Shown piece after piece: positions 1 through 64,000 of a DNA stretch of 64,000 bases. Where the stretch lies: the NCBI GenBank assembly GCA_024399495.1, contig JAKSNY010000005.1, positions 1 through 64,000 of the forward strand, read 5' to 3'. Within the stretch, counting starts at the first letter, position 1. Each line of letters starts with the position of its first letter. The translations under genes and the position numbers were made by a program. This DNA comes from Paludibacteraceae bacterium. GTDB lineage: Bacteria > Bacteroidota > Bacteroidia > Bacteroidales > Paludibacteraceae. Below the pieces are notes generated by a model. It made no database searches. It was not told where the DNA came from and saw nothing but the letters and a program-made list of their open reading frames with translations.

Positions 1-18
1 TAATTTCGTTCTTGATTT

Positions 19-468
19 ATGTCTGACAAACTAACAAAAGAGCAGCGACACCATTGTATGGCAAGCATACATGGCAGTGCCACCAAACCTGAGATTAAGG
101 TCAGGAGGTGGCTGTGGCATGCCGGGTATAGATATAGGCTTAATGTAAAAAGTGTGCCTGGCAAGGCAGACATTGTGTTACGCAGATACCATACGGCAAT
201 CTTTGTTAACGGCTGTTTTTGGCATGGACACCAAGGATGCCCCAAATTCAAGATGCCTAAAACCCATGTGGAGTTTTGGGAGCGTAAAATTAAGCGTAAT
301 CAAGACCGCGATGCGGAACAATACAGACTGCTGACTGACGCAGGGTGGCACATCATAGTCCTTTGGGAGTGCCAGCTCTCACCTAAAAAATTTGAATCAA
401 CTATGCGGCAAGTGGATTTGCAGCTTAGCAAGTGGTTGCTGGAGGTGTATCAACAGGTGCAAAGATAA
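19..468 (+). CDS. vsr: Very short patch repair (Vsr) DNA mismatch endonuclease
   Basis: Nicks DNA 5' of a T:G mismatch made by deamination of 5-methylcytosine, starting very short patch repair. All 149 residues fit the family. D51 lies in PGKADIV at the position of the catalytic Asp of E. coli Vsr. The block NGCFWHGHQGCP carries the mismatch-intercalating F67-W68, the active-site H69, and zinc ligands C66, H71 and C74, with the last ligand C118 in VLWECQL. The motif EFWERKIKRNQDRD is also typical. Vsr genes normally sit beside a cytosine-5 methyltransferase. The first three bases of the window (taa) could be the stop codon of an upstream gene, so such a partner may lie just outside; that is inference. 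Confidence 0.95.
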   Translation: MSDKLTKEQRHHCMASIHGSATKPEIKVRRWLWHAGYRYRLNVKSVPGKADIVLRRYHTAIFVNGCFWHGHQGCPKFKMPKTHVEFWERKIKRNQDRDAEQYRLLTDAGWHIIVLWECQLSPKKFESTMRQVDLQLSKWLLEVYQQVQR

Positions 469-512
469 ATGCAGCCTGTCTCATAACTTGGGACAAGCCG
501 CATTTTTTATTT
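469..512. terminator. Bidirectional imperfect hairpin between vsr and the amylase gene
   Basis: An imperfect inverted repeat (TGCAGCCTGTC against GGACAAGCCGCA) right after the vsr stop is followed on the + strand by TTTTTT. It lies between two convergent genes and could serve both. Two stem mismatches make it only moderately convincing. Confidence 0.5.
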
Positions 513-531
513 AGATTATAACGGGGTAGTG

Positions 532-3096
532 TTACCGTCCGAAATGCAGGTACTTTTGACCTTTGTGCAAATATATACCCGGATGTACTGGATATTCCCA
601 ATGACGTCCTAACATATCGTGATACAGGTTATCTTGAGAGTCATCTGTTGTGGATTCTTGTTCTGATTCAGGAGTATCCTCGTAGATGTCTTCTGCTGCA
701 ACAGTTGGGCAAATCTCTGTAATTACAGTACTTGTAGGACCACTGCTGTTATACATATAGTGGTTCTTGTAATTCAAATCACTGGTTTGTTTGCTACCGT
801 CATTCCATATAATCTGTTTAGGTGTGCCATATTCCGCTGGAACTGTGAATTTGTAAACATTATTACCAAGGCTTGTGGCTGAAAGCCCGGGCCAATTTGT
901 TCCCTTTGTGCCGCCCCAGATATGCACTTTTATGCTCTTACCCCAATCATCAGGTTTGGTAAAGAATACAGCCATCTCATCTGTCGATGTCAGACAAGGC
1001 TCTGTCTCTGGTCCTGGTGGAACTGGGTCATCTTCAAGTTCCATCTCTGTGCCGTCCCAATTTTTAGGTGTGACACCACCTCTTGATGAACCATATAAGT
1101 AATAGGTGTCATTGCCTATCTTGCCAGGAGCAGGTGTCTTAGTGGTGGAAAGTACATATATACGCATATTGCCCTTGCCGTTACAAGATACTGAAAGGGT
1201 TCCGTTGGTTACTGTTTTAGTATCGCCTGTAATGGCGTCTTTATATGTTCCGTTCTCAATGCCAGAGAAACTTGCATTACCCGATATGGCTACAAGCACG
1301 TAAGAATCCACCTTGCTGTCTGTGTAGCGGCGTTTGAATGCGGCAACTGCACCATTTCTGTTGCAGCCTGTTACAGAGTATTGTCCTTTACGTAGGGCAG
1401 GAATCGCCTGACGAATCTTGTTCAGACGCATAAGGTGCTGTGACAGGTGCTGTGAAAGTGATGCCTCTGCGTTTGTACCTGCCTGTGCGGTGTACTCGCC
1501 AAAGTTTGAGGCTGTTACATTACCTTTCATATAGCCGCCAAAGTAGGCTCTACCTGTGTTGATAAGCGGTTCAAGAGCACCTTTGTCACAAATTTTACCT
1601 TTTTGGAACTGAACCTCTGAACCATAATATATACAAGGTATGCCACGATATGTAAACATCAAGTCCATATTCTCCGCCCAAGTATCCTCTGTTCCGTCAA
1701 AACGGGTGTCCTCATCGGGACCGTAGTCGTGGGAATCAACATAGACAACGTTAAATGTGGCATCGTTGTAGTATTGGTCTTGGTCTGGACGACCCATATT
1801 AAACGCTCCTTCAGCAGATTTGAATGTCCAGTGCATAGGGAAGTCAATTACATTCAAACCACTTGCCTTAGAGTAATCCGGTGCGTGATATGTGTTACCG
1901 TTAAGAAGAGCATTCTGCGATTTAGGACCTTTGAAATAGCCAAAGTCATCATCACCCTGAGCCCACGCTGAAATATGGTTTGTATGAGTCATGCACTCAT
2001 CACCCTCCATAGCCACTATGCTGTTCCAAGAGGCAGGGTCTGTATCCCACGCATAGTTCTTGCTCTCAGCCCAAGTATAGTAGAAAGGAGATAGGTTGTC
2101 GTGCTGACGATAGCAGATGTCACTGTTATAGCGTGCGCAAACCTCACCAAACATGAAGAATTTACTTGCAGCCTTACCACGTTTGTTAAAGGCGTCGGCA
2201 CCAAGTTGTGTGAATTGAGGAATAAAGTTCTTGTTAAATGCAAGACGTGCTATATGCCCCGATGTATCAATACGGAAACCGTCAACACCCATCTGAATAA
2301 ATGTGTTGTAACAGTTTACAAGATATTGTGACACTGCAGGGTTCTCTGTGTTAAGGTCAACGCAGTCACCTGCAATCTGAGCGAACCAACGAGTGGGGTC
2401 GTCCCAGTTGAAGTTAGCGAAGTGGTGCCAATAGTTATGTGAGTCATAGTTCTTTTTCTGTCCATTCTCATCATTTGAGTTCTTCATTTTTGAGAGACGT
2501 GCGGCATATTGTTTGCCTGGGTCTAATGACTCATAATTGTTTGGAAGCACACCGCCTTCACTTTGTGGAATACGTACCATACATTCCTCGGCACTTGACT
2601 GGTCTTTTGTCCAGTCTCGTTTGAACATAGGGCATAGGTTCGCTTCACCAAAGTTACCTGTGTGGTTAATTACAATGTCAAGAATAATCTTCATACCACG
2701 TGCGTGTGCGGCATCCACAACCTCCTTGAAGCCAACACCTGCTGATTCATAGCGGTGGTCAACTTTTGAGAAGTCTGATGCGTGATAGCCGTGGTAGTCA
2801 AGACCACTGGCATTCTCTACAATAGGAGTTACCCAAATGGCAGTGAATCCCAATGCCTTAATGTAGTCCATTTTTTCAATAAGACCTTTAAAATCTCCAC
2901 GCCACTCTGAGTCGCCCTCATTGTGTCCGTCCCAGCAGTGTACGTTGTTTGTCTTATCGCCGTCAAAGAATCGGGTGGTCATTACAAAATAGATAGACTC
3001 ATCACGGAAATCGGTACGGGAGTCAAATGTGGAGAACGTCTGTGCGTTCAACGCTATGCTTACAAGTAAGCATAGTGCAAGTAATAGTTTTTTCAT
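532..3096 (-). CDS. Secreted GH13 alpha-amylase with C-terminal starch-binding module
   Basis: An endo-acting alpha-1,4-glucan hydrolase, exported by an N-terminal signal peptide (residues 1-19, ending NAQ). The GH13 regions are in order: DIVINH (140-145), GFRIDT with nucleophile D277, FGEV with acid/base E318, and VDSHD with the third carboxylate D457. After the barrel and a beta domain, residues about 710-800 (VFFTKPDDWG, KVHIWGG, WPG, IIWNDG) look like a CBM26-type starch-binding module. The tail (YHDMLGRHWEYPVHPGIYLH...) resembles the short MLGR...GIYI-type end seen on exported Bacteroidales proteins and may be a degenerate sorting signal. At 854 residues it is longer than a bare amylase because of these modules. 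It is not in a Sus-type cluster here. A second GH13 enzyme lies at 58.5 kb. Confidence 0.92.
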   Translation of the reverse strand: MKKLLLALCLLVSIALNAQTFSTFDSRTDFRDESIYFVMTTRFFDGDKTNNVHCWDGHNEGDSEWRGDFKGLIEKMDYIKALGFTAIWVTPIVENASGLDYHGYHASDFSKVDHRYESAGVGFKEVVDAAHARGMKIILDIVINHTGNFGEANLCPMFKRDWTKDQSSAEECMVRIPQSEGGVLPNNYESLDPGKQYAARLSKMKNSNDENGQKKNYDSHNYWHHFANFNWDDPTRWFAQIAGDCVDLNTENPAVSQYLVNCYNTFIQMGVDGFRIDTSGHIARLAFNKNFIPQFTQLGADAFNKRGKAASKFFMFGEVCARYNSDICYRQHDNLSPFYYTWAESKNYAWDTDPASWNSIVAMEGDECMTHTNHISAWAQGDDDFGYFKGPKSQNALLNGNTYHAPDYSKASGLNVIDFPMHWTFKSAEGAFNMGRPDQDQYYNDATFNVVYVDSHDYGPDEDTRFDGTEDTWAENMDLMFTYRGIPCIYYGSEVQFQKGKICDKGALEPLINTGRAYFGGYMKGNVTASNFGEYTAQAGTNAEASLSQHLSQHLMRLNKIRQAIPALRKGQYSVTGCNRNGAVAAFKRRYTDSKVDSYVLVAISGNASFSGIENGTYKDAITGDTKTVTNGTLSVSCNGKGNMRIYVLSTTKTPAPGKIGNDTYYLYGSSRGGVTPKNWDGTEMELEDDPVPPGPETEPCLTSTDEMAVFFTKPDDWGKSIKVHIWGGTKGTNWPGLSATSLGNNVYKFTVPAEYGTPKQIIWNDGSKQTSDLNYKNHYMYNSSGPTSTVITEICPTVAAEDIYEDTPESEQESTTDDSQDNLYHDMLGRHWEYPVHPGIYLHKGQKYLHFGR

Positions 3097-3124
3097 ATAA
3101 ATAGTATTTTTAAGTGTTTATTTG

Positions 3125-3159
3125 AAAGACTAATGGCTGATTAACAGCCCTTAGTCTTT
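3125..3159. terminator. Strong hairpin between GGGtGRT gene and amylase gene
   Basis: The arms AAAGACTAATGGCTG and CAGCCCTTAGTCTTT pair with one mismatch around a 5-nt loop. It lies downstream of the GGGtGRT gene and just upstream of the amylase start, both on the minus strand. No good T-run follows on either strand, so it may be a processing or attenuation structure instead of a classical terminator. Confidence 0.5.
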
Positions 3160-3236
3160 GTTGGTGAGATTACCTTCGGTCAGCAAGCAGTCTTCGCATA
3201 CACTCAGACTGTTTACAGACCGTTAGGTAATGACGT

Positions 3237-4247
3237 TTATTTGCTAAGTGCAAGGGCTACGTTTACGGCACATGCCACTGTGCAACCTACCATTGGGTTG
3301 TTACCTATGCCAAGGAATCCCATCATCTCTACGTGAGCAGGAACTGATGAAGAACCGGCAAATTGGGCATCGGAGTGCATACGACCAAGAGTATCGGTCA
3401 TACCGTAAGATGCAGGACCTGCAGCCATATTATCCGGGTGCAATGTACGGCCTGTACCACCACCGGAGGCAACTGAGAAATAAGGCTTACCTGCAAGGAT
3501 ACGCTCTTTCTTATATGTACCTGCTACAGGGTGCTGGAAACGTGTAGGGTTGGTTGAGTTACCTGTTATGGAAACATCAACATTCTCTTTCCAAAGAATG
3601 GCAACACCCTCACGAACATCATCTGCACCATAGCATTTAACCTTGGCACGTGGTCCATCGCTGTAGGCTTTCTCCTTAATTACATTAAGTTTGCCTGTAA
3701 AGTAATCAAACTCTGTTTGTACGTATGTGAAACCGTTTATACGGCTTATAATCATAGCGGCATCTTTTCCAAGTCCGTTAAGAATGCAACGCAATGGGTT
3801 CTTACGAACCTTGTTTGCCATCTCTGCAATCTTGATGGCACCCTCTGCCGCTGCAAATGACTCATGACCTGCAAGGAATGCAAAGCATTGTGTCTCTTCA
3901 CGTAGCAGACGAGCGGCAAGGTTACCGTGACCAAGACCTACCTTACGGTCATCAGCAACTGAGCCAGGGATACAGAATGCCTGTAGTCCTATACCTATTG
4001 CTTCTGCTGCATCGGCGGCGTTTTTGCAACCTTTCTTAAGTGCTATGGCTGAACCTACTACGTAAGCCCATTTAGCGTTCTCAAAGCAAATCATCTGTGT
4101 CTCTTCACAGGTCTTGTAAGGGTCAAGCCCTGCTTTCTCACAAATCTCATTTGCCTCTTCTATACTATTGATTCCGTTCTCTTTAAGTGCTGCAAGAATT
4201 TGTTTCTCACGGCGGTCTTGACTTTCAAATTTTACTTCTCTAATCAT
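3237..4247 (-). CDS. GGGtGRT family protein (function unknown)
   Basis: I recognise the family by its naming motif, SVASGGGTGRTLHPDN near residues 277-292. Biochemical function is not established to my knowledge. The protein has 336 residues if translation starts at MIREVKFE. An upstream in-frame start would overlap the preceding gene, and the chosen ATG has a clear AAGGAGGA Shine-Dalgarno 8 nt upstream (about 4250-4258), which is unusual in this phylum. Several Cys residues are scattered (for example CEKAG, CEETQ, CFENA, CYGADD, VGCTVACAV), and the C-terminal part has a hydrophobic glycine-rich stretch. It directly follows a NifU-like gene (13-nt gap), so the two are surely co-transcribed. 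A role with an Fe-S scaffold is inferred only from that pairing. Confidence 0.85.
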   Translation of the reverse strand: MIREVKFESQDRREKQILAALKENGINSIEEANEICEKAGLDPYKTCEETQMICFENAKWAYVVGSAIALKKGCKNAADAAEAIGIGLQAFCIPGSVADDRKVGLGHGNLAARLLREETQCFAFLAGHESFAAAEGAIKIAEMANKVRKNPLRCILNGLGKDAAMIISRINGFTYVQTEFDYFTGKLNVIKEKAYSDGPRAKVKCYGADDVREGVAILWKENVDVSITGNSTNPTRFQHPVAGTYKKERILAGKPYFSVASGGGTGRTLHPDNMAAGPASYGMTDTLGRMHSDAQFAGSSSVPAHVEMMGFLGIGNNPMVGCTVACAVNVALALSK

Positions 4248-4260
4248 GGCTGTGTCCTCC

Positions 4261-4962
4261 TTATTCTTTACGTGGGTCAATAGATTTAACTGCACCTTGC
4301 TCTTTCTTAGTACGTCCGTAAGTTCCGGTTACGCTCTTAAGAGCCTCATCGGCGGGAACACCTTTCTTAATGGCATCCATAAATTTGCCAAGGTGTACAA
4401 ACTCATAACCGCAAACCTCATCGTCAGCATCAAGGAACATCTTGGTAATGTAACCTTCTGTAAGCTGTAGGTAACGTGGACCTTTAAGTTTAGTGCTGTA
4501 AAGTGTACCTGTCTGGCTTATGAAACCTTTACCAAGGTCTTCAAGACCTGCACCAACTGTAAGACCACCCTCTGAGAATGCAGACTGTGTACGTCCGTAA
4601 ACTATCTGAAGGAATAGCTCACGCATTGCGGTGTTGATGGCATCGCAAACAAGGTCTGTGTTAAGAGCCTCAAGAAGAGTCTTTCCAGGAAGAATCTCAG
4701 ATGCCATAGCGGCAGAGTGTGTCATACCAGAGCAACCTATAGTCTCTACAAGTGCCTCTTGTATAATACCTTCCTTTACGTTAAGTGTTAATTTACATGC
4801 ACCCTGCTGAGGAGCGCACCAACCAATACCGTGTGTCAAGCCTGAGATGTCTTTAATCTCTTTTGCCTTCACCCATTTACCCTCTTCAGGTATTGGGGCT
4901 GGTCCGTGGTTAGGACCTTTTTTTACGACACACATGTTTTCTACTTCATGTGAATAAACCAT
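4261..4962 (-). CDS. NifU-like iron-sulfur cluster assembly scaffold protein
   Basis: A 233-residue relative of the NifU/IscU N-terminal scaffold domain. The segment ALVETIGCSGMTHSAAMASEIL keeps the GC-rich loop and helix of that fold, with Cys also in GIGWCAPQQGACKL and LVCDAI. It is longer than IscU (about 130 aa), with an N-terminal extension and a C-terminal part rich in Gly and Thr. In Bacteroidales this variant is found with the GGGtGRT protein, as here. The classic IscU Cys spacing is not obvious, so it may not be a housekeeping scaffold. It is the first gene of the two-gene operon, with its own promoter upstream. Confidence 0.75.
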   Translation of the reverse strand: MVYSHEVENMCVVKKGPNHGPAPIPEEGKWVKAKEIKDISGLTHGIGWCAPQQGACKLTLNVKEGIIQEALVETIGCSGMTHSAAMASEILPGKTLLEALNTDLVCDAINTAMRELFLQIVYGRTQSAFSEGGLTVGAGLEDLGKGFISQTGTLYSTKLKGPRYLQLTEGYITKMFLDADDEVCGYEFVHLGKFMDAIKKGVPADEALKSVTGTYGRTKKEQGAVKSIDPRKE

Positions 4963-5005
4963 AATAAAAATTTTATATTAGATTAGATAATATTTTTTCA
5001 ACCCA

Positions 5006-5036
5006 CAAAGATACAATTTAAAATTTTAATTTGCAA
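5006..5036 (-). promoter_or_regulatory. Bacteroidota-type promoter of the NifU-like/GGGtGRT operon
   Basis: On the minus strand, TATCTTTG (5006-5013) matches the -7 consensus TAnnTTTG, and a TTG (5034-5036) lies 20 nt upstream as the -33 element. The -33 part overlaps the end of the DUF5683 gene. Confidence 0.65.
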
Positions 5037-5779
5037 CCCATACCTACAGATGTTGATAACTCATTATGTATGCTTGGTGGAATCACTGTTGGACCTATAT
5101 GCATAGATAGGTTAGGGCTTACATCGTAATCACGGAGTTGTGCATCAACATACGAGTCTATTAAAGAGAGCATATACAGTACTGCAATCCCTATGATGCT
5201 TAAATCCCTATTCCTTTGGTAACCCTCCATCTTATTTCTAAAGGTTCTTTTGTAATAATCTATGTTTGAACTGTTTAATTTTACACCTGGAGGCAATATT
5301 CTTTCATAGTAGTTGGCATTTGGGTCGGAACTGCATAAATCGGTGTATGCTTTTCTGTAATCAACGTACATTTGATTGTTCCACGATACAGCGTAGCCCA
5401 AGCCTGCAAAACCTCCGTAGATAATAGGCAATTTCCAGTATTGGCGGTTGTATATCTGCCCTGCACCAGGGAATAGGGCTGCAATCCACGCTGCCATGGC
5501 GGGCTTTGGAATCCTGTTCAGTTTTTCGTAATGCATTTTTTGACGCTCGTTATCAGCCATATATGCAGCCAATGATGCAGAATCCATATCAAAAGTCTGC
5601 GGTTTTAATTTGAATTTTTTAGATACAACATTCTCCCATTGAGGCTCGTTAATATCAATGTTTATGGTGTTGACATTGGTGCCTGACATTCTTAAAGCCC
5701 TTGACACTTCATTGTTTTGGGCAATTGCATATATCGGGGCTAAAATAGATAACAATATGAAAACTTGATATTTACGCAT
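5018..5779 (-). CDS. DUF5683 membrane protein
   Basis: A 253-residue exported or membrane protein with an N-terminal signal sequence (MRKYQVFILLSILAPIYAIAQ). The core matches DUF5683: AAWIAALFPGAGQIYNRQYW, a hydrophobic segment LPIIYGGFAGLGYAVSW, and a second one LSIIGIAVLYMLSLIDSYVDA, ending in a beta-rich tail. Its start codon overlaps the parB stop (TAATG), so it is translated as the third gene of the parA-parB unit, a common arrangement in this order. The function is unknown; the link to parAB suggests only an envelope or division role. Confidence 0.85.
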   Translation of the reverse strand: MRKYQVFILLSILAPIYAIAQNNEVSRALRMSGTNVNTINIDINEPQWENVVSKKFKLKPQTFDMDSASLAAYMADNERQKMHYEKLNRIPKPAMAAWIAALFPGAGQIYNRQYWKLPIIYGGFAGLGYAVSWNNQMYVDYRKAYTDLCSSDPNANYYERILPPGVKLNSSNIDYYKRTFRNKMEGYQRNRDLSIIGIAVLYMLSLIDSYVDAQLRDYDVSPNLSMHIGPTVIPPSIHNELSTSVGMGCKLKF

Positions 5780-6636
5780 TATAATCTATCAAGAATTGAC
5801 ATTATGGACTCTAATTGGTCGTCGTTTTTAAAATTCAAGGTTATTTTGCCGCTTCCCTGGTCGCTACGGCTTATCTTTACATTAGAGTTGAATAGCGATG
5901 ATAACTTTTTGCAAAGTGGTTCATACACAGAGATATCCTCTTTTTTTGATCCTTTGGGCTTGTTTCCGTTACCCGATGCCAACTCTTCTAACTTACGCAC
6001 TGAATAGCCGTGTTTTAAGGTGTCTTCATAAAGTTTAATCATAGTGGCAGGGTCATCTATGGAGACCAATGCACGTGCATGCCCCATATCTATTTTGCCG
6101 GCTTTAAGTCCAAGCTGAATCTCTGCAGGCAGTTTAAGCAGTCTGAGGTAATTTGTTACTGTGGCACGCTTTTTCCCAACCCTTTCTCCAAGTTTCTCCT
6201 GTGTAAACTTATAGTCATCTATAAGACGCTGATAAGAGAGGGCAATCTCTATGGCGTTTAGGTCTTCACGTTGGATATTCTCCACCAGAGCCATCTCCAT
6301 AAGAGCCTCGTCATCAACTGTTTTTATATAGGCTGGAATGGTTGTAAGCCCTGCCATTTTGGAGGCACGGCAACGCCTCTCGCCAGATATTATCTGATAT
6401 TTGCCTTTGGCTATCTCTCTTAGTGTAACAGGCTGTACCACACCAAGTTCCTTGATAGATGCGGCAAGTTCTGACAGAGCCTCCTCATCAAAATTCTTTC
6501 TTGGCTGGTTAGGATTTGCCTCTATATCAGACAGTGCAACCTCACTGATTTGTGAAGAGCCGCCTGTCTGTACATCATCCAGTTGTATTAACGCTCCAAG
6601 TCCGCGTCCAAGTGCATTTTTTTTAGGTGCAGCCAT
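5779..6636 (-). CDS. parB: Chromosome partitioning protein ParB/Spo0J
   Basis: A parS-binding CTPase that loads onto DNA and works with ParA in origin segregation. In order the 285 residues hold: an N-terminal leader MAAPKKNALGRGLGALI; the ParB/Srx CTP-binding domain with NPNQPRKNFDEEALSELAASI (about 40-60) and ISGERRCRASKMAG (about 86-100) including the GERR motif; the helix-turn-helix domain (LVENIQREDLNAIEIA, KRATVTNYLRLLKLP); and a C-terminal dimer domain. It lies 3 nt after parA. I found no clear parS consensus in the window. Confidence 0.95.
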   Translation of the reverse strand: MAAPKKNALGRGLGALIQLDDVQTGGSSQISEVALSDIEANPNQPRKNFDEEALSELAASIKELGVVQPVTLREIAKGKYQIISGERRCRASKMAGLTTIPAYIKTVDDEALMEMALVENIQREDLNAIEIALSYQRLIDDYKFTQEKLGERVGKKRATVTNYLRLLKLPAEIQLGLKAGKIDMGHARALVSIDDPATMIKLYEDTLKHGYSVRKLEELASGNGNKPKGSKKEDISVYEPLCKKLSSLFNSNVKISRSDQGSGKITLNFKNDDQLESIMSILDRL

Positions 6637-6639
6637 AGT

Positions 6640-7398
6640 CTATTTCTTAATGATTTCTTGTGCTAACTGTAAATAATTCTGAGACCCACGAGAGTCCGCA
6701 TCGTAGAGAATAACCGGAATGCCATGGCTAGGTGATTCACTGAGTTTTATATTACGCTGAATTACAGTCTCAAACACCATATCCCCAAAATACTGTTTCA
6801 CCTCTTTATATACTTGGTTTGCAAGTTTAAGTCTGGCATCAAACATAGTCAGCAGAAAACCCTCTATCTCAAGCGACGGGTTAAGCCTGCCCTTAATTAT
6901 CTTAATGGTATTCAGTAGTTTACTGATACCCTCCAATGCGTAATACTCTGCCTGTACAGGTATAATTACGCTATCGGCGGCAGTAAGGCAGTTAATGGTT
7001 ATTAAGCCCAGCGATGGGGAACAGTCTATAAGAATGTAGTCATAATCACCCTTTATAGGCTCCAATAGGTTCTTTAGAAGGTGCTCACGGTCTTCAAGTT
7101 TAAGCATCTCCACCTCTGCCCCCACCAAATCTATATGCGATGGCAACACCTCTAACTTGTCAATCTCTGTTTTCTGAATTGCGTCTATTGCTTTTTCTCC
7201 GTTTATAAGGCATTCATAAATAGTTGTATCCAAATTAGTTACATCTATATTCAGACCCGATGATGCGTTTGCCTGAGGGTCTGCGTCAACCAGTAGCACC
7301 TTTTTCTCCAGCACAGATAGCGATGCCGCCAAGTTTATGGCTGTGGTGGTCTTGCCTACACCGCCTTTCTGATTTGCTATTGCAATAATCTTTCCCAT
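6640..7398 (-). CDS. parA: Chromosome partitioning ATPase ParA/Soj
   Basis: A deviant Walker-A ATPase of the MinD/ParA family that drives segregation of ParB-bound origins. The start MGKIIAIANQKGG is chosen over an upstream in-frame ATG because the family begins here, giving 252 residues. The deviant Walker A KGGVGKTTTAINLA is at 11-24, Walker A' VDADPQANAS around 38-47, and Walker B YILIDCSPSLGL around 110-120. It is first in the parA-parB-DUF5683 operon and divergent from pheS. Confidence 0.96.
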   Translation of the reverse strand: MGKIIAIANQKGGVGKTTTAINLAASLSVLEKKVLLVDADPQANASSGLNIDVTNLDTTIYECLINGEKAIDAIQKTEIDKLEVLPSHIDLVGAEVEMLKLEDREHLLKNLLEPIKGDYDYILIDCSPSLGLITINCLTAADSVIIPVQAEYYALEGISKLLNTIKIIKGRLNPSLEIEGFLLTMFDARLKLANQVYKEVKQYFGDMVFETVIQRNIKLSESPSHGIPVILYDADSRGSQNYLQLAQEIIKK

Positions 7399-7423
7399 AT
7401 TAAGGCATTTTATAATTAGTCTG

Positions 7424-7431
7424 CAAATATA
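7424..7431 (-). promoter_or_regulatory. -7 element upstream of parA
   Basis: On the minus strand TATATTTG matches TAnnTTTG, 26 nt upstream of the parA start. No convincing -33 TTTG at the right spacing is visible. Confidence 0.45.
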
Positions 7432-7460
7432 ATAACTTTTAACGAATAAATAAGCAGATG

Positions 7461-7491
7461 TTGAATAGTTGTTAAAAAGTTTGTATCTTTG
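7461..7491 (+). promoter_or_regulatory. Promoter of the pheS-lon operon
   Basis: TTG at 7461-7463, a 20-nt spacer, and TATCTTTG at 7484-7491 fit the Bacteroidota -33/-7 pattern. The predicted leader then runs straight into the TTGAAAG heptamer array before pheS. Confidence 0.65.
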
Positions 7492-7503
7492 CAACACAAA
7501 AAA

Positions 7504-7531
7504 TTGAAAGTTGAAAATTGAAAGTTGAAAA
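7504..7531 (+). repeat. Heptamer array (TTGAAAG/TTGAAAA), 4 units, 28 nt
   Basis: Four 7-nt units alternate TTGAAAG and TTGAAAA and end 14 nt before the pheS ATG. The last unit contains an in-frame TTG (7525) that a gene caller can take as a start. It is the reverse complement of the CAACTTT family seen at 17133 and 28690. Confidence 0.85.
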
Positions 7532-7545
7532 TTATAAAAAAAATT

Positions 7546-8562
7546 ATGAAGTATAGAATACAGGCATTATTGCAGGAAGTGCAGAATCTGACTGCCTCAA
7601 ATAAAGAGGAAGTTGAGCAGTTGCGTTTAAAATATTTGAGCAAGAAGGGAGAGATTTCACAGTTGTTCTCAGATTTCAGAAATGTTGCAGGCGATGAGAA
7701 ACGCATAGTGGGGCAGATGCTTAATGAGCTAAAGAATACAGCCCAAGACAAACTCAATGAGATGAAAGATGCGTTTGATAATCAAGCAGGTGCAGACGCA
7801 CTTGATTTGTCACGTTCACAGAGCCCCATAGAGTTTGGTACACGTCATCCGCTGTCAATAGTGAAGAATGAAATCATAGACATTTTCTCACGTCTTGGCT
7901 TTACAGTGGCGGAAGGGCCTGAGATAGAGGACGATTGGCATGTGTTTGGGGCATTGAATTTTCCGCCTGAGCACCCTGCACGTGATATGCAGGATACATT
8001 TTTTATAGAGAAGAACCCCGATGTACTGCTTCGTACACATACATCAAGTGTGCAGTCTCATGTAATGACTACACAGAAGCCGCCTATCCGTGTGCTTTGC
8101 CCAGGCAGAGTATATAGAAATGAGGCTATATCTTACCGTGCCCACTGTTTCTTCCATCAGGTGGAAGGACTTTACATAGATAAGAACGTATCGTTTGCAG
8201 ACTTGAAGCAGGCTTTGCTTTATTTTGCAAAAGAGATGTTTGGTGAGAACACGCAGATAAGGTTGCGTCCTTCATACTTCCCGTTCACAGAGCCAAGTGC
8301 AGAGATGGATATATCTTGTGACCTATGCGGAGGCAAGGGTTGCAATTTCTGCAAACATACAGGTTGGGTTGAGATTCTTGGTTGCGGTATGGTTGACCCT
8401 GCCGTGCTTGAAGCCTGCGGTATAGATTCCAAGGTTTATTCAGGATATGCGTTTGGTATGGGAGTGGAGCGTATCGCTAATCTGAAATTCCGTTGTAAGG
8501 ACCTTAGAATGTTCTCTGAGAACGATTTGCGGTTCCTAAAACAGTTTGATTCTGCAATGTAA
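7546..8562 (+). CDS. pheS: Phenylalanyl-tRNA synthetase alpha subunit
   Basis: The catalytic subunit of the alpha2beta2 PheRS that charges tRNA-Phe. The ATG at 7546 (MKYRIQALLQEVQ) is preferred over an upstream TTG in a repeat, giving 338 residues, the normal size. An N-terminal coiled-coil region (about 1-85) is followed by the class II aminoacylation core: FTVAEGPEIEDDWHVFGALNFPPEHPARD, then motif 2 GRVYRNEAISYRAHCFFHQVEG, and motif 3 GYAFGMGVERIANLKF near the C-terminus. A CxxC...CxxC cluster (DLCGGKGCNFCKHTG) lies before motif 3. pheT is not adjacent. The stop overlaps the lon start (TAATG). Confidence 0.97.
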   Translation: MKYRIQALLQEVQNLTASNKEEVEQLRLKYLSKKGEISQLFSDFRNVAGDEKRIVGQMLNELKNTAQDKLNEMKDAFDNQAGADALDLSRSQSPIEFGTRHPLSIVKNEIIDIFSRLGFTVAEGPEIEDDWHVFGALNFPPEHPARDMQDTFFIEKNPDVLLRTHTSSVQSHVMTTQKPPIRVLCPGRVYRNEAISYRAHCFFHQVEGLYIDKNVSFADLKQALLYFAKEMFGENTQIRLRPSYFPFTEPSAEMDISCDLCGGKGCNFCKHTGWVEILGCGMVDPAVLEACGIDSKVYSGYAFGMGVERIANLKFRCKDLRMFSENDLRFLKQFDSAM

Positions 8563-10931
8563 TGGATACAAATGAGCTTATACCATTGATAGCGGACGAT
8601 GACACCCGCTACCTTGAAAAGTTAAAAGAGGAGCCGGAGGTTCCCCTTTTGACGTTAAGAAACGTAGTGCTGTTCCCCGGCATTGTGTTGCCTATTAACG
8701 TGGGCAGAAAAAAATCACTGAAACTTGTACGTGAGGTTTTTGAGCGTAACGGCATTATAGGTGCAGTTGCCCAAAAAGACGGAGTGGTGGAGGAACCTAC
8801 AGAGACTGATTTGTTTAATGTAGGTACCATAGCACAGATACTGCGTATATTGGAGATGCCGGATGGCTCCACTACAATAATTCTGCAGGGCAGATGTGCA
8901 TTCACTATAGATGCCATTGTGGCTACAGAACCATATTTTACGGCAAGGGTGAATCCGTTGCCGCAGTCTAATGTAGTACCTAAGACAAAGGAGTTTAAGG
9001 CGTGTCTATCTGCCATTAAGGATGCGGCACAGAAAATTCTGAAACTTAGCGGTGGCTTCCATCAGGATATGATGTTTGCCATAAAGAACATAGACAATGC
9101 ACAATTTCTTGTAAACTTTATATGTGGCAACACCAATATCCCGCTTGCAGAGAAACAGGAATTGCTTGAGGCTCCTACACTTCAGCAGAGGGCTGAACTG
9201 CTTATCAAGGCTCTTACTAAGGAACTGCACCTGCTTGAGATTAAGAACTCCATACAGAACAAGGCTATGGAGAACATAGGCAAGCAGCAACGTGAGTATT
9301 TCCTGCAACAGCAGATGAAAACCATACAAAAGGAACTTGGAGGTACCACACAGGAACAGGATATCAAGAGCATAGAGGAGAAGGCTAAAGGCAAAAAGTG
9401 GGATAAGCAGACTAAGGAGTATGTGGAGAAGGAGATAAAGAAACTGCAGGCTCTCTCATCGGGTGCTCCTGATTATTCCATTCAGCTAAACTATGTGCAG
9501 ACTCTTGTGGATTTGCCTTGGAATGAATATACAGAGGACGATTTTGACCTTAAAAAGGCACAACGCATATTGGATAAGAACCACTACGGACTTGATGATG
9601 TTAAAGACCGTATAATAGAGCATTTGGCTGTGCTTAAACTTAAAGGTGACTTAAAATCCCCGATAATATGCCTATACGGACCTCCGGGGGTTGGCAAGAC
9701 ATCGCTTGGCAAGTCTGTGGCACAGGCATTGGGGCGTAAATATGCACGCATATCGCTTGGCGGCCTGCATGATGAAGCTGAGATACGTGGACACAGACGT
9801 ACCTACATAGGTGCTATGCCTGGGCGTATTATCCAAAATATACTTAAAGTAGGCTCATCTAACCCTGTGTTTATACTTGATGAGATAGATAAGGTGGGGG
9901 CTGACTATAAGGGAGACCCGGCATCGGCGTTACTTGAAGTGCTTGACCCTGAGCAGAATAACTCATTTCACGATAACTATCTTGATATTAACTATGACCT
10001 GTCCAAAGTTCTGTTTATAGCCACAGCAAATACACTTAACACCATATCGCCGGCATTGCTTGACCGTATGGAACTGATAAACATAAGCGGTTACATAGAG
10101 CAGGAAAAAGTGGAGATAGCAAACCGTCACCTTATTCCGCAGGAGTGGAAGAACCACGGAATTACTAAAGAGCAGGCTGAACTGTCTAAAAAATCGGTCT
10201 CTTATATTATTAACCATTATACTAAGGAGTCAGGTGTGCGTGCCTTGGATAAGCAGATAGCAAGCATTGCACGTAAAATAGCCAAGAAGGTGGCAATGGA
10301 GGAGGAGTTTTCCGGTGCCATAGATGAGGCTGAGGTGGTTAAGTTGCTTGGTACTGAAACCTACGATGTGGATAAGCAGGATGATAAACTTAAAGTGGGC
10401 AAGGTGACAGGGCTTGCTTGGACTGCCGTAGGTGGCGTAACACTTGAGATTGAGACCAGCATAAGCCGTAGCAAGACTCCAAGTCTTACTCTTACGGGAA
10501 ATTTGGGAGATGTTATGAAAGAGTCTGCATCGCTTGGCTTGTCTTATATAAAGGCACACACTAAGGAGTTGGGCATTAAGGATAAGTTTTTTGACGATGT
10601 CGCCATTCATATCCATGTGCCGGAGGGGGCTATCCCTAAAGACGGACCATCGGCGGGTATAACCATAGCCACCAGCATTCTCTCTGCCGTTACAGGGCGT
10701 AGGGTAAAGTCTCATATAGCCATGACAGGTGAAATAACTCTGCTTGGTGACGTGCTGCCTGTGGGTGGAATTAAGGAGAAGATTCTTGCCGCCAAACGTG
10801 CAGGTGTAACCACTCTTATACTTTGCAAGGATAACAAGAAGAACATAGATGAGATAAAGCCAATCTATCTGAAAGGACTTAAATTCCACTATGTAAAAGA
10901 CGTTACAGAGGTGTTTAATTTGGTACTATAG
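8562..10931 (+). CDS. lon: ATP-dependent Lon protease
   Basis: A cytosolic hexameric AAA+ protease for damaged and regulatory proteins. It has 789 residues, the full length of the LonA family. The N-terminal substrate domain ([12 protein letters not shown]... from about 28), a central coiled coil ([20 protein letters not shown]), Walker A GPPGVGKT (373-380), Walker [11 protein letters not shown], and the C-terminal protease domain with KDGPSAGIT are all present. The nucleophile is S697 and the partner Lys is K740 in GGIKEK (spacing as in E. coli Lon). It is translationally coupled to pheS by a 1-nt overlap. It is followed at 26 nt by a 28-nt ATGTATG array. Confidence 0.97.
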
Positions 10932-10956
10932 TAAATTTTAAGGTTGGTGTGTTATA

Positions 10957-10984
10957 ATGTATGATGTATGATGTATGATGTATG
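10957..10984 (+). repeat. Heptamer array ATGTATG x4 after lon
   Basis: Four perfect ATGTATG units (28 nt) begin 25 nt after the lon stop, in the same orientation as lon. Unlike most copies it lies between convergent genes (lon and the TPR gene), so it cannot serve a downstream start. Confidence 0.9.
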
Positions 10985-10995
10985 ACGCATCACCA

Positions 10996-12795
10996 TTATT
11001 TAGCGTAGCGTTTCATTACGTTGTATGCTCCATATAGTCCAAGTTCACCCGCTTTGCTGAGGTCCTTACGGGCCTCTTCTTTTTTGCCTTGTGAGATGTA
11101 GATTAATGCTCTGTTATAGTAAGCCTCTGCCATACCGCTATACTGCTCTATAGCCTTGGTGTAGTATATTATGGCAGAGTTAAAGTCTTTTGCCACCATA
11201 TATACAAATCCTATATTATATAGTGCATACACTATAGTGTTATCTAACTGATATGCCATAGTAAGGTCATTTATGGCAGATATACAGTCTGATACCATAA
11301 CTTGCCCGCCGTTTGCAACCTTGTCTTTAAGTTCTATGCTTTTCTCACTGCCACGGTTAAAGAAACACATTGGCTCTGTGCAAACCACTGTGGTGCCGCC
11401 AAAATCAATCTTGGTCTTGACGTTATCAAGCAGGCAGAAACTAAGTTTGTCTGTAAGTTGCATGTTAGCCTTGTCTATATCTATATGGTGCAGTTGTCTG
11501 CGGTAAGTTTTGGCGGTGGAGTCTGCCACAGCCACTACAAAACAAGGAAGCGGAATAATGTCTATATCCTTATCCTGTACATGTCCACGCATCTCATTCT
11601 TATACTTTTCTGCAGTACTGCCGTTAAGGTTCTGCACAATGGCACGAGCCTCTTTTGTAGGCTCTAACTCTGTGTCGTCTCCTTGGCGTTGCTTACGCTT
11701 GCCGCTCTTAATGTCCTGTTCTATTTGGGCTGCATCAAAATAGTCTTTTTCTGCACCTTTTGTGTCTTTGAGTTTTTTCTTCACATCACCTCTACCCATA
11801 TAAGCTGGAACAAAATCGGGGTATTTCTTTATAACAGTATTGAAATCTGCAAGAGCCTCTTTATATTCACCAACTTTATAGTGGAGTATTGCACGCTGGA
11901 AATATGCTGCAAAATTGTTTGGTTCCAGAGCAAGGCTTACAGAAAAATCATCTATGGAGTTGTTTATATCGCCTATTTCCGCCTTTAAGATGGCACGGTT
12001 ATAGTAGGCGTTTGCGTTTTTATTATCAAGTTTTATAGATTCGTCAAAGTCTGTCAGAGCACCTTTCAGGTCATTAAGTTCCATCTTGATAATAGCACGA
12101 TTTACAAGAAAATCACCACGAAACCCGTTGCATTTTACAGCCTTGTTAAGGTCTTCCAGAGCGCCTTTAAAATCTTTTTTCTCATAACGCAACATACCGC
12201 GTATGGCATACCCCATCTCTCTATCGGAGTTATATTTTATACCTGTATCAAGTACGCTCTCCGCCCTTACGGTATCTTTTTTCATAAGAAGCACTTGGGT
12301 AAGCAGTATGTAGGTATCGGCGTAATGGGGAAATTTCTCAATGGTAGCCATTCCTTCATTGTATGCATCATCTATTTTATTTTGTTGTAACAGGTTCTCT
12401 ATAAGTACTATGTGAACTTCTTTGTTCTCAGGGTCAAATTCCAATGCTTTACGCAAATCATCTGACGATGAGTCTATATCCTTAATATATCTTTTGGCGT
12501 AACCTCTAAGGTAATAGACCTTAGATAGGAACGGATTTATCTCAAGGGCTGAGTTGCAATCGGCGATGCAACCACTGTAGTCCTCAAGATAGAGTTTTGC
12601 AATGGCACGGAAAAAGTATGGGTCTGTAAGATGTGGTTTTGCCTCTATAACCTGATTAAAATAGCCTATTGACACCACATAATCTTCAAAGTAGAGGGCA
12701 TTACGCCCCATATCCAGCAATCGGTCTGCATTGATTTGTGCCATAGCAAGCAAACTAATGCAAAATAAAAGTATGGATGTAGCCACTTTTTTCAT
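10996..12795 (-). CDS. Exported tetratricopeptide-repeat protein
   Basis: 599 residues with a cleavable signal peptide (MKKVATSILLFCISLLAMAQ). TPR units follow from about residue 22 to 370 (patterns such as AYYNRAILKAEIGDINNSIDDFSVSLALEP and AYMGRGDVKKKLKDTKGAEKDY). There is then a basic/acidic linker, a beta-rich region around 410-500, and two more TPRs at the C-terminus. It probably acts in the periplasm or at the outer membrane as a scaffold. No partner is encoded next to it. The specific role is unknown. Confidence 0.85.
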   Translation of the reverse strand: MKKVATSILLFCISLLAMAQINADRLLDMGRNALYFEDYVVSIGYFNQVIEAKPHLTDPYFFRAIAKLYLEDYSGCIADCNSALEINPFLSKVYYLRGYAKRYIKDIDSSSDDLRKALEFDPENKEVHIVLIENLLQQNKIDDAYNEGMATIEKFPHYADTYILLTQVLLMKKDTVRAESVLDTGIKYNSDREMGYAIRGMLRYEKKDFKGALEDLNKAVKCNGFRGDFLVNRAIIKMELNDLKGALTDFDESIKLDNKNANAYYNRAILKAEIGDINNSIDDFSVSLALEPNNFAAYFQRAILHYKVGEYKEALADFNTVIKKYPDFVPAYMGRGDVKKKLKDTKGAEKDYFDAAQIEQDIKSGKRKQRQGDDTELEPTKEARAIVQNLNGSTAEKYKNEMRGHVQDKDIDIIPLPCFVVAVADSTAKTYRRQLHHIDIDKANMQLTDKLSFCLLDNVKTKIDFGGTTVVCTEPMCFFNRGSEKSIELKDKVANGGQVMVSDCISAINDLTMAYQLDNTIVYALYNIGFVYMVAKDFNSAIIYYTKAIEQYSGMAEAYYNRALIYISQGKKEEARKDLSKAGELGLYGAYNVMKRYAK

Positions 12796-12803
12796 TCTAA
12801 GGG

Positions 12804-12811
12804 CAAAGGTA
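12804..12811 (-). promoter_or_regulatory. -7 element of the TPR gene, very close to the start
   Basis: Minus-strand TACCTTTG ends only 8 nt upstream of the ATG, implying a nearly leaderless transcript if it is used. No clear -33 element was seen. Confidence 0.4.
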
Positions 12812-12839
12812 AGAATATTTAATTATTTTTGCTTAAATC

Positions 12840-12870
12840 TTTGTAGAAAAAGAGGAATTATATAACTTTG
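12840..12870 (+). promoter_or_regulatory. Promoter of the DUF4494 gene
   Basis: TTTG (12840-12843), a 19-nt spacer and TAACTTTG (12863-12870) match the phylum consensus. The leader then carries the motif at 12898-12918 that recurs near feoB. Confidence 0.7.
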
Positions 12871-12897
12871 TAGTGTAAAAATATGAAATATAAAAAT

Positions 12898-12918
12898 ACT
12901 AATAAATAGAACCTACCT
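12898..12918 (+). repeat. Short motif shared with 62442-62462
   Basis: The 21-nt stretch starting ACTAATAAATAGAACC recurs at 62442 with one change, and similarity extends into the A/T-rich sequence upstream. Here it forms the 5' leader of the DUF4494 gene. Confidence 0.6.
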
Positions 12919-12925
12919 ATAGATT

Positions 12926-13396
12926 ATGGCTAAGTTTTTTGAATGTAAAATCCGCTATGAGAAGCAGATTACAGACCCCAATGATAAGGATTGTGGTAAA
13001 CTGAAAAAAGTTAATGAAGTGTATCTTGTTGATGCTCTTAGTTTTACAGAGGCAGAGGCAAGGATTGTAAAAGAAGTTGCACAGTACATTAAGGGTGAAT
13101 ACACCATTACAAACATTAAGCAGGCAAGGATTGCGGAGCTTATCTTTAAGGACGATGACCTGTGCGAGAATTGGTTTACGGTAAAGATTAAGATTGTGGT
13201 GGTGGATGAGGAACGTGGAACAGAACGCCTTGTACCTCAGACACTTTTAGTGCGTGCAGAGAGTGTTGAAGATGCTCTTAAACGCTTTAAGGAAGCATTT
13301 AAGGATTCTATGAGTGATTTTACCATTACAAGTATTGCATCCAGTCCAATACTTGAATATTACAAATATGTAACAGATTCCGCTGTAGAAAAATAA
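12926..13396 (+). CDS. DUF4494 domain protein
   Basis: 156 residues matching the Bacteroidales-specific DUF4494 family, which starts with a pattern like FFECKIRYEK and has EVYLVDALSFTEAEARI and ITNIKQARIAELIF. There is no signal peptide, membrane segment or recognisable catalytic motif, so it should be a small cytosolic alpha/beta protein. It has its own promoter and lies 9 nt before prfC, so the two are probably co-transcribed. The function is unknown. Confidence 0.85.
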   Translation: MAKFFECKIRYEKQITDPNDKDCGKLKKVNEVYLVDALSFTEAEARIVKEVAQYIKGEYTITNIKQARIAELIFKDDDLCENWFTVKIKIVVVDEERGTERLVPQTLLVRAESVEDALKRFKEAFKDSMSDFTITSIASSPILEYYKYVTDSAVEK

Positions 13397-13405
13397 CCTA
13401 AGATT

Positions 13406-14983
13406 ATGACTTTAGCGGAAGAGATAAAACGTAGGCGTACATTTGCCATTATTTCCCACCCCGATGCGGGAAAAACCACACTTACAGAGAAACTGCTGCT
13501 TTTTGGTGGTGCAATTCATGTGGCAGGAGCGGTAAAGAGCAATAAAATAAAGAAGACAGCTACATCGGACTGGATGGAGATAGAGAAACAGAGAGGTATC
13601 TCTGTTGCCACATCTGTTATGGGATTTGAGTATCGGGATTTCAAAATAAATATTCTGGATACCCCTGGTCACCAAGACTTTGCAGAAGATACTTTCCGCA
13701 CCCTTACGGCGGTTGACAGCGTAATTATAGTTATAGATTCAGCAAAAGGTGTAGAAACTCAGACCCGTAAGCTTATGCAGGTTTGCCGTATGCGTAAGAC
13801 CCCTGTTATGGTGTTTATGAACAAGATGGACCGAGAGGGGCGTGACCCTTTTGACATTATGGACGAGGTTGAGGCAGAACTTGGCATAAAAGTTAGACCT
13901 CTTAGCTGGCCTATAAATATGGGGCAGAACTTCAAAGGGGTGTATAATATATACAAAGAGGATTTAAACCTTTACACCCCCAACAAGCAGACCGTTTCAG
14001 AGACTATTGAATTCAAAGATTTGAACAGCAAGGAGTTAGAAGGCTATATAGGAGAAAAGGATGCCGCCAAACTGCGTGAGGATTTAGACCTTATTCAAGG
14101 TGTATATAATCCGTTTAATGTTGATGAGTATCTGAGTGGAGACCTGGCTCCTGTTTTCTTTGGCAGTGCATTGAACACTTTTGGAGTAAAGGAGTTGCTT
14201 GACTGTTTTGTTGAGATTGCCCCAAGCCCAAGAGCGGTGGAGGCAATAGAGCGTAAGGTAGAACCTATGGAACAGGCTTTCTCCGGGTTTGTGTTCAAGA
14301 TACATGCCAATATGGACCCTAATCACCGTTCCTGTATAGCGTTTGTCAAGGTTTGCAGCGGTAAGTTTGAGCGTAATGTAAACTACAAGCATGTAAGGTT
14401 TAACCGCCTTATGAAATTTGCCGCCCCTACAGCCTTTATGGCTCAGCGTAAGGAGACCGTAGATGAAGCGTATGCCGGCGATATTGTGGGCTTGCCCGAT
14501 AACGGTAACTTTAAGATTGGCGACAGCCTCTCATCGGGTGAGGATATTCACTTTAAGGGGTTGCCAAGTTTCTCGCCAGAGATGTTCCAATACATAGAGA
14601 ATGCTGACCCTATGAAACAGAAACAACTGCAAAAGGGTATAGACCAACTTATGGACGAGGGTGTGGCTCAGCTATTTGTAAATCAGTTTAACGGACGTAA
14701 GATTGTAGGCACAGTGGGGCAACTTCAGTTTGAGGTTATTCAGTACCGTCTGCTGCATGAATATAACGCCCAATGCCGTTGGGAGCCTATCCGTCTCTAC
14801 AAGGCGTGCTGGATAGAGAGTGATGACGCTGCTGAACTTGAGAATTTTAAGAAACGTAAATATCAGTATATGGCTAAGGATAAGGAGAACCGCGATGTGT
14901 TCCTTGCAGACTCAGCCTATATGCTGCAAATGGCACAGGAGGACTTTAAGAATATTAGGTTCCATTTCTCATCAGAGTTTTAA
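13406..14983 (+). CDS. prfC: Peptide chain release factor 3
   Basis: A translational GTPase that recycles RF1/RF2 from the ribosome after peptide release. The 525 residues fit the family. The GTPase motifs are SHPDAGKTT (G1, about 17-25), a switch I region with [19 protein letters not shown] (G3), NKMDRE (G4) and the later EF-Tu-like domains 2 and 3 ([17 protein letters not shown]-like sequence, [12 protein letters not shown]). It follows the DUF4494 gene. Its 3' flank carries a truncated repeat (14990-15020) and an ATGTATG array. Confidence 0.96.
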
Positions 14984-14989
14984 TTCTCT

Positions 14990-15020
14990 CGTCATTTTGA
15001 GTGTTAGCGAAAAATCTCAT
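14990..15020 (+). repeat. Truncated REP-like repeat (CGTCATTTTGAG...)
   Basis: CGTCATTTTGAG followed by a GCGA/AAAATCT segment corresponds to the left half of the complete copy at 40819-40878. It follows the prfC stop at 6 nt. Confidence 0.55.
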
Positions 15021-15024
15021 AATA

Positions 15025-15052
15025 ATGTATGATGTATAATGTATGATGTATG
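15025..15052 (+). repeat. Heptamer array ATGTATG x4 before the S1 protein gene
   Basis: Four units, the second being ATGTATA. The array overlaps the first possible start codon (15043) of the next gene. Confidence 0.9.
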
Positions 15053-15063
15053 AGGGACAAGGT

Positions 15064-15897
15064 ATGCAAATAGGGAAGACTCAAATATTAAAAGTAAACC
15101 GACATGCTGAGGCAGGGGTGTATTTAGCGGATGCGAATGGCACTGAAATTTTATTGCCAAACAGGTATGTGCCTGAAATCTGCCATATAGGAGACACATT
15201 GGAGGTGTTTGTCTATACCGATGGAGAAGACCGCCCTATAGCCACTACCGTTAAGCCATTCGCAGAAATTGGGCAATTTGCGTTGATGACAGTCAAGCAA
15301 ATTACTGATTTTGGTGCGTTCCTTGATTGGGGTATTATGAAAGACCTGCTTGTTCCGTTCAGTGAACAGCGTGGAGACCTGAAAGAGGGCGACAAGGTGT
15401 TTGTATATGTGTATGAAGATGGTGTCACCCATAGGGTGTGTGCATCGGCAAGGTGGGAGAAATTCACTAACTCCGATGTAACCTCACTCAATGCTAAAGA
15501 CAAGGTCTCTCTAACGGTGGCTTCCAAAACGGAGTTAGGCTACAAGGTTGTAATAAACGGAGAGTTTAAGGGGCTGATATTCAGCAGCGATGTGTTTAAG
15601 CCACTGCATATAGGAGATAAGACAGAGGGGTACATAGAAAAGGTAAGGGAAGACGGTAAGGTTGATGTACGCCTAAAACAGAATGGATATGGAGCCATAA
15701 GTGCTGAGGCGGAAAAGATTTTGGATAAACTTAAGTCAGAAGGAGGCTTTATTCCTGTAACGGACAAGAGTGAACCTGAACTGATATACAGTCTTTTTGG
15801 CATCAGCAAAAAGACCTACAAAAAAGCAGTTGGAGACCTGTACAAACGTAGAATGATTGCCATACTATACAATGGAATAAAACTCCTACGAAGTTAA
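15064..15897 (+). CDS. S1 RNA-binding domain protein, CvfB-like
   Basis: 277 residues from MQIGKTQILKV. An in-frame ATG at 15043 lies inside the repeat array and would add 7 residues (MMYEGQG), so the later ATG is preferred. It has S1/OB-type repeats: VNRHAEAGVYLADANGTEILLPNRYVP near the start and MTVKQITDFGAFLDWGIMKDLLVPFSEQ around 80-107. A C-terminal winged-helix-like part follows (LIYSLFGISKKTYKKAVGDLYKRRMI). This order matches CvfB-type RNA-binding proteins. It is probably cytosolic and an RNA-level regulator. It sits in a run of translation and DNA-repair genes joined by short repeat linkers. Confidence 0.85.
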   Translation: MQIGKTQILKVNRHAEAGVYLADANGTEILLPNRYVPEICHIGDTLEVFVYTDGEDRPIATTVKPFAEIGQFALMTVKQITDFGAFLDWGIMKDLLVPFSEQRGDLKEGDKVFVYVYEDGVTHRVCASARWEKFTNSDVTSLNAKDKVSLTVASKTELGYKVVINGEFKGLIFSSDVFKPLHIGDKTEGYIEKVREDGKVDVRLKQNGYGAISAEAEKILDKLKSEGGFIPVTDKSEPELIYSLFGISKKTYKKAVGDLYKRRMIAILYNGIKLLRS

Positions 15898-15910
15898 TGT
15901 ATGATGTGTA
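15897..15910 (+). repeat. Short ATGTATG-type array, 2 units, overlapping the S1 gene stop
   Basis: ATGTATG followed by a degenerate ATGTGTA starts on the last base of the stop codon of the S1 gene. It is the shortest copy of this linker family in the window. Confidence 0.6.
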
Positions 15911-15937
15911 ATCCAAAGGATGTCTTAAAGATTAGAT

Positions 15938-17092
15938 ATGACGTACATCTCGTTATCTCAACTGAATATTGCTGTAGGCTCACTTATTGAGGGTGGGTTT
16001 GATGAGGAGTTGTGGATTGTGGCGGAGATAAACAGTATGCAGAACCGTGGGCACTGCTACTTGGAATTAGTGGAGAAATCAGATGTTACGGACACTATTG
16101 TAGCCAAAGCCACTGCCATTATTTGGCATAATGTATATGCAGGTTTGGCTGCAAAATTCGCAACTGCTACAGCCACTCCGTTGCGTACAGGAATAAATGT
16201 GCTTGTAAGGGTGCGTCCCACATTCCACCCACTTTATGGTTACTCTCTGAATATAACAGACATAGACCCCTCATACACTGCCGGCGATGTGGCAATGAGG
16301 CGGTCTGCAGTAATAAACAAACTTAAGAGTGAGGGTGTTTTTGACTGCAATAAGGAGTTGCAGGTTCCCACTGTGATAAAAAGAGTGGCGGTTATATCAT
16401 CATCGGGAGCGGCAGGGTATGGTGATTTTATAAATCAAATTACAAACAATCAGTATGGTTTTGCTTATAGCATAACGCTTTTTGAGGCTATAATGCAGGG
16501 AGACAGTGCTGAGGAGTCCATTATAAATGCGTTAGACAGTGCGGCAGAGCAGTCAGATAAGTTTGATGTGGTGACAATTATACGTGGCGGTGGTGCGGTG
16601 TCTGATTTAAGTTGCTATGATTCTTATAATTTAGCCTATCATATAACTCAATTTCCACTACCCGTAATTACAGGAATAGGGCATAATAGAGATGTATCTG
16701 TGGCAGATGAGGTTAGTTGTCTTAACCTAAAGACCCCTACGGCGGTGGCGGCTTACATAGTGGAGTGCAGTGTTGTTGCTGCTGAGAGACTCAATGTTTT
16801 GGCGGGAAACCTTGTAGAGTATGTAAAAGCCTACATTGCACAGCATAAGACAAAATTGGATGTAATGACGGCAGAGATTGGTAACAGTGCTTGCAGACTG
16901 ATAGAGAACCATAAACATAGGCTTGATATGGCACAGCAGTTGCTGGAACTGTCATCGCCGTTACATGTATTGCAAAAAGGTTACACAATGACCCTGAAAA
17001 ACGGCGTGCCTATAACAGCAACGGATATTAAAGCGGGCGATAGGATAGAGACAGTATTTAAAGATGGAAAGATTATATCAACTGTAAGTTGA
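15938..17092 (+). CDS. xseA: Exodeoxyribonuclease VII large subunit
   Basis: The catalytic subunit of ExoVII, which degrades single-stranded DNA to oligonucleotides. The 384 residues include an N-terminal OB-fold (about 1-105; GHCYLELVEKS) and the conserved core with RVAVISSSGAAGYGDF, TIIRGGGAVSDLSCYDSYNLA and PVITGIGHNRDVSVADEVS. A helical C-terminal region follows. It is slightly short for the family (about 400-450). xseB follows at 69 nt, separated by two different heptamer arrays. Confidence 0.95.
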   Translation: MTYISLSQLNIAVGSLIEGGFDEELWIVAEINSMQNRGHCYLELVEKSDVTDTIVAKATAIIWHNVYAGLAAKFATATATPLRTGINVLVRVRPTFHPLYGYSLNITDIDPSYTAGDVAMRRSAVINKLKSEGVFDCNKELQVPTVIKRVAVISSSGAAGYGDFINQITNNQYGFAYSITLFEAIMQGDSAEESIINALDSAAEQSDKFDVVTIIRGGGAVSDLSCYDSYNLAYHITQFPLPVITGIGHNRDVSVADEVSCLNLKTPTAVAAYIVECSVVAAERLNVLAGNLVEYVKAYIAQHKTKLDVMTAEIGNSACRLIENHKHRLDMAQQLLELSSPLHVLQKGYTMTLKNGVPITATDIKAGDRIETVFKDGKIISTVS

Positions 17093-17094
17093 TG

Positions 17095-17122
17095 ATGTAT
17101 AATGTATGATGTATGATGTATG
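17095..17122 (+). repeat. Heptamer array ATGTATG x4 between xseA and xseB
   Basis: One ATGTATA unit and three ATGTATG units start 2 nt after the xseA stop codon. The last ATG (17120) opens an in-frame extension into xseB that runs through the next array. Confidence 0.9.
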
Positions 17123-17132
17123 AAAAATTTTT

Positions 17133-17160
17133 CAACTTTCAACTTTCAACTTTCAACTAA
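17133..17160 (+). repeat. Heptamer array CAACTTT x4 before xseB
   Basis: Three CAACTTT units and one CAACTAA (28 nt) end 1 nt before the xseB ATG. Together with the preceding array it fills almost the whole xseA-xseB junction. Confidence 0.9.
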
Positions 17161-17161
17161 T

Positions 17162-17338
17162 ATGACTTACGATTCAGCACTAAAACAACTTGAGTACATT
17201 CTTAATGAGGTTAAGGGTGGAGATTTGCCATTGGGGCAATTGACCTCAAAAATTAAGGAGGCGCAAGAACTTGTAGCCTTTTGCCGTGCATACCTGACTA
17301 AGACCGAAAAAGAGGTTGAAACACTTGTTGGAAAATAA
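17162..17338 (+). CDS. xseB: Exodeoxyribonuclease VII small subunit
   Basis: 58 residues (MTYDSALKQLEYILNEVKGG...), the usual small helical XseB with LEYILNEVKGGDLPLGQLTSKIKEAQELVAFC. It binds XseA to form ExoVII. The ATG at 17162 is chosen. The upstream in-frame ATG at 17120 belongs to a repeat array and would add a 14-residue, repeat-encoded leader. Co-transcribed with xseA. Confidence 0.93.
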   Translation: MTYDSALKQLEYILNEVKGGDLPLGQLTSKIKEAQELVAFCRAYLTKTEKEVETLVGK

Positions 17339-17403
17339 TGTTGCATAAATAAAAAAAAACACTTATTTTAGCAGTCTAATTATTTTGTATGGAGCAAATA
17401 ATA

Positions 17404-19188
17404 ATGGATAAACAGAAAAAGCGTAAAGCAGGTGTAAGAATATCTGTATTGGTGGTGATAGTTGTAATTATCGCCGCCTTGATAGGTGTAGCCAAAACCA
17501 ACGGACTTATTACAAAAGCCATAAACCAAAAGTTGCAAGAGCAATCTACGGCACTGCAGGCAGGCTCATTCTCATACGGAGGCATAGATGTAAACCTGTG
17601 GAAGGCTACCGCGATAGTTAAGGATTTAAAATATGTGTCAGACTCATCGGGTGTGAAAAATACAAAATTAAGCGGTTTTGAGATAGGTATTAGAGAAACC
17701 AAGTTTTATTTTCTTGAGTATTGGTCGCTATTAAAAAACAAAAAACTGATAGTTCACTCAGTTACGCTTAATGATATAGAGTCATCTTTAAAGATTGATG
17801 ATTCAAGGCCTGTGATACCAAAGGACTCTACCGATATAGGTGCTATGGATGTATATAAAACTGTGCTTGAGTTTGTGGCTACCATAAATGTATCTAAGGT
17901 TAATATTAATAATGCAAGCCTTGTGGTGGATAACATAGGCAACCCGTTCCATTTCCAACTTGACAGTGCATATCTAAGCGTGGCTAATTTGGGCTACGAT
18001 ATAGCCAAGGGAGAGGTGTCTTACAATGATTCCATTTATGCCTTTAGTGTTAAGAATATAAAAATGATTCACCCCGATGGCAAGTACAGAATGGATGTGG
18101 GGTGTGTGAAATCCATGAATGCAGGGTCTCTTATAATAGAGAATATAGCACATAAATGTTTGGTGCAGAGAGAGAAACTTGCAGAGGTAAATGGTAAGAT
18201 ACCTGCCGTTTGGAGCAATCTTAAAATAAATAAGATAGAGACTTCAAATGTAAATATACTGCGTTCAATACTTAACGAGTACGTAAAATTGGAATCAGTG
18301 TCCATATCGGGTGGTTTTGCAGATTTGTATAAAGATGACACATATCCACCGTTCAAGGTATCAAGACCTATACAATGCTCATTGGCAAAACTGCAAATTC
18401 CGCTTAATGTAAAGAAACTTGATGTTTATCTTGATAAGTTTTTGTTTACAGAGAAGTTGAGCAATATACCTGCCGCCACTTTGGAAATGCGTAAAATCAA
18501 GGCTTCTGTACACGATGTGAATAATACCGACTACAGAGACATAGTTGCAAAAGTATCGTGTGCTATGGCAAACAGGGGCGGATTTATGACTATGGATTTG
18601 CGTCTGCACAAGAACGAGCAGAGTACTTGGGATTTTAAATTCGGTATTACTGATGGCAAGTTTGGAGCGTTTAATGATTTTCTTGGAAATTTGGCAGGTG
18701 TAAAGGTATCGGGAGATTTGGAAAAAGTGGAGGCTATTTATAGCGGTGATACACTGAAATCAAAAGGTACGTTTGTTATGTTATATAAAAACCTTGAGGC
18801 TGAGGTGATTAAGGGTAAATCGCCATTTGATGTACTAAACAAGAACAGCAAGGCGGTTAATGGACTTATTAAGGTTATAGTACCACACTCTAATCCTTTA
18901 AAGCCGGGTGCCGCTCCAAAAGAGTATAAGATCAGTGCCAAAAGGAACCTTTACAAGCCGTACTTTGTGTATATAATGGGTGGTGTGTTTAATGGTCTTG
19001 AAGAGACTCTGCTTGCACCATTCTTTATAGCCAAGGAGGTTAAGGGGAAAAAGGCTTTTAATGAGGAGCAGGGTGTTGCAGAAGAGAAAAAGACTCTAAA
19101 AGAGAGGCGTCAGGAGCGTAGAGATAAGTATGAGGAACGTAAAGAGAAACGTCTGGAGCGTAAGGCTGAGAGAGAAGCAAAAAAATGA
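17404..19188 (+). CDS. AsmA/DUF748-like single-pass membrane protein
   Basis: About 594 residues; an upstream ATG at 17389 would add five (MEQII). A short basic N-terminus (MDKQKKRKAGVR) precedes one transmembrane helix (ISVLVVIVVIIAALIGVA). A long beta-rich periplasmic part follows, with repeated strands such as SVTLNDIESSLKI and VSKVNINNASLVVDNIG that resemble AsmA, DUF748 and TamB-like lipid-transfer repeats. The last 45 residues are extremely charged (KERRQERRDKYEERKEKRLERK). Family membership is by general pattern only. It overlaps queA by 4 nt (ATGA), so the two are coupled. Confidence 0.6.
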   Translation: MDKQKKRKAGVRISVLVVIVVIIAALIGVAKTNGLITKAINQKLQEQSTALQAGSFSYGGIDVNLWKATAIVKDLKYVSDSSGVKNTKLSGFEIGIRETKFYFLEYWSLLKNKKLIVHSVTLNDIESSLKIDDSRPVIPKDSTDIGAMDVYKTVLEFVATINVSKVNINNASLVVDNIGNPFHFQLDSAYLSVANLGYDIAKGEVSYNDSIYAFSVKNIKMIHPDGKYRMDVGCVKSMNAGSLIIENIAHKCLVQREKLAEVNGKIPAVWSNLKINKIETSNVNILRSILNEYVKLESVSISGGFADLYKDDTYPPFKVSRPIQCSLAKLQIPLNVKKLDVYLDKFLFTEKLSNIPAATLEMRKIKASVHDVNNTDYRDIVAKVSCAMANRGGFMTMDLRLHKNEQSTWDFKFGITDGKFGAFNDFLGNLAGVKVSGDLEKVEAIYSGDTLKSKGTFVMLYKNLEAEVIKGKSPFDVLNKNSKAVNGLIKVIVPHSNPLKPGAAPKEYKISAKRNLYKPYFVYIMGGVFNGLEETLLAPFFIAKEVKGKKAFNEEQGVAEEKKTLKERRQERRDKYEERKEKRLERKAEREAKK

Positions 19189-20390
19189 GCGTAAAAGATA
19201 TTCACATTGCTGATTATACCTATCCGTTACCCGATGATAGGATTGCCAAATACCCGTTGACAGACCGCAGCAGTTCAAAACTGCTTGTCTATAAAGGTGG
19301 GGAGATTAAAACAGAGATATTCAAGAGTCTGCCGTCTCAATTGCCGTCAGGCTCATTGCTTGTATTCAATAACACTAAGGTGATTCAGGCACGTCTCCGT
19401 TTTGAAAAGGAGACAGGCGGCAAGGTTGAGGTTTTCTGTCTTGACCCTGTGGAACCATCTGATTATCAGTTGTCGTTTGCACAAAAGGGAAGTTGTGTGT
19501 GGCGCTGTATGGTTGGGAACCTGAAAAAATGGAAAGGTGGAGCATTGGTCAAAAATTGTGAGATTGGCGGTAAACCATTGACTTTTTCTGCCGTCAAACT
19601 TGGAGGTACAGGTATGGTTCATACCATTAGGTTTCAGTGGAGTGGCGATGACGTAACATTTGCAGAGATACTTGACTCACTTGGAGAGTTGCCTATACCG
19701 CCATATTTAAATCGCAAGACAGAGGAGAGTGACAAAAAAACATACCAAACGGTATATTCCAAGATTGATGGCTCTGTGGCGGCACCAACTGCCGGTCTGC
19801 ACTTTACAAAAGAGGTTCTTTCAGATTTGGACGCAAAAGGATTTGGCAGTGTGGAACTTACACTGCACGTGGGTGCAGGCACGTTCTATCCTGTAAAGAG
19901 TGATGAGATAGGTGGTCACGATATGCACACTGAGGTTATTGCGGTGCCATTAGATACAATTAAAAGAATAAGAGAGTCCATAGGGCATATAATAGCGGTG
20001 GGAACCACAAGCGTAAGAACATTGGAGAGCCTCTACTTTATGGGGTGTCGGCTGTTGAAGGGGAATGAAGATATGTTTGTAAGCCAGTGGGAGCCATACT
20101 CAGAAGAGTATGATGTAAGTGCTGAGGATGCGTTGGATGCCATAATGACATATCTGCGGAAAAACAATATGGATATGCTGCACGGCTCCACCCAAATTAT
20201 CATAGTGCCAGGTTATAAGTTACACATAGTCAAAGGTTTGGTGACAAATTTTCATCAACCTAAAAGCACATTATTGTTATTGATTGCGGCGTTTGTAGGA
20301 CAACAATGGAGAAAAATATATAACTATGCACTTGATAACGGGTACAGATTCTTGTCATACGGAGATTCGTCATTATTATTAAGGCGGTAG
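19185..20390 (+). CDS. queA: S-adenosylmethionine:tRNA ribosyltransferase-isomerase
   Basis: Builds epoxyqueuosine at tRNA position 34 by moving the ribosyl part of SAM to preQ1-tRNA. The 401 residues show FNNTKVIQARLRF, GELPIPPYLNRK, YQTVYSKIDGSVAAPTAGLHFT, LTLHVGAGTFYPVKSDEIGGHDMHTE and LVTNFHQPKSTLLLLIAAF, all classic QueA signatures. It is slightly longer than E. coli QueA (356). It is coupled to the upstream membrane-protein gene by an ATGA overlap. An ATGTATG array follows the stop at 3 nt. Confidence 0.96.
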   Translation: MSVKDIHIADYTYPLPDDRIAKYPLTDRSSSKLLVYKGGEIKTEIFKSLPSQLPSGSLLVFNNTKVIQARLRFEKETGGKVEVFCLDPVEPSDYQLSFAQKGSCVWRCMVGNLKKWKGGALVKNCEIGGKPLTFSAVKLGGTGMVHTIRFQWSGDDVTFAEILDSLGELPIPPYLNRKTEESDKKTYQTVYSKIDGSVAAPTAGLHFTKEVLSDLDAKGFGSVELTLHVGAGTFYPVKSDEIGGHDMHTEVIAVPLDTIKRIRESIGHIIAVGTTSVRTLESLYFMGCRLLKGNEDMFVSQWEPYSEEYDVSAEDALDAIMTYLRKNNMDMLHGSTQIIIVPGYKLHIVKGLVTNFHQPKSTLLLLIAAFVGQQWRKIYNYALDNGYRFLSYGDSSLLLRR

Positions 20391-20393
20391 TTA

Positions 20394-20422
20394 ATGTATG
20401 ATGTATAAATGTATGATGTATG
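20394..20422 (+). repeat. Heptamer array ATGTATG x4; its last ATG is the next start codon
   Basis: Four units (the second is ATGTATA, followed by one extra A) begin 3 nt after the queA stop. The final three bases of the last unit, ATG at 20420-20422, are the start codon of the TlpA-like gene. Confidence 0.9.
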
Positions 20423-21517
20423 AAACAGAGAGTAGCTTTTTTATTGTTTTTTTACACTTTTGCGGCAAATGCTTTTGCTGCAACTGTTACGGGTACATTT
20501 GTAGGGGAGAACCCGTTACAGACGGTAAGTGTAAGTTACCTTACCAATGATTTTATTACAACAGCCCCTGTAAATCCTGACGGTACATTCACATTAAACC
20601 TTAATATCAAGCAGGCAGACTGCCTTGCGTTTACATTTACAGGAACAAACGGAGTGCAACGCCAAATATATTTCACCGTATCGCCGGCTGATAAAATAAT
20701 GCTTGAAATGTCTGTTACCTACGATGATTTGGTTGTTTCAGATGCAAAAGGTTCTGCCGATGTGGCATTCCTTAAAAAGCATCAGGATAAAATGAACGCT
20801 TACCATAAGGATGTTATGGCACTTGACAAAGCATATTCTACCGCAAAGGAATCTATTGACCGCCAGCGTATTCAAACAGAATACTATTCTAAGGTCCAGG
20901 CTTTTGGCAAGCAGATGGAACCTTTTTATTTAGAGAATAAGACTCTGCTTACATCACTTCTGCTTGCATACGTAAATTTTTCACGGGAATTCAATGCACA
21001 TAAGCAGATGTTTAAGACACTATATAACTCTGTGTCTGCAAAATACTCTTATTCAGTATTGATTAACGAGGTTGGCAGTAAGGTTTCAAACCCTATAGAG
21101 ATAGGTGCTGTGGCTCCTGAACTGGAGGGTGTAACCCCCGATGGTAAGACTATAAAACTTTCAGACTTGCGTGGCAAATATGTACTTGTTGATTTTTGGG
21201 CATCGTGGTGCAGACCTTGTAGGGGAGAGAACCCTAATGTGGTGGCTGCATATAATAAATACAAAAGTAAGAAATTTGATGTATTCAGTGTGTCGTTGGA
21301 TAGGAATGCAGAGAGTTGGAAGTCGGCTATTGAGGCAGACGGACTTGTATGGAAAAACCATATCTGCACATTCCAGCAGTGGAACTGCCCGCAGGCAAAA
21401 AAATACAGAGTGTCATCAATACCTTTTTCTGTGCTTGTAGGTCCCGACGGTAAAATTGTTGCAATATCGTTACGGGGTGAGACTCTGCAAATTAAGTTAG
21501 CGGAAATGTTACAATAG
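20420..21517 (+). CDS. Secreted TlpA-like thioredoxin with DUF4369 domain
   Basis: 365 residues. A signal peptide (MKQRVAFLLFFYTFAANAFA) fixes the start codon at the end of the repeat array. The N-terminal half (about 20-120) is a DUF4369-type beta domain (VTGTFVGENPLQTVSVSYLTND). A helical middle follows, and then a C-terminal AhpC/TSA-TlpA thioredoxin fold (GAVAPELEGVTPDGKTIKLSDLRGKYVLVDFWASW) with the redox motif CRPC. It should be a periplasmic thiol-disulfide reductase, perhaps for cytochrome or envelope-protein maturation. Confidence 0.9.
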   Translation: MKQRVAFLLFFYTFAANAFAATVTGTFVGENPLQTVSVSYLTNDFITTAPVNPDGTFTLNLNIKQADCLAFTFTGTNGVQRQIYFTVSPADKIMLEMSVTYDDLVVSDAKGSADVAFLKKHQDKMNAYHKDVMALDKAYSTAKESIDRQRIQTEYYSKVQAFGKQMEPFYLENKTLLTSLLLAYVNFSREFNAHKQMFKTLYNSVSAKYSYSVLINEVGSKVSNPIEIGAVAPELEGVTPDGKTIKLSDLRGKYVLVDFWASWCRPCRGENPNVVAAYNKYKSKKFDVFSVSLDRNAESWKSAIEADGLVWKNHICTFQQWNCPQAKKYRVSSIPFSVLVGPDGKIVAISLRGETLQIKLAEMLQ

Positions 21518-21521
21518 TAAT

Positions 21522-21552
21522 TTTGCAAAAAATAAAAAAATAGTTAACTTTG
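21522..21552 (+). promoter_or_regulatory. Promoter of the RND efflux operon
   Basis: TTTG (21522-21525), a 19-nt spacer and TAACTTTG (21545-21552) match the consensus. The leader to the adaptor start is about 70 nt. Confidence 0.7.
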
Positions 21553-21626
21553 CGGTTTGATTGCATCTGTGTATGCGGTCAAACTGCTTTAGTTTATTTA
21601 ATAATAACAACTAAAAACTATAAATT

Positions 21627-22760
21627 ATGAAAAAGATTGTTTTTGCACTGTTTCCACTGACCCTGTTAGTGGGTTGTGGTGGTTCCAACGAATCACAGGA
21701 AAGTCAGACACCTGAGATAAAGGTTTCGGTTGTCTCTTCTCGTGATTGTGATGTTGACCTTAAGGCACCTGCCCAATTAAGAGGTAAGGAAGATGTTGCC
21801 ATTATTCCGCAGGTGGAGGCTTTGCTTGAGAAAATATTGGTTCATGAGGGTCAGCAGGTGAAGAAAGGTCAGCAGATGTTTATATTGGACAGAACTGCAT
21901 TTCAAGCCATTTATGATGATGCTAAGGCACGTGTAAGCCTTGCAGAGGCACAGGTTAAGACCTCTGAGATAGAGGAGGCCTCACAAAAAGAGTTGTTTGA
22001 GAAGAATATTATAGCAGAGCACCAGTATAAAGTTACTGCTAATCAACTACTTATGTCAAAAGCCCAATTAGAGGAGGCAAAAGCGGCACTAAAACATGCA
22101 AAGAATGATTTGGACCATACAATAATATGCTCTCCAAACGACGGCGTTGTAGGTAATATCAATTACCGTACAGGTTCTCTTGTAAATCAGGCAATAACAA
22201 TGCCTATTACCGTAGTGTCAGATAACAGTACCATTTATGCATACTGCTCCATTACTGAAACAAACTACAGGTATTTAATGCAGGAGGCAGGATCTACAGA
22301 AAATCTTATCGCAAAATTACCTGATTGCCGTCTTGAATTTTCTGACGGTTCAGTTTATGAGCAGACAGGTAGGGTTGAGACTGTATCGGGCTTGGTGGAT
22401 AAAGAGACAGGGGCATTGAGTGTAAGGGTTGCTTTTCCTAATGAGAAAGGCTTGCTCTCTGCAGGTGGTAGCGGTACTGTAGTAATTACATTTAGAGAGA
22501 ACGAAGTGGTGGTTCCACGCAGTGCCACATACGAGATTCAGGATAAGACATACGTTTACAAAATAGAGCAGGACGGAGAAAGGTCTGTTGCAAAAACCGC
22601 TATGGTTGAAGTGTATCGCCTAAATGAAGATGAGTACATAGTATATGAAGGACTCAAAGATGGAGATACAATAGCCGTAGAGGGTGTAAGAAAGATGGTT
22701 AATGATATGGAATTAATACCTATAATGGCTGCCGATACAATAAAGGAGGTGAAAGAATAA
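21627..22760 (+). CDS. RND efflux periplasmic adaptor (MFP), lipoprotein
   Basis: 377 residues. A lipoprotein signal ends LLVGCGGS, so the protein is anchored by lipid at Cys17. The membrane-fusion pattern follows: a lipoyl half VEALLEKILVHEGQQVKKGQQMF, a helical hairpin (SLAEAQVKTSEIEEASQKELF), the second lipoyl half with CSPNDGVVGNINYRTGSLV, and beta-barrel and membrane-proximal domains. It bridges the inner-membrane pump and the TolC-like channel encoded next. The substrate cannot be read from sequence; antibiotics or bile salts are typical for MexE/AcrA-like members. Confidence 0.93.
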   Translation: MKKIVFALFPLTLLVGCGGSNESQESQTPEIKVSVVSSRDCDVDLKAPAQLRGKEDVAIIPQVEALLEKILVHEGQQVKKGQQMFILDRTAFQAIYDDAKARVSLAEAQVKTSEIEEASQKELFEKNIIAEHQYKVTANQLLMSKAQLEEAKAALKHAKNDLDHTIICSPNDGVVGNINYRTGSLVNQAITMPITVVSDNSTIYAYCSITETNYRYLMQEAGSTENLIAKLPDCRLEFSDGSVYEQTGRVETVSGLVDKETGALSVRVAFPNEKGLLSAGGSGTVVITFRENEVVVPRSATYEIQDKTYVYKIEQDGERSVAKTAMVEVYRLNEDEYIVYEGLKDGDTIAVEGVRKMVNDMELIPIMAADTIKEVKE

Positions 22761-22773
22761 TTACTGTTGCTTT

Positions 22774-25700
22774 ATGGAATTTAAATCATTTATAAAGAAA
22801 CCGGTACTGAGTTCCGTAATCAGTATCTTGATAGTGGTGGCAGGTGTCATAGGTCTGACATCGTTGCCTATTGAACAATACCCAGACATAGCACCTCCAA
22901 TGGTGTGTGTCACCACCTCCTATTATGGTGCATCTGCCAAAACTGTTCAGAACGCGGTGATTGCCCCAATAGAAGATGCAATCAATGGTGTGGAGCACAT
23001 GACATACATGGTATCTACATCGGATAATGCGGGTAACTGTGATATAACGGTATATTTTGAGCAGGGAACAAATCCGGATATGAATGCCGTTAATGTGCAG
23101 AATCGTGTATCCAAGGCTATGGCACAGCTTCCGGCTGAGGTGAAGCAATATGGTGTGCAGACCGCTAAGCAGATGAACTCCATGCTTCAGATTTTTGCCA
23201 TATCATCGCCAGATGACAAGTATGATAGCCAATTTTTAGGTAACTACCTTAACATCAACATCAAGCCTAAAATTCTGCGTATTCATGGTATCAGTAAGTT
23301 CACTATGTTCGGTGCCGACTACTCAATGCGTATATGGCTTAAACCTGAAGTTATGCATAGTTATAACTTGGAGCCTGAAGATGTGTTCAGTGCCTTGGCG
23401 GAGCAGAATATAGAGTCTGCTACAGGCTCGTTTGGTGAGAGTACAAGTGAGCAGATACAATACACTATGGTGTATAAGGGTCGTCTTAAAACAGTAGAGG
23501 AGTTTGAAAATATTATAATAAGGGTAAGTGATAACGGTGAAGTGTTGCGTTTAGGAAATGTTGCAGATGTGAAACTTGGAACAGAGCAGTATGTGTATGA
23601 CAGTAAGGTAAATGGTCACCCTGGTGCAGTTTGCGTGTGCTACCAGACATCGGGCTCCAATGCTACACAAATAAATGAGGATATTACAGCACTGTTAAAG
23701 GAGTGTGAACCGACATTGCCAAGCGGTACCAAGATAGATGTACTGATGAATACCAATGACTTCCTTTATGCCTCAATGCACAGTGTTGTTGAGACATTGA
23801 TAGAGGCTATAGTTTTGGTTATACTTATAGTGCTTCTTTTCCTTCACGATTTCCGTTCCACACTTATACCATTCATAGGTATTGTGGTGTCTCTAATAGG
23901 TACATTTGCATTTATGCTAATGGTAGGGTTCTCTTTAAACCTTATAACATTATTTGCACTTGTACTTGTGATAGGTACGGTGGTAGATGATGCTATAGTG
24001 GTGGTGGAGGCGGTCCATGAGAAATTGGATGCAGGTTATACATCTACACTTAAAGCCTCAATAGACGCTATGAGTGAAATCTCAACCGCCGTAATAACAT
24101 CATCACTTGTGTTTATGGCTGTGTTTATCCCTGTAAGCTTTATGGGAGGAACCACAGGTCTGTTCTTCCGTCAGTTCGGTCTTACCATGGCTGTAGCGGT
24201 AGGTATATCTGCTATTAACGCCCTTACACTTTCGCCTGCATTGTGTGCCATATTGCTGAAACCTAAACGTACAGATATAGAGAATCTGCATGGTTATGCA
24301 AAATACAAAGCCAAATTCTCAACCTCATTTAATGCAGGGTTTGATAGGCTTTCAGAAAAATACAGAGGTGCCATTAAGCCACTTATCAAGCATCCTTGGA
24401 TTTCGTTTGTGCTTATTGCAGGATTCAGTGTTCTTATGGTTTGGTCTATGAAGGTCACCCCTACAGGTTTCGTGCCACAGGAGGATACATGTAAACTTAT
24501 GTGTGATGTCATAATGCCTCCGTCAACATCTAAGGCTGTAACAACCAGTGTTGCAGACCAAATTGCAAAAGAGATTATGGAGATACCTGATATACAGACG
24601 GTAGGTCAGATAAACGGTAATGGTTTCACCGTTGGTTTAAGCTCTGCGGCGGCATCTTTTGTTTTGGCACTAAAACCTTGGGAAGAGCGTGAATTTATGT
24701 CTGTATATAATGTGGCGGCTCAAGTGGCACAGATTGGTGCTAAATACAAGGATGCTACTGTTATACCGTTCCTTATGCCTATGATACCTGGTTATGGTTC
24801 ATCATCAGATGTGGAGATAAACCTACAGGATAAGGTGGGTGGTGATTTAAATACATTTGTGGATTATGCAAATCAGTTCCTTGCTGAGTTGCAGAATGAC
24901 CCACGTGTGAGCCACGCATACACATCGTTTACGGTGGATAATCCGCAATGGTTGGTAGATGTGGATATTGCCAAATGCCACCAAGCAGGAATAACAGCCA
25001 ACAAGGTATTGGGTACACTTTCCGCTTATTGCGGCGGCTCTTATGTCAATGATATTAACCTATACGGAAAAGTATATAAGGTTATGGTGGAGAGTGCTCC
25101 TGAGGCACGTACTAATGAGAGGGCACTTAACACTATGTTTGTACGTACCCAAAACGGACAAATGTCTCCGTTAAGTAACTTTATTACACTTAAACGTATA
25201 TATGGAGCGGAGACTCTTAAGCGTTTCAATATGTTAAACTCAATTATGGCAAATGCAGGTGCTGCAGACGGTGCCTCATCGGGTGATGTTATTGCCGCTG
25301 TAAAGGCTGCCGCCGCCAAAGTGTTGCCTAATGACTATACATTTGAGTTTGGCGGTATGTCTCGAGAAGAGGAGAGTGGCAGTTCTATGGCTTTAATCTT
25401 TGGTATATCGGCACTTATAATATTCCTTATATTGGCTGCACTGTATGAGAGTTACATATTGCCGTTCTCCATTATGCTTACAGTTCCTGTGGCAGTTGCA
25501 GGTGCGTTCTTCTTCTCCTACATATTCGGGTTGGAGAATAACATATACCTTCAGGTCGGTGTCATAATGCTTATAGGTCTTATCTCAAAAACAGGTATCC
25601 TTATTACGGAGTTTGCCGTTCAGTTACGTAGAGAGAGAGGTTATGAGATAAAGGATGCGGCATTGGAGGCTGCAAAGATGCGTTTGCGTCCTATCTTTAT

Positions 25701-25911
25701 GACGGCTGGTACTATGGTTGTGGGTATGATACCTCTTATGATTTCAAGGGGTGCAGGTGCCGTTGGTAATATAAGTTTGAGTACCGGCGTTGTGTTTGGT
25801 ATGGTTATGGGTACAATAGGCTTGTTGCTGCTTGTACCGGCATTTTTTGTAATATTTGAAAATCTGCAAGAGAAGATAAAACCAATAAATAAGGAAGAGG
25901 AGGAAATGTAA
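22774..25911 (+). CDS. RND multidrug efflux permease, AcrB/MexF-like (HAE1)
   Basis: 1045 residues, the normal HAE1 length. A proton-driven trimeric pump of the inner membrane. Seen in order: the first transmembrane segment (FIKKPVLSSVISILIVVAGVI), the porter domain (LPIEQYPDIAPP, VNVQNRVSKAMAQLP), and the central membrane block. That block includes GTVVDDAIVVVE with the paired Asp residues typical of the proton relay in TM4. The second porter half and the last membrane block follow (GLISKTGILITEFAVQLRRERG, MRLRPIFMTAGTMVVGMIPLM). It lies 13 nt after the adaptor gene. Confidence 0.96.
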   Translation: MEFKSFIKKPVLSSVISILIVVAGVIGLTSLPIEQYPDIAPPMVCVTTSYYGASAKTVQNAVIAPIEDAINGVEHMTYMVSTSDNAGNCDITVYFEQGTNPDMNAVNVQNRVSKAMAQLPAEVKQYGVQTAKQMNSMLQIFAISSPDDKYDSQFLGNYLNINIKPKILRIHGISKFTMFGADYSMRIWLKPEVMHSYNLEPEDVFSALAEQNIESATGSFGESTSEQIQYTMVYKGRLKTVEEFENIIIRVSDNGEVLRLGNVADVKLGTEQYVYDSKVNGHPGAVCVCYQTSGSNATQINEDITALLKECEPTLPSGTKIDVLMNTNDFLYASMHSVVETLIEAIVLVILIVLLFLHDFRSTLIPFIGIVVSLIGTFAFMLMVGFSLNLITLFALVLVIGTVVDDAIVVVEAVHEKLDAGYTSTLKASIDAMSEISTAVITSSLVFMAVFIPVSFMGGTTGLFFRQFGLTMAVAVGISAINALTLSPALCAILLKPKRTDIENLHGYAKYKAKFSTSFNAGFDRLSEKYRGAIKPLIKHPWISFVLIAGFSVLMVWSMKVTPTGFVPQEDTCKLMCDVIMPPSTSKAVTTSVADQIAKEIMEIPDIQTVGQINGNGFTVGLSSAAASFVLALKPWEEREFMSVYNVAAQVAQIGAKYKDATVIPFLMPMIPGYGSSSDVEINLQDKVGGDLNTFVDYANQFLAELQNDPRVSHAYTSFTVDNPQWLVDVDIAKCHQAGITANKVLGTLSAYCGGSYVNDINLYGKVYKVMVESAPEARTNERALNTMFVRTQNGQMSPLSNFITLKRIYGAETLKRFNMLNSIMANAGAADGASSGDVIAAVKAAAAKVLPNDYTFEFGGMSREEESGSSMALIFGISALIIFLILAALYESYILPFSIMLTVPVAVAGAFFFSYIFGLENNIYLQVGVIMLIGLISKTGILITEFAVQLRRERGYEIKDAALEAAKMRLRPIFMTAGTMVVGMIPLMISRGAGAVGNISLSTGVVFGMVMGTIGLLLLVPAFFVIFENLQEKIKPINKEEEEM

Positions 25912-25913
25912 AT

Positions 25914-25941
25914 ATGTATGATGTATGATGTATGATGTATG
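25914..25941 (+). repeat. Heptamer array ATGTATG x4 between pump and channel genes
   Basis: Four perfect units start 2 nt after the permease stop, and another 22 nt lead to the first ATG of the TolC-like gene. Confidence 0.9.
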
Positions 25942-25963
25942 AGGGGTCGTAGGCGAGGTTAAA

Positions 25964-27301
25964 ATGAAATATAATCAATCAACAATGAAAAAGAATCTAA
26001 TAATATTATTTAGTGCCGTTGTGCTGGCAGTGGGCTTGAGTTCCTGCGGTATTTACGGTAAGTTTAAGTCTAAGACGGACGAGTCTATAGATACGTTAAA
26101 GATTCCTGAATGTAAGGAAATATTTACAGATACGTATCTGCAGGCTCTGATAGATACCGCTTTGGCTAACAATCTTGATTTGAAAATAGCACATGAGAAT
26201 GTGGAGCAGGCTAATGCCACTTTGCTTGGTGCTAAATTGGCATATATCCCAAGTGTTGCTCTTTCACCATCGGCAGGGTGGGGTAAGACAAGTTCAAATG
26301 CAAGTCCAGGGTGGGGTGTGTCGCCATACGGATTTGCACAGGCAAGTTGGGAAGTTGATATATTCGGTAGGCTTACTAACAGAAAACGTATAGCAAACGC
26401 CTCTAAGAAACAGATGGAGGATTTTGAGCAGGCATCAAGGGTGGAACTTGTATCCGCTGTAGCAGAGTTGTATTATGAACTGCTTGTATTGGATGCCCAA
26501 ATCACCACTACAGACTCTGCGGCGGTGAATTTTGAACGTTCAGTAGAGACTATGAGAAACTTGAAGCTTGCAGGTCTTGCAGATGAGGCTGCGGTTGCAC
26601 AATTCCAAGGCAGGTACTACCAATGTTTGGCTATGTCCAAGAGTTTGCGTCTTGCAAGGGTTACTACAGAGAGTGCAATGAGGCTATTGCTTAACAAGTC
26701 AGAGTATCAGATTGCCAGAGGTAAAATAGAGGATGCCATTAAGTTGCCTAACACCATACAGGAGGTTAATATGCAGGTTCTGCGTATCCGTCCCGATGTA
26801 AAGGCTGCCGAACATCAGTTGGAACAGGCTTTCTATAGCCTTAATCTTGCAAAGGCAAACTGCTGTCCAAGTATATCCATTACAGGAAACTTAGGCTGGT
26901 CTGCAGGTATGATATTCAATGCCGTAGGCTCTCTGATTCAGCCGTTGTTCAACTCTGGAAGGAATATTGCAGAGGTGCGTGGTGCAAAACATCAGTTAAA
27001 AGCGGCAGAGTATCAGTACAGCAAGGCATTACTTGTGGCTGCCACAGAGGTTGAGGACGCACTTGCATCTGAAAAGTATTACAGAGACCAGGAATCTGAT
27101 TATACAAATCAGGTTACTGCCGTAAGTAATGCTTTGGACTATACGTTAACCAAGATGCGTGTAGGTGTAGGTACTTATTTGGAGGTTCTTACAGCACAGA
27201 ATGATTTGCTTAACGTGCAGATTACCCAAATAGAGAACTACGGAGATATTCTTAAGGCAGGAGTGAAGTTATACCAAGCCATCGGAGGTGGCAAACAGTA
27301 A
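25964..27301 (+). CDS. TolC/NodT-family outer membrane efflux lipoprotein
   Basis: The outer-membrane channel of the tripartite pump. It has 445 residues from the first ATG. The second ATG (25985, MKKNLIILFSAVVLAVGLSSC) gives a cleaner lipoprotein signal with the lipobox Cys in SSCGIYG and may be the true start. Two outer-membrane-factor repeats with long helices follow (TALANNLDLKIAHENVEQANATLLGAKL; VLRIRPDVKAAEHQLEQAFYSL), and the sequence ends LTAQNDLLNVQITQIENYGDILKAGVKLYQAIGGG. It is third in the operon, after the array at 25914. Confidence 0.93.
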   Translation: MKYNQSTMKKNLIILFSAVVLAVGLSSCGIYGKFKSKTDESIDTLKIPECKEIFTDTYLQALIDTALANNLDLKIAHENVEQANATLLGAKLAYIPSVALSPSAGWGKTSSNASPGWGVSPYGFAQASWEVDIFGRLTNRKRIANASKKQMEDFEQASRVELVSAVAELYYELLVLDAQITTTDSAAVNFERSVETMRNLKLAGLADEAAVAQFQGRYYQCLAMSKSLRLARVTTESAMRLLLNKSEYQIARGKIEDAIKLPNTIQEVNMQVLRIRPDVKAAEHQLEQAFYSLNLAKANCCPSISITGNLGWSAGMIFNAVGSLIQPLFNSGRNIAEVRGAKHQLKAAEYQYSKALLVAATEVEDALASEKYYRDQESDYTNQVTAVSNALDYTLTKMRVGVGTYLEVLTAQNDLLNVQITQIENYGDILKAGVKLYQAIGGGKQ

Positions 27302-27304
27302 ATA

Positions 27305-27322
27305 ACGCACCTGAAGGTGCGT
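27305..27322. terminator. Hairpin between convergent TolC-like gene and radA
   Basis: Perfect arms ACGCACCT and AGGTGCGT lie in the 26-nt gap between the two convergent stop codons. No T-run follows on either strand. Confidence 0.55.
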
Positions 27323-27327
27323 GAGGG

Positions 27328-28692
27328 TCAAGAAAAAAGAATTTTGAATGCTTGTTCCACTTTAGAGGCCTTTAGTATTTCTATTTTAGGATTTTTTAAT
27401 TCCAGCCCTTTTACATTAGCGGCTGGAATTATTATTTTCTTGAAGCCAAGTTTCTCTGCTTCCGCTATACGTGCCGCTATGCGGTTTACGGGGCGGATTT
27501 CACCAGATAGCCCCACCTCGCCTGTAAGGCATACATCGCGGCTAATGGTAATATCAAGACTTGATGACAGTACAGATGAAATGACAGCCAAATCTATAGC
27601 AGGATCATTAACCTTTATGCCACCTGCTATATTTAGGAACACATCTTTTTTATCCACCTTGAATCCGGCACGTTTTTCAAGAACTGCAAGCAGCATATTC
27701 ATACGCCTTAGGTCAAAACCTGTGGCTGAACGTTGCGGTGTGCCGTATGCGGCAGTGCCTGTGAGTGCCTGAACCTCAATTAAGAATGGTCTTATACCCT
27801 CTATGGCTGAGGCTATCGCCACTCCGCTCATATCTGTATGCTCACTGCTGATAAGCAATTCTGACGGATTCTGCACCTCACGCAGTCCGTTTTGGCACAT
27901 CTCAAATATGCCAAGCTCGCTGGTACTGCCAAACCTGTTTTTTGCACTACGCAGAATGCGGTACAGATAGTGTTGGTCTCCCTCAAACTGAAGCACTGTA
28001 TCTACAATATGTTCAAGTGTTTTAGGTCCTGCTATGGTGCCGTCTTTTGTAATATGACCAACTATAAATACAGGAATATTGGTCTCTTTTGCAAATTTAA
28101 GCAGTAGGGCTGAACACTCCCTGACTTGTGTAAGACTGCCTGGAATGGAGTCTGCACCCTCTGTAAATATGGTCTGAATGGAGTCTATTATTACAATATC
28201 GGGTTGTAAATCCTTAATATGAGAAAAAATGACCTCAAGATTTGTCTCGCTTACAATGTAGCATTCTCCGCTATCCTTATTTATGCGGTCTGCCCTCATC
28301 TTAAGCTGAGATGCACTCTCCTCACCCGATACATACAGTACTTTTTGGTTTTTCAGTGTCAATGCGGTCTGTAGCATAAGGGTTGATTTGCCTATGCCCG
28401 GCTCTCCGCCAATAAGCACAAGTGAGCCTTTTACAAGCCCTCCGCCAAGCACCCTGTTTAGTTCCCCGATGCCCATATCAATCCGTTCCTCATCTTTAGC
28501 CTCTATATCAGACACTAAGGCAGGACGGTTCTTGTCTTCTTTAAATCCTGTGTTTCTTGTAGCCTTTGAGGTGTTTTGGGCTACAGTCATCTCCTTGCAG
28601 GTGTTCCACTCTCCACAAACCTTACATCTGCCAAACCATTGTGATTGCTCGGCACCACAAGATGAACAGATATAGACTGTGTGAGATTTCAA
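27328..28692 (-). CDS. radA: DNA repair protein RadA/Sms
   Basis: A RecA-like DnaB-type helicase that helps process recombination intermediates. It has 454 residues, the normal length. A zinc finger uses C9, C12, C23 and C26 (YICSSCGAEQSQWFGRCKVCG). Walker A is GGEPGIGKST, the RadA-specific motif is SAKNRFGSTSE, and the C-terminal Lon-like domain contains SVLSSSLDITISRDVCLTGEVGLSGEIRPV. The only possible start is TTG (28690-28692), because an in-frame TGA lies two codons upstream. This TTG is part of a TTGAAAG heptamer array following panD. Confidence 0.95.
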   Translation of the reverse strand: MKSHTVYICSSCGAEQSQWFGRCKVCGEWNTCKEMTVAQNTSKATRNTGFKEDKNRPALVSDIEAKDEERIDMGIGELNRVLGGGLVKGSLVLIGGEPGIGKSTLMLQTALTLKNQKVLYVSGEESASQLKMRADRINKDSGECYIVSETNLEVIFSHIKDLQPDIVIIDSIQTIFTEGADSIPGSLTQVRECSALLLKFAKETNIPVFIVGHITKDGTIAGPKTLEHIVDTVLQFEGDQHYLYRILRSAKNRFGSTSELGIFEMCQNGLREVQNPSELLISSEHTDMSGVAIASAIEGIRPFLIEVQALTGTAAYGTPQRSATGFDLRRMNMLLAVLEKRAGFKVDKKDVFLNIAGGIKVNDPAIDLAVISSVLSSSLDITISRDVCLTGEVGLSGEIRPVNRIAARIAEAEKLGFKKIIIPAANVKGLELKNPKIEILKASKVEQAFKILFS

Positions 28693-28705
28693 CTTTCAAC
28701 TTTTA
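28690..28705 (-). repeat. TTGAAAG heptamer array joined to an octamer-type unit, between panD and radA
   Basis: Reading the minus strand after the panD stop: an AGTTTAGGAGTTA segment (octamer family), then two TTGAAAG-type units. The last TTG is the radA start codon. It mixes two of the three linker families. Confidence 0.75.
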
Positions 28706-28709
28706 ACTC

Positions 28710-29051
28710 CTAAACTTTATTATTTACTGGGTGAATTACGGTAGGCTTAAATGTTTTAGCCTCTTCCGGTGTCATTTGTGCGTAAGCGGTGATAATGATA
28801 ATATCGCCTGGCTGAACTTTACGTGCTGCGGCACCGTTGGTGCAAATTACACCGCTGCCACGCTCGCCTTTAATAACATACGTATCAAAACGTTCACCAT
28901 TATTATTATCCACTATAGACACTTTCTCGTACTCAATGAGCCCTGCTGCGTCCATTAAATCTTCATCAATAGTAATGCTGCCAATGTAGTTAAGGTTGGC
29001 ATCTGTAACTGTTACTCTGTGAATCTTGGATTTAAGTAATTGTATAGTCAT
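28710..29051 (-). CDS. panD: Aspartate 1-decarboxylase
   Basis: Converts L-aspartate to beta-alanine for pantothenate synthesis. It is made as a 113-residue proenzyme that self-cleaves at Gly24-Ser25 (NYIGSITID) to form the catalytic pyruvoyl group. Other family marks are [22 protein letters not shown] and [12 protein letters not shown]. The start overlaps the panC stop by 4 nt (ATGA), so the two pantothenate genes are translationally coupled. Confidence 0.96.
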
Positions 29052-29884
29052 TTCTTATAGCAGATATTATCTATTAGTCTTATTTTTCCTAAATATATGG
29101 CAATGCAGCCTACAATGTAATTGTTGTTCCAATTATCTATGGGTTGTAATGTGTTACCATCCACTATTGAGTAATAGTCCATGCGGAACTCGCTGTCGTC
29201 AGAAAACTGATTGTTAACCCATTCTATCACTTCTTTGACGCTCTTGCTCTCCATTAGATTAACGCTCTCTTTAAGAACTTGTGATATTTTTACAGCCTTT
29301 ATACGTTCTGCATCAGAAAGCAATGTGTTACGGCTGCTTTTTGCAAGTCCGCTTGCCTCACGCACTATGGGGCATGGTATAATCTCTACAGGAATCTGTA
29401 ACTGTCGCACCATATCCTTTATTATGGCAACCTGTTGAAAATCCTTCTCTCCAAAATAGGCTTTCTGCGGTTTTACAGCATAGAACAGTTTGCTTACAAT
29501 CTGTGCCACTCCGTTAAAATGTCCCGGACGGAATGGACCTTCCATAACCTGCTCCAGTTTGCCGAAATTAAAATGGCGTGTGTCCTCCTGAGGGTACATT
29601 TCCTCTACAGACGGCATAAACACTATGCCACATCCGTTCTTTTCAAGTAATGCGGCATCTGCCTCAGGTGTGCGTGGATAACGCTCCAAATCACCCTTGT
29701 CGTTAAACTGGGTGGGGTTTACAAAAACGCTCACTACACATAAATCGCACTCTTTTACACATCGGGTTACAAGGGATATGTGACCATCGTGCAAAGCCCC
29801 CATTGTAGGTACAAGACCTATGCTTTTGGCACCGCTTTTACTTATGGCGGTTTGCAAATCTTTTATGGTTTTTGCTATTATCAT
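29048..29884 (-). CDS. panC: Pantothenate synthetase
   Basis: Joins beta-alanine and pantoate using ATP. The start [10 protein letters not shown] (278 residues) is chosen because the family begins there; an upstream ATG would add 41 unrelated residues and cross the promoter. Visible signatures are [14 protein letters not shown] (HIGH-like nucleotide motif), [31 protein letters not shown] and a KSSRNTLLS motif. It is the first gene of the panC-panD-radA run. The missing pantoate-forming genes are not in this window. Confidence 0.96.
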
Positions 29885-29902
29885 TACCAATAATTTGGAG
29901 TG

Positions 29903-29910
29903 CAAAGGTA
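29903..29910 (-). promoter_or_regulatory. -7 element of panC
   Basis: Minus-strand TACCTTTG matches TAnnTTTG, 18 nt upstream of the panC ATG. The -33 element is not clear. Confidence 0.5.
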
Positions 29911-29970
29911 CACATTTTTTTAATCTTAGTAAATTTATTTCAAAAAAAAACGATTTTTTTTGATTGAAAA

Positions 29971-30004
29971 TTTGCATAATTATGAAAAATTTTTTATATC
30001 TTTG
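29971..30004 (+). promoter_or_regulatory. Promoter of the GT5 protein gene
   Basis: TTTG (29971-29974), a 22-nt spacer and TATCTTTG (29997-30004), 24 nt upstream of the start. It is divergent from panC. Confidence 0.65.
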
Positions 30005-30028
30005 CAAAAGGAATATGTTTCGTGGTAA

Positions 30029-30841
30029 ATGAGTAGTGTAAAGATTCTATATGTAACGCAGGAAATGGTGCCTTATCTTCCATCTACTGAGTTGGCTGAA
30101 ATGAGCCGTAAATTGCCCCAAGCCATTCAGGAGCAAGGTAGGGAGATACGCATATTTATGCCTAAATACGGTTGCATAAACGAGCGACGTAATCAGTTGC
30201 ATGAAGTTATCCGTTTGTCTGGTATGAATCTTATCATTGATGATACTGACCATCAATTAATTATAAAGGTTGCTTCCCTCCCTGCCGCTAGAATGCAGGT
30301 CTATTTTATAGATAACGATGATTATTTCCGGCGTAAATTCACTGTGGCTGATGCTGACGGAACGGAGTATGCGGATAATGGTGACAGGATTGTATTTTAT
30401 GCACGCGGAGTTTTGGAGACAGTAAAAAAACTGCGTTGGACACCTGATATTATACATTGTCACGGTTGGTTTACGTCTTTGCTTCCTGCATACATTAAAA
30501 GGGTTTATTCTGACGACCCATTCTTTGCAGACTCCAAGGTTGTATACTCCGTATATGATAAGGATTATCAAAATCCGCTATCTGATACCATTTTAAAACA
30601 TCTTTGTGCTGATGGTATTGCGGAAAATGAAATTTCGACACTAAAATCCGGTGCAAGTTATGCTAATTTGTGTAAATTTGCGGTCGATTTCTCCGATGGT
30701 GTGGTTCAAGGCAGTAGAGAAGTTGATGCGGAAGTTATGAAATACGCCAGGCAAGAGGGTAAAATGATTTTAGATTATGCAGATGAAGAGTCATACGTTT
30801 CAGCATACAACGATTTCTATAATAAGATTCTGGGTCAGTAG
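30029..30841 (+). CDS. Short GT5-type glycogen/starch synthase N-terminal domain protein
   Basis: 270 residues matching only the N-terminal Rossmann half of glycogen synthase: [13 protein letters not shown] at the start, [34 protein letters not shown] and [19 protein letters not shown]. Full GT5 enzymes are about 480 residues with a second domain that is absent here. The ADP-glucose-binding KxGGL motif after the first strand is replaced by STELAEM. It may be inactive alone or regulatory. Similar short proteins beside panC are, to my knowledge, common in Bacteroidales, so this is a lineage feature and not decay. The following DUF4270 gene starts inside its 3' end. Confidence 0.8.
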
Positions 30842-32201
30842 CATTGCACTTCTTGCGTTGACGCTTGTATCGTGTGAGAAAACGAGTGATATAGGCTACA
30901 TAATCAGACCCGATGATGACGACATTGTTGTCTATACAGATTCCTTCCACCTTGATACTAGAACTGTAAAGGCCGAAAGCCTCTATTCTGAAACAGAAAA
31001 ATTAGTTCTTGGAGTATATTCTGATAATATTTTCGGGGCTTATAAGGCGGATTTTCTTACAGAATTCCGTTATGTCAAGGGTTTGACTTTTCCGGAAGGT
31101 GCTAAATCAGACTCGCTATATATAGTGATGTATTACAGGTCATTTTTCGGCGATTCTTCTGCTGTTCAAGAGGCGTCTGCGTATCTGCTTGATAAAAAAT
31201 CGCTTGATTTTTCTGCAAACTACAAATCTGACATAGATGTAAGTGAGTTTTGCTCTATGGAGCGGCTTTTAGGAAAAACTGTTTATACTGCCTACGATGT
31301 TACAATACCAGCGGAAATACGTGAAAAAGGAAGTTTCTGTGATGCTGTGCGTATTAAATTACCGTCTGAGATTGCAACAGAGATGATAGAGAATACAGAG
31401 ATTTATGAATCTCAGGAGGCGTTTGTAAATTGTATACGTGGGGCTTATGTTACTAATACGTATGGTAATCAGGTTGTTCTTAATATAGATTCTGTGAATC
31501 TTGAGCTTTTTTACAATTATATGCCTAATCCCGATAAAGATTCTTTGGTGTATAGAAAAGTGATATTCCCTGCTAATAAAGAGACTACAGAAGTTATCAG
31601 GGTGGAGAGGCTGAATAGTTTCCCTTATGAAAAAGATGACAGTGTTGAGTGTATCTCAAGTCCGGCAGGCTCTTTTGTGGAGTTTGATTTGCCGCTTGAG
31701 CGGATTTACAACAGATTTAAGCAATCGGGGGCGATATTAAATGGTAATATAGTAAATGTCAATCATTTTTCTCTTGTTATGGAACCCGCTTTGTTTGATG
31801 AATATGATGAGAGTGCAAGAATGACTTATCCTATAAGTTTTGTATTGATAGCCAAAAAAGATGTGGATAAGTTCTTTACGCAAAGTCTGTATCCGGCTCC
31901 AGGTATTGATACTATGCTTGGCGTGTATGCCTATAACAATAGCGGACAATATACTTTTGGCAATGGCGGCTCTTTTATAGAGAGTGTTATGGCAAAGGCT
32001 GCTTTGATGAGTGAACTGGAACGAAAGGCTTATTTTGATTCTCTAAACCCATTCCAGGTGATTCCTATATCGGGTAGTACTGATATTGCAGGTACGGGAG
32101 CCGTAATAAGGCACATGTTTTATCCTTTTGGCGTAAGAGTGCGTAGCGGATGTAACAGGATTTCTCCTATGCGCCTTGTTCTGACCTATACGGCACTCTG
32201 A
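30783..32201 (+). CDS. DUF4270 lipoprotein
   Basis: About 472 residues. The start [14 protein letters not shown] gives a lipoprotein signal with lipobox ALTLVSC and overlaps the previous gene by 59 nt; a start six nt upstream is also open. The body is beta-rich and matches DUF4270 (DIGYIIRPDDDDIVVYTDSFHLDTRTV near the N-terminus; VRSGCNRISPMRLVLTYTAL at the end). It is expected on the periplasmic or outer surface of the outer membrane. The function is unknown. The long overlap implies coupled translation with the GT5 protein. Confidence 0.8.
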   Translation: MKSHTFQHTTISIIRFWVSSIALLALTLVSCEKTSDIGYIIRPDDDDIVVYTDSFHLDTRTVKAESLYSETEKLVLGVYSDNIFGAYKADFLTEFRYVKGLTFPEGAKSDSLYIVMYYRSFFGDSSAVQEASAYLLDKKSLDFSANYKSDIDVSEFCSMERLLGKTVYTAYDVTIPAEIREKGSFCDAVRIKLPSEIATEMIENTEIYESQEAFVNCIRGAYVTNTYGNQVVLNIDSVNLELFYNYMPNPDKDSLVYRKVIFPANKETTEVIRVERLNSFPYEKDDSVECISSPAGSFVEFDLPLERIYNRFKQSGAILNGNIVNVNHFSLVMEPALFDEYDESARMTYPISFVLIAKKDVDKFFTQSLYPAPGIDTMLGVYAYNNSGQYTFGNGGSFIESVMAKAALMSELERKAYFDSLNPFQVIPISGSTDIAGTGAVIRHMFYPFGVRVRSGCNRISPMRLVLTYTAL

Positions 32202-32578
32202 TTTTTCAGTGCGTCTGCCGCAGCCTCCTTGTAGGCTCTGACCAGTCCGCCTGTGCCAAGCAGTGTTCCTCCAAAGTAGCGTACTACCACAATCATTGCA
32301 TTTGTAAGTTTTTCTAATTCAAGTTGATGTAGAATGGGCCTGCCTGCTGTTCCCGATGGCTCACCGTCATCGCAGCCGCGGTAAATCTCTGCGTTGTCTC
32401 CTATCCTATAGGCAAAACATACATGACGTGCCTTGTGGTGCTCCTTCTTGTATTTGGCTATGATGGACTTGGCTTCGTCCACGCTTTCCACGTGATGTGC
32501 AAAGGCAAGAAATTTGCTTCCCTTATCCTTGTAGATTCCTTCTGAAATTTTTGTGATTGTGGCTGATTTTTGCTCCAT
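32186..32578 (-). CDS. Short IMPACT/YigZ-family protein
   Basis: 130 residues with the complete N-terminal IMPACT domain: KGSKFLAFAHHVES, HVCFAYRIG, DDGEPSGTAGRPIL and VVRYFGGTLLGTGGLVRAYKEAA. The usual family length is about 200, and the C-terminal UPF0029-like domain is missing; the stop falls just after ALKNQSAV. It is convergent with the DUF4270 gene and overlaps it by 16 nt, so the truncation may be an adaptation or a result of that overlap. The role of the family is obscure (a translation-linked function is inferred from eukaryotic IMPACT). Confidence 0.85.
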   Translation of the reverse strand: MEQKSATITKISEGIYKDKGSKFLAFAHHVESVDEAKSIIAKYKKEHHKARHVCFAYRIGDNAEIYRGCDDGEPSGTAGRPILHQLELEKLTNAMIVVVRYFGGTLLGTGGLVRAYKEAAADALKNQSAV

Positions 32579-32595
32579 AGTTCGTATTTGTGATA

Positions 32596-32603
32596 CAAAT
32601 GTA
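32596..32603 (-). promoter_or_regulatory. -7 element of the IMPACT-family gene
   Basis: Minus-strand TACATTTG fits TAnnTTTG and lies 17 nt upstream of the start codon. Confidence 0.45.
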
Positions 32604-32647
32604 GTAAAAAATGTTAAAAAACTATTCCAATGTTCAAAAATATTGCT

Positions 32648-32655
32648 TATATTTG
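32648..32655 (+). promoter_or_regulatory. -7 element of the type-B T9SS substrate gene
   Basis: TATATTTG matches TAnnTTTG, 33 nt upstream of the chosen ATG (32689). Its position argues against the longer reading frame starting at 32611. Confidence 0.5.
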
Positions 32656-32688
32656 CAGAATAATATGCAAAAATCTAACAATCAAAAT

Positions 32689-35600
32689 ATGAAAAGACAT
32701 TCACACCTACTTAATTTTATAGTTGTTATTGTTTCTACGTTGATTCCATCTGCCGTTTTTGCAGGCCTTAATAATATGTCTGTAAAGACAATGGTTAAAA
32801 CATACTATACTACTGAGGCTTTTGATAATTTTGTAGGAGGAACTGCGTTTTCATTGGAAAACAATGATGAGTCCACAGAGTACGATAATTTCCTGTTCTC
32901 TGAAATTTTTAGAAGAAACGCTTCTTTGTCTTTCAACGGTTACGGAGAGGGCTCAAACGGCAATTTCAATAATGCCGGCACAGAAGCCAGACAATATGCC
33001 GTAGTATCCAACCCTAAAAATCTTAATTCTGCGTTAGTTGAAAAGACAGATGGTGTAAACAGACTTGTGTTCCATTCTGCAAAACAGAATGCTGAGTTTT
33101 TAACAATAAATATTAGCGGATATAAATTAAACACTGCATTTAAGGTGCGTTTTACGGTTGAGGAGGTTACAGGAAAGAGTGGAGCAAACGCATCGTGGCA
33201 GGTATCAAATAAAAAAGGTGAGGCTTTAGGTAGTGCAATAACCATAGGTGGTGTTATTAAAATCAAGCAGGTAACTATAGATGTTCCAGCAGATAAGGCT
33301 ACTGAACCTGATTTCACTATAGTGATTAAGAACAATTCAGCCAATGGTGCCAATTTTGTTTTTGCCATCTCCAGATTTGCCGTATTCGGAACGCCCGATG
33401 TTCCAATGTCAGGTGTTGTAATCTCTGCTACTGACGGTGGTAAGGAGTTGGGCTGTTCTGTGGCGTTAAGTGCAATTATAAGTGAAGATGGTGTTACTTG
33501 TGACAACATTAAATGGCAACGTAAAGAGCCTGTTGCCGATTGGTCAGATATGACACAGACCGGTTGCGATGTAAAAGACATTCCTATCTATGCCGGAAAA
33601 ACTGGTTACAGAGTTCAATATACTGCCGCTACAGGTGAAACAAAGTATTCAAATGTGGTGGAAGTCAAGCGTATAAGCAAGTGTGACGGAAAGGCCTCCA
33701 ATAATCTGTTCTTTGAAGATTTTGGGGTGTTGCAAGATGAGAAGGACCATGCAACATGTTCTGATGTTCCGTCATACTCTTTTGCCCCCAGTTGTTATCC
33801 TGTTAAGGACGGAGGACAGTATGCAGTGGTGGCTACAGGTACTTGGGCTGGTTATGGGGATATTAAAAAGGATGAAAAAAAAGCATGTGATATAGAAAGT
33901 AAGGGCAAAAGTTGGTTTAGAGAGGATTTGATATCTCATGACGGTAATAAACTTGGCGGTATGCTTCTGCTTAATTGCCAAGACGGAGATAAGACAGATG
34001 ATGTGCTTTATAAGAGAAAGGTTGATTTGTCTTGTGAGAACACTACAGTTACATTCACATTCTACATTGCACAAGCATCTAAAGAGGCTTCTGACCCTAT
34101 TAAACTTTTAGTTGAGTTGCTTAATGATAATGGAGAGCAGGTTGATGACCCTGTGGAGATAGAGGACCAACTGTTGCCTGGTGCAGATTGGAAAGAGTTT
34201 ACAATGCAGTTCAACACAGGAACAGATAAGTCTGTAACCATCAAGGTAACCAATAAGGCAAAGGCGGGTGCCCATGGTAACGACATATTTCTTGATGACC
34301 TGAGTTTCTCCATTTGTGTGCCTGAAGCGGAGCTTAACCATAAATCGGGTGGAGTAAAAAGAGGTAAGCAGGTTAAGGCTGATTGTGGTACTAATGTAGT
34401 ACTTGAGGTTGATGCCGCCGCCACTGCAGGTATTGCAAATCCATTTTATTATTGGGTTGTAAGTGAGAATGGCGGGGAGTACAAATATGTAAGTTCAATG
34501 TCGGGCGAAAAAAAGAACAACACATTTGTTCCTTTGGAGGATAAGTCTTTCTCCACATTTGTTATTTTGGCTCCGTCTGAGAGTGTGGCTGATAAATACT
34601 TTAAGGGAGAAGGAACTGACTGTCAACCAGTATCTGCTACAGACACCATTACTGTTACATGCTCCATTCCGTCATTAACATATAAACGTGAGTGTAATGA
34701 CATTAATTTTATAGCACAAGTAAATCCAGGTGATGTAGTTACTTTACAACACTCTGCCGATGGGGTTGATTGGGTTGATGTACAAACTAAAACCACGTCA
34801 GCCACCCAATCCAGCGTGCAATTCAGTTATACACTCAGCAAGAGTGAGTCTTTTAGAATCAAGACTGTAGATGATGGTGGCTTGGAGAGTTTTACCTCTA
34901 CAGTAGCCATAGATTTCCATAACATTAAGTTGACGGTGACAGATGAGGAGGCACCTGTCACAACCCCTGAAACTACAACTATTGAAATAAACAAAGGTGG
35001 TTGTGCATATTTCTATCCTCAATATACAGGATACGATATTACACCTACTACTGTTGATAAGGCGAAAATTGTTGGAAGTGACGGTACTCAATCTGAGATA
35101 AATATAACAGATAATAATAAGGAGATATGCGATATAGAGAAGGCTGTTACCTATTATGTTGAGTATGATGGTTGCCAGTCAAACAGTGTGGCTGTAAACC
35201 TATTGGGAACTGTTGATATAGAACTTGTAGAAAGAGATTGTAATACCGCCGAATTCAAAGCCATTACACTTGCACAAACTGTTCAATGGTATTATGTAGA
35301 TGCTACAGGTGCTCAAGTGGAGGTTGGAGAGCCGCAACCGGCATCAAACACATTTACATACAATATAACAGAAGATGTGGCTGCGATAAGGGCTTCAATA
35401 GGCTCTGGAACATCATTAGTCTATTCTGATGATTGGACAGCACAGGTCTATACTCTGAAAATGGAGGGAAAATACTTTGATGAGACATACAATGAGGGAG
35501 AGACAATAACAGTGGATTATGATGATGAAATTACTTTGTATATCTCAAATGATTCATACATCGGGGATAAAGGGAATGCTCAATTCTTTACAGTGGTGGA

Positions 35601-36951
35601 CACTCTTGTTTATGCGAAAGATATTCAAGTTACTCCAGTTGGTCCTGTAGCGGAATACACATTTAAGGCACAAAAATCAAGAGAATATTATATTAAGGTT
35701 AATGGGTGCCAGACAGGAACAATAAAGGTGGTGGTTAGACCAGAGGTCTCTTTTACATCCAAAAAAGAGTGCAGCCACTATATATTCACGGCTGAGGTTA
35801 AGGGAGAGGGTACTATAGAGTGGTATTTTGATGATTTGTCAGAGGATCCTGTAGTAAAAATTCCTGATACTGACGGCAAACTTGAAATAGAATTTGACGC
35901 ACCTGAAGATGGTGAAGTGATAGCAACTTATGGAGTTGGTGATGTCAGTGATAGTTTTAGAGAAGAGGTGGAACTGCACTCAATAACTCTTGATGCTACA
36001 CCTAAACAGATAGAGAAAGGTGAGGATGTTATATTTACAGTAACACCTAATGAGGAGGGCTGGCTTACTGATTATTATACCGAATTATATAAGGTAGGTG
36101 GTGACAAGGTTGGGAATCCGATTAAGGAGCCTGTTAACACTTGGAACTATAGACCTGAGGTTACAGCCTCTTATTATGCAAAAACAGAGGATGGTTGCTT
36201 GTCAAATGAAGTAAAAATTCAGGTTGGTTCGGTATCTATGAGTTATACTAACAAGTGTAATACATATACTCTTAAGGCTATAACAGAGGGTGAGGGTACT
36301 GTTGTATGGCAGAAAAATGTAAGCACATCGCCTACATACGCTGATTGGGTTGATATTTCAGGCTCAGAGGGTAAGGCTGAATATACTATTGACATAACAG
36401 AAGATATTATTGTAAGAGCCAAATTCGGTGATTTTTATTCAGAGTCAAATACACTTACATACTATTCTCTCACACTTGAAGCGGAACCTAAGAAGATTGA
36501 GACTTGCGGAGACGATGCATTACTGACTGCCACTATAACACCTTCAACTCAGAGCGTATTCACGTTCTTCAAAAAAGGTGAATCAACCGCCATTTATGAG
36601 GGCTTGGAAAATAGTTGCTCAACAGGAAAACTATATTCGGGAACAACATTTATTGTAAAGAACAATGACTGTGTGGCAGAGACCACAGTTGATGTGGATT
36701 TATTATGGCCTACTATATTTATGCCTTATAATAGTGGTAGTACAAATAGTGTTTTTGAAGTTTGTGCCAAGAGCCTACAGATATTTGACCGTACAGGTAA
36801 TATGGTAGCAGACATTAACGGAAACAGTTGGAACGGAACAGGTGCAGACGGAAAATTAGTAATGCCGGGCGTATATTTTTATGTAGCCACACTGTATGAT
36901 GATTCAGTTAAGAAAGGTACTGTAGAGGTATATCAAGATAAAAATAAATAA
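32689..36951 (+). CDS. Giant secreted protein with type-B T9SS C-terminal sorting domain
   Basis: 1420 residues from MKRHSHLLNF. A signal peptide (ending PSAVFA) is followed by several beta-sandwich domains. The second half has at least three Ig-like repeats of roughly 110-150 residues. Each opens with a Cys strand (KKECSHYIFTAEVKGEGTIEW; TNKCNTYTLKAITEGEGTVVW), has SITLDATPKQIEKGEDV-type linkers, and ends with DGCLSNEVKIQV-type Cys strands. The last 85 residues (WPTIFMPYNSGS...LQIFDRTGNMV...WNGTGADG...MPGVYFYVATLYDD...KKGTVEVY) match the gliding-motility-associated or type-B sorting domain. It should be exported by type IX secretion to the cell surface with the help of the PorP/SprF protein encoded two genes later. 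It may be an adhesin. Confidence 0.85.
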   Translation: MKRHSHLLNFIVVIVSTLIPSAVFAGLNNMSVKTMVKTYYTTEAFDNFVGGTAFSLENNDESTEYDNFLFSEIFRRNASLSFNGYGEGSNGNFNNAGTEARQYAVVSNPKNLNSALVEKTDGVNRLVFHSAKQNAEFLTINISGYKLNTAFKVRFTVEEVTGKSGANASWQVSNKKGEALGSAITIGGVIKIKQVTIDVPADKATEPDFTIVIKNNSANGANFVFAISRFAVFGTPDVPMSGVVISATDGGKELGCSVALSAIISEDGVTCDNIKWQRKEPVADWSDMTQTGCDVKDIPIYAGKTGYRVQYTAATGETKYSNVVEVKRISKCDGKASNNLFFEDFGVLQDEKDHATCSDVPSYSFAPSCYPVKDGGQYAVVATGTWAGYGDIKKDEKKACDIESKGKSWFREDLISHDGNKLGGMLLLNCQDGDKTDDVLYKRKVDLSCENTTVTFTFYIAQASKEASDPIKLLVELLNDNGEQVDDPVEIEDQLLPGADWKEFTMQFNTGTDKSVTIKVTNKAKAGAHGNDIFLDDLSFSICVPEAELNHKSGGVKRGKQVKADCGTNVVLEVDAAATAGIANPFYYWVVSENGGEYKYVSSMSGEKKNNTFVPLEDKSFSTFVILAPSESVADKYFKGEGTDCQPVSATDTITVTCSIPSLTYKRECNDINFIAQVNPGDVVTLQHSADGVDWVDVQTKTTSATQSSVQFSYTLSKSESFRIKTVDDGGLESFTSTVAIDFHNIKLTVTDEEAPVTTPETTTIEINKGGCAYFYPQYTGYDITPTTVDKAKIVGSDGTQSEINITDNNKEICDIEKAVTYYVEYDGCQSNSVAVNLLGTVDIELVERDCNTAEFKAITLAQTVQWYYVDATGAQVEVGEPQPASNTFTYNITEDVAAIRASIGSGTSLVYSDDWTAQVYTLKMEGKYFDETYNEGETITVDYDDEITLYISNDSYIGDKGNAQFFTVVDTLVYAKDIQVTPVGPVAEYTFKAQKSREYYIKVNGCQTGTIKVVVRPEVSFTSKKECSHYIFTAEVKGEGTIEWYFDDLSEDPVVKIPDTDGKLEIEFDAPEDGEVIATYGVGDVSDSFREEVELHSITLDATPKQIEKGEDVIFTVTPNEEGWLTDYYTELYKVGGDKVGNPIKEPVNTWNYRPEVTASYYAKTEDGCLSNEVKIQVGSVSMSYTNKCNTYTLKAITEGEGTVVWQKNVSTSPTYADWVDISGSEGKAEYTIDITEDIIVRAKFGDFYSESNTLTYYSLTLEAEPKKIETCGDDALLTATITPSTQSVFTFFKKGESTAIYEGLENSCSTGKLYSGTTFIVKNNDCVAETTVDVDLLWPTIFMPYNSGSTNSVFEVCAKSLQIFDRTGNMVADINGNSWNGTGADGKLVMPGVYFYVATLYDDSVKKGTVEVYQDKNK

Positions 36952-36976
36952 AATAATAATTTAAATCCAAAGTAAT

Positions 36977-38269
36977 ATGAAAAAAATTCTTTTGCCATTA
37001 GCGTTATTGACAACATCACTTTCGGTGTTTGCCACTATTGATCCGAAATTTAGCGACGAGGAAGTTTATGAATTCAAGTCGTTAGAGTCTAACACAGCCG
37101 AGGCTGAACAGTTTATCTCGTTAATAAATGACAATTCTCTAATATTCATTAAAGGAGGATCTGTTTATATTGGCGATATAGATACAGCGGCTACAGCCAT
37201 TAACAATATTAAAGAAGATAAGGCCTTGACAGACCTTGGTATTCATGGCACAGTGGCGTACGATAAAAATAACAAAAAGATTTATTTTACTTTAAGTGAG
37301 AGTGACGGCAATGAATGGCTTTATGAGTCTGTTTCTGACGGAACGTCATGGAGCAAGCCTAAACGTTTGGAAATTGAGGGCTTGGAGAAGACTAGAGGCA
37401 GAAGTTATTTCCTTGCAAATGCAGGTTGGAACTATATTCCAAAGGTTAAGATAGCAATGATTAATCCAACCATGGCAAAAGATGGTAAGAGAATTTATTT
37501 TACAAGTTCTGATATAGAAGGAGGTCAAGGTGGTAAGGATATTTGGTGGATTGAGCCAAAGGATGAAAAGGTTTGGAAATATCCTGTAAACGCAGGTGCT
37601 ACTATAAATTCAGAGGCTGATGAGGATTTCGCTTTTGTTGAGAATGATGAGATATTGTATGTTACCAGCAAGAAAGAAAACGCTATAAATAATGTGTTTA
37701 AGGCTGATGCAAGCGGAGACGCATGGGCTATGGCTGAAAAAATGGATACTACGTACAATACAGGTAGCGAGGATTACAATATAGTGGTAAAAGACGGTAC
37801 TCCGTTTATGATATCTAACCGCAATGGTAACGATGATATTTGGGCTTGGGTTAAGTTGCCAGAACCGGAGCCGGAACCTGAAATCATTATCCCGGAGTTG
37901 GAACCTATTGTAATTACATTCCCTTGGGCGTTCTATCTATTTGATTTTGATAAGGCCGATTTGACAGAGCGTTTCTTGCGTGAGATAGACGCTATGGTTG
38001 AGGCTATGGCTCAGCTTCCTTCGGGAACCAAATTCATTATAGAGGGTCACACAGACCAGCGTGGTTCAGATGCTTATAACGATAAGTTGTCTCTTGAACG
38101 TGCAAACACTGTAAGGGATAAACTTATAGAGAAGGGTGTAAATCCTGATATATTGGTGGCTAAGGGTTACGGTAAACGTCGTCCTGTAATTGCTAACCCA
38201 CAGAATGAGGAGGAGTTCTACCAGAACCGTCGTGTAGTAGTTGATATATTAAAAGAGGGAGCGGAATAA
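36977..38269 (+). CDS. OmpA-family outer membrane protein with PD40-like N-terminal repeats
   Basis: 430 residues. Signal peptide MKKILLPLALLTTSLSVFA. A beta-propeller-like region with PD40/WD40-type motifs follows (GKRIYFTSSDIEGGQGGKDIWWI; TPFMISNRNGNDDIWAWV). A Pro/Glu linker (PEPEPEPEIIIPELEP) leads to a C-terminal OmpA peptidoglycan-binding domain (FDFDKADLTERFLREID, IEGHTDQRGSDAYNDKLSLERA, NRRVVVDIL). This architecture recurs beside PorP/SprF genes in T9SS loci, where it probably anchors the surface complex to the cell wall. It sits 25 nt after the giant substrate gene. Confidence 0.92.
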   Translation: MKKILLPLALLTTSLSVFATIDPKFSDEEVYEFKSLESNTAEAEQFISLINDNSLIFIKGGSVYIGDIDTAATAINNIKEDKALTDLGIHGTVAYDKNNKKIYFTLSESDGNEWLYESVSDGTSWSKPKRLEIEGLEKTRGRSYFLANAGWNYIPKVKIAMINPTMAKDGKRIYFTSSDIEGGQGGKDIWWIEPKDEKVWKYPVNAGATINSEADEDFAFVENDEILYVTSKKENAINNVFKADASGDAWAMAEKMDTTYNTGSEDYNIVVKDGTPFMISNRNGNDDIWAWVKLPEPEPEPEIIIPELEPIVITFPWAFYLFDFDKADLTERFLREIDAMVEAMAQLPSGTKFIIEGHTDQRGSDAYNDKLSLERANTVRDKLIEKGVNPDILVAKGYGKRRPVIANPQNEEEFYQNRRVVVDILKEGAE

Positions 38270-38298
38270 AGTAAATAACCTTAAAGCAAAAATAAAAA

Positions 38299-39288
38299 AT
38301 GAAAAAGAGTAGTTTATTGGTTATAGCGTTATTGCTTGTTAGTGGTAGCGTTTTTGCACAAGCAGACTTTAAATTGTCTGAGCAGATGTTCTCACGTATA
38401 AATCAGAACCCTTCTGCTATTGGTAACAATGATAAGCTTCAGTTGTTTACGGCAACACGTCTGCAATGGGCGTCACAGGGTTTGTCAACAACTCCTACAT
38501 CAGCAATGTTAAATGCTCACTATTATCTTGATAAGATTAAATCAGGATTTGGATTGAGTTTTGTATATGATGAGTTAGGACTTGCAAATCAGACCATAGA
38601 TGCTAAAATCTGTTATGCCTATAATATAGATTTAAGAGAGGACCTTTTGTTATCTCTTGGTTTGTCGGCAGGTGTAATAAACAAGCGTTTTGACCCTGCA
38701 CGTCACGTATGGAGAGACCCGGCAGACCCTCAAAGACCTACAGAAGTTGTATCTACCACTAACTTTGACCTTGACTTTGGCTTTGAATTGTCATACAAGT
38801 ATTTATTGGTAGGTTTCTCTATGACTCACATGCCTAATATAGCCAAGGAGGTTTCAACAACCGTTGCTCCTGCTCATATAAATGCTTACGTGCGTGGTAA
38901 TATTCCTCTACCTAAAAACTTTAGTTTGGCTCCTGCATTTGCCTATATGAATGTAGGCGGTCTTAATAAAGCTGCGGTTAAGAATGCACAAGGTGAGAAG
39001 GAGAGTGTGAAGATTGTACAAGACAATATCATTGATGTCAGCATTACCGCTATGTATAAGGGTAAATATTGGTTTGGAATAGGGTATCGTGGTGGTTACA
39101 CAGGCTTGCAAAGTTATGCATTCTCAAGTGATATGATGTCATTTATGATAGGTGCAGAGTGGCATTGGTTACGTATAGGTTACTGCTATGATATGAGTGT
39201 GGGCAAGAACTTGCGTAACTACTCATCTAACACTCACGAGATAATGCTGTCATTTATTATACCAACAAAAAAACCGGTTGAGTGGTAA
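38299..39288 (+). CDS. PorP/SprF family type IX secretion outer membrane protein
   Basis: 329 residues with a signal peptide (MKKSSLLVIALLLVSGSVFAQ) and the PorP/SprF barrel pattern: QADFKLSEQMFSRINQNPSAIGNND, LNAHYYLDKIKSGFGLSFVYDELG, a middle glycine-aromatic strand set, and a C-terminal SSNTHEIMLSFIIP. Members are paired with type-B CTD substrates and needed for their secretion or attachment. That fits the giant protein two genes upstream. Confidence 0.9.
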   Translation: MKKSSLLVIALLLVSGSVFAQADFKLSEQMFSRINQNPSAIGNNDKLQLFTATRLQWASQGLSTTPTSAMLNAHYYLDKIKSGFGLSFVYDELGLANQTIDAKICYAYNIDLREDLLLSLGLSAGVINKRFDPARHVWRDPADPQRPTEVVSTTNFDLDFGFELSYKYLLVGFSMTHMPNIAKEVSTTVAPAHINAYVRGNIPLPKNFSLAPAFAYMNVGGLNKAAVKNAQGEKESVKIVQDNIIDVSITAMYKGKYWFGIGYRGGYTGLQSYAFSSDMMSFMIGAEWHWLRIGYCYDMSVGKNLRNYSSNTHEIMLSFIIPTKKPVEW

Positions 39289-39322
39289 AATTATAGCCCT
39301 TTTATGTTATTTTGAATTTTTC

Positions 39323-39354
39323 AGAAGGTCATTTACTACAGTAAACTCCCTTCT
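39323..39354 (+). terminator. Hairpin after the porP/sprF gene
   Basis: A two-part stem (AGAAGG/CCTTCT and TTTACT/AGTAAA) lies 35 nt after the stop. No T-run follows, so it may be a processing or attenuator hairpin. Confidence 0.45.
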
Positions 39355-39398
39355 TCCAAAATCCAAAATCCCTATAAAAATCCTATAATTTAAAGGTT

Positions 39399-39788
39399 AT
39401 GAAAAGAATATTTTTATTAGTATTTTTTGTGATATCTATAGCATGCTCTGCGGCTAAATATACGCAGCAGATGTATGCTCCTGCCACTGATGCTAATGCT
39501 GTAAGTAGTGAAGAACCTGCTAACACAGAGTACCTTGATACAGAAGGCAATAAACTTACACTAAAGTATTTTGTGGTGGTGGGCAGTTTCAGTGATAGGC
39601 TTAACGCACAGAATCTTTTAGACCAGATAATGCAGACAGGCAAAGGTATGCCTATTATAATAATAAGTCAGGATGGTATGGCTCGTGTATGCTACTTTGC
39701 GTCAAACAACGAGGCAGAGGTTAGAAAAGTAATGACGGATATTAAAGATGAATATCCGTCTGCTTGGTTCCTTAATATATCAAAATGA
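39399..39788 (+). CDS. SPOR-domain lipoprotein
   Basis: 129 residues. The signal MKRIFLLVFFVISIACSAAK has a lipobox Cys. After a short linker, residues about 48-125 (LKYFVVVGSFSDRLNAQNLLDQI, MPIIIISQDGMARVCYFASNNEAEV, YPSAWFLNI) form a SPOR domain, which binds denuded peptidoglycan glycans. The gene overlaps gldB by 4 nt (ATGA), so the pair is coupled. Confidence 0.85.
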   Translation: MKRIFLLVFFVISIACSAAKYTQQMYAPATDANAVSSEEPANTEYLDTEGNKLTLKYFVVVGSFSDRLNAQNLLDQIMQTGKGMPIIIISQDGMARVCYFASNNEAEVRKVMTDIKDEYPSAWFLNISK

Positions 39789-40768
39789 GTGCTAAAGTTC
39801 TAAATAGGCTGCTTATTGCAGCCTTTTGTGTTTTTATGATGGCTTCTTGTTCTAATGGCAGAACAAGGTTTTATGACTCTTCTGTTTCTGATGACCCTAC
39901 AGAGATATCTATAGAGCCATTTTTTAAGGATTTGTTTAGTATGGATACTGTGGCATTGACAGCCAAGTACGGAGAGTTTGTGCCACTGTATGCCTATAGG
40001 GTTATAAATGTACGCTCTGTATCTGATATAGAGTTGTTTAAGGCTGATACAGGCATTATAGAATTGCAAAGCGATGTAGATAGTGTATATGCCTCATACT
40101 CCGATGTGGAGGCTAAGCTGAACTTGGCATTCAAGTATTTCCATCACTATTTCCCTGATAAGCAGGTTCCACGTGTGTTGTTCCACGTATCGGGTTTTAA
40201 CCAATCAATAGTTACTGCAGACGGATTCCTTTCTGCCAGCATAGACCAATATTTAGGCTCTGACTATAAGCCATATAACGCTGTGGCATACAATTATGAG
40301 GTTCCGTTTATGACACGTGAGCAACTGCCTGTGGATATGATGTACGGTTGGGTTACAGCCACATTTCCTGAGTGCCTTACAGGTGATAGAATGCTTGACC
40401 AAATGATTTTTCAGGGTAAACTCATATATTTGCTTAAGGTTTTCTTCCCCGATGAGCCTGAATATAGAGTCCTTTCTTATACAGAGGAGCAGTTAGCATG
40501 GTGTGATAAGTATGAAAAGGAGATTTGGGGCTATATATTGGAGAATAAAGAGGTGTTCTCTACAGATTGGAGAGTCTATACCAAGTATATGTCGCCGGCT
40601 CCGTTCACATCGGGTCTGAGCCAAGACTCTCCTGGCAGAATAGGCATATATCTTGGATACAGGATAGTGGAGTCTTATATGAACCAAAACAAACAGGTTT
40701 CACTACAAGAACTTATGAGACCTGTGGACAGTCAAAAATTTTTGCAAGATGCGGCTTATAGACCATAG
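39785..40768 (+). CDS. gldB: GldB-like gliding motility lipoprotein
   Basis: 327 residues. The lipoprotein signal ends MMASCSNG. The body matches GldB: EPFFKDLFSMDT, AKYGEFVPLYAYRVINV, AFKYFHHYFPDKQVPRVLFHVSGFNQSIV, ADGFLSASIDQYLGSDYKPY, and a C-terminal RIGIYLGYRIVESYMNQN. GldB is required for gliding in Flavobacterium but is also kept in non-gliding Bacteroidales. Its place directly after a T9SS type-B locus supports a surface-machinery role. There is no evidence here that this organism glides. Confidence 0.85.
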   Translation: MSAKVLNRLLIAAFCVFMMASCSNGRTRFYDSSVSDDPTEISIEPFFKDLFSMDTVALTAKYGEFVPLYAYRVINVRSVSDIELFKADTGIIELQSDVDSVYASYSDVEAKLNLAFKYFHHYFPDKQVPRVLFHVSGFNQSIVTADGFLSASIDQYLGSDYKPYNAVAYNYEVPFMTREQLPVDMMYGWVTATFPECLTGDRMLDQMIFQGKLIYLLKVFFPDEPEYRVLSYTEEQLAWCDKYEKEIWGYILENKEVFSTDWRVYTKYMSPAPFTSGLSQDSPGRIGIYLGYRIVESYMNQNKQVSLQELMRPVDSQKFLQDAAYRP

Positions 40769-40772
40769 TTTT

Positions 40773-40800
40773 ATGTATGATGTATGATGTATGATGTATG
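40773..40800 (+). repeat. Heptamer array ATGTATG x4 after gldB
   Basis: Four perfect units begin 4 nt after the gldB stop. Confidence 0.9.
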
Positions 40801-40818
40801 AGGGTAGCCCTCCTCCTA

Positions 40819-40878
40819 CGTCATTTTGAGCGAAGCGAGAGATCTTAATAAAGATATCTCACTATGTTCGATATGACG
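40819..40878. repeat. REP-like palindromic intergenic repeat
   Basis: CGTCATTTTGAGCGAAGCGA at the left and ATATGACG at the right form outer arms CGTCAT/ATGACG, with an inner GAGATCTT/AAGATATCTC pair. A half copy is at 14990. Such TCATTTTGAGCGAAGCGA elements are frequent in Bacteroidota intergenic DNA. Confidence 0.7.
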
Positions 40879-40894
40879 AAGAAAAATAAAATTA

Positions 40895-40926
40895 TTTGTG
40901 TATCAATCTGCTTTTTATTATTTTTG
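40895..40926 (+). promoter_or_regulatory. Promoter of prfB
   Basis: TTTG (40895-40898), a 20-nt spacer and TATTTTTG (40919-40926), 24 nt upstream of the ATG. Confidence 0.65.
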
Positions 40927-40950
40927 CAAAAAAATTAAAAACATCACGGA

Positions 40951-42052
40951 ATGATTACTGCAGAACAACTGAAAGAACTTCAAGAACGTACTGACGCTCT
41001 AAGGAGGTATCTTTGACATAGATGAGAAGTTAGTACAGATAGAGGAGGAGGAGTTGCGTACTCAGGCTCCCGATTTTTGGAACAATATAGATGAGGCTCA
41101 TGCCCAAATGAAAAAGGTTAAAGACCTAAAGCGTTGGGTAGAGGGCTATAATGATGTTAAAAAGGCTGTTGAAGAACTTGCCCTTGCTGTTGATTTCTTT
41201 AAAGAGGGCGTTTCTACAGAGGCTGAGGTGGATTCCGCTTACGCCTTGGCATTAAAACTAATAGAGGATTTGGAAATGAAGAACATGTTATCGTCAGAAG
41301 AGGATAACATGGGTTGCTCATTAAAAATAGTATCTGGTGCAGGAGGAACGGAGAGTCAGGATTGGGCATCGATGCTGCTTAGGATGTACCAGCGTTACTG
41401 TGAGCGTGTGGGTTATAAAGTTACAATGAGTAACTATCAGGAGGGTGATGAGGCAGGCATTAAGACTGCATCGCTCACTATAGAGGGTGAGTTTGCATAC
41501 GGATACCTAAAGAGTGAGAACGGTGTTCACCGTTTGGTGCGTGTATCGCCGTACAATGCACAAGGTAAGCGTATGACATCTTTTGCATCGGTGTTTGTAA
41601 TACCGCTTATTGATGATAGCATAGAGATTAAGATAGACCCTGCACTGCTTAGTTGGGATACATTCCGTAGTGGTGGAGCAGGTGGTCAGAATGTAAATAA
41701 GGTGGAATCGGGTGTAAGATTGCGTTATCAGTTCAAAGACCCTTATACGGGAGAGGAAGAGGAGATTCTTATTGAGAATACAGAGACGCGAGACCAGCCA
41801 AAGAACCGTGAGAATGCCTTGCGACTGCTTAAGAGCCAACTTTACGAGCGTGAGTTGCAGCACCGCAATGCGGAGAAGGCTAAGATAGAGGAGGGTAAGA
41901 AAAAGATAGAGTGGGGTTCTCAAATTCGTTCATACGTATTTGATGACCGCCGAGTAAAAGACCATCGCACCAACTACCAAACCTCCGATGTACAAGGAGT
42001 TATGGACGGGGATATTGGAGAATTTATCAAGACTTATTTGATGATGAATTAA
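40951..42052 (+). CDS. prfB: Peptide chain release factor 2, with programmed +1 frameshift
   Basis: Recognises UGA and UAA stop codons and triggers peptide release. The reading frame begins at ATG 40951 (MITAEQLKELQERTDALRRYL), meets an in-frame TGA at 41014-41016, and continues in the +1 frame (DIDEKLVQIEEEEL...) to 42052, giving 366 residues. The slip site CTT TGA C is preceded by AGGAGG (41002-41007) three nt before CTT, the classic RF2 autoregulatory signal. The GGQ motif lies in SGGAGGQNVNKVES. A caller without frameshift logic will report only 41054-42052. A second, diverged copy of the last 52 nt lies at 42179-42230. Confidence 0.97.
41002..41017 (+). promoter_or_regulatory. Programmed frameshift signal in prfB
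   Basis: AGGAGG-TAT-CTT-TGA-C: an internal Shine-Dalgarno spaced 3 nt from the slippery CTT and the UGAC stop context. Low RF2 slows termination and lets the ribosome slip +1. Confidence 0.95.
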
Positions 42053-42074
42053 GTCTGAAGAGCCGTAGGCGACA

Positions 42075-42176
42075 GGCGTACAAAGTACGCCGTGCGAAGC
42101 ACGCAGGGGTTTGGGGGTGTTCCCCCAATAAAAAAGGATTTGTAACTTTTAACGAGCCTTCAGGCGAAGTTACAAA
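42075..42176. repeat. Four consecutive hairpins downstream of prfB
   Basis: Stem 1 GGCGTAC/GTACGCC with AAA loop (42075-42091). Stem 2 CGTGC/GCACG with GAA loop (42091-42103). Stem 3 TTGGGGG/CCCCCAA with TGTT loop (42111-42128). Stem 4 TTTGTAACTT/AAGTTACAAA (42139-42176) with an inner GCCT/AGGC hairpin. All arms are perfect. No T-run terminator follows. Confidence 0.8.
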
Positions 42177-42178
42177 GT

Positions 42179-42230
42179 TATGGATGGGGATATAGGTGAG
42201 TTTATCAAGGCGTATTTAATGGAATTCTAA
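42179..42230 (+). pseudogene. Diverged duplicate of the prfB 3' end
   Basis: These 52 nt align without gaps to the last 52 nt of prfB (42001-42052). Both encode VMDGDIGEFIK-type C-termini (here ending AYLMEF and a TAA stop). Most differences in the aligned part are at third codon positions, as expected for a divergent homologue and not for noise. It has no start of its own. Confidence 0.8.
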
Positions 42231-42300
42231 GAGTATAGGAGTAAAGGAGTATAGGAGTATAGGAGACTCCTGAACTCCTGAACTCCTAAACTCCTAAACT
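42231..42300 (+). repeat. Octamer array with inverted arm (GAGTATAG x4 / ACTCCTGA-ACTCCTAA x4) before lysS
   Basis: Four GAGTATAG-type units, a central GAG, then four ACTCCTGA/ACTCCTAA units. GGAG in the left arm can pair with CTCC in the right arm. The array starts on the base after the duplicated prfB stop and ends 9 nt before the lysS ATG. Confidence 0.85.
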
Positions 42301-42309
42301 TTGTGATTT

Positions 42310-43818
42310 ATGGAAAATTTAAACGATCAGGAGCAATTCAGACGTGAGAGTCTGGGAAAATTAAGGGAGATGGGTATTAACCCATATCCTGCGGCAGAGT
42401 ATGTGGTTAATGCGTATTCTGATGAGGTTAAGGCAAATTTTAGTGATGAAGGTGAGCCTCGCCAAGTGTCTATGGCAGGCAGGCTTATGAGCCGCCGTAT
42501 AATGGGTAAGGCATCGTTTGCTGACTTAAAGGATTCAAAAGGTAGAATCCAACTTTATGTATCGCGTGATGAGATTTGCCCATCGGACGATAAAGAGTTG
42601 TATAACACCGTATTTAAGAAACTGCTTGATATAGGTGATTTTATCGGGATAAAAGGTTATGTATTCCGCACGCAGACTGGTGAGATTTCCGTTCATGTGT
42701 CTGAACTTACTGTGCTTAGCAAGTCTCTCAGACCTTTGCCTATAGTAAAGGAGAAGGACGGTGTGGTTTATGATGATTTTTCTGACCCTGAACTAAGATT
42801 CCGTCAGCGTTATGTGGATTTGGTTGTAAATGAGGGTGTCAAGGATATATTCCTAAAGCGTAACAAGGTTTACAAGTCAATGCGTGAGTTCTTTGACACT
42901 AAGGGCTACTTGGAGGTGGAGACACCCATCCTGCAATCTATTCCGGGAGGTGCATCGGCAAGGCCATTCATTACACACCATAATGCCCTTGATATTCCTC
43001 TATATCTGCGTATTGCTGATGAACTTTACTTGAAACGCCTTATAGTGGGTGGCTTTGAAGGGGTGTATGAGTTCTCAAAGAATTTCCGTAACGAGGGTAT
43101 GGACCGCACTCATAATCCTGAGTTCACCTGTATGGAGATTTATATCTCTTACAAGGATTACAACTGGATGATGGACTTTACAGAGGCTATGCTTGAAAAG
43201 ATTTGCATCGATGTAAACGGTACCACAGAGGTTAAGGTGGGCGATAACACCATATCATTTAAGCGTCCGTTCAAGCGTATTACTATGATTGATTCCATTA
43301 AGGAGTTTACAGGAATTGATATTACAGGTATGGACGAGGAAGCCCTGCGTGGGGTTTGCAAGCAGTTGCACATTGATGTTGATGAATCTTTTGGCAAGGG
43401 AAAACTTATAGATGAGATTTTTGGCGAGAAGTGTGAGGGTAACTACATACAGCCTACTTTTATAACTGATTATCCTATAGAGATGTCGCCGCTATGCAAG
43501 CGTCACAGAAATAATCCTGACCTTACAGAGCGTTTTGAGCTTATGGTTAATGGTAAAGAGCTGTGTAATGCCTATTCTGAACTTAATGACCCGATAGACC
43601 AATATGAGCGTTTCCAAGAGCAACTTAAACTTAGCCAGAAGGGCGATGATGAGGCTATGTTCATTGATATGGACTTTGTGCGTGCATTGGAGTACGGTAT
43701 GCCTCCAACATCGGGTATGGGCATAGGTATAGACCGTCTTGTAATGCTTATGACAGGTCAGACCACTATTCAGGAGGTTCTGCTGTTTCCGCAAATGAAG
43801 CCGCAAAAATCATTATGA
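42310..43818 (+). CDS. lysS: Lysyl-tRNA synthetase, class II
   Basis: Charges tRNA-Lys. It has 502 residues, the normal bacterial length. The N-terminal OB anticodon-binding domain ([32 protein letters not shown], about 54-85) is followed by motif 1 ([24 protein letters not shown]), motif 2 ([24 protein letters not shown]) and motif 3 ([19 protein letters not shown]). It is preceded by the octamer array and followed by a strong terminator. In several Bacteroidales lysS, gpsA and pgi are neighbours; here an Rpn cassette separates them. Confidence 0.97.
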
Positions 43819-43851
43819 GTGCTTATACCATTGTGTTTGCTGCTTTATTCT

Positions 43852-43895
43852 CACCACCATTCCTCTGATTTTGAGGCGATGGTGGTGATTTTTTT
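43852..43895 (+). terminator. Rho-independent terminator of lysS
   Basis: Perfect 9-bp arms CACCACCAT and ATGGTGGTG, with a further CCTC/GAGG pairing in the loop, are followed by a run of seven T. Confidence 0.9.
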
Positions 43896-43896
43896 A

Positions 43897-43946
43897 TGGT
43901 TTCCAAGTACCATCGTACAATTTTATTCAAAAAAATCTACATTTTT
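43897..43946 (+). repeat. Copy 1 of the AAGTACCATCGTACAA repeat
   Basis: ATGGTTTCCAAGTACCATCG and following sequence matches copies 2 (44055) and 3 (45181) over about 50 nt, then diverges. Confidence 0.85.
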
Positions 43947-44054
43947 TAATTAGTATCTTTACCTCGCTACGCTCGGTGAAGACCTGTCGCACTCAGCAAA
44001 ACCCAAAAACGTACCGTTTTTTATAAAAGTTGTACTCTGGTACTATGTAAACAA
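43947..44054. other. Non-coding spacer between repeat copies 1 and 2
   Basis: About 108 nt with no open frame of note. It holds a TATCTTTA sequence where copies carry the -7 box, and a CCTCGCTACGCTCGG palindrome-like word. It may be the scar of a lost gene between two repeat copies. Confidence 0.4.
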
Positions 44055-44134
44055 GTTTCCAAGTACCATCGTACAATTTTATTTCAAAAAAATCTGCAAT
44101 TTTTTTGGTTTTTGCTTTCGTTTGTGTATCTTTG
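44055..44134 (+). repeat. Copy 2 of the repeat, carrying the rpn promoter
   Basis: About 75 nt nearly identical to copy 3. It contains TTTG (44104-44107), a 19-nt spacer and TATCTTTG (44127-44134), a good promoter for the nuclease gene 70 nt downstream. Confidence 0.85.
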
Positions 44135-44204
44135 TAAGTACATAATCGGAAAACGATACATTATAGCACTACTAATTGTTTAAACCATTTTAATTAAATA
44201 GTGT

Positions 44205-45107
44205 ATGAATAATGTTCGTTATGTGAACCCGTTGACAGACTTCGGGTTCAAAAAGAATTTCGGCGATGCCGAGGTTATGAAAGCGTTCCTTACAGATTTG
44301 TTGGAACTTAGTTCTGAGATTAAAGAGATCACGCACCTTGATAAAGAGCGTCTTGCGGAAACTCAGATGGGCAGAGGCGTGGTGTTTGATTTGCTTTGTG
44401 AGACAATGGACGGCTCAAGGTTCATTGTGGAGATGCAGAAGAGAAAGCAGAAGCATTTTGCTGAACGTATGGTGTTCTACCTCTCAAGAGAGGTGGCATC
44501 ACAGGCAAAAAGCGGCGATGCTGACGAGGAGACAAAGGAGAGGAAAGAGTGGGATTACAACATCCTGCCGGTCTATGGAATCTTCTTCCTTGACTTTCAT
44601 CTTCCTGACTTCCAGCCAAAGACCTTCAGAACTATAGAGTTCATTGTAAAAGAGACGGGAGAAGTCCTTACCGATAAGGTTAAAGCCTTTACGTTGGAGT
44701 TGCCGTCATACAATGGCAAGCCGGACAATGAATGTAGGACGCAAATAGATTATTGGCTATATAATCTTGCCAACATGGAGAAAATGAGGACTGACTTAAA
44801 ATTCAAGGACAAGCAGCCTGTGTTTGAGAAAATGCAGACCCTGTCAGAATTGTCCGCTATGACCAAGGCGGAGAGCGACCAGTATTTCATGGAGCAGGAT
44901 TATTATCGTACCATAAAGAATGCTGAAGGTTATGAGTACGAACTTGGAGAAAAGAAAGGTAGAGACGAAGGTCTTAAGCAAGGTCTTAAACAAGGTCTTG
45001 AACAAGGTAAGCTGAGTGTGGCAAAAAATATGAAACTTAAAGGTTTTGATATTGCACTTATAGCAGATGTCACAGGTCTTAATGCAGAGGAAATCAGCAA
45101 ACTTTAA
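44205..45107 (+). CDS. Rpn-family PD-(D/E)XK nuclease (recombination-promoting nuclease/putative transposase)
   Basis: 300 residues. The start VNPLTDFGFKKNFGDAEVMKAFLTDLL is the standard Rpn opening. The nuclease core has VVFDLLCETMDGSRFIVEMQKRKQ, with the metal-binding Asp and the ExQ pair of the PD-(D/E)XK fold. The C-terminal part has the linker GLKQGLKQGLEQG encoded by a 12-nt tandem repeat, then a helical tail (NMKLKGFDIALIADVTGLNAEEISKL). Members are linked to RecA-independent recombination and, in enterobacteria, to antiphage defence with an antitoxin made from the 3' end of the same gene. In-frame ATGs at 44859 and 44889 could give 82- or 72-residue products. It has its own promoter and terminator. 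Confidence 0.93.
   Translation: MNNVRYVNPLTDFGFKKNFGDAEVMKAFLTDLLELSSEIKEITHLDKERLAETQMGRGVVFDLLCETMDGSRFIVEMQKRKQKHFAERMVFYLSREVASQAKSGDADEETKERKEWDYNILPVYGIFFLDFHLPDFQPKTFRTIEFIVKETGEVLTDKVKAFTLELPSYNGKPDNECRTQIDYWLYNLANMEKMRTDLKFKDKQPVFEKMQTLSELSAMTKAESDQYFMEQDYYRTIKNAEGYEYELGEKKGRDEGLKQGLKQGLEQGKLSVAKNMKLKGFDIALIADVTGLNAEEISKL
44970..45008 (+). repeat. In-frame 12-nt tandem repeat in the Rpn gene
   Basis: Three 12-nt units of the type GGTCTTAAGCAA followed by a partial unit encode repeated GLKQ/GLEQ. Unit-number change keeps the frame. Confidence 0.9.
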
Positions 45108-45139
45108 ACTTTCTCCTTGAACTTAGCCAAGAAAGAATC

Positions 45140-45180
45140 ATCACCATTAACTCAGCATACGAGATAATGGTGATTTTTTT
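45140..45180 (+). terminator. Rho-independent terminator of the Rpn gene
   Basis: Arms ATCACCATT and AATGGTGAT followed by seven T. Its sequence and the following ATGGTTTTCAAG resemble the lysS terminator block at 43852. Confidence 0.9.
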
Positions 45181-45250
45181 ATGGTTTTCAAGTACCATCG
45201 TACAATTTTATTTCAAAAAAATCTACAATTTTTTTGGTTTTTGCTTTCAT
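45181..45250 (+). repeat. Copy 3 of the AAGTACCATCGTACAA repeat
   Basis: About 70 nt match copy 2. The -7 box region is altered, so this copy lacks the promoter. Confidence 0.85.
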
Positions 45251-45264
45251 CTGTGCACTGCAGA

Positions 45265-45317
45265 AAATATATTGGAAAAGTGTATGAAAATGCTTTGAAA
45301 TATATTGGAAAAATGTA
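45265..45317 (+). repeat. Two 20-nt direct repeats (AAATATATTGGAAAA...)
   Basis: AAATATATTGGAAAAGTGTA (45265-45284) recurs with one change at 45298-45317. Confidence 0.75.
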
Positions 45318-45342
45318 ATTTTAGTAGTTACTAAGCATTGCC

Positions 45343-45373
45343 TTTGATGAATTAAATTTTTTTAGTAAATTTG
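45343..45373 (+). promoter_or_regulatory. Promoter of gpsA-pgi
   Basis: TTTG (45343-45346), a 19-nt spacer and TAAATTTG (45366-45373). Confidence 0.65.
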
Positions 45374-45427
45374 CAATCGGATTTGTTTGAGGAGCGTAGC
45401 GACAGAAAGTAATAATAGCACAATAGT

Positions 45428-46444
45428 ATGTCAGAAGTGAAAGGTAAAAATACTGATAAAAAAATATGCATCATGGGTGGCGGAAGTTGGGCTACCGCAC
45501 TTGCAAAAATAGCAATGACGTGTGGCAAGCATATAAATTGGTATATGCGACGTCCGGAGCAGATAGAGCAGTTTATAAAGACAGGCTCCAATCCATCTTA
45601 CCTTACTGGTGTGCAATTTGATGTTAAAAAAATAAAATTCTACTCAGATATAAATAGGGCTATACGCTACTCTGACGTGCTTGTGTTTGCTATGCCGTCT
45701 CCGTTCCTTAAGGCTCACTTGGCAAAGGTGAAGACACCTATAAAAGATAAGTTTATAATTACAGCCATTAAAGGTATAGTACCCGATGAGAATATGATAG
45801 TAACAGATTATTTTCAGAAGTACTTTGATGTAAGTATAAACAATATGGGTGTTATTGCAGGTCCTTGCCATGCAGAAGAGGTGGCATTGGAGAGATTGTC
45901 GTACCTTACGGTTGCAAGCCATAATCAGGAGTTGGCTAAGTGGTTTGCCGACAGAATATCAAACCCGTATCTTAAAACATACGTTGGTAGGGACGTGCGT
46001 GGCATGGAGTACGCATCGGTGCTTAAAAATGTATATGCAATAGCGGCAGGAATCTGCCACGGACTAAAATACGGTGATAACTTTCAGGCGATACTTGTAT
46101 CAAACTCAATAAGAGAGATGAGCCGTTTTGTAGATGAAATAGCACCCGATAAGGAGCGTAACATAGGCGATGCGGCATATCTTGGCGATTTGCTTGTGAC
46201 TGCATACTCAAAGTTCAGCCGTAACCGTATGTTTGGTACGATGATAGGCAAGGGCTACTCTGTAAAGTCATCACAACTTGAGATGGAGATGATAGCGGAG
46301 GGCTACTATGGTACAAAATGCATTCATGAGATAAACGAGACACTTGGAGTGGATATGCCTATTATGGAGGCGTGCTACAATATACTTTATGAACGCATTG
46401 CACCTAATATAGAGATAAATGTGCTAACGGAAAAGCTAAACTAA
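45428..46444 (+). CDS. gpsA: Glycerol-3-phosphate dehydrogenase [NAD(P)+]
   Basis: Reduces dihydroxyacetone phosphate to sn-glycerol-3-phosphate for phospholipid synthesis. The 338 residues show the N-terminal Rossmann motif CIMGGGSWATALAKI, VFAMPSPFLKAHL, FIITAIKGIVPDENMIV, GVIAGPCHAEEVALERL, and the catalytic-domain LKNVYAIAAGICHGLKYGDN with the conserved Lys. It has its own promoter, and pgi follows across an octamer array. Confidence 0.95.
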   Translation: MSEVKGKNTDKKICIMGGGSWATALAKIAMTCGKHINWYMRRPEQIEQFIKTGSNPSYLTGVQFDVKKIKFYSDINRAIRYSDVLVFAMPSPFLKAHLAKVKTPIKDKFIITAIKGIVPDENMIVTDYFQKYFDVSINNMGVIAGPCHAEEVALERLSYLTVASHNQELAKWFADRISNPYLKTYVGRDVRGMEYASVLKNVYAIAAGICHGLKYGDNFQAILVSNSIREMSRFVDEIAPDKERNIGDAAYLGDLLVTAYSKFSRNRMFGTMIGKGYSVKSSQLEMEMIAEGYYGTKCIHEINETLGVDMPIMEACYNILYERIAPNIEINVLTEKLN

Positions 46445-46498
46445 AAGTAAAGGAGTATAGGAGACTCCTGAACTCCTAAACTCCTGAACTCCTAAACT
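46444..46498 (+). repeat. Octamer array between gpsA and pgi
   Basis: About two GAGTATAG-type units, GAG, then four ACTCCTGA/ACTCCTAA units. It starts at the gpsA stop and ends 8 nt before the pgi ATG; same layout as 42231-42300. Confidence 0.85.
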
Positions 46499-46506
46499 AT
46501 ATTTTT

Positions 46507-47847
46507 ATGGAAGACATTAAATTATCAATCAAAAGCTGCTTGGACTTTGTGTCTGAGAGCAAGGTTATGGGCTATGAGGCTCAGGTTAAGAAATGTGCCG
46601 AGACACTGGAGAACGGCACAGGTAAGGGTAACGATTTTCTTGGTTGGCTGCATTTGCCGTCATCTATAACCAAGGATTTTCTTGCCGATGTTAAGGAGAC
46701 GGCAGCATATCTGCGTGCTAACTGCGATGTAGTAGTGGTTGCAGGTATCGGTGGTAGTTATTTGGGTGCAAAGGCTGTTATAGACGCACTGTCTAACAGT
46801 TTCTCTTGGCTGTATGCCAAGAAGCCTGTAATTGTTTTTGCCGGCAATAACATCGGGGAAGACTATTTGGCTGAACTTACAGAGTATCTTGCCGATAAGA
46901 AATTTGGTATCATAAATATCTCTAAATCGGGTACTACAACTGAGACCGCTCTTGCATTCCGTCTGCTAAAGACTCAACTTGAGAAACAGATGGGCAAGGC
47001 TGAGGCTTGCAAGCGTATAGTTGCCATTACAGATAAGGCTAAGGGTGCATTGCGTACACTTTCTACTAAAGAGGGTTACAAGACTTACGTTATTCCTGAT
47101 AATGTGGGTGGACGTTTCTCTGTTCTTACCCCTGTAGGTCTGCTTCCTATTGCTGTTGCAGGTCTTGATGTTGACGCTCTTGTAGAGGGAGCACAGCGTA
47201 TGGAGAAGGTTTGCGGACTTGACACTCCGTTTGCAGAGAACCCTGCAGCAGTTTATGCCGCTACACGTAATGAACTTTACCGTAACGGTAAAAAGATTGA
47301 GATTCTTGCTAATTTCCAACCTAAACTTCACTTTATGGCAGAGTGGTGGAAACAACTTTACGGAGAGAGCGAGGGTAAGGAGAATAAGGGTATATTCAAT
47401 GCCTCTGTTGATTTTACAACAGACCTTCACTCTATGGGTCAGTGGATTCAAGAGGGCGAGCGTTCAATTTTTGAGACTGTTATTTCTGTTAAGAAAGCCA
47501 ACAAGAAACTTGAGGTTCCTATGGATGCCGAGAATCTTGATGGACTTAACTTCCTTGCCGGCAAGCGTGTAGATGACGTTAATAAGATGGCTGAACTTGG
47601 TACACGCCTTGCTCACGTAGATGGCGGTGTTCCTAACATTCTTATTGAGATGCCTGAACTTAACGCATTCTATATAGGAGAGTTAATCTACTTCTTTGAG
47701 AAGGCTTGCGGTATCAGTGGCTATCTGCTTGATGTAAATCCATTCAACCAGCCAGGTGTTGAGGCATACAAGAAGAATATGTTCGCCCTGCTTAACAAGC
47801 CAGGCTACGAGGCTGAGTCCAAAGCTATTCAGGCAAGGTTGAAATAG
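46507..47847 (+). CDS. pgi: Glucose-6-phosphate isomerase
   Basis: Interconverts glucose-6-phosphate and fructose-6-phosphate. The 446 residues are the short bacterial form. Sugar-phosphate motifs: [59 protein letters not shown] and the C-terminal signature region [21 protein letters not shown]. It is co-directional with gpsA. Confidence 0.96.
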
Positions 47848-47853
47848 GATTTA

Positions 47854-47881
47854 ATGTATGATGTATAATGTATGATGTATG
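47854..47881 (+). repeat. Heptamer array ATGTATG x4 after pgi
   Basis: Four units, the second ATGTATA, beginning 6 nt after the pgi stop. Confidence 0.9.
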
Positions 47882-47945
47882 TTTGTTATTTTAAATAGAT
47901 AAAAACATATAAAAATACATAAAAATAAAAAAAGTGGTACAAAAA

Positions 47946-47977
47946 TTTGGTGGTATAAAAATTTTGCTGTACTTTTG
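47946..47977 (+). promoter_or_regulatory. Promoter of tRNA-Val
   Basis: TTTG (47946-47949), a 20-nt spacer and TACTTTTG (47970-47977), 16 nt upstream of the tRNA. The spacer includes an imperfect tandem repeat of GTGGTACAAAAATTT. Confidence 0.65.
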
Positions 47978-47993
47978 TACCGCTTTTGAGAAA

Positions 47994-48071
47994 GGGCGTT
48001 TAGCTCAGCTGGTTTAGAGCATCTGCCTTACAAGCAGAGGGTCGGCGGTTCGAATCCGTCAACGCCCACCA
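47994..48071 (+). tRNA. tRNA-Val (anticodon UAC)
   Basis: A complete cloverleaf can be drawn. The acceptor is GGGCGTT/AACGCCC, the D-arm has TAGCTCAGCTGGTTTAGAGC, the anticodon stem TCTGC/GCAGA encloses loop CTTACAA with anticodon TAC, and the T-arm has GGTTCGAATCC. CCA is encoded (48069-48071). Confidence 0.95.
48053..48069 (+). repeat. tRNA-Val 3' end, first of three direct copies
   Basis: AATCCGTCAACGCCCAC occurs here, in full at 48311-48327, and as its first 13 nt at 48238-48250. Repeated tRNA 3' ends are a typical trace of integrase-mediated insertion. Confidence 0.8.
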
Positions 48072-48075
48072 CTGA

Positions 48076-48199
48076 CAAATTGAAGCATCTGCGTTGCAGA
48101 TGCTTTTTTTGTGTTTGCACATAGACAAGGGAGCTTGCTCACTTGGATATGGGCGGACACAAAAAAGAGCATAATGGCGTAGCCACATGCTTCAATTTG
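48076..48199. repeat. Long imperfect palindrome next to tRNA-Val
   Basis: Outer arms CAAATTGAAGCAT (48076-48088) and ATGCTTCAATTTG (48187-48199), a middle pair around 48100-48114 and 48157-48172, and an inner pair CAAGGGAGC/GCTCACTTG (48126-48145). Outside it, TGGGCGTGACGG (48202-48213) resembles an inverted tRNA 3' end. Confidence 0.75.
48084..48110 (+). terminator. Terminator after tRNA-Val
   Basis: Perfect 9-bp arms AGCATCTGC/GCAGATGCT with GTT loop, then seven T. Confidence 0.9.
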
Positions 48200-48237
48200 C
48201 ATGGGCGTGACGGTTCACGAGCCACGCAGTGGCGAGT

Positions 48238-48327
48238 AATCCGTCAACGCATCGCGACAGGCGATTCTTTTTTGTTGTTAGGGAGCCCCCGCAGGGTAGT
48301 ACGGATATTTAATCCGTCAACGCCCAC
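48238..48327 (+). repeat. Second and third tRNA-Val 3' end copies
   Basis: AATCCGTCAACGC at 48238 and AATCCGTCAACGCCCAC at 48311. Each is preceded by a complementary word (TGACGG or ACGGAT), so each can form a hairpin. No gene lies between them. Confidence 0.75.
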
Positions 48328-48378
48328 TGGTTCACAACTTTATGGTTCGGTTCCGAAGCCATTGGCCAGAGGAAAAAA

Positions 48379-48408
48379 TTGCTAATCTCAAAAAAATCCG
48401 TACCTTTG
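48379..48408 (+). promoter_or_regulatory. Promoter downstream of the tRNA repeats
   Basis: TTG (48379-48381), a 19-nt spacer and TACCTTTG (48401-48408). The first downstream frame is a 25-codon ORF. Confidence 0.6.
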
Positions 48409-48447
48409 TAACCTAAAGTTGCAAAGTGAACTAAAACAAGTACAATT

Positions 48448-48525
48448 ATGGCAAAGCCTATTTCTCAGGAGTCTTATCAAGCATGTAAGTCTGCTTATCA
48501 AATGATGCAGACGATGGCTCAATGA
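48448..48525 (+). CDS. Possible 25-residue small protein or gene remnant
   Basis: An ATG 40 nt after a good promoter opens MAKPISQESYQACKSAYQMM and five more residues before TGA. It has no recognisable family. It could be the start of a decayed gene, since the sequence just after the stop is open in other frames only briefly. Confidence 0.25.
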   Translation: MAKPISQESYQACKSAYQMMQTMAQ

Positions 48526-48662
48526 GTGTAATAGCAGAGAAGCATGGTAAAAAATAAAACAATATCATTAAAATCATATTGCCTATGAAATAAAATCGTG
48601 TATTAGCATACACACCTTGGAAATATAGAAAATAGCATAAGCAAAATCTTGATTCCCTGAAA

Positions 48663-48762
48663 CTTCGACACTTTCAGAATTTATCAACCAAGACAATGCC
48701 TATTTGTTCACGTATAGCGTGGGCATTGTTGGTATAAATTTGGTTGATAAAGGTAGTCGAAG
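48663..48762. repeat. Nested inverted repeat in the spacer before 48929
   Basis: Three nested arm pairs: CTTCGAC/GTCGAAG (48663, 48756), TTTATCAACCAA/TTGGTTGATAAA (48680, 48740) and ACAATGCC/GGCATTGT (48693, 48722). All are perfect. The rest of 48526-48928 shows no convincing gene. Confidence 0.75.
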
Positions 48763-48928
48763 ACCTCAGAGGATCAGATTGAAGCAGACAAACTCCACGC
48801 TTTTTTGTGTGTATGCCATTCTACAATTTTTGGAGCAAACGGAGTTATCGAAAAGCCGTCAAGTGAGTAAAGAATTATTTATCAATTAAAAACCGATAGC
48901 GATGGGATATAACTGCTAACAATTTACA

Positions 48929-49321
48929 ATGAAAAAAATTATTTTATTATGCGCCATTTTAGGCATCACTTTCTTTGGCTACAGCCAAGATGTAAAAGTC
49001 AACATTAACAATGAAGATGCTACAGTCAAAGACGAATGTCCGTACCGCATCAATGGTATTTGTTCAACAGATGATATAGGAGGTGTTGATGTAATTTTTA
49101 TTAATGGTTGCCCTGATTGCTACGTGTCGCATCCAACGATATCTTTGAAAAATTACAATTCTTTTCCTGTTACTGTATTATGGAGTGTAGTGCGTGATGG
49201 AAAAGTAAAAACTGGTGTCACAATATTGGGAGTAGATGCAAACAAAGAAATTCCTCTTGGTGGTGGATTTCCCGAAGAATATTCTCTAAATGGACTTATT
49301 GTCCGTAAATTAGCTCAATAA
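48929..49321 (+). CDS. Small secreted protein of unknown function
   Basis: 130 residues with a signal peptide (MKKIILLCAILGITFFGYSQ). The mature part has two Cys pairs (CPYRINGIC and CPDCYV) and reads as an Ig-like beta sandwich (VSHPTISLKNYNSFPVTVLWSVVRDGKVKTG). I do not recognise the family. It stands in the accessory stretch after tRNA-Val, 5 nt before another signal-peptide ORF, so the two may form an operon. Confidence 0.7.
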   Translation: MKKIILLCAILGITFFGYSQDVKVNINNEDATVKDECPYRINGICSTDDIGGVDVIFINGCPDCYVSHPTISLKNYNSFPVTVLWSVVRDGKVKTGVTILGVDANKEIPLGGGFPEEYSLNGLIVRKLAQ

Positions 49322-49326
49322 GTACT

Positions 49327-49425
49327 ATGAAAAGAATTCTTTTGGGATTTGTCTTGATGGCTCTTTCGTATTTTTCGCTGGCGCAATCAACAATAGACCA
49401 ACTTATGTCAATAAGTATCGAATAA
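49327..49425 (+). pseudogene. Signal peptide fragment, probably the frameshifted 5' end of the next gene
   Basis: Encodes MKRILLGFVLMALSYFSLAQ, a perfect signal peptide, and then a dozen residues before TAA. The downstream frame is open back through this region without a stop, and continues INNRPTYVNKYRIKGAF into the FISUMP-like ORF. One indel near 49385 would join them. Confidence 0.6.
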
Positions 49426-49472
49426 AAGGGGCTTTCTTAACTAAACCACTACCCAAAAGGACAGCAAAAACG

Positions 49473-50156
49473 TTGTCAAGTCCTATATGTATCAATGGGT
49501 ATCTATGGGTATATCCTGCGGATTTGGGGTATTTTACTACTCACCCTGATGATGTGATAGCAAATATTAACCGACAAAACAAATACGGTAAAGACAACTG
49601 GCGCATTCCGACCCCCGAAGAACTGATGACAATGGAAGATAATGCCAACACAATCGGTTTGGGAGACGATATTTATATGTGTACAGCGCATGCAAATGGA
49701 TGTTTACGGTTAGTCGCCACCAAAGGCGATTATGCCGATTTTGTTCGGATAGGAGATGTTTATTGGTCTAAAACCAATTACGGCACAACCAATGGCGCAG
49801 AAAAAGGTCGTCCTTTTACGTACGAGGAAGCGGTAAATCATGCACCGGAAGGTTGCAGGTTGCCCACTAAAGAAGAAGCAATGGCTCTAATATATAGTGG
49901 TGACGCACGTTTTGGGGACATTACCTCCGGAAAGTTATTATATTTTCCGTTCACTCGAGATCATACTCATGACGGATCATACGATACATATATCAGTCAG
50001 ATTGGTGAGTATTGGATTGAGGGCGAACAAATTATATATTTCAAAAGCACTTTCCATATGTACGGATTCAATCAGCGTGAAAATTACAACACCGAACCGG
50101 AAGTTCGTTCTTCCTCGTCAGGTGGGAGTTACCATGTTAGATATGTAAAGAAATAA
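49473..50156 (+). CDS. FISUMP/DUF1566-like secreted domain protein, 5' end frameshifted
   Basis: 227 residues from a weak TTG start. The real protein probably begins at 49327 in another frame. Features are WRIPTPEELMTMEDN, GCLRLVATKGD, VYWSKTNYGT, GCRLPTKEEAMALIYSGD and a final YHVRYVKK, the pattern of Fibrobacter-type major paralogous and DUF1566 lectin-like domains. Without the frameshift it would be a secreted surface protein. It is either a pseudogene, a phase-variable gene or a sequencing error. A terminator follows. Confidence 0.6.
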   Translation: MSSPICINGYLWVYPADLGYFTTHPDDVIANINRQNKYGKDNWRIPTPEELMTMEDNANTIGLGDDIYMCTAHANGCLRLVATKGDYADFVRIGDVYWSKTNYGTTNGAEKGRPFTYEEAVNHAPEGCRLPTKEEAMALIYSGDARFGDITSGKLLYFPFTRDHTHDGSYDTYISQIGEYWIEGEQIIYFKSTFHMYGFNQRENYNTEPEVRSSSSGGSYHVRYVKK

Positions 50157-50175
50157 ACACCTATCTCTTTCATAC

Positions 50176-50225
50176 AAAAGGACAGTCCACAACAATTACA
50201 AAGTATCGGTGGCAGTCCTTTTTTT
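50176..50225 (+). terminator. Terminator after the FISUMP-like gene
   Basis: AAAAGGAC/GTCCTTTT arms with an inner CCAC/GTGG pair and a run of seven T. Confidence 0.8.
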
Positions 50226-50355
50226 CGCGCGTCAGCACTCAATAATATCCCTCAACTTCCGGGACTAATAGACAAAATTCGTGATAAAATCCGTGTAATC
50301 TATAAATGCAAGGATTGCGGGTCAAAAGTCGCAAAAAAATGACGGAATATATATT

Positions 50356-50393
50356 GTGGTTCACAACCTTGTGAACCACAACCTTGTGAACCA
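50356..50393. repeat. Perfect palindrome GTGGTTCACAA-CC-TTGTGAACCAC plus direct repeat
   Basis: 11-bp perfect arms (50356-50379). The 17-nt word CACAACCTTGTGAACCA occurs at 50362 and again at 50377, and a 15-nt version at 50623-50637. TGGTTCACAA also appears at 48328. The region 50226-50696 otherwise holds no gene I can support. Confidence 0.8.
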
Positions 50394-50696
50394 GCAAAAA
50401 TGGGGAATGATAGTAAAAATGCTTTTTGAAAAACGGGGAACGATATAAAAATAGAAAAAATATTTGCATATATCATTTATTTTCAGAATGTTGCATAGAA
50501 ATATACTTTTGTATGATAGAATAAGTTTTCGAGAGTAATATTTTTACAAAAGCGTAATCGGTCAACAGCCTCTTTCACATATATGCACCCTTTTGTTTCT
50601 GTTTCTTTTATTCATCAGTACGCAACCTTGTGAACCAACATTTTTTTACGTCAAAAATTTGTGAAAGTCTCAAAAAAATGACTTCTATCTAAAAAA

Positions 50697-50729
50697 ACAA
50701 GCGTTATAACTTTCTGCTATAACGCTTGT
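50697..50729. terminator. Bidirectional terminator downstream of the lipoprotein gene
   Basis: Perfect 12-bp arms ACAAGCGTTATA/TATAACGCTTGT with a 9-nt loop, flanked by A7 on the left and TTTT on the right. It ends the minus-strand lipoprotein transcript. Confidence 0.9.
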
Positions 50730-50755
50730 TTTACTTTTAGGATAATCCCCGATAA

Positions 50756-51175
50756 TTAGTTGTTTGTGGTTAGTGTGTACTCAAAGATTTCCGCTATCCC
50801 TGTAACCTTAGCCTCATCTATATCATTTACGCTAAATGTGTAAAAATAGTATTTGATATTAGGTGTCAGTGAAGATTTATCAAAAACTATCGCATTATTG
50901 CCTTTGTAGAATCTAGGGGCTTGTCTAGCAATCCATTCACAAATTTCTTTCTTATTCCTGTAAGGATCATATTCAGCTTTTCTGATCATATCCTCATCTA
51001 ATGCTCCTACCTGCCAAAGTGTGGATTCACTTGCTTTTACTGTAATAACACATTCATCAGATCTCTCACTGAATGTTGCAGAGAATTTAGAACCTTTGTC
51101 ATCTTTCTTGCAAGATGATACACCTAATAAAATTGCCATCAATGGCAAAACTAAAAATAAAACACTCTTCTTCAT
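50756..51175 (-). CDS. Small lipoprotein of unknown function
   Basis: 139 residues. The signal MKKSVLFLVLPLMAILLGVS ends in a lipobox SSC followed by KKDDKGSK. The rest is a short alpha/beta domain (ECVITVKASESTLWQVGAL, NIKYYFYTFSVNDIDEAKV) resembling fibronectin-like folds by pattern only. It is monocistronic with its own promoter and terminator, divergent from the glutamine synthetase gene. No family recognised. Confidence 0.75.
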   Translation of the reverse strand: MKKSVLFLVLPLMAILLGVSSCKKDDKGSKFSATFSERSDECVITVKASESTLWQVGALDEDMIRKAEYDPYRNKKEICEWIARQAPRFYKGNNAIVFDKSSLTPNIKYYFYTFSVNDIDEAKVTGIAEIFEYTLTTNN

Positions 51176-51204
51176 AATCAGTATTGTTTAAAAATTTTAC
51201 TATG

Positions 51205-51251
51205 CAAAGATATGTATTTTTTGCAAAACACCAAAAAAAGTTTTATTTTTG
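51205..51251. promoter_or_regulatory. Overlapping divergent promoters of the lipoprotein and glutamine synthetase genes
   Basis: Minus strand: TATCTTTG (51205-51212) with a -33 at 51232-51235. Plus strand: TTTG (51220-51223), a 20-nt spacer and TATTTTTG (51244-51251). The two promoters interlock within 47 nt, so RNA polymerase cannot hold both at once. Confidence 0.65.
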
Positions 51252-51280
51252 CAACTTGAATAAAATTTACTTTAAATAAT

Positions 51281-52792
51281 ATGAATGCAAATATTGCAAT
51301 GAACCCAAACAGACTGGTTCAGTTTTTAAAGAAGCCTGCATCGGAGTTTACACGTGCGGATATTATTAAATATTGTACAGAGAACGAGGTGCAGTTTATA
51401 AATTTCCACTATTGCGGATGGGACGGCAGGCTTAAAACCCTTAATTTTGTAATAAACTCTGCAGAACACCTTGAGAGCATACTCTCAGCAGGTGAGAGAG
51501 TTGATGGTTCCAGTCTTTTCCCGTTCATCGAGGCAGGAAAAAGTGACCTATACGTAGTGCCTAAATATAAGACAGCATTCCTAAATCCATTTACAGAGAT
51601 ACCTACGGTAGATATTCTTTGCTCTTTCTATAATAGAGACGGTGAGCCGTTTGAGAGTTCTCCGGAGTATATACTAAAGAAGGCTCATAAGGTATTTAAG
51701 GAAACTACAGGCTTACAAATGGAGACTATGGGTGAGCTTGAGTATTATATAATTGCAGATGCAGAGGAACTTTATCCTGTGCCTGACCAAAAAGGGTATC
51801 ATGAGAGTGCACCTTTTAATAAGTTTACAGATTACCGCTTGGAGGCTATGAGGCTTATAGCACAGGCTGGTGGCCTTATAAAGTACGGACACTCAGAGGT
51901 GGGTAACTTTACACAAGACGGTAAGATTTATGAGCAGAATGAGATTGAGTTTACTCCTACCAACATAGAGGATGCGGCAGACCAACTTGTGGTGGCTAAA
52001 TGGATTATGCGTCAGCTTGCATACGAGTATGGCGTAACCCTTACATTTGCCCCTAAGATTACTGTGGGTAAGGCTGGTTCCGGGCTTCATGTGCACTGCA
52101 AGTTTACAAAGAACGGTGAGTCTGTGATGGTTAAGAACGGAGAACTTACAGATGAATGCAAGAAGGCTATAGCGGGTTATATGGAGGCTGGTACATCGCT
52201 GCCTGCATTTGGCAATCCTAATCCGCTATCGTTTATGCGTTTGGTTCCTCATCAGGAGGCTCCTACATCTCTTTGCTGGTCGTTCTCTAACCGTAGTGCA
52301 TTAGTACGTGTACCGCTTGGCTGGATAAATAACGGAAAGGATATGGCTGCAGACTGTAACCCGATGGAGAAGGCATCCGGCAGGGATTTCAGTGGTAAGC
52401 AGACATTTGAGTGGAGAGCGTCTGACGGCTGTGCGGATATCTATTTGCTTATGGCATCGCTGTGTGCCGCCGCACGTCACGGATTTGAGATTCCTAATGC
52501 TCTTGAAATTGCGGAGAAGACATACGTGGGTCTTGGTGTTAATATCCACGATGCCAGCAATAAGGCTGTTCAGGAGGCTCTTGAGCAATTACCTGACTCT
52601 TGCGTATCGGCTGCTAAGGAACTTGAGAAAGACCGTGCTATATATACATCTAAAGGTGTGTTCTCTGATAGCATAGTGGATTATATGATTAAATATCTTA
52701 CAGCGTTTGATGATGCTCAGCTGCGTAAGGAACTTGGTAATGACACCAAGAAGATAATGAAACTTGTAACTGAAAATCTACACGTAGGGTAG
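51281..52792 (+). CDS. Glutamine synthetase
   Basis: ATP-dependent amidation of glutamate to glutamine, central to ammonium assimilation. 503 residues in the GSI-like size range. The N-terminal beta-grasp has FINFHYCGWDGRLKTLNFV. The catalytic parts include VDGSSLFPFIEAGKSDLYVVP, METMGELEYYII (metal Glu), YEQNEIEFTPTNIEDAADQ, APKITVGKAGSGLHVHCKF, and NRSALVRVPLG. I do not assign a symbol because Bacteroidales carry several GS types. No PII-family gene is adjacent. Confidence 0.92.
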   Translation: MNANIAMNPNRLVQFLKKPASEFTRADIIKYCTENEVQFINFHYCGWDGRLKTLNFVINSAEHLESILSAGERVDGSSLFPFIEAGKSDLYVVPKYKTAFLNPFTEIPTVDILCSFYNRDGEPFESSPEYILKKAHKVFKETTGLQMETMGELEYYIIADAEELYPVPDQKGYHESAPFNKFTDYRLEAMRLIAQAGGLIKYGHSEVGNFTQDGKIYEQNEIEFTPTNIEDAADQLVVAKWIMRQLAYEYGVTLTFAPKITVGKAGSGLHVHCKFTKNGESVMVKNGELTDECKKAIAGYMEAGTSLPAFGNPNPLSFMRLVPHQEAPTSLCWSFSNRSALVRVPLGWINNGKDMAADCNPMEKASGRDFSGKQTFEWRASDGCADIYLLMASLCAAARHGFEIPNALEIAEKTYVGLGVNIHDASNKAVQEALEQLPDSCVSAAKELEKDRAIYTSKGVFSDSIVDYMIKYLTAFDDAQLRKELGNDTKKIMKLVTENLHVG

Positions 52793-52795
52793 TGA

Positions 52796-52893
52796 GAGTT
52801 AAGGAGTAAAGGAGTTAAAAAACTCCCAAACTCCCAAACTCCTAAACTCCCAAACTCCTAAACTCCTAAATTTCTAAACTCCTAAATTCCTAA
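52796..52893 (+). repeat. Octamer array (ACTCCTAA/ACTCCCAA x9) after glutamine synthetase
   Basis: A GAG-type left arm (52796-52818), then nine octamers with some drift (ACTCCCAA, ACTCCTAA, ATTTCTAA, ATTCCTAA). It starts 4 nt after the stop and ends 3 nt before the next ATG. Longest array in the window. Confidence 0.85.
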
Positions 52894-52896
52894 ATT

Positions 52897-53916
52897 ATGA
52901 AACTTAAGTTTTTTATATTTCTTTCGCTCTGCACTTTTGTGCTTCCCATCGGGGCACAAGGCTATATGGCTACCAAAACCAGATTGGACTCTCTGAAGAT
53001 AAATAAATTTCACGGAGAGGCATCTTTGGGCGGCAAGGTGGAGCAGGCAAACAATTTTAAATTTGAACTAGATGCCGCATTTGAGGGAATGGTTCCTTTT
53101 AAAAGGCATAAACTTCGTTTTGCCACTAATGTCTCATTCAATTTTATAAATCAGTTGGATGATGGTAACAAAGGTTTCTTTTATGTTGCGGGTGATTTTT
53201 TTCAGTATGAAGTAAGAGATAAGATTACAGGAAATAAGGTTCTTGAAAACGGTGAGAGAAGTAAGAATTTGTTGTATTTCAGTGCGGTTAGCGGATGTCA
53301 ATACGATTTTTGCCGTGATTTGGCTGCAAGGGCATTCGGAGGTATGATGCTTACTTTCCAACCATTAAGAAAACACCCTCATTTATGTTTGGAGCCGTCT
53401 GTCGGTATAGTCGCTGACTTCCAATATTGGGATATATTAGACAAACCTGAACTAAAAGTATTGAAGGATTTATACAACAGTCAGCCGGCTTTGGTTAAAC
53501 ACTATTTTGAAATTAATAAAGAAGGATATGTATGGCAGATAGATCCAAGTTTTGCCGCCGCTGTGAATTTTATGGGTGAGTGGGATAAAGTGGCGTTTAA
53601 TCTGTATGTGCTTATGTTGCAGCCTTTTAGGGAGCCGTTTGACACTACAAAGGAATTGGAGGATGACATGAAGAAGTATTTCCCTGAATTTGTCGGACTG
53701 TTTAATACAAAACCTTTGCCTCAGGTAAGTGTTGATGCGTCGTTAGAGGTGGCAATCTGGAAGAGGCTTGCACTGGTGGTAGGGTGTGAGTTCCTTTGGG
53801 ACGGCGGTCAGTTGCCTTCTAAAAGACATGAAGTGGAGTATAATGGCAATAAATATACTTTGGGTGCCAGAAACATGAGGTATTGCTGCACCTTAGGGTT
53901 TAAGGTACATTGGTAA
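52897..53916 (+). CDS. Predicted outer-membrane beta-barrel protein of unknown function
   Basis: 339 residues with a signal peptide (MKLKFFIFLSLCTFVLPIGAQ). Alternating amphipathic strands (KFELDAAFEGMVPFKRHKLRFATNVSFNFINQ; VSVDASLEVAIWKRLALVVGCEFLW) and a C-terminal aromatic end (YCCTLGFKVHW) suggest a barrel. I recognise no named family. It follows glutamine synthetase through the octamer array and precedes the RluA gene by 6 nt, so it is probably in that operon. Confidence 0.65.
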   Translation: MKLKFFIFLSLCTFVLPIGAQGYMATKTRLDSLKINKFHGEASLGGKVEQANNFKFELDAAFEGMVPFKRHKLRFATNVSFNFINQLDDGNKGFFYVAGDFFQYEVRDKITGNKVLENGERSKNLLYFSAVSGCQYDFCRDLAARAFGGMMLTFQPLRKHPHLCLEPSVGIVADFQYWDILDKPELKVLKDLYNSQPALVKHYFEINKEGYVWQIDPSFAAAVNFMGEWDKVAFNLYVLMLQPFREPFDTTKELEDDMKKYFPEFVGLFNTKPLPQVSVDASLEVAIWKRLALVVGCEFLWDGGQLPSKRHEVEYNGNKYTLGARNMRYCCTLGFKVHW

Positions 53917-53922
53917 ACGGGT

Positions 53923-54801
53923 ATGGATTCAAGGCAGAAAATGTATGTCATAAAGGTTGATAAGGACGCTCCTCTATTGGAGTTCCTTTTTGAGAAACTG
54001 AAGGGGCAGAGTCGTACATCCGTTAAGTCATTGTTACAACACAGGCAGTTAATGCTGAATGGTCAGACTCTTATAACCAAATTTGACTATCCTCTAAAAA
54101 AAGGTGATGCCATACATGTGCTAAGTGTTCAAAAGGCAGGAACCAAAGGTGTTTTTGAGCATCCTAAACTTACCATTCTGTATGAGGACGATGATATTAT
54201 AGTGGTTGATAAAAAAGAGGGGTTGCTATCAGTCAAGACACCCAACACAGCAGAGGAGTCTGCAACACACCTGCTAAATCAATACTTAAGACCATTGGGG
54301 CGAGACCATTATGTGTATGCTGTTCATAGGCTTGATAGGGAGACATCGGGTGTAATGATGTTTGCCAAGAAAAAGGAGGTTCAGAAAAAGTTGCGTGACG
54401 ATTGGCGTAATTATGTTATTGAGCGTACATATATTGCTATAGCAGAGGGGATTATAGAGCCGGCAGAGGGTAATATAGAGTCTTATCTTAAAGAGGATAT
54501 AAAAAAGGTGATGCACTCATCGCCAACCGATAACGGAGGTCAGTTTGCCGTAACTAACTATAAGGTTTTGCAGACCAACAAGTACAATTCTCTTGTAAAG
54601 TTGAATTTGGAGACAGGGCGTAAGAACCAAATACGTGTACATCTGCAAAGTATTGGGCACTCTGTGGTGGGTGACGTTAAATACGGCGGTAAGAGCAGCC
54701 GATACGGAAGGCTTTGCCTGCATGCAGAAACGTTGCGTTTCAAGCACCCTGTAACAGATAAGCTTATGGCTTTCTCTGTACCGGTGCCGTTTAAATTGTA
54801 A
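53923..54801 (+). CDS. RluA-family pseudouridine synthase
   Basis: 292 residues; a start at 53941 ([15 protein letters not shown]) is equally possible. The N-terminal S4 domain ([30 protein letters not shown]) is followed by the catalytic domain: [20 protein letters not shown], then HRLDRETSG with catalytic D138, and later [25 protein letters not shown]. It isomerises uridine in rRNA or tRNA; the exact site cannot be told from sequence. Confidence 0.93.
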
Positions 54802-54830
54802 ATATTTTTAACTTAAATACAAATAAAATT

Positions 54831-56447
54831 ATGATTAACAAAAGTGCGTTGCAAATTGCAAGGGCTGCATATCAGCCTAAGCTACCTAAGGCATTGAAAG
54901 GTGCCGTTTCCATTAAAGAGGGAGATGCTACAGAGTCTGTAGCAGACCAGGCAGAAATCAAGAAATTGTTTCCTAATACATACGGAATGCCTGTCGTAAC
55001 ATTTGAGAAGACAATAAGTCTTAAGTCAAAACCAGCAATGAATGTAGGTGTCATTCTTTCAGGTGGTCAGGCTCCTGGCGGTCATAACGTTATATCGGGT
55101 TTGTTTGATGGTCTTAAGGCTTTGAATAAGGATAACAAACTTTACGGATTCCTTGGCGGTCCAAGCGGACTTATAGAGCATAAGTATATTGAGCTTACAT
55201 CAGACATTATAGATGATTACCGTAATACAGGTGGTTTTGATATAATAGGTTCTGGACGTACAAAACTTGAGAAACAAGACCAGTTTGATAGCGGTATAGA
55301 GATTTGTAACCAATTGGGTATCAAGGCTCTTGTTATTATAGGCGGCGATGATTCAAATACCAACGCATGCGTGCTTGCAGAGTACTATTTGCAGAAACAG
55401 TGCGGTATTCAGGTAATAGGTTGCCCTAAAACCATTGACGGAGACCTTAAAAACAGCCAAATAGAGACATCTTTTGGTTTTGATACTGCATGTAAGGTTT
55501 ATTCAGAGGTTATAGGCAACATTATGCGTGATGCCAACTCTGCTAAGAAATATTGGCACTTTATTAAGGTTATGGGTCGTAGTGCATCTCACATTGCACT
55601 TGAGTGCGGTCTTCAGACACAACCTAACGTATGTATAGTATCAGAGGAGGTTGAGGCTAAGAAGATGACTCTTGCACAAATTGTAAACGATATTGCCGAT
55701 AAGGTTGCCGCACGTGCCGCTCGTGGCAATAATTTTGGTGTTGCCATAATACCTGAGGGCTTGATAGAGTTTATACCTGAGATGAATATTCTTATCTCTG
55801 AACTTAACGATTTGCTTGCTAAAGAGAGTGATGTTAAGAAGGCTGTTGCTCAACTTTCTGCTGCAAGTGCCGCTGTATATAAATCACTTCCAGAGGCTAT
55901 TGCAAAACAGCTTACTCTTGAACGTGACCCTCACGGTAATGTTCAGGTTTCACTTATTGAGACAGAGAAACTTCTTATAGAGATGGTTAAGAAACGCCTT
56001 GCCGCTATGAAAGAAGAGGGCAAATACAATGGCAAGTTCTCTGCATTGGGTCACTTCTTTGGTTATGAGGGCAGATGTGCCGCTCCATCTAACTTTGATG
56101 CTGACTATTGCTACAGCCTTGGTTACAATGCCGCCCAGCTTATAGGTGCCGGCAAGACAGGTTATATGTCACTTATAAAGAATACTACAAAACCTTCTGA
56201 TGAGTGGGTTGCCGCTGGTGTTCCTATCACTATGATGATGAATATGGAGCGTCGCCACGGTGAAATGAAACCTGTAATCCGTAAGGCTCTTGTAGAACTT
56301 GACGGTGCACCGTTCAAGTTCTTTGCGGCAAACCGTGACAAGTGGGCTATTGAGACAGCATACATCTACCCAGGACCAATCCAATACTTTGGTCCATCAG
56401 AGGTATGTGACCAACCTACTAAGACTTTGCAATTAGAAAAAGCGTAA
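54831..56447 (+). CDS. Diphosphate--fructose-6-phosphate 1-phosphotransferase (PPi-PFK)
   Basis: Reversible, pyrophosphate-dependent phosphofructokinase of glycolysis. 538 residues, the long PFP type. Motifs: [20 protein letters not shown] near the N-terminus, [38 protein letters not shown] (the Asp of PKTIDGDL and Lys typical of PPi use), and later [22 protein letters not shown]. It links with pgi upstream in the window as sugar-phosphate metabolism. A strong hairpin terminator follows. Confidence 0.94.
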
Positions 56448-56468
56448 TGCTTTAATTAGAATAAAGGT

Positions 56469-56500
56469 AAAAGGTCAGGTGTTTTACCTGACCTTTTCTT
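56469..56500 (+). terminator. Terminator after PPi-PFK
   Basis: Perfect 12-bp arms AAAAGGTCAGGT/ACCTGACCTTTT with a GTTT loop and a T-rich tail, ending 13 nt before topB. Confidence 0.9.
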
Positions 56501-56512
56501 TGAAGAAATTTT

Positions 56513-58291
56513 ATGAAAATTTGTATTGCGGAAAAGCCATCAGTGGCAAGAGAGATAGCGGCAGTCTTGGGGGCAACCCAAAGGCGTGACGGCTATATGG
56601 AGGGTAACGGTTACTGTGTAACGTGGACTTTCGGACATCTGTGTACACTTAAGGAGCCGCATGAGTACAATGAGCGTTGGAAAGGGTGGCGTATGAGTGA
56701 GATTCCCATGATACCCGATAAGTTTGGTATCAGGGTAATGGATGATGATGGGGTTCAGAAGCAGTTTAAGGTAATTGAAAAATTGTTTAATGAGGCTGAT
56801 GAAATTATAAACTGCGGTGATGCGGGGCAAGAGGGTGAGGTTATACAACGATGGGTAATGCAGTGTGCCAAATGTACCAAGCCTGTAAAGAGACTTTGGA
56901 TTTCATCACTTACAGAGGAGGCTATAAAAGAGGGGTTCAATAACCTTTATGACGCTTCCAAGTTTGACACTCTGTTTGCGGCAGGCTGTGCCAGAGCCAT
57001 TGGTGATTGGCTTCTTGGTATAAACGCAACACGCTTATATACAATAAAATACGGTAATGGTAAAGGGGTTTTGAGTGTGGGTAGGGTGCAGACTCCTACC
57101 CTTGCTCTTGTGGTAAAGAGGCAGAAGGAGATAGACAATTTTGTGCCACAGCCCTATTGGGAGCTGAAAACCGTTTATCGGGATACCACGTTCAGTGTAA
57201 AGCAGGGTAGGTTTGATAAAAAAGAGGACGCAGAAAAGGCTTTGCAGGATATTGAGGGTAAGGAGTTTGAGGTTACATCGGTGGAGAAGAAGAACGGTAA
57301 GGAACTTGCTCCACGCCTGTTTGACCTTACATCGCTGCAAGTGGAGTGCAACAAGCGGTTTGGCTACAGTGCAGAAAAAACTTTGCAGATAATACAAAGC
57401 CTCTATGAGAAGAAACTTGCCACATACCCAAGGGTGGATACCACATTTCTGCCAAGCGATGTGTATCCTAAAGTGCCTCAGATACTTGCAGGTCTTACAC
57501 CTTATAAGGCATTTACGGAGCCTCTTAAGGGTCAGAAACTACGCAAGGATTCCACTGTGTTTAACGATAAGAAAGTTACTGACCACCACGCCATTATACC
57601 TACAGGCAAGTTCTTTAATAATTTCACCCCCGATGAGAAGTGGGTGTATGACCTTATAGTCCGCAGGTTTATTGCCGTTTTCTACCCCGATTGTAAAGTG
57701 GCAAACACTGTGGTAGAGGGTAAGAGCGGCGATGTGGAGTTCAGAGTATCGGGTAAAGTGATACTGGAACCTGGTTGGAGAGTGCTGTTCCCTAACGATA
57801 AAAGCGATAAGAAAGACGATGAGGCTGATGTCTTACCTGTTTTTACAGAGGGTGAGAGTGGTTCTCATACACCATCATTGGCAGAGAAGATGACTCAGCC
57901 GCCTAAGTATTACTCTGAGGCAAGTTTGTTGCGTGCTATGGAGACTGCGGGCAAGACTGTAGATGATGAGGAATTGCGGGATTTAATGAAAGAGAACGGT
58001 ATAGGCAGACCATCTACACGTGCCGCTATAATAGAGACTCTATTTAAGAGAAACTACATAGTAAGGGATAAAAAACGCATTGTAGCCACCAAGACAGGCA
58101 TTGCCCTTATAGACACCATTGAGAATGAACTACTTAAAAGTGCAACCCTTACAGGTATTTGGGAAAAGAAGATGCGTGATATAGAGCATGGCAAATACTC
58201 TATGGAGACTTTTATGGGGGAACTTAAGGATATGGTGCGTGAGGTTTCTGCAGAAGTAAAGAATTCTAAGGGCAAAAAGATTGAAATTTAG
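56513..58291 (+). CDS. topB: DNA topoisomerase III (type IA)
   Basis: 592 residues. The toprim domain at the N-terminus has MKICIAEKPSVAREIAAVLGA, NCGDAGQEGEVIQRWV and GCARAIGDWLLGINATRLYT. The cleavage Tyr is Y305 in KKLATYPRVDTTFLPSD. The later RAMETAGKTVDDEEL and GIGRPSTRAAIIETLFKRNYI are typical. It lacks the C-terminal zinc-ribbon extensions found on many TopB homologues and ends in a charged tail (VKNSKGKKIEI). It decatenates DNA by single-strand passage. Confidence 0.95.
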   Translation: MKICIAEKPSVAREIAAVLGATQRRDGYMEGNGYCVTWTFGHLCTLKEPHEYNERWKGWRMSEIPMIPDKFGIRVMDDDGVQKQFKVIEKLFNEADEIINCGDAGQEGEVIQRWVMQCAKCTKPVKRLWISSLTEEAIKEGFNNLYDASKFDTLFAAGCARAIGDWLLGINATRLYTIKYGNGKGVLSVGRVQTPTLALVVKRQKEIDNFVPQPYWELKTVYRDTTFSVKQGRFDKKEDAEKALQDIEGKEFEVTSVEKKNGKELAPRLFDLTSLQVECNKRFGYSAEKTLQIIQSLYEKKLATYPRVDTTFLPSDVYPKVPQILAGLTPYKAFTEPLKGQKLRKDSTVFNDKKVTDHHAIIPTGKFFNNFTPDEKWVYDLIVRRFIAVFYPDCKVANTVVEGKSGDVEFRVSGKVILEPGWRVLFPNDKSDKKDDEADVLPVFTEGESGSHTPSLAEKMTQPPKYYSEASLLRAMETAGKTVDDEELRDLMKENGIGRPSTRAAIIETLFKRNYIVRDKKRIVATKTGIALIDTIENELLKSATLTGIWEKKMRDIEHGKYSMETFMGELKDMVREVSAEVKNSKGKKIEI

Positions 58292-58311
58292 AAAAATTTT
58301 AATTATTTTTG
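58281..58311 (+). promoter_or_regulatory. Promoter for the structured leader and pullulanase-like gene
   Basis: TTG (58281-58283), a 20-nt spacer and TATTTTTG (58304-58311). Transcription would start about 10-15 nt before the 18-bp closing stem. Confidence 0.6.
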
Positions 58312-58327
58312 TACTCTCCAATGGTTA

Positions 58328-58470
58328 GAGTTTATGTGTACCCATAACAAGTGCGTCCGCACCCACGCGGACGTATAGTGGGAGGGACCCATAGGCTTAC
58401 AGAGCCTTTATGGGAGGGCCGAATACCATCACAGATGGTATGAGTCACTTGGATGGGTACACATAAACTC
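58328..58470 (+). ncRNA. Candidate structured RNA or 5' leader with perfect 18-bp closing stem
   Basis: P1: 58328-58345 pairs perfectly over 18 bp with 58453-58470. P2: CAAGTG/CACTTG (58348-58353, 58446-58451). Inside are three hairpins. A is CGTCCGC/GCGGACG with a 6-nt loop (58354-58373). B is CCCATA-GGCT paired to AGCC-TT-TATGGG, with the TT bulged (58388-58414). C is ATACCATC/GATGGTAT with an ACA loop (58423-58441). The joining strands after A and around B's 3' side both contain TGGGAGGG. It lies after a promoter and 32 nt before the pullulanase-like start, with no terminator after P1. It could be a cis-regulatory leader or, because of the perfect terminal inverted repeat, a small mobile element. 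Confidence 0.6.
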
Positions 58471-58501
58471 GTATAATTTAAGAAAAATAAAAACATAAAT
58501 T

Positions 58502-61177
58502 ATGAAAAAATTATTCTTACTATTATCAGCGTTTGCGGCACTTCCGTTGTTTGCACAGTCTTTTACACCAGACCAGGTGAACCAATGTTATAGTGATTTT
58601 GGAGATAATGTCACCTTTATTTTTGATGAGGGTCTGTATGGGATGCAACCACAAAGGGTGTTTGTAACAGGAGAGTTCCGTGGTTGGGACGCTTCAACCA
58701 CCGATACTAAGTGGGATTTGAAAAAGGTTGGTAATCAGTGGGTTTTGTCGTTCGATAATACAGATGAGGCTGTAATAAAATCCAATTCACAATTCAAGTT
58801 CCGTACCGATGACGGTGATTGGATAGACCCGTGGAGTGGTGCTCCAAACCAAAAGAACGGTAATCTTGTATTCAAGCCACAGGCAGAGGTTTTCCAAATG
58901 AGGGCTGAACTGAAATTATCGGGTAATATATGGGCAGAGATAGGCGATGGCAGAACCACAAAAATAGAGGATTACAGGCTTACTGATGCTAAAGGTAAAG
59001 AGATAAAGATTGCCGGTGTTTTGCCAAACGGTGCCAAGACCACACTTATAACTCCGGCAGAGCCTATAGATATTAGGCGTGTATATTATCTTGAGTTCCT
59101 GCCACTTAAACAAAAGGCTTTCTGCTCATACGATGGCTGGTTCCGTGAGATTTACTCCACCAAGGAGTTGGGTGCCAATGTAGATGACGGCAAAACTGTA
59201 TTCCGTGTATTCGCTCCTCGTGCCACAAATGTGGTGCTTTATCTTTACAACGATAAGAATGACTCGATACCTACCATCGGGGAATACGAGATGGAAAAAG
59301 ATAACGATGGTGTATGGGAATTTAAGTTTGATAAGGATTTGGCAGGTGTATGGTATGATTTTACAGTACATGGCTTTAAAGACCCTGGAAACAGATTCTA
59401 TGAGACACACCCTGTCCATATAAATGACCCGTATGCACGTGTAAGTGACGATACATTTGGAAAGTGCCGTGTATGGCATCGTACAGTGCCTGCAACACCT
59501 CTTGCCAGTGGTATTCCTGCAATGCAAGACGTAATATCGTATGAGGTTCATGTACAGGACTTTACAGATAAACTACCATTACCAGACAGCCTAAAGGGAA
59601 CTATGAAGGGAATGATTACATCGGGTCTGAAAAACAAGAAAGGAGAGCCTATAGGATTTGATTATCTTGTGGATTTGGGAATAAACACCGTTCATTTGCA
59701 GCCTATGCAGGAGTACCTTCATATACCCGATGCAGAGTGGCAGGAGGCGTATCAGAATGACTCATTTATGATAGCCCAAGGCATTGCTAATGAGAACTAT
59801 CAGTGGGGTTACCGCACATCGTTTGCTATGGCTGTAGAGAGCCGTTACAGAGTAAAAGGTTCAGATAACGGTAGTGAGCGTGACCAATTCCGTGATTTGG
59901 TTCAGGCATTCCACGATAAAGGCATAGCCGTAATTATAGACCTTGTGCCTAATCATACGGCAGAGGATATGGAAGGTCATAATTGGAACTTTAACTTTAA
60001 TGGTTTTGACAAGCAGTATTACTACAGGACCAAGAATTTTGAGCATATAGGAGGTTACGGTAATGAGATTAAGACAGAGAACCGTCCTATGACACAGCGT
60101 TGGCTTATAGACCAATGTATGTACTTTATAAATGAGTTTGGTATAGACGGTTTCCGTATAGACCTTGCAGGTCAGATGGACCAGCAGACTCTTAAGACCC
60201 TGAAAGAGACCATAGGGTATGACAAGATACTTTACGGAGAGCCTTGGATTGGTTCCAATGACCCCGATTATGAGAATAACCCTGATTGGGATTGGTATAA
60301 GGAGGACGCTCCTATCTGCTATTTCCAAGATGAGAGCCGTAACGCCTACAAGGGTGCCACTTTTGACCTTAAAGACCCAAAAACAGACCGTGGATGGGCA
60401 GGCGGCAAGTTCTCTGAGAGAGCCAATGTTATGAAAGGTCTTACTTGCACTTACAAGGAGGACAAAAGCCCTTGCAGTGGCATAACCTATCTTGATATTC
60501 ATGATAATTTTGCACTTGCAGACCAATTTGGCGGTGCCGATTTTGACGGACGCACACACGTTGACCAGAAAGAGTATAAGATAGCCGCCACACTTATGTA
60601 CACCACACTTGGTCCTATTGTTTGCCATGGTGGTTCAGAGATTATGAGAAGTAAGGCTCATGCCCCGATGCAGGAGATTGTAAAACACTCTAAGAACTAC
60701 AATTTCTACTACCATGGTTATAGGGATTCTTATAACTGCCGTGAGGCTAACGATTATCAGTGGGAGCAGGTAGGGCAGAAGCCTACAAAGGAGAATAAGA
60801 ATGATTATGCTAATATGCTTGCATTCTGGAAGGGCTTGAACAAATTGCGTAATTCAGAATATGGTAAGGTGTTCCGTCAGGCAGAGGCGGTTCCAGAGGG
60901 GTACTATAAGTGGTATGCACCTGCTGATAATGAGAGCGTGTTAGGCTATATGGTGGATAACAAGGTTTTGGTGCTTATAAACGGAGGTGATTTTGGTTAT
61001 ACATTTAACGTTAAATTGCCTCAGGGTAATTGGAAACTTGTGGGAACCATAGATGAGATTAACTTAGAAGGTGTTAAATCAAAGAATAAGACAATAAAGG
61101 ATTTTTCCGAGACCGGAAGCGTAATGGTGGAAGGCAAAGGAATGTATATTTTCATCAATGCTCCAGATGAGCAGTGA
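58502..61177 (+). CDS. Secreted GH13 pullulanase-like glycoside hydrolase
   Basis: 891 residues with a signal peptide (MKKLFLLLSAFAALPLFAQ). An N-terminal carbohydrate-binding-like domain (VFVTGEFRGWDASTTDTKW) is followed by a CBM48-type domain (DGKTVFRVFAPRATNVVLYLY). The GH13 barrel follows with the type I pullulanase marks YEVHVQDFT, LGINTVHLQPMQEY and YQWGYRTSF. The catalytic regions are VIIDLVPNHTAEDM, GFRIDLAGQMD (nucleophile Asp), ILYGEPWIG (acid/base Glu) and YLDIHDNFA (third Asp). It should cleave alpha-1,6 branches of starch or pullulan outside the cytoplasm and would complement the amylase at 0.5-3 kb. It is preceded by the structured leader. Confidence 0.9.
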   Translation: MKKLFLLLSAFAALPLFAQSFTPDQVNQCYSDFGDNVTFIFDEGLYGMQPQRVFVTGEFRGWDASTTDTKWDLKKVGNQWVLSFDNTDEAVIKSNSQFKFRTDDGDWIDPWSGAPNQKNGNLVFKPQAEVFQMRAELKLSGNIWAEIGDGRTTKIEDYRLTDAKGKEIKIAGVLPNGAKTTLITPAEPIDIRRVYYLEFLPLKQKAFCSYDGWFREIYSTKELGANVDDGKTVFRVFAPRATNVVLYLYNDKNDSIPTIGEYEMEKDNDGVWEFKFDKDLAGVWYDFTVHGFKDPGNRFYETHPVHINDPYARVSDDTFGKCRVWHRTVPATPLASGIPAMQDVISYEVHVQDFTDKLPLPDSLKGTMKGMITSGLKNKKGEPIGFDYLVDLGINTVHLQPMQEYLHIPDAEWQEAYQNDSFMIAQGIANENYQWGYRTSFAMAVESRYRVKGSDNGSERDQFRDLVQAFHDKGIAVIIDLVPNHTAEDMEGHNWNFNFNGFDKQYYYRTKNFEHIGGYGNEIKTENRPMTQRWLIDQCMYFINEFGIDGFRIDLAGQMDQQTLKTLKETIGYDKILYGEPWIGSNDPDYENNPDWDWYKEDAPICYFQDESRNAYKGATFDLKDPKTDRGWAGGKFSERANVMKGLTCTYKEDKSPCSGITYLDIHDNFALADQFGGADFDGRTHVDQKEYKIAATLMYTTLGPIVCHGGSEIMRSKAHAPMQEIVKHSKNYNFYYHGYRDSYNCREANDYQWEQVGQKPTKENKNDYANMLAFWKGLNKLRNSEYGKVFRQAEAVPEGYYKWYAPADNESVLGYMVDNKVLVLINGGDFGYTFNVKLPQGNWKLVGTIDEINLEGVKSKNKTIKDFSETGSVMVEGKGMYIFINAPDEQ

Positions 61178-61187
61178 TGAAAATATA

Positions 61188-61208
61188 ATGTATGATGTAT
61201 GATGTATG
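61188..61208 (+). repeat. Heptamer array ATGTATG x3 at the trpS start
   Basis: Three perfect units start 10 nt after the pullulanase stop. The last ATG (61206) is in frame with trpS and two codons before the internal ATG. Confidence 0.85.
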
Positions 61209-62273
61209 AAAATGGAAAAGATAATTTTAACAGGTGACCGCCCTACAGGTAAGTTGCATATAGGGCATTATGTGGGTTCGCTACGCCGTAGAGTGGTGTT
61301 GCAGAACTCTGGAGAGTATGACAAGGTGCTTATAATGATTGCCGATGCACAGGCACTTACAGATAATGCAGACAATCCAGGCAAGGTTAGAGATAACATT
61401 ATAGAGGTGGCTCTTGACTACCTTGCATGCGGTCTTGACCCTCAGAAGAGCACACTCTTTATACAGTCAATGATACCTGAGTTGTGTGAGCTTACATTCT
61501 ACTATATGAACCTTGTATCGGTGGCAAGGCTTCAGCGTAATCCTACAGTTAAGACGGAGATTAAGATGCGTGGCTTTGCAGATGAGAGTATTCCTGTAGG
61601 CTTCTTTACATACCCTATATCGCAGGCTGCTGACATTACCGCATTTAAGGCTACAACAGTTCCTGTAGGTATTGATCAGGCACCTATGATAGAGCAGTGT
61701 GTAGAGATTGTACGCCGTTTTAACAATGCATACGGTGAGACACTTGTAGAGCCTAAGATATTGCTCCCCGATAATCAGGCTTGCATGCGTCTGCCAGGTA
61801 TAGACGGTAAGGCTAAGATGAGCAAGTCATTGGGTAACTGCATATATCTTAGTGAGGAGGCTGATTCTCTGACACAAAAGGTGCGTGCAATGTACACAGA
61901 CCCTACTCACATTAAGGTTACAGACCCAGGTAAATTAGAGGGTAATGTGGTGTTTACTTATCTTGACGCATTCTGCAAGGATGCCCATTTTGCCGCATAT
62001 CTTCCAGAATATAATAATCTTCAAGAGCTTAAAGACCACTATACACGTGGCGGTCTTGGAGATATGAAGGTTAAGAAGTTCTTAGGTCAGATTCTTGAAG
62101 AGGAACTTGCACCAATCCGTGAACGCCGCAAGGAGTTTGCAAAAGACCCTGCCGCTGTTTATGAGATACTGCATAAGGGTAGCACTGCCGCTCGTGAGAT
62201 AGCAGCCCGGACCCTTGATGAGGTTAAGGACGCCATGCGTATCAACTACTTTAAGGTGGGTTCTATTTATTAG
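61206..62273 (+). CDS. trpS: Tryptophanyl-tRNA synthetase
   Basis: Charges tRNA-Trp. 355 residues with class I motifs: [18 protein letters not shown] (HIGH-like; PTGKLHIGH) near the N-terminus, [27 protein letters not shown], and KMSKS-type [15 protein letters not shown]. The start is either the repeat-derived ATG (61206) or the ATG at 61212 ([11 protein letters not shown]). It is co-directional with the pullulanase gene, and convergent with feoB. Confidence 0.95.
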
Positions 62274-62289
62274 TCCGAGGCTGGTTTGA

Positions 62290-62379
62290 GGTTTGTTTTC
62301 AGGAGATTACTGATATGAATGAGGGAGCATAGCGGGCTATGTAACCGAATGAATATTAGTAATATACAAAAACAAAGCC
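62290..62379. terminator. Extended hairpin between convergent trpS and feoB
   Basis: Three stacked arm pairs: TTTGTTTT/AAAACAAA outermost, ATTACTGATAT/ATATTAGTAAT (62306, 62353) and CATAGC/GCTATG (62328-62341). Probably ends both transcripts. Confidence 0.55.
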
Positions 62380-62441
62380 AAAGCAGACCGGAACAATAAA
62401 AGAACTAACCAAACCTATAATAAACAAAAAAATTATAAAAA

Positions 62442-62462
62442 ACTAATAAATAGAACCCACCT
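62442..62462. repeat. Second copy of the ACTAATAAATAGAACC motif
   Basis: One mismatch to 12898-12918. It ends on the first base of the feoB stop codon (read from the + strand). Confidence 0.6.
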
Positions 62463-64000
62463 TAAATAATCAGACTGCCTAATTGGTAGATTATAAAGCA
62501 AACAACCCACGCTATAGTGGTGGAATAGAGAGCGGAGAACAGTGCCCATTTCCAGCTGCCGCTCTCTTGTTTTATTGCTATAAGGGTGGCTATACACGGG
62601 AAATAGAGCAGTACAAACACCATAAATGTAAACGCCACAAGCGGAGTGTATAAAGGTGTGCCATCGGGTTTGGTTTGTGATAGCATAACATCTTCCAGCT
62701 CATCACTCTCATCAGTACCTGTGTATAGTACTGAAAGTGTGCTTACAATTACCTCTTTTGCAGGCAATCCGGCAGCAAGGCTTACGCTCATTTTCCAATC
62801 AAATCCAAGCGGTTCCATAACAGGCTCTATAAACTTTCCAATCTTGCCTATGAAACTTTGCTCCAGTTGTTGCTGAACCGTTATGTTGTTTGTCTTTGGT
62901 CTTGGAAAATAACCTAACGCCCAAATAATTATAGAGGCAAACAGAATAATTGTACCCATCTTTTTTAGATACTGTTTTGATTTCTCCCACATGTGATGCA
63001 ATGCCGATTTTACAGTTGGCACACGATATGGGGGAAGTTCCATAACAAACGGTATGTCATCTTCCTTAAACAGAGTGCATTTCAGTATTCTTGCCATAAT
63101 AACCGCAATGACAATGCCTAAAAGGTATAGGCTCAGCATTACAAGCCCTGCGTGTTTTGGAAAAAATATGGCGGTGAATATAAGATATACAGGAAGCCTT
63201 GCACTGCAACTCATAAACGGTGTTACAAGCATAGTTATAAGGCGGCTGCTTTTGCTTTCAAGAGTTCTGGTAGCCATTACCGCAGGCACACTGCACCCGA
63301 ATCCCATAAGCATTGGCACAAAAGATTTGCCGTGCAATCCCATACGGTGCATTATCTTGTCCATAATAAACGCCGCCCTTGACAGGTAGCCAGAATCTTC
63401 CATCAGCGATATAAAGAAATATAGAATCAATATGTTGGGTAAGAATACTAATACACCGCCCACACCGCTTATTATTCCGTTTATCAGCAAGTCTTTAAGA
63501 GGTCCGTCTGCCATAGATGAGCCTATAGTGCTTGCAAGCCATTCAAAACCCGATTCTATCCAATCCATCGGGTACTGACCAAGAACAAATGTACACTCAA
63601 ACATTACAAGCATAAAGAGTATGAATATTGGGAATCCCCAGAACTTATGTGTTACCACTGCATCTATAACTTTGGTAGCCCTAAATGCATCTACCTCCCC
63701 CTCTTTATATGTCTCTGCCAATGCACCTTGTATAAATCCGTATTTGGCATTTATTATAGCACTCTCGCAATCCTCACCCAACTCATTCTCTATGTGAACT
63801 TTAACTTTATCTCTGTAAGAGATTATATCGGAGGCGTTACTAAGAGTTTTTATATAATCCTCAATCTCGCTGTCGCCCTCCATAAGTTTTACTGCATAGA
63901 AACGGCTTGATATAACGCCGTTAAAGTTATCAGACTTGTTGATAAGTTTGTTAAGGGTGTCAATGGCTTCCTGTAACTCACCACAATGGTTTATATGTAT
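62462..64000 (-). CDS. feoB: Ferrous iron transporter FeoB, C-terminal part (runs off the window)
   Basis: 512 residues of the C-terminal part are visible. The frame stays open to the window edge (INHCGELQEAIDTLNKL... upstream of the first ATG at 63883), so the N-terminal GTPase domain lies outside. Visible are the cytoplasmic segment and the permease core: AVVTHKFWGFPIFILFMLVMF, GPLKDLLINGIISGVGGVLVFLPN, GYLSRAAFIMDKIMHRMGLHGKSFVPMLMGFGCSVPAVMATRTLE (first Gate motif region) and AAGLPAKEVIVSTLSVLY (second). It imports Fe(II) across the inner membrane. Confidence 0.95.
   Translation of the reverse strand: MHINHCGELQEAIDTLNKLINKSDNFNGVISSRFYAVKLMEGDSEIEDYIKTLSNASDIISYRDKVKVHIENELGEDCESAIINAKYGFIQGALAETYKEGEVDAFRATKVIDAVVTHKFWGFPIFILFMLVMFECTFVLGQYPMDWIESGFEWLASTIGSSMADGPLKDLLINGIISGVGGVLVFLPNILILYFFISLMEDSGYLSRAAFIMDKIMHRMGLHGKSFVPMLMGFGCSVPAVMATRTLESKSSRLITMLVTPFMSCSARLPVYLIFTAIFFPKHAGLVMLSLYLLGIVIAVIMARILKCTLFKEDDIPFVMELPPYRVPTVKSALHHMWEKSKQYLKKMGTIILFASIIIWALGYFPRPKTNNITVQQQLEQSFIGKIGKFIEPVMEPLGFDWKMSVSLAAGLPAKEVIVSTLSVLYTGTDESDELEDVMLSQTKPDGTPLYTPLVAFTFMVFVLLYFPCIATLIAIKQESGSWKWALFSALYSTTIAWVVCFIIYQLGSLII

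Follow-up and report, generated by a model that had tools for sequence, protein, structure and literature searches.

A dispersed, structured MITE-like repeat with a pseudoknotted core and changeable arms, probably selfish, upstream of a GH13 gene in Paludibacteraceae

To our knowledge, the way in which small dispersed repeats move is mostly unknown. REP and REPIN sequences, linked with the RAYT (Y1) transposase, are dispersed palindromes thought to move via folded single strands, and Rickettsia palindromic elements insert in frame. In the account given in PMC2229807, the latter measure 105-146 bp and form long stem-loops having terminal inverted repeats; ERIC (IRU) sequences of enterobacteria are about 127 bp, palindromic, dispersed and co-transcribed with their neighbours, and have a target duplication and TA ends; and YPAL (RU-2) elements of Yersinia are dispersed and structured, have known filled and empty sites, target positions near dyad symmetry, and induce target duplications of 3-26 bp. 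The STAXI motif contains a pseudoknot for which RNA and single-stranded DNA were both left open, and its copies are described as tandem and near DNA-handling genes (PMC2864571). Mobile-looking hairpin repeats are also described from mitochondria (RHE, GC clusters; PMC2800124, PMC4478555).

Here we describe a repeat found in a window of 64,000 nucleotides, the whole stretch of DNA analysed, that resembles each of these systems in some of the respects just listed. It differs from ERIC and YPAL in that no target duplication is seen, and it is further set apart from ERIC by description in that its arms vary between copies. Copies occur inside open frames, as in the Rickettsia elements, but here there is a pseudoknotted core, and near-identical cores can carry unrelated arms. 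Unlike REP/REPIN-RAYT systems, its six main carriers have no match to the Y1 transposase family; unlike STAXI it is not a tandem motif near DNA-handling genes, and it has no Rfam match. The mitochondrial elements differ in being organellar. No description of this element was recognised in open-access papers. The parts of the window copy and its host promoter element are as follows.

58304..58311, plus strand: -7 box TATTTTTG of the host, outside the repeat; TACTTTTG or TAATTTTG stands at the equivalent place in G010, G002 and G003
58328..58470, plus strand (core orientation plus): whole repeat copy; fold z -9.07; the covariance model matches the window here alone (137 bits, E 1.5e-36)
58328..58345, plus strand: left outer arm (P1), perfect 18-bp pairing with 58453-58470
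58349..58353, plus strand: inner stem P2, 5' strand AAGTG, paired with 58446-58450; two-sided changes at 5 of 5 family P2 pairs and 79.6% of cells paired, a value understated because one subfamily in alignment A1 is shifted by one column in P2
58354..58373, plus strand: hairpin H1, stem 58354-58360 with 58367-58373, loop ACCCAC; two-sided changes at 5 of 7 pairs
58362..58366, plus strand: pseudoknot strand 1, CCCAC, in the H1 loop; columns 40-44 with 56-60, 99.6% of cells paired
58378..58382, plus strand: pseudoknot strand 2, GTGGG; same columns 40-44 with 56-60
58380..58386, plus strand: first conserved GGGAGGG (alignment A1)
58388..58414, plus strand: hairpin H2, triloop ACA at 58399-58401; 98.9% of cells paired over both helices
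58412..58418, plus strand: second conserved GGGAGGG (alignment A1)
58420..58444, plus strand: hairpin H3, triloop ACA at 58431-58433; 97.5% of cells paired, two-sided changes at 8 of 9 pairs
58446..58450, plus strand: inner stem P2, 3' strand CACTT; covariation of P2 in the family
58453..58470, plus strand: right outer arm (P1), perfect 18-bp pairing with 58328-58345

The 143 nt of this copy fold with a minimum free energy of -72.5 kcal/mol, compared with -38.4 ± 3.8 kcal/mol for shuffled sequences, of which 0 of 200 were as good; the opposite strand, folded alone, gives a nearly equal z of -8.19. The closing helix, a second 6-bp helix (CAAGTG/CACTTG), three internal hairpins and a motif common to two joining strands (TGGGAGGG at 58379-58386 and 58411-58418), all reported in a preliminary description of this DNA, were recovered. 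That description overlooked the pseudoknot, in which CCCAC of the H1 loop can pair with GTGGG, and also the multicopy nature of the sequence, which BLAST of the window's genome brought out. Its remark that the structure matched no family it knew agrees with an Rfam scan of the window at gathering score, which returned only a tRNA at 47994-48068; a permissive scan of six loci gave chance-level matches only (best E 0.38, 23.3 bits against a cut-off of 80.4). By eye, tandem G-A pairs are possible near the base of H3.

The repeat is flanked by a topoisomerase gene at 56513-58291 and, at 58502-61177, by a gene that has CBM_48 and alpha-amylase domains, the latter being the starch-degrading gene that had been placed downstream, with its start at 58502. 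The promoter proposed just upstream is likewise present as TATTTTTG, which we take to be a -7 box of the Bacteroidetes type (consensus TAnnTTTG), and this box is a property of the host gene, not of the repeat. From this arrangement the preliminary description had taken the structure for a leader, riboswitch-like or protein-binding, serving the pullulanase-like gene, a reading that is contradicted by the distribution of copies, some of them antisense, and by the fate of the same site in related genomes.

A BLAST search of the window's genome yielded 22 matches, some being fragments that belong to one copy, and a covariance model built from 57 copies places the family at no fewer than 22 separate places in that genome, among unrelated genes and on both strands. 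By BLAST the family is present in 6 of 16 genomes of the genus, a number that the model raises to seven through G009, which has two diverged copies, and one short match was found in one of 45 further genomes searched. The carriers are related bacteria of the gut. Model searches recovered at least 7 of 150 genomes at the family level, all in this genus, and at least 4 of 393 at the order level, namely the window's own and three at lower score; strict filters were applied, with 22 and 8 candidates scored per genome, respectively, so that negatives are soft. The pattern GGGAGGGRCCCN{3,30}GGGAGGG occurs in 6 of the 393 order genomes, from six genera of Bacteroidales, with none for the reversed control among the matches listed; outside the window's genome 20 distant places were listed, upstream sequence is long enough for inspection in 14 of them, and 11 of the 14 carry an exact 5-base pseudoknot complement. 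With one genome per species, a strict pattern gave 40 stretches, 39 in metagenome-assembled genomes titled Paludibacteraceae or uncultured Bacteroidales and one in Streptomyces (L075), which was taken for chance and removed from the copy set.

A viral distribution of the family was considered and rejected: the strict pattern had 0 matches in the viral collection, and the loose pattern, with at least 120 stretches there, appeared by eye to catch mostly another G-rich repeat, the model giving a best E of 1.2e-4 (L224) and next 0.02 on the 80 loci listed. In several viral contigs (L195, L203, L214, L221, L225, L253) G-rich hairpin units containing GGGAGGGRCCC and GGGAGGG recur, some at intervals of about 1.2 kb or more, and these units may be related to the family. 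A different dispersed repeat, about 118 bp in length (L312:3244-3361, G000:C20), is missing at the same site in the sister genome G010 and matched elsewhere in it.

Copies were collected by regular expression in loci L001-L104, leaving 62 after removal of duplicates, copies at locus ends and the Streptomyces stretch. With neighbouring genes called by a simple open-frame rule, 58 of the 62 have a neighbour on both sides. For 50 of the 58 the flanking genes are co-directional and close by, with 30 copies in sense and 20 in antisense orientation. One copy with an extra insert (L060, G001:C27) sits inside a long open frame that by eye resembles a penicillin-binding protein. Second repeat-like inserts within the core (GAGCAGAA or GAGGGCAGAA and TATGCCGA) are found at similar places in several copies, after H1 in L008, L037 and L043 and near H3 in L028, L063 and L315:4547-4728. 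Short tandem arrays also occur in the window, most with units of 7 or 8 bp (7500-7533, 15022-15066, 17092-17158, 42231-42300, 46464-46498, 52820-52904), and similar GTTGAAA repeats flank some element copies.

The 57 aligned copies share one fold with three hairpins, ACA triloops (113 of 133 triloop hairpins counted) and a covarying pseudoknot. In alignment A1 (57 distinct rows, L002, L047, L058 and L061 trimmed by hand), 94.6% of 2039 cells pair and two-sided changes occur at 25 of 36 pairs, counts of covariation that are inflated because the copies are related and that refer to a structure drawn with the same sequences in view. Pairing, two-sided changes and covariation score were reached by 0 of 500 shuffles, and slid versions scored much less; further pair types are not unusual in number, since 131 of 500 shuffles have as many. 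The pseudoknot position that varies (columns 43-57) shows the pairs AU 23, GC 21, CG 12 and UA 1, with none broken. A conserved, covarying structure is borne out. Within the arms, wobble pairs are G-T in 31 cases versus A-C in 3 (23 versus 3 by distinct context, p 9e-5; an earlier count in a wider arm search gave 31 versus 5), and therefore one strand is selected to fold. This strand may be RNA or single-stranded DNA.

The window site was compared in related genomes. The core is forward in the window's genome (G000) and in G002, and reversed in G010; the window copy (L001) and the G010 copy (L009) are mutual closest cores at 96.7% identity, the next best being 91.2% and 93.3%. Mutual best cores at one site in opposite orientation favour an inversion in place. 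Of ten sites that are occupied in two or more genomes and have matching flanks on either side, five differ in orientation, and only the window site is firm as an inversion. The idea that these ten occupied sites, with their five differences in orientation, mark insertion hot spots was set aside, chance coincidence being possible. In G003 only a 21-bp palindrome is left beside the same -7 box. We rejected this as a clean empty site; it looks like a remnant because G010:C158 has the same outer palindrome with apparent arm pieces inside, and the pattern of this outer palindrome has a match in 2 of 16 genus genomes.

The outer arms behave differently from the core. Terminal inverted repeats with an arm score of at least 12 are present in 56 of 62 copies, and the arm-based counts take in 57 of the 62. 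Twelve pairs in the subfamily whose inner stem is TGAGG/CCGA have a core identity of 93% or more. In 8 of them the core identity is 93-100% and the arm identity 0.38-0.50 (shuffled arms 0.37 ± 0.10); one of these 8, L047/L051, has identical cores. Three of the 8 pairs involve L067 or L082, loci outside the flank comparison, and may be orthologous. The other 4 pairs are copies at one site, with arm identities of 0.93-1.00, and in the orthologous trio L024/L045/L046 at one site the arms are 100% identical and the cores 93.5-97.8%. Two other large subfamilies mostly share arms, with mean identities of 0.80 and 0.81. Some pairs of copies that occupy one site in two genomes differ in both arms and core (arm identity 0.38 for L017/L018, 0.31 for L057/L061 and 0.75 for L006/L015), and these are read as separate insertions, with change in place as a possible alternative. 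From these comparisons we infer that arms can be remade on movement or insertion.

Insertion into ready-made long palindromes was rejected as a source of the arms, with 0 perfect hairpins having arms of at least 12 (loop up to 40) in 155,804 bases and eight having arms of 11. Relatives lacking the element at a site were available for L003 (G010, G001, G012) and L035 (G003). No arm copy was present in these relatives, nor in the G012 relative of G001:C32:35546, which counts against target copying for those copies. For some others target copying is a possible arm source. Host sequence seems to form part of the palindrome in up to three cases: in a distant copy (L158, G515:C11) the right arm belongs to a 27-codon tandem repeat, with copy and repeat in one frame (1363-2877) that by eye resembles LpxB; at L067 the last residues of the gene resemble those of the G010 relative and an imperfect inverted copy of this gene end lies across the element, a match that barely exceeds the 95th percentile of mismatched pairs (20 versus 19); and at L013 hydrophobic residues continue into the arm from a gene end that looks by eye like AroE-AroK, in comparison with the element-free G012. 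In 7 of 57 copies, of which four belong to a single subfamily, the palindrome continues beyond the arms to an extent above the 99th percentile of mismatched pairs. Over the 57 copies, target-site duplication was not above chance (mean 2.11 observed, 2.31 in mismatched flanks).

A leader dedicated to the GH13 gene, whether riboswitch-like or protein-binding, would fit the position between promoter and start codon and the complex conserved fold, but copies stand at unrelated genes, some antisense, and at the window site G010 has an inverted core and G003, with the same -7 box, has lost the core. With the core fold kept and the outer arms differing between scattered copies, the structure is therefore probably not a switch for this gene; we regard such a leader as extremely improbable, and the window feature is a copy of a repeat that is probably mobile, lying here in what would be the GH13 gene's 5' untranslated region. 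Conservation of the fold, together with the short distances between co-directional genes at 50 of 58 copies, would also suit an element domesticated by the host to influence mRNA stability or expression among the genes of an operon, with an ERIC-like effect. The nearly even split of sense and antisense copies, the inversion and loss at the same site and the patchy presence in the genus (6/16) all speak against such a role, which we think improbable.

That scattered copies with target-site duplications, as in a MITE, would undermine the leader was anticipated in the preliminary description; the scatter was found and the duplications were not. An ordinary MITE, that is, a deleted insertion sequence whose arms are terminal inverted repeats and which is moved in trans by a DDE transposase, would account for terminal inverted repeats common within two subfamilies, for intergenic copies and for their absence in relatives. 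However, duplications at chance level and near-identical cores with unrelated arms are at odds with it, and a covarying pseudoknotted core would be superfluous for such a mechanism; we consider it rather unlikely. The element is of the broad kind of small dispersed palindromic repeats, the classical marks of a MITE being absent or only partly present and its anatomy unusual. The reading that we judge likely is a single copy of a dispersed, non-autonomous repeat, structured, MITE-like and probably selfish, whose core is recognised single-stranded and whose arms are rebuilt at insertion. An enzyme would recognise and move the core in its folded state, as single-stranded RNA or DNA, and the near-perfect arms would form afresh at insertion, possibly through fold-back priming that starts at the inner stem P2 and copies flanking DNA. 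The arms would then allow the core to flip in place, and deletion could leave small palindromic remnants. As to the mover, Y1 transposase (PF01797) was found in 2 of 16 genus genomes (G005 and G009) and in 0 of the 6 main carriers, the draft genomes being 78-96% complete.

We tentatively suggest, as a possibility we hold to be rather doubtful, that the family represents a new class of bacterial mobile element, with a pseudoknotted single-stranded core without fixed ends and arms built for each insertion by fold-back copying of the flanks. The case also carries a caution, in that what strikes the eye as a structured leader can turn out to be a repeat that has transposed. If the proposed mechanism is true, it would mean movement without fixed terminal repeats, an idea that filled and empty sites in close relatives make testable.
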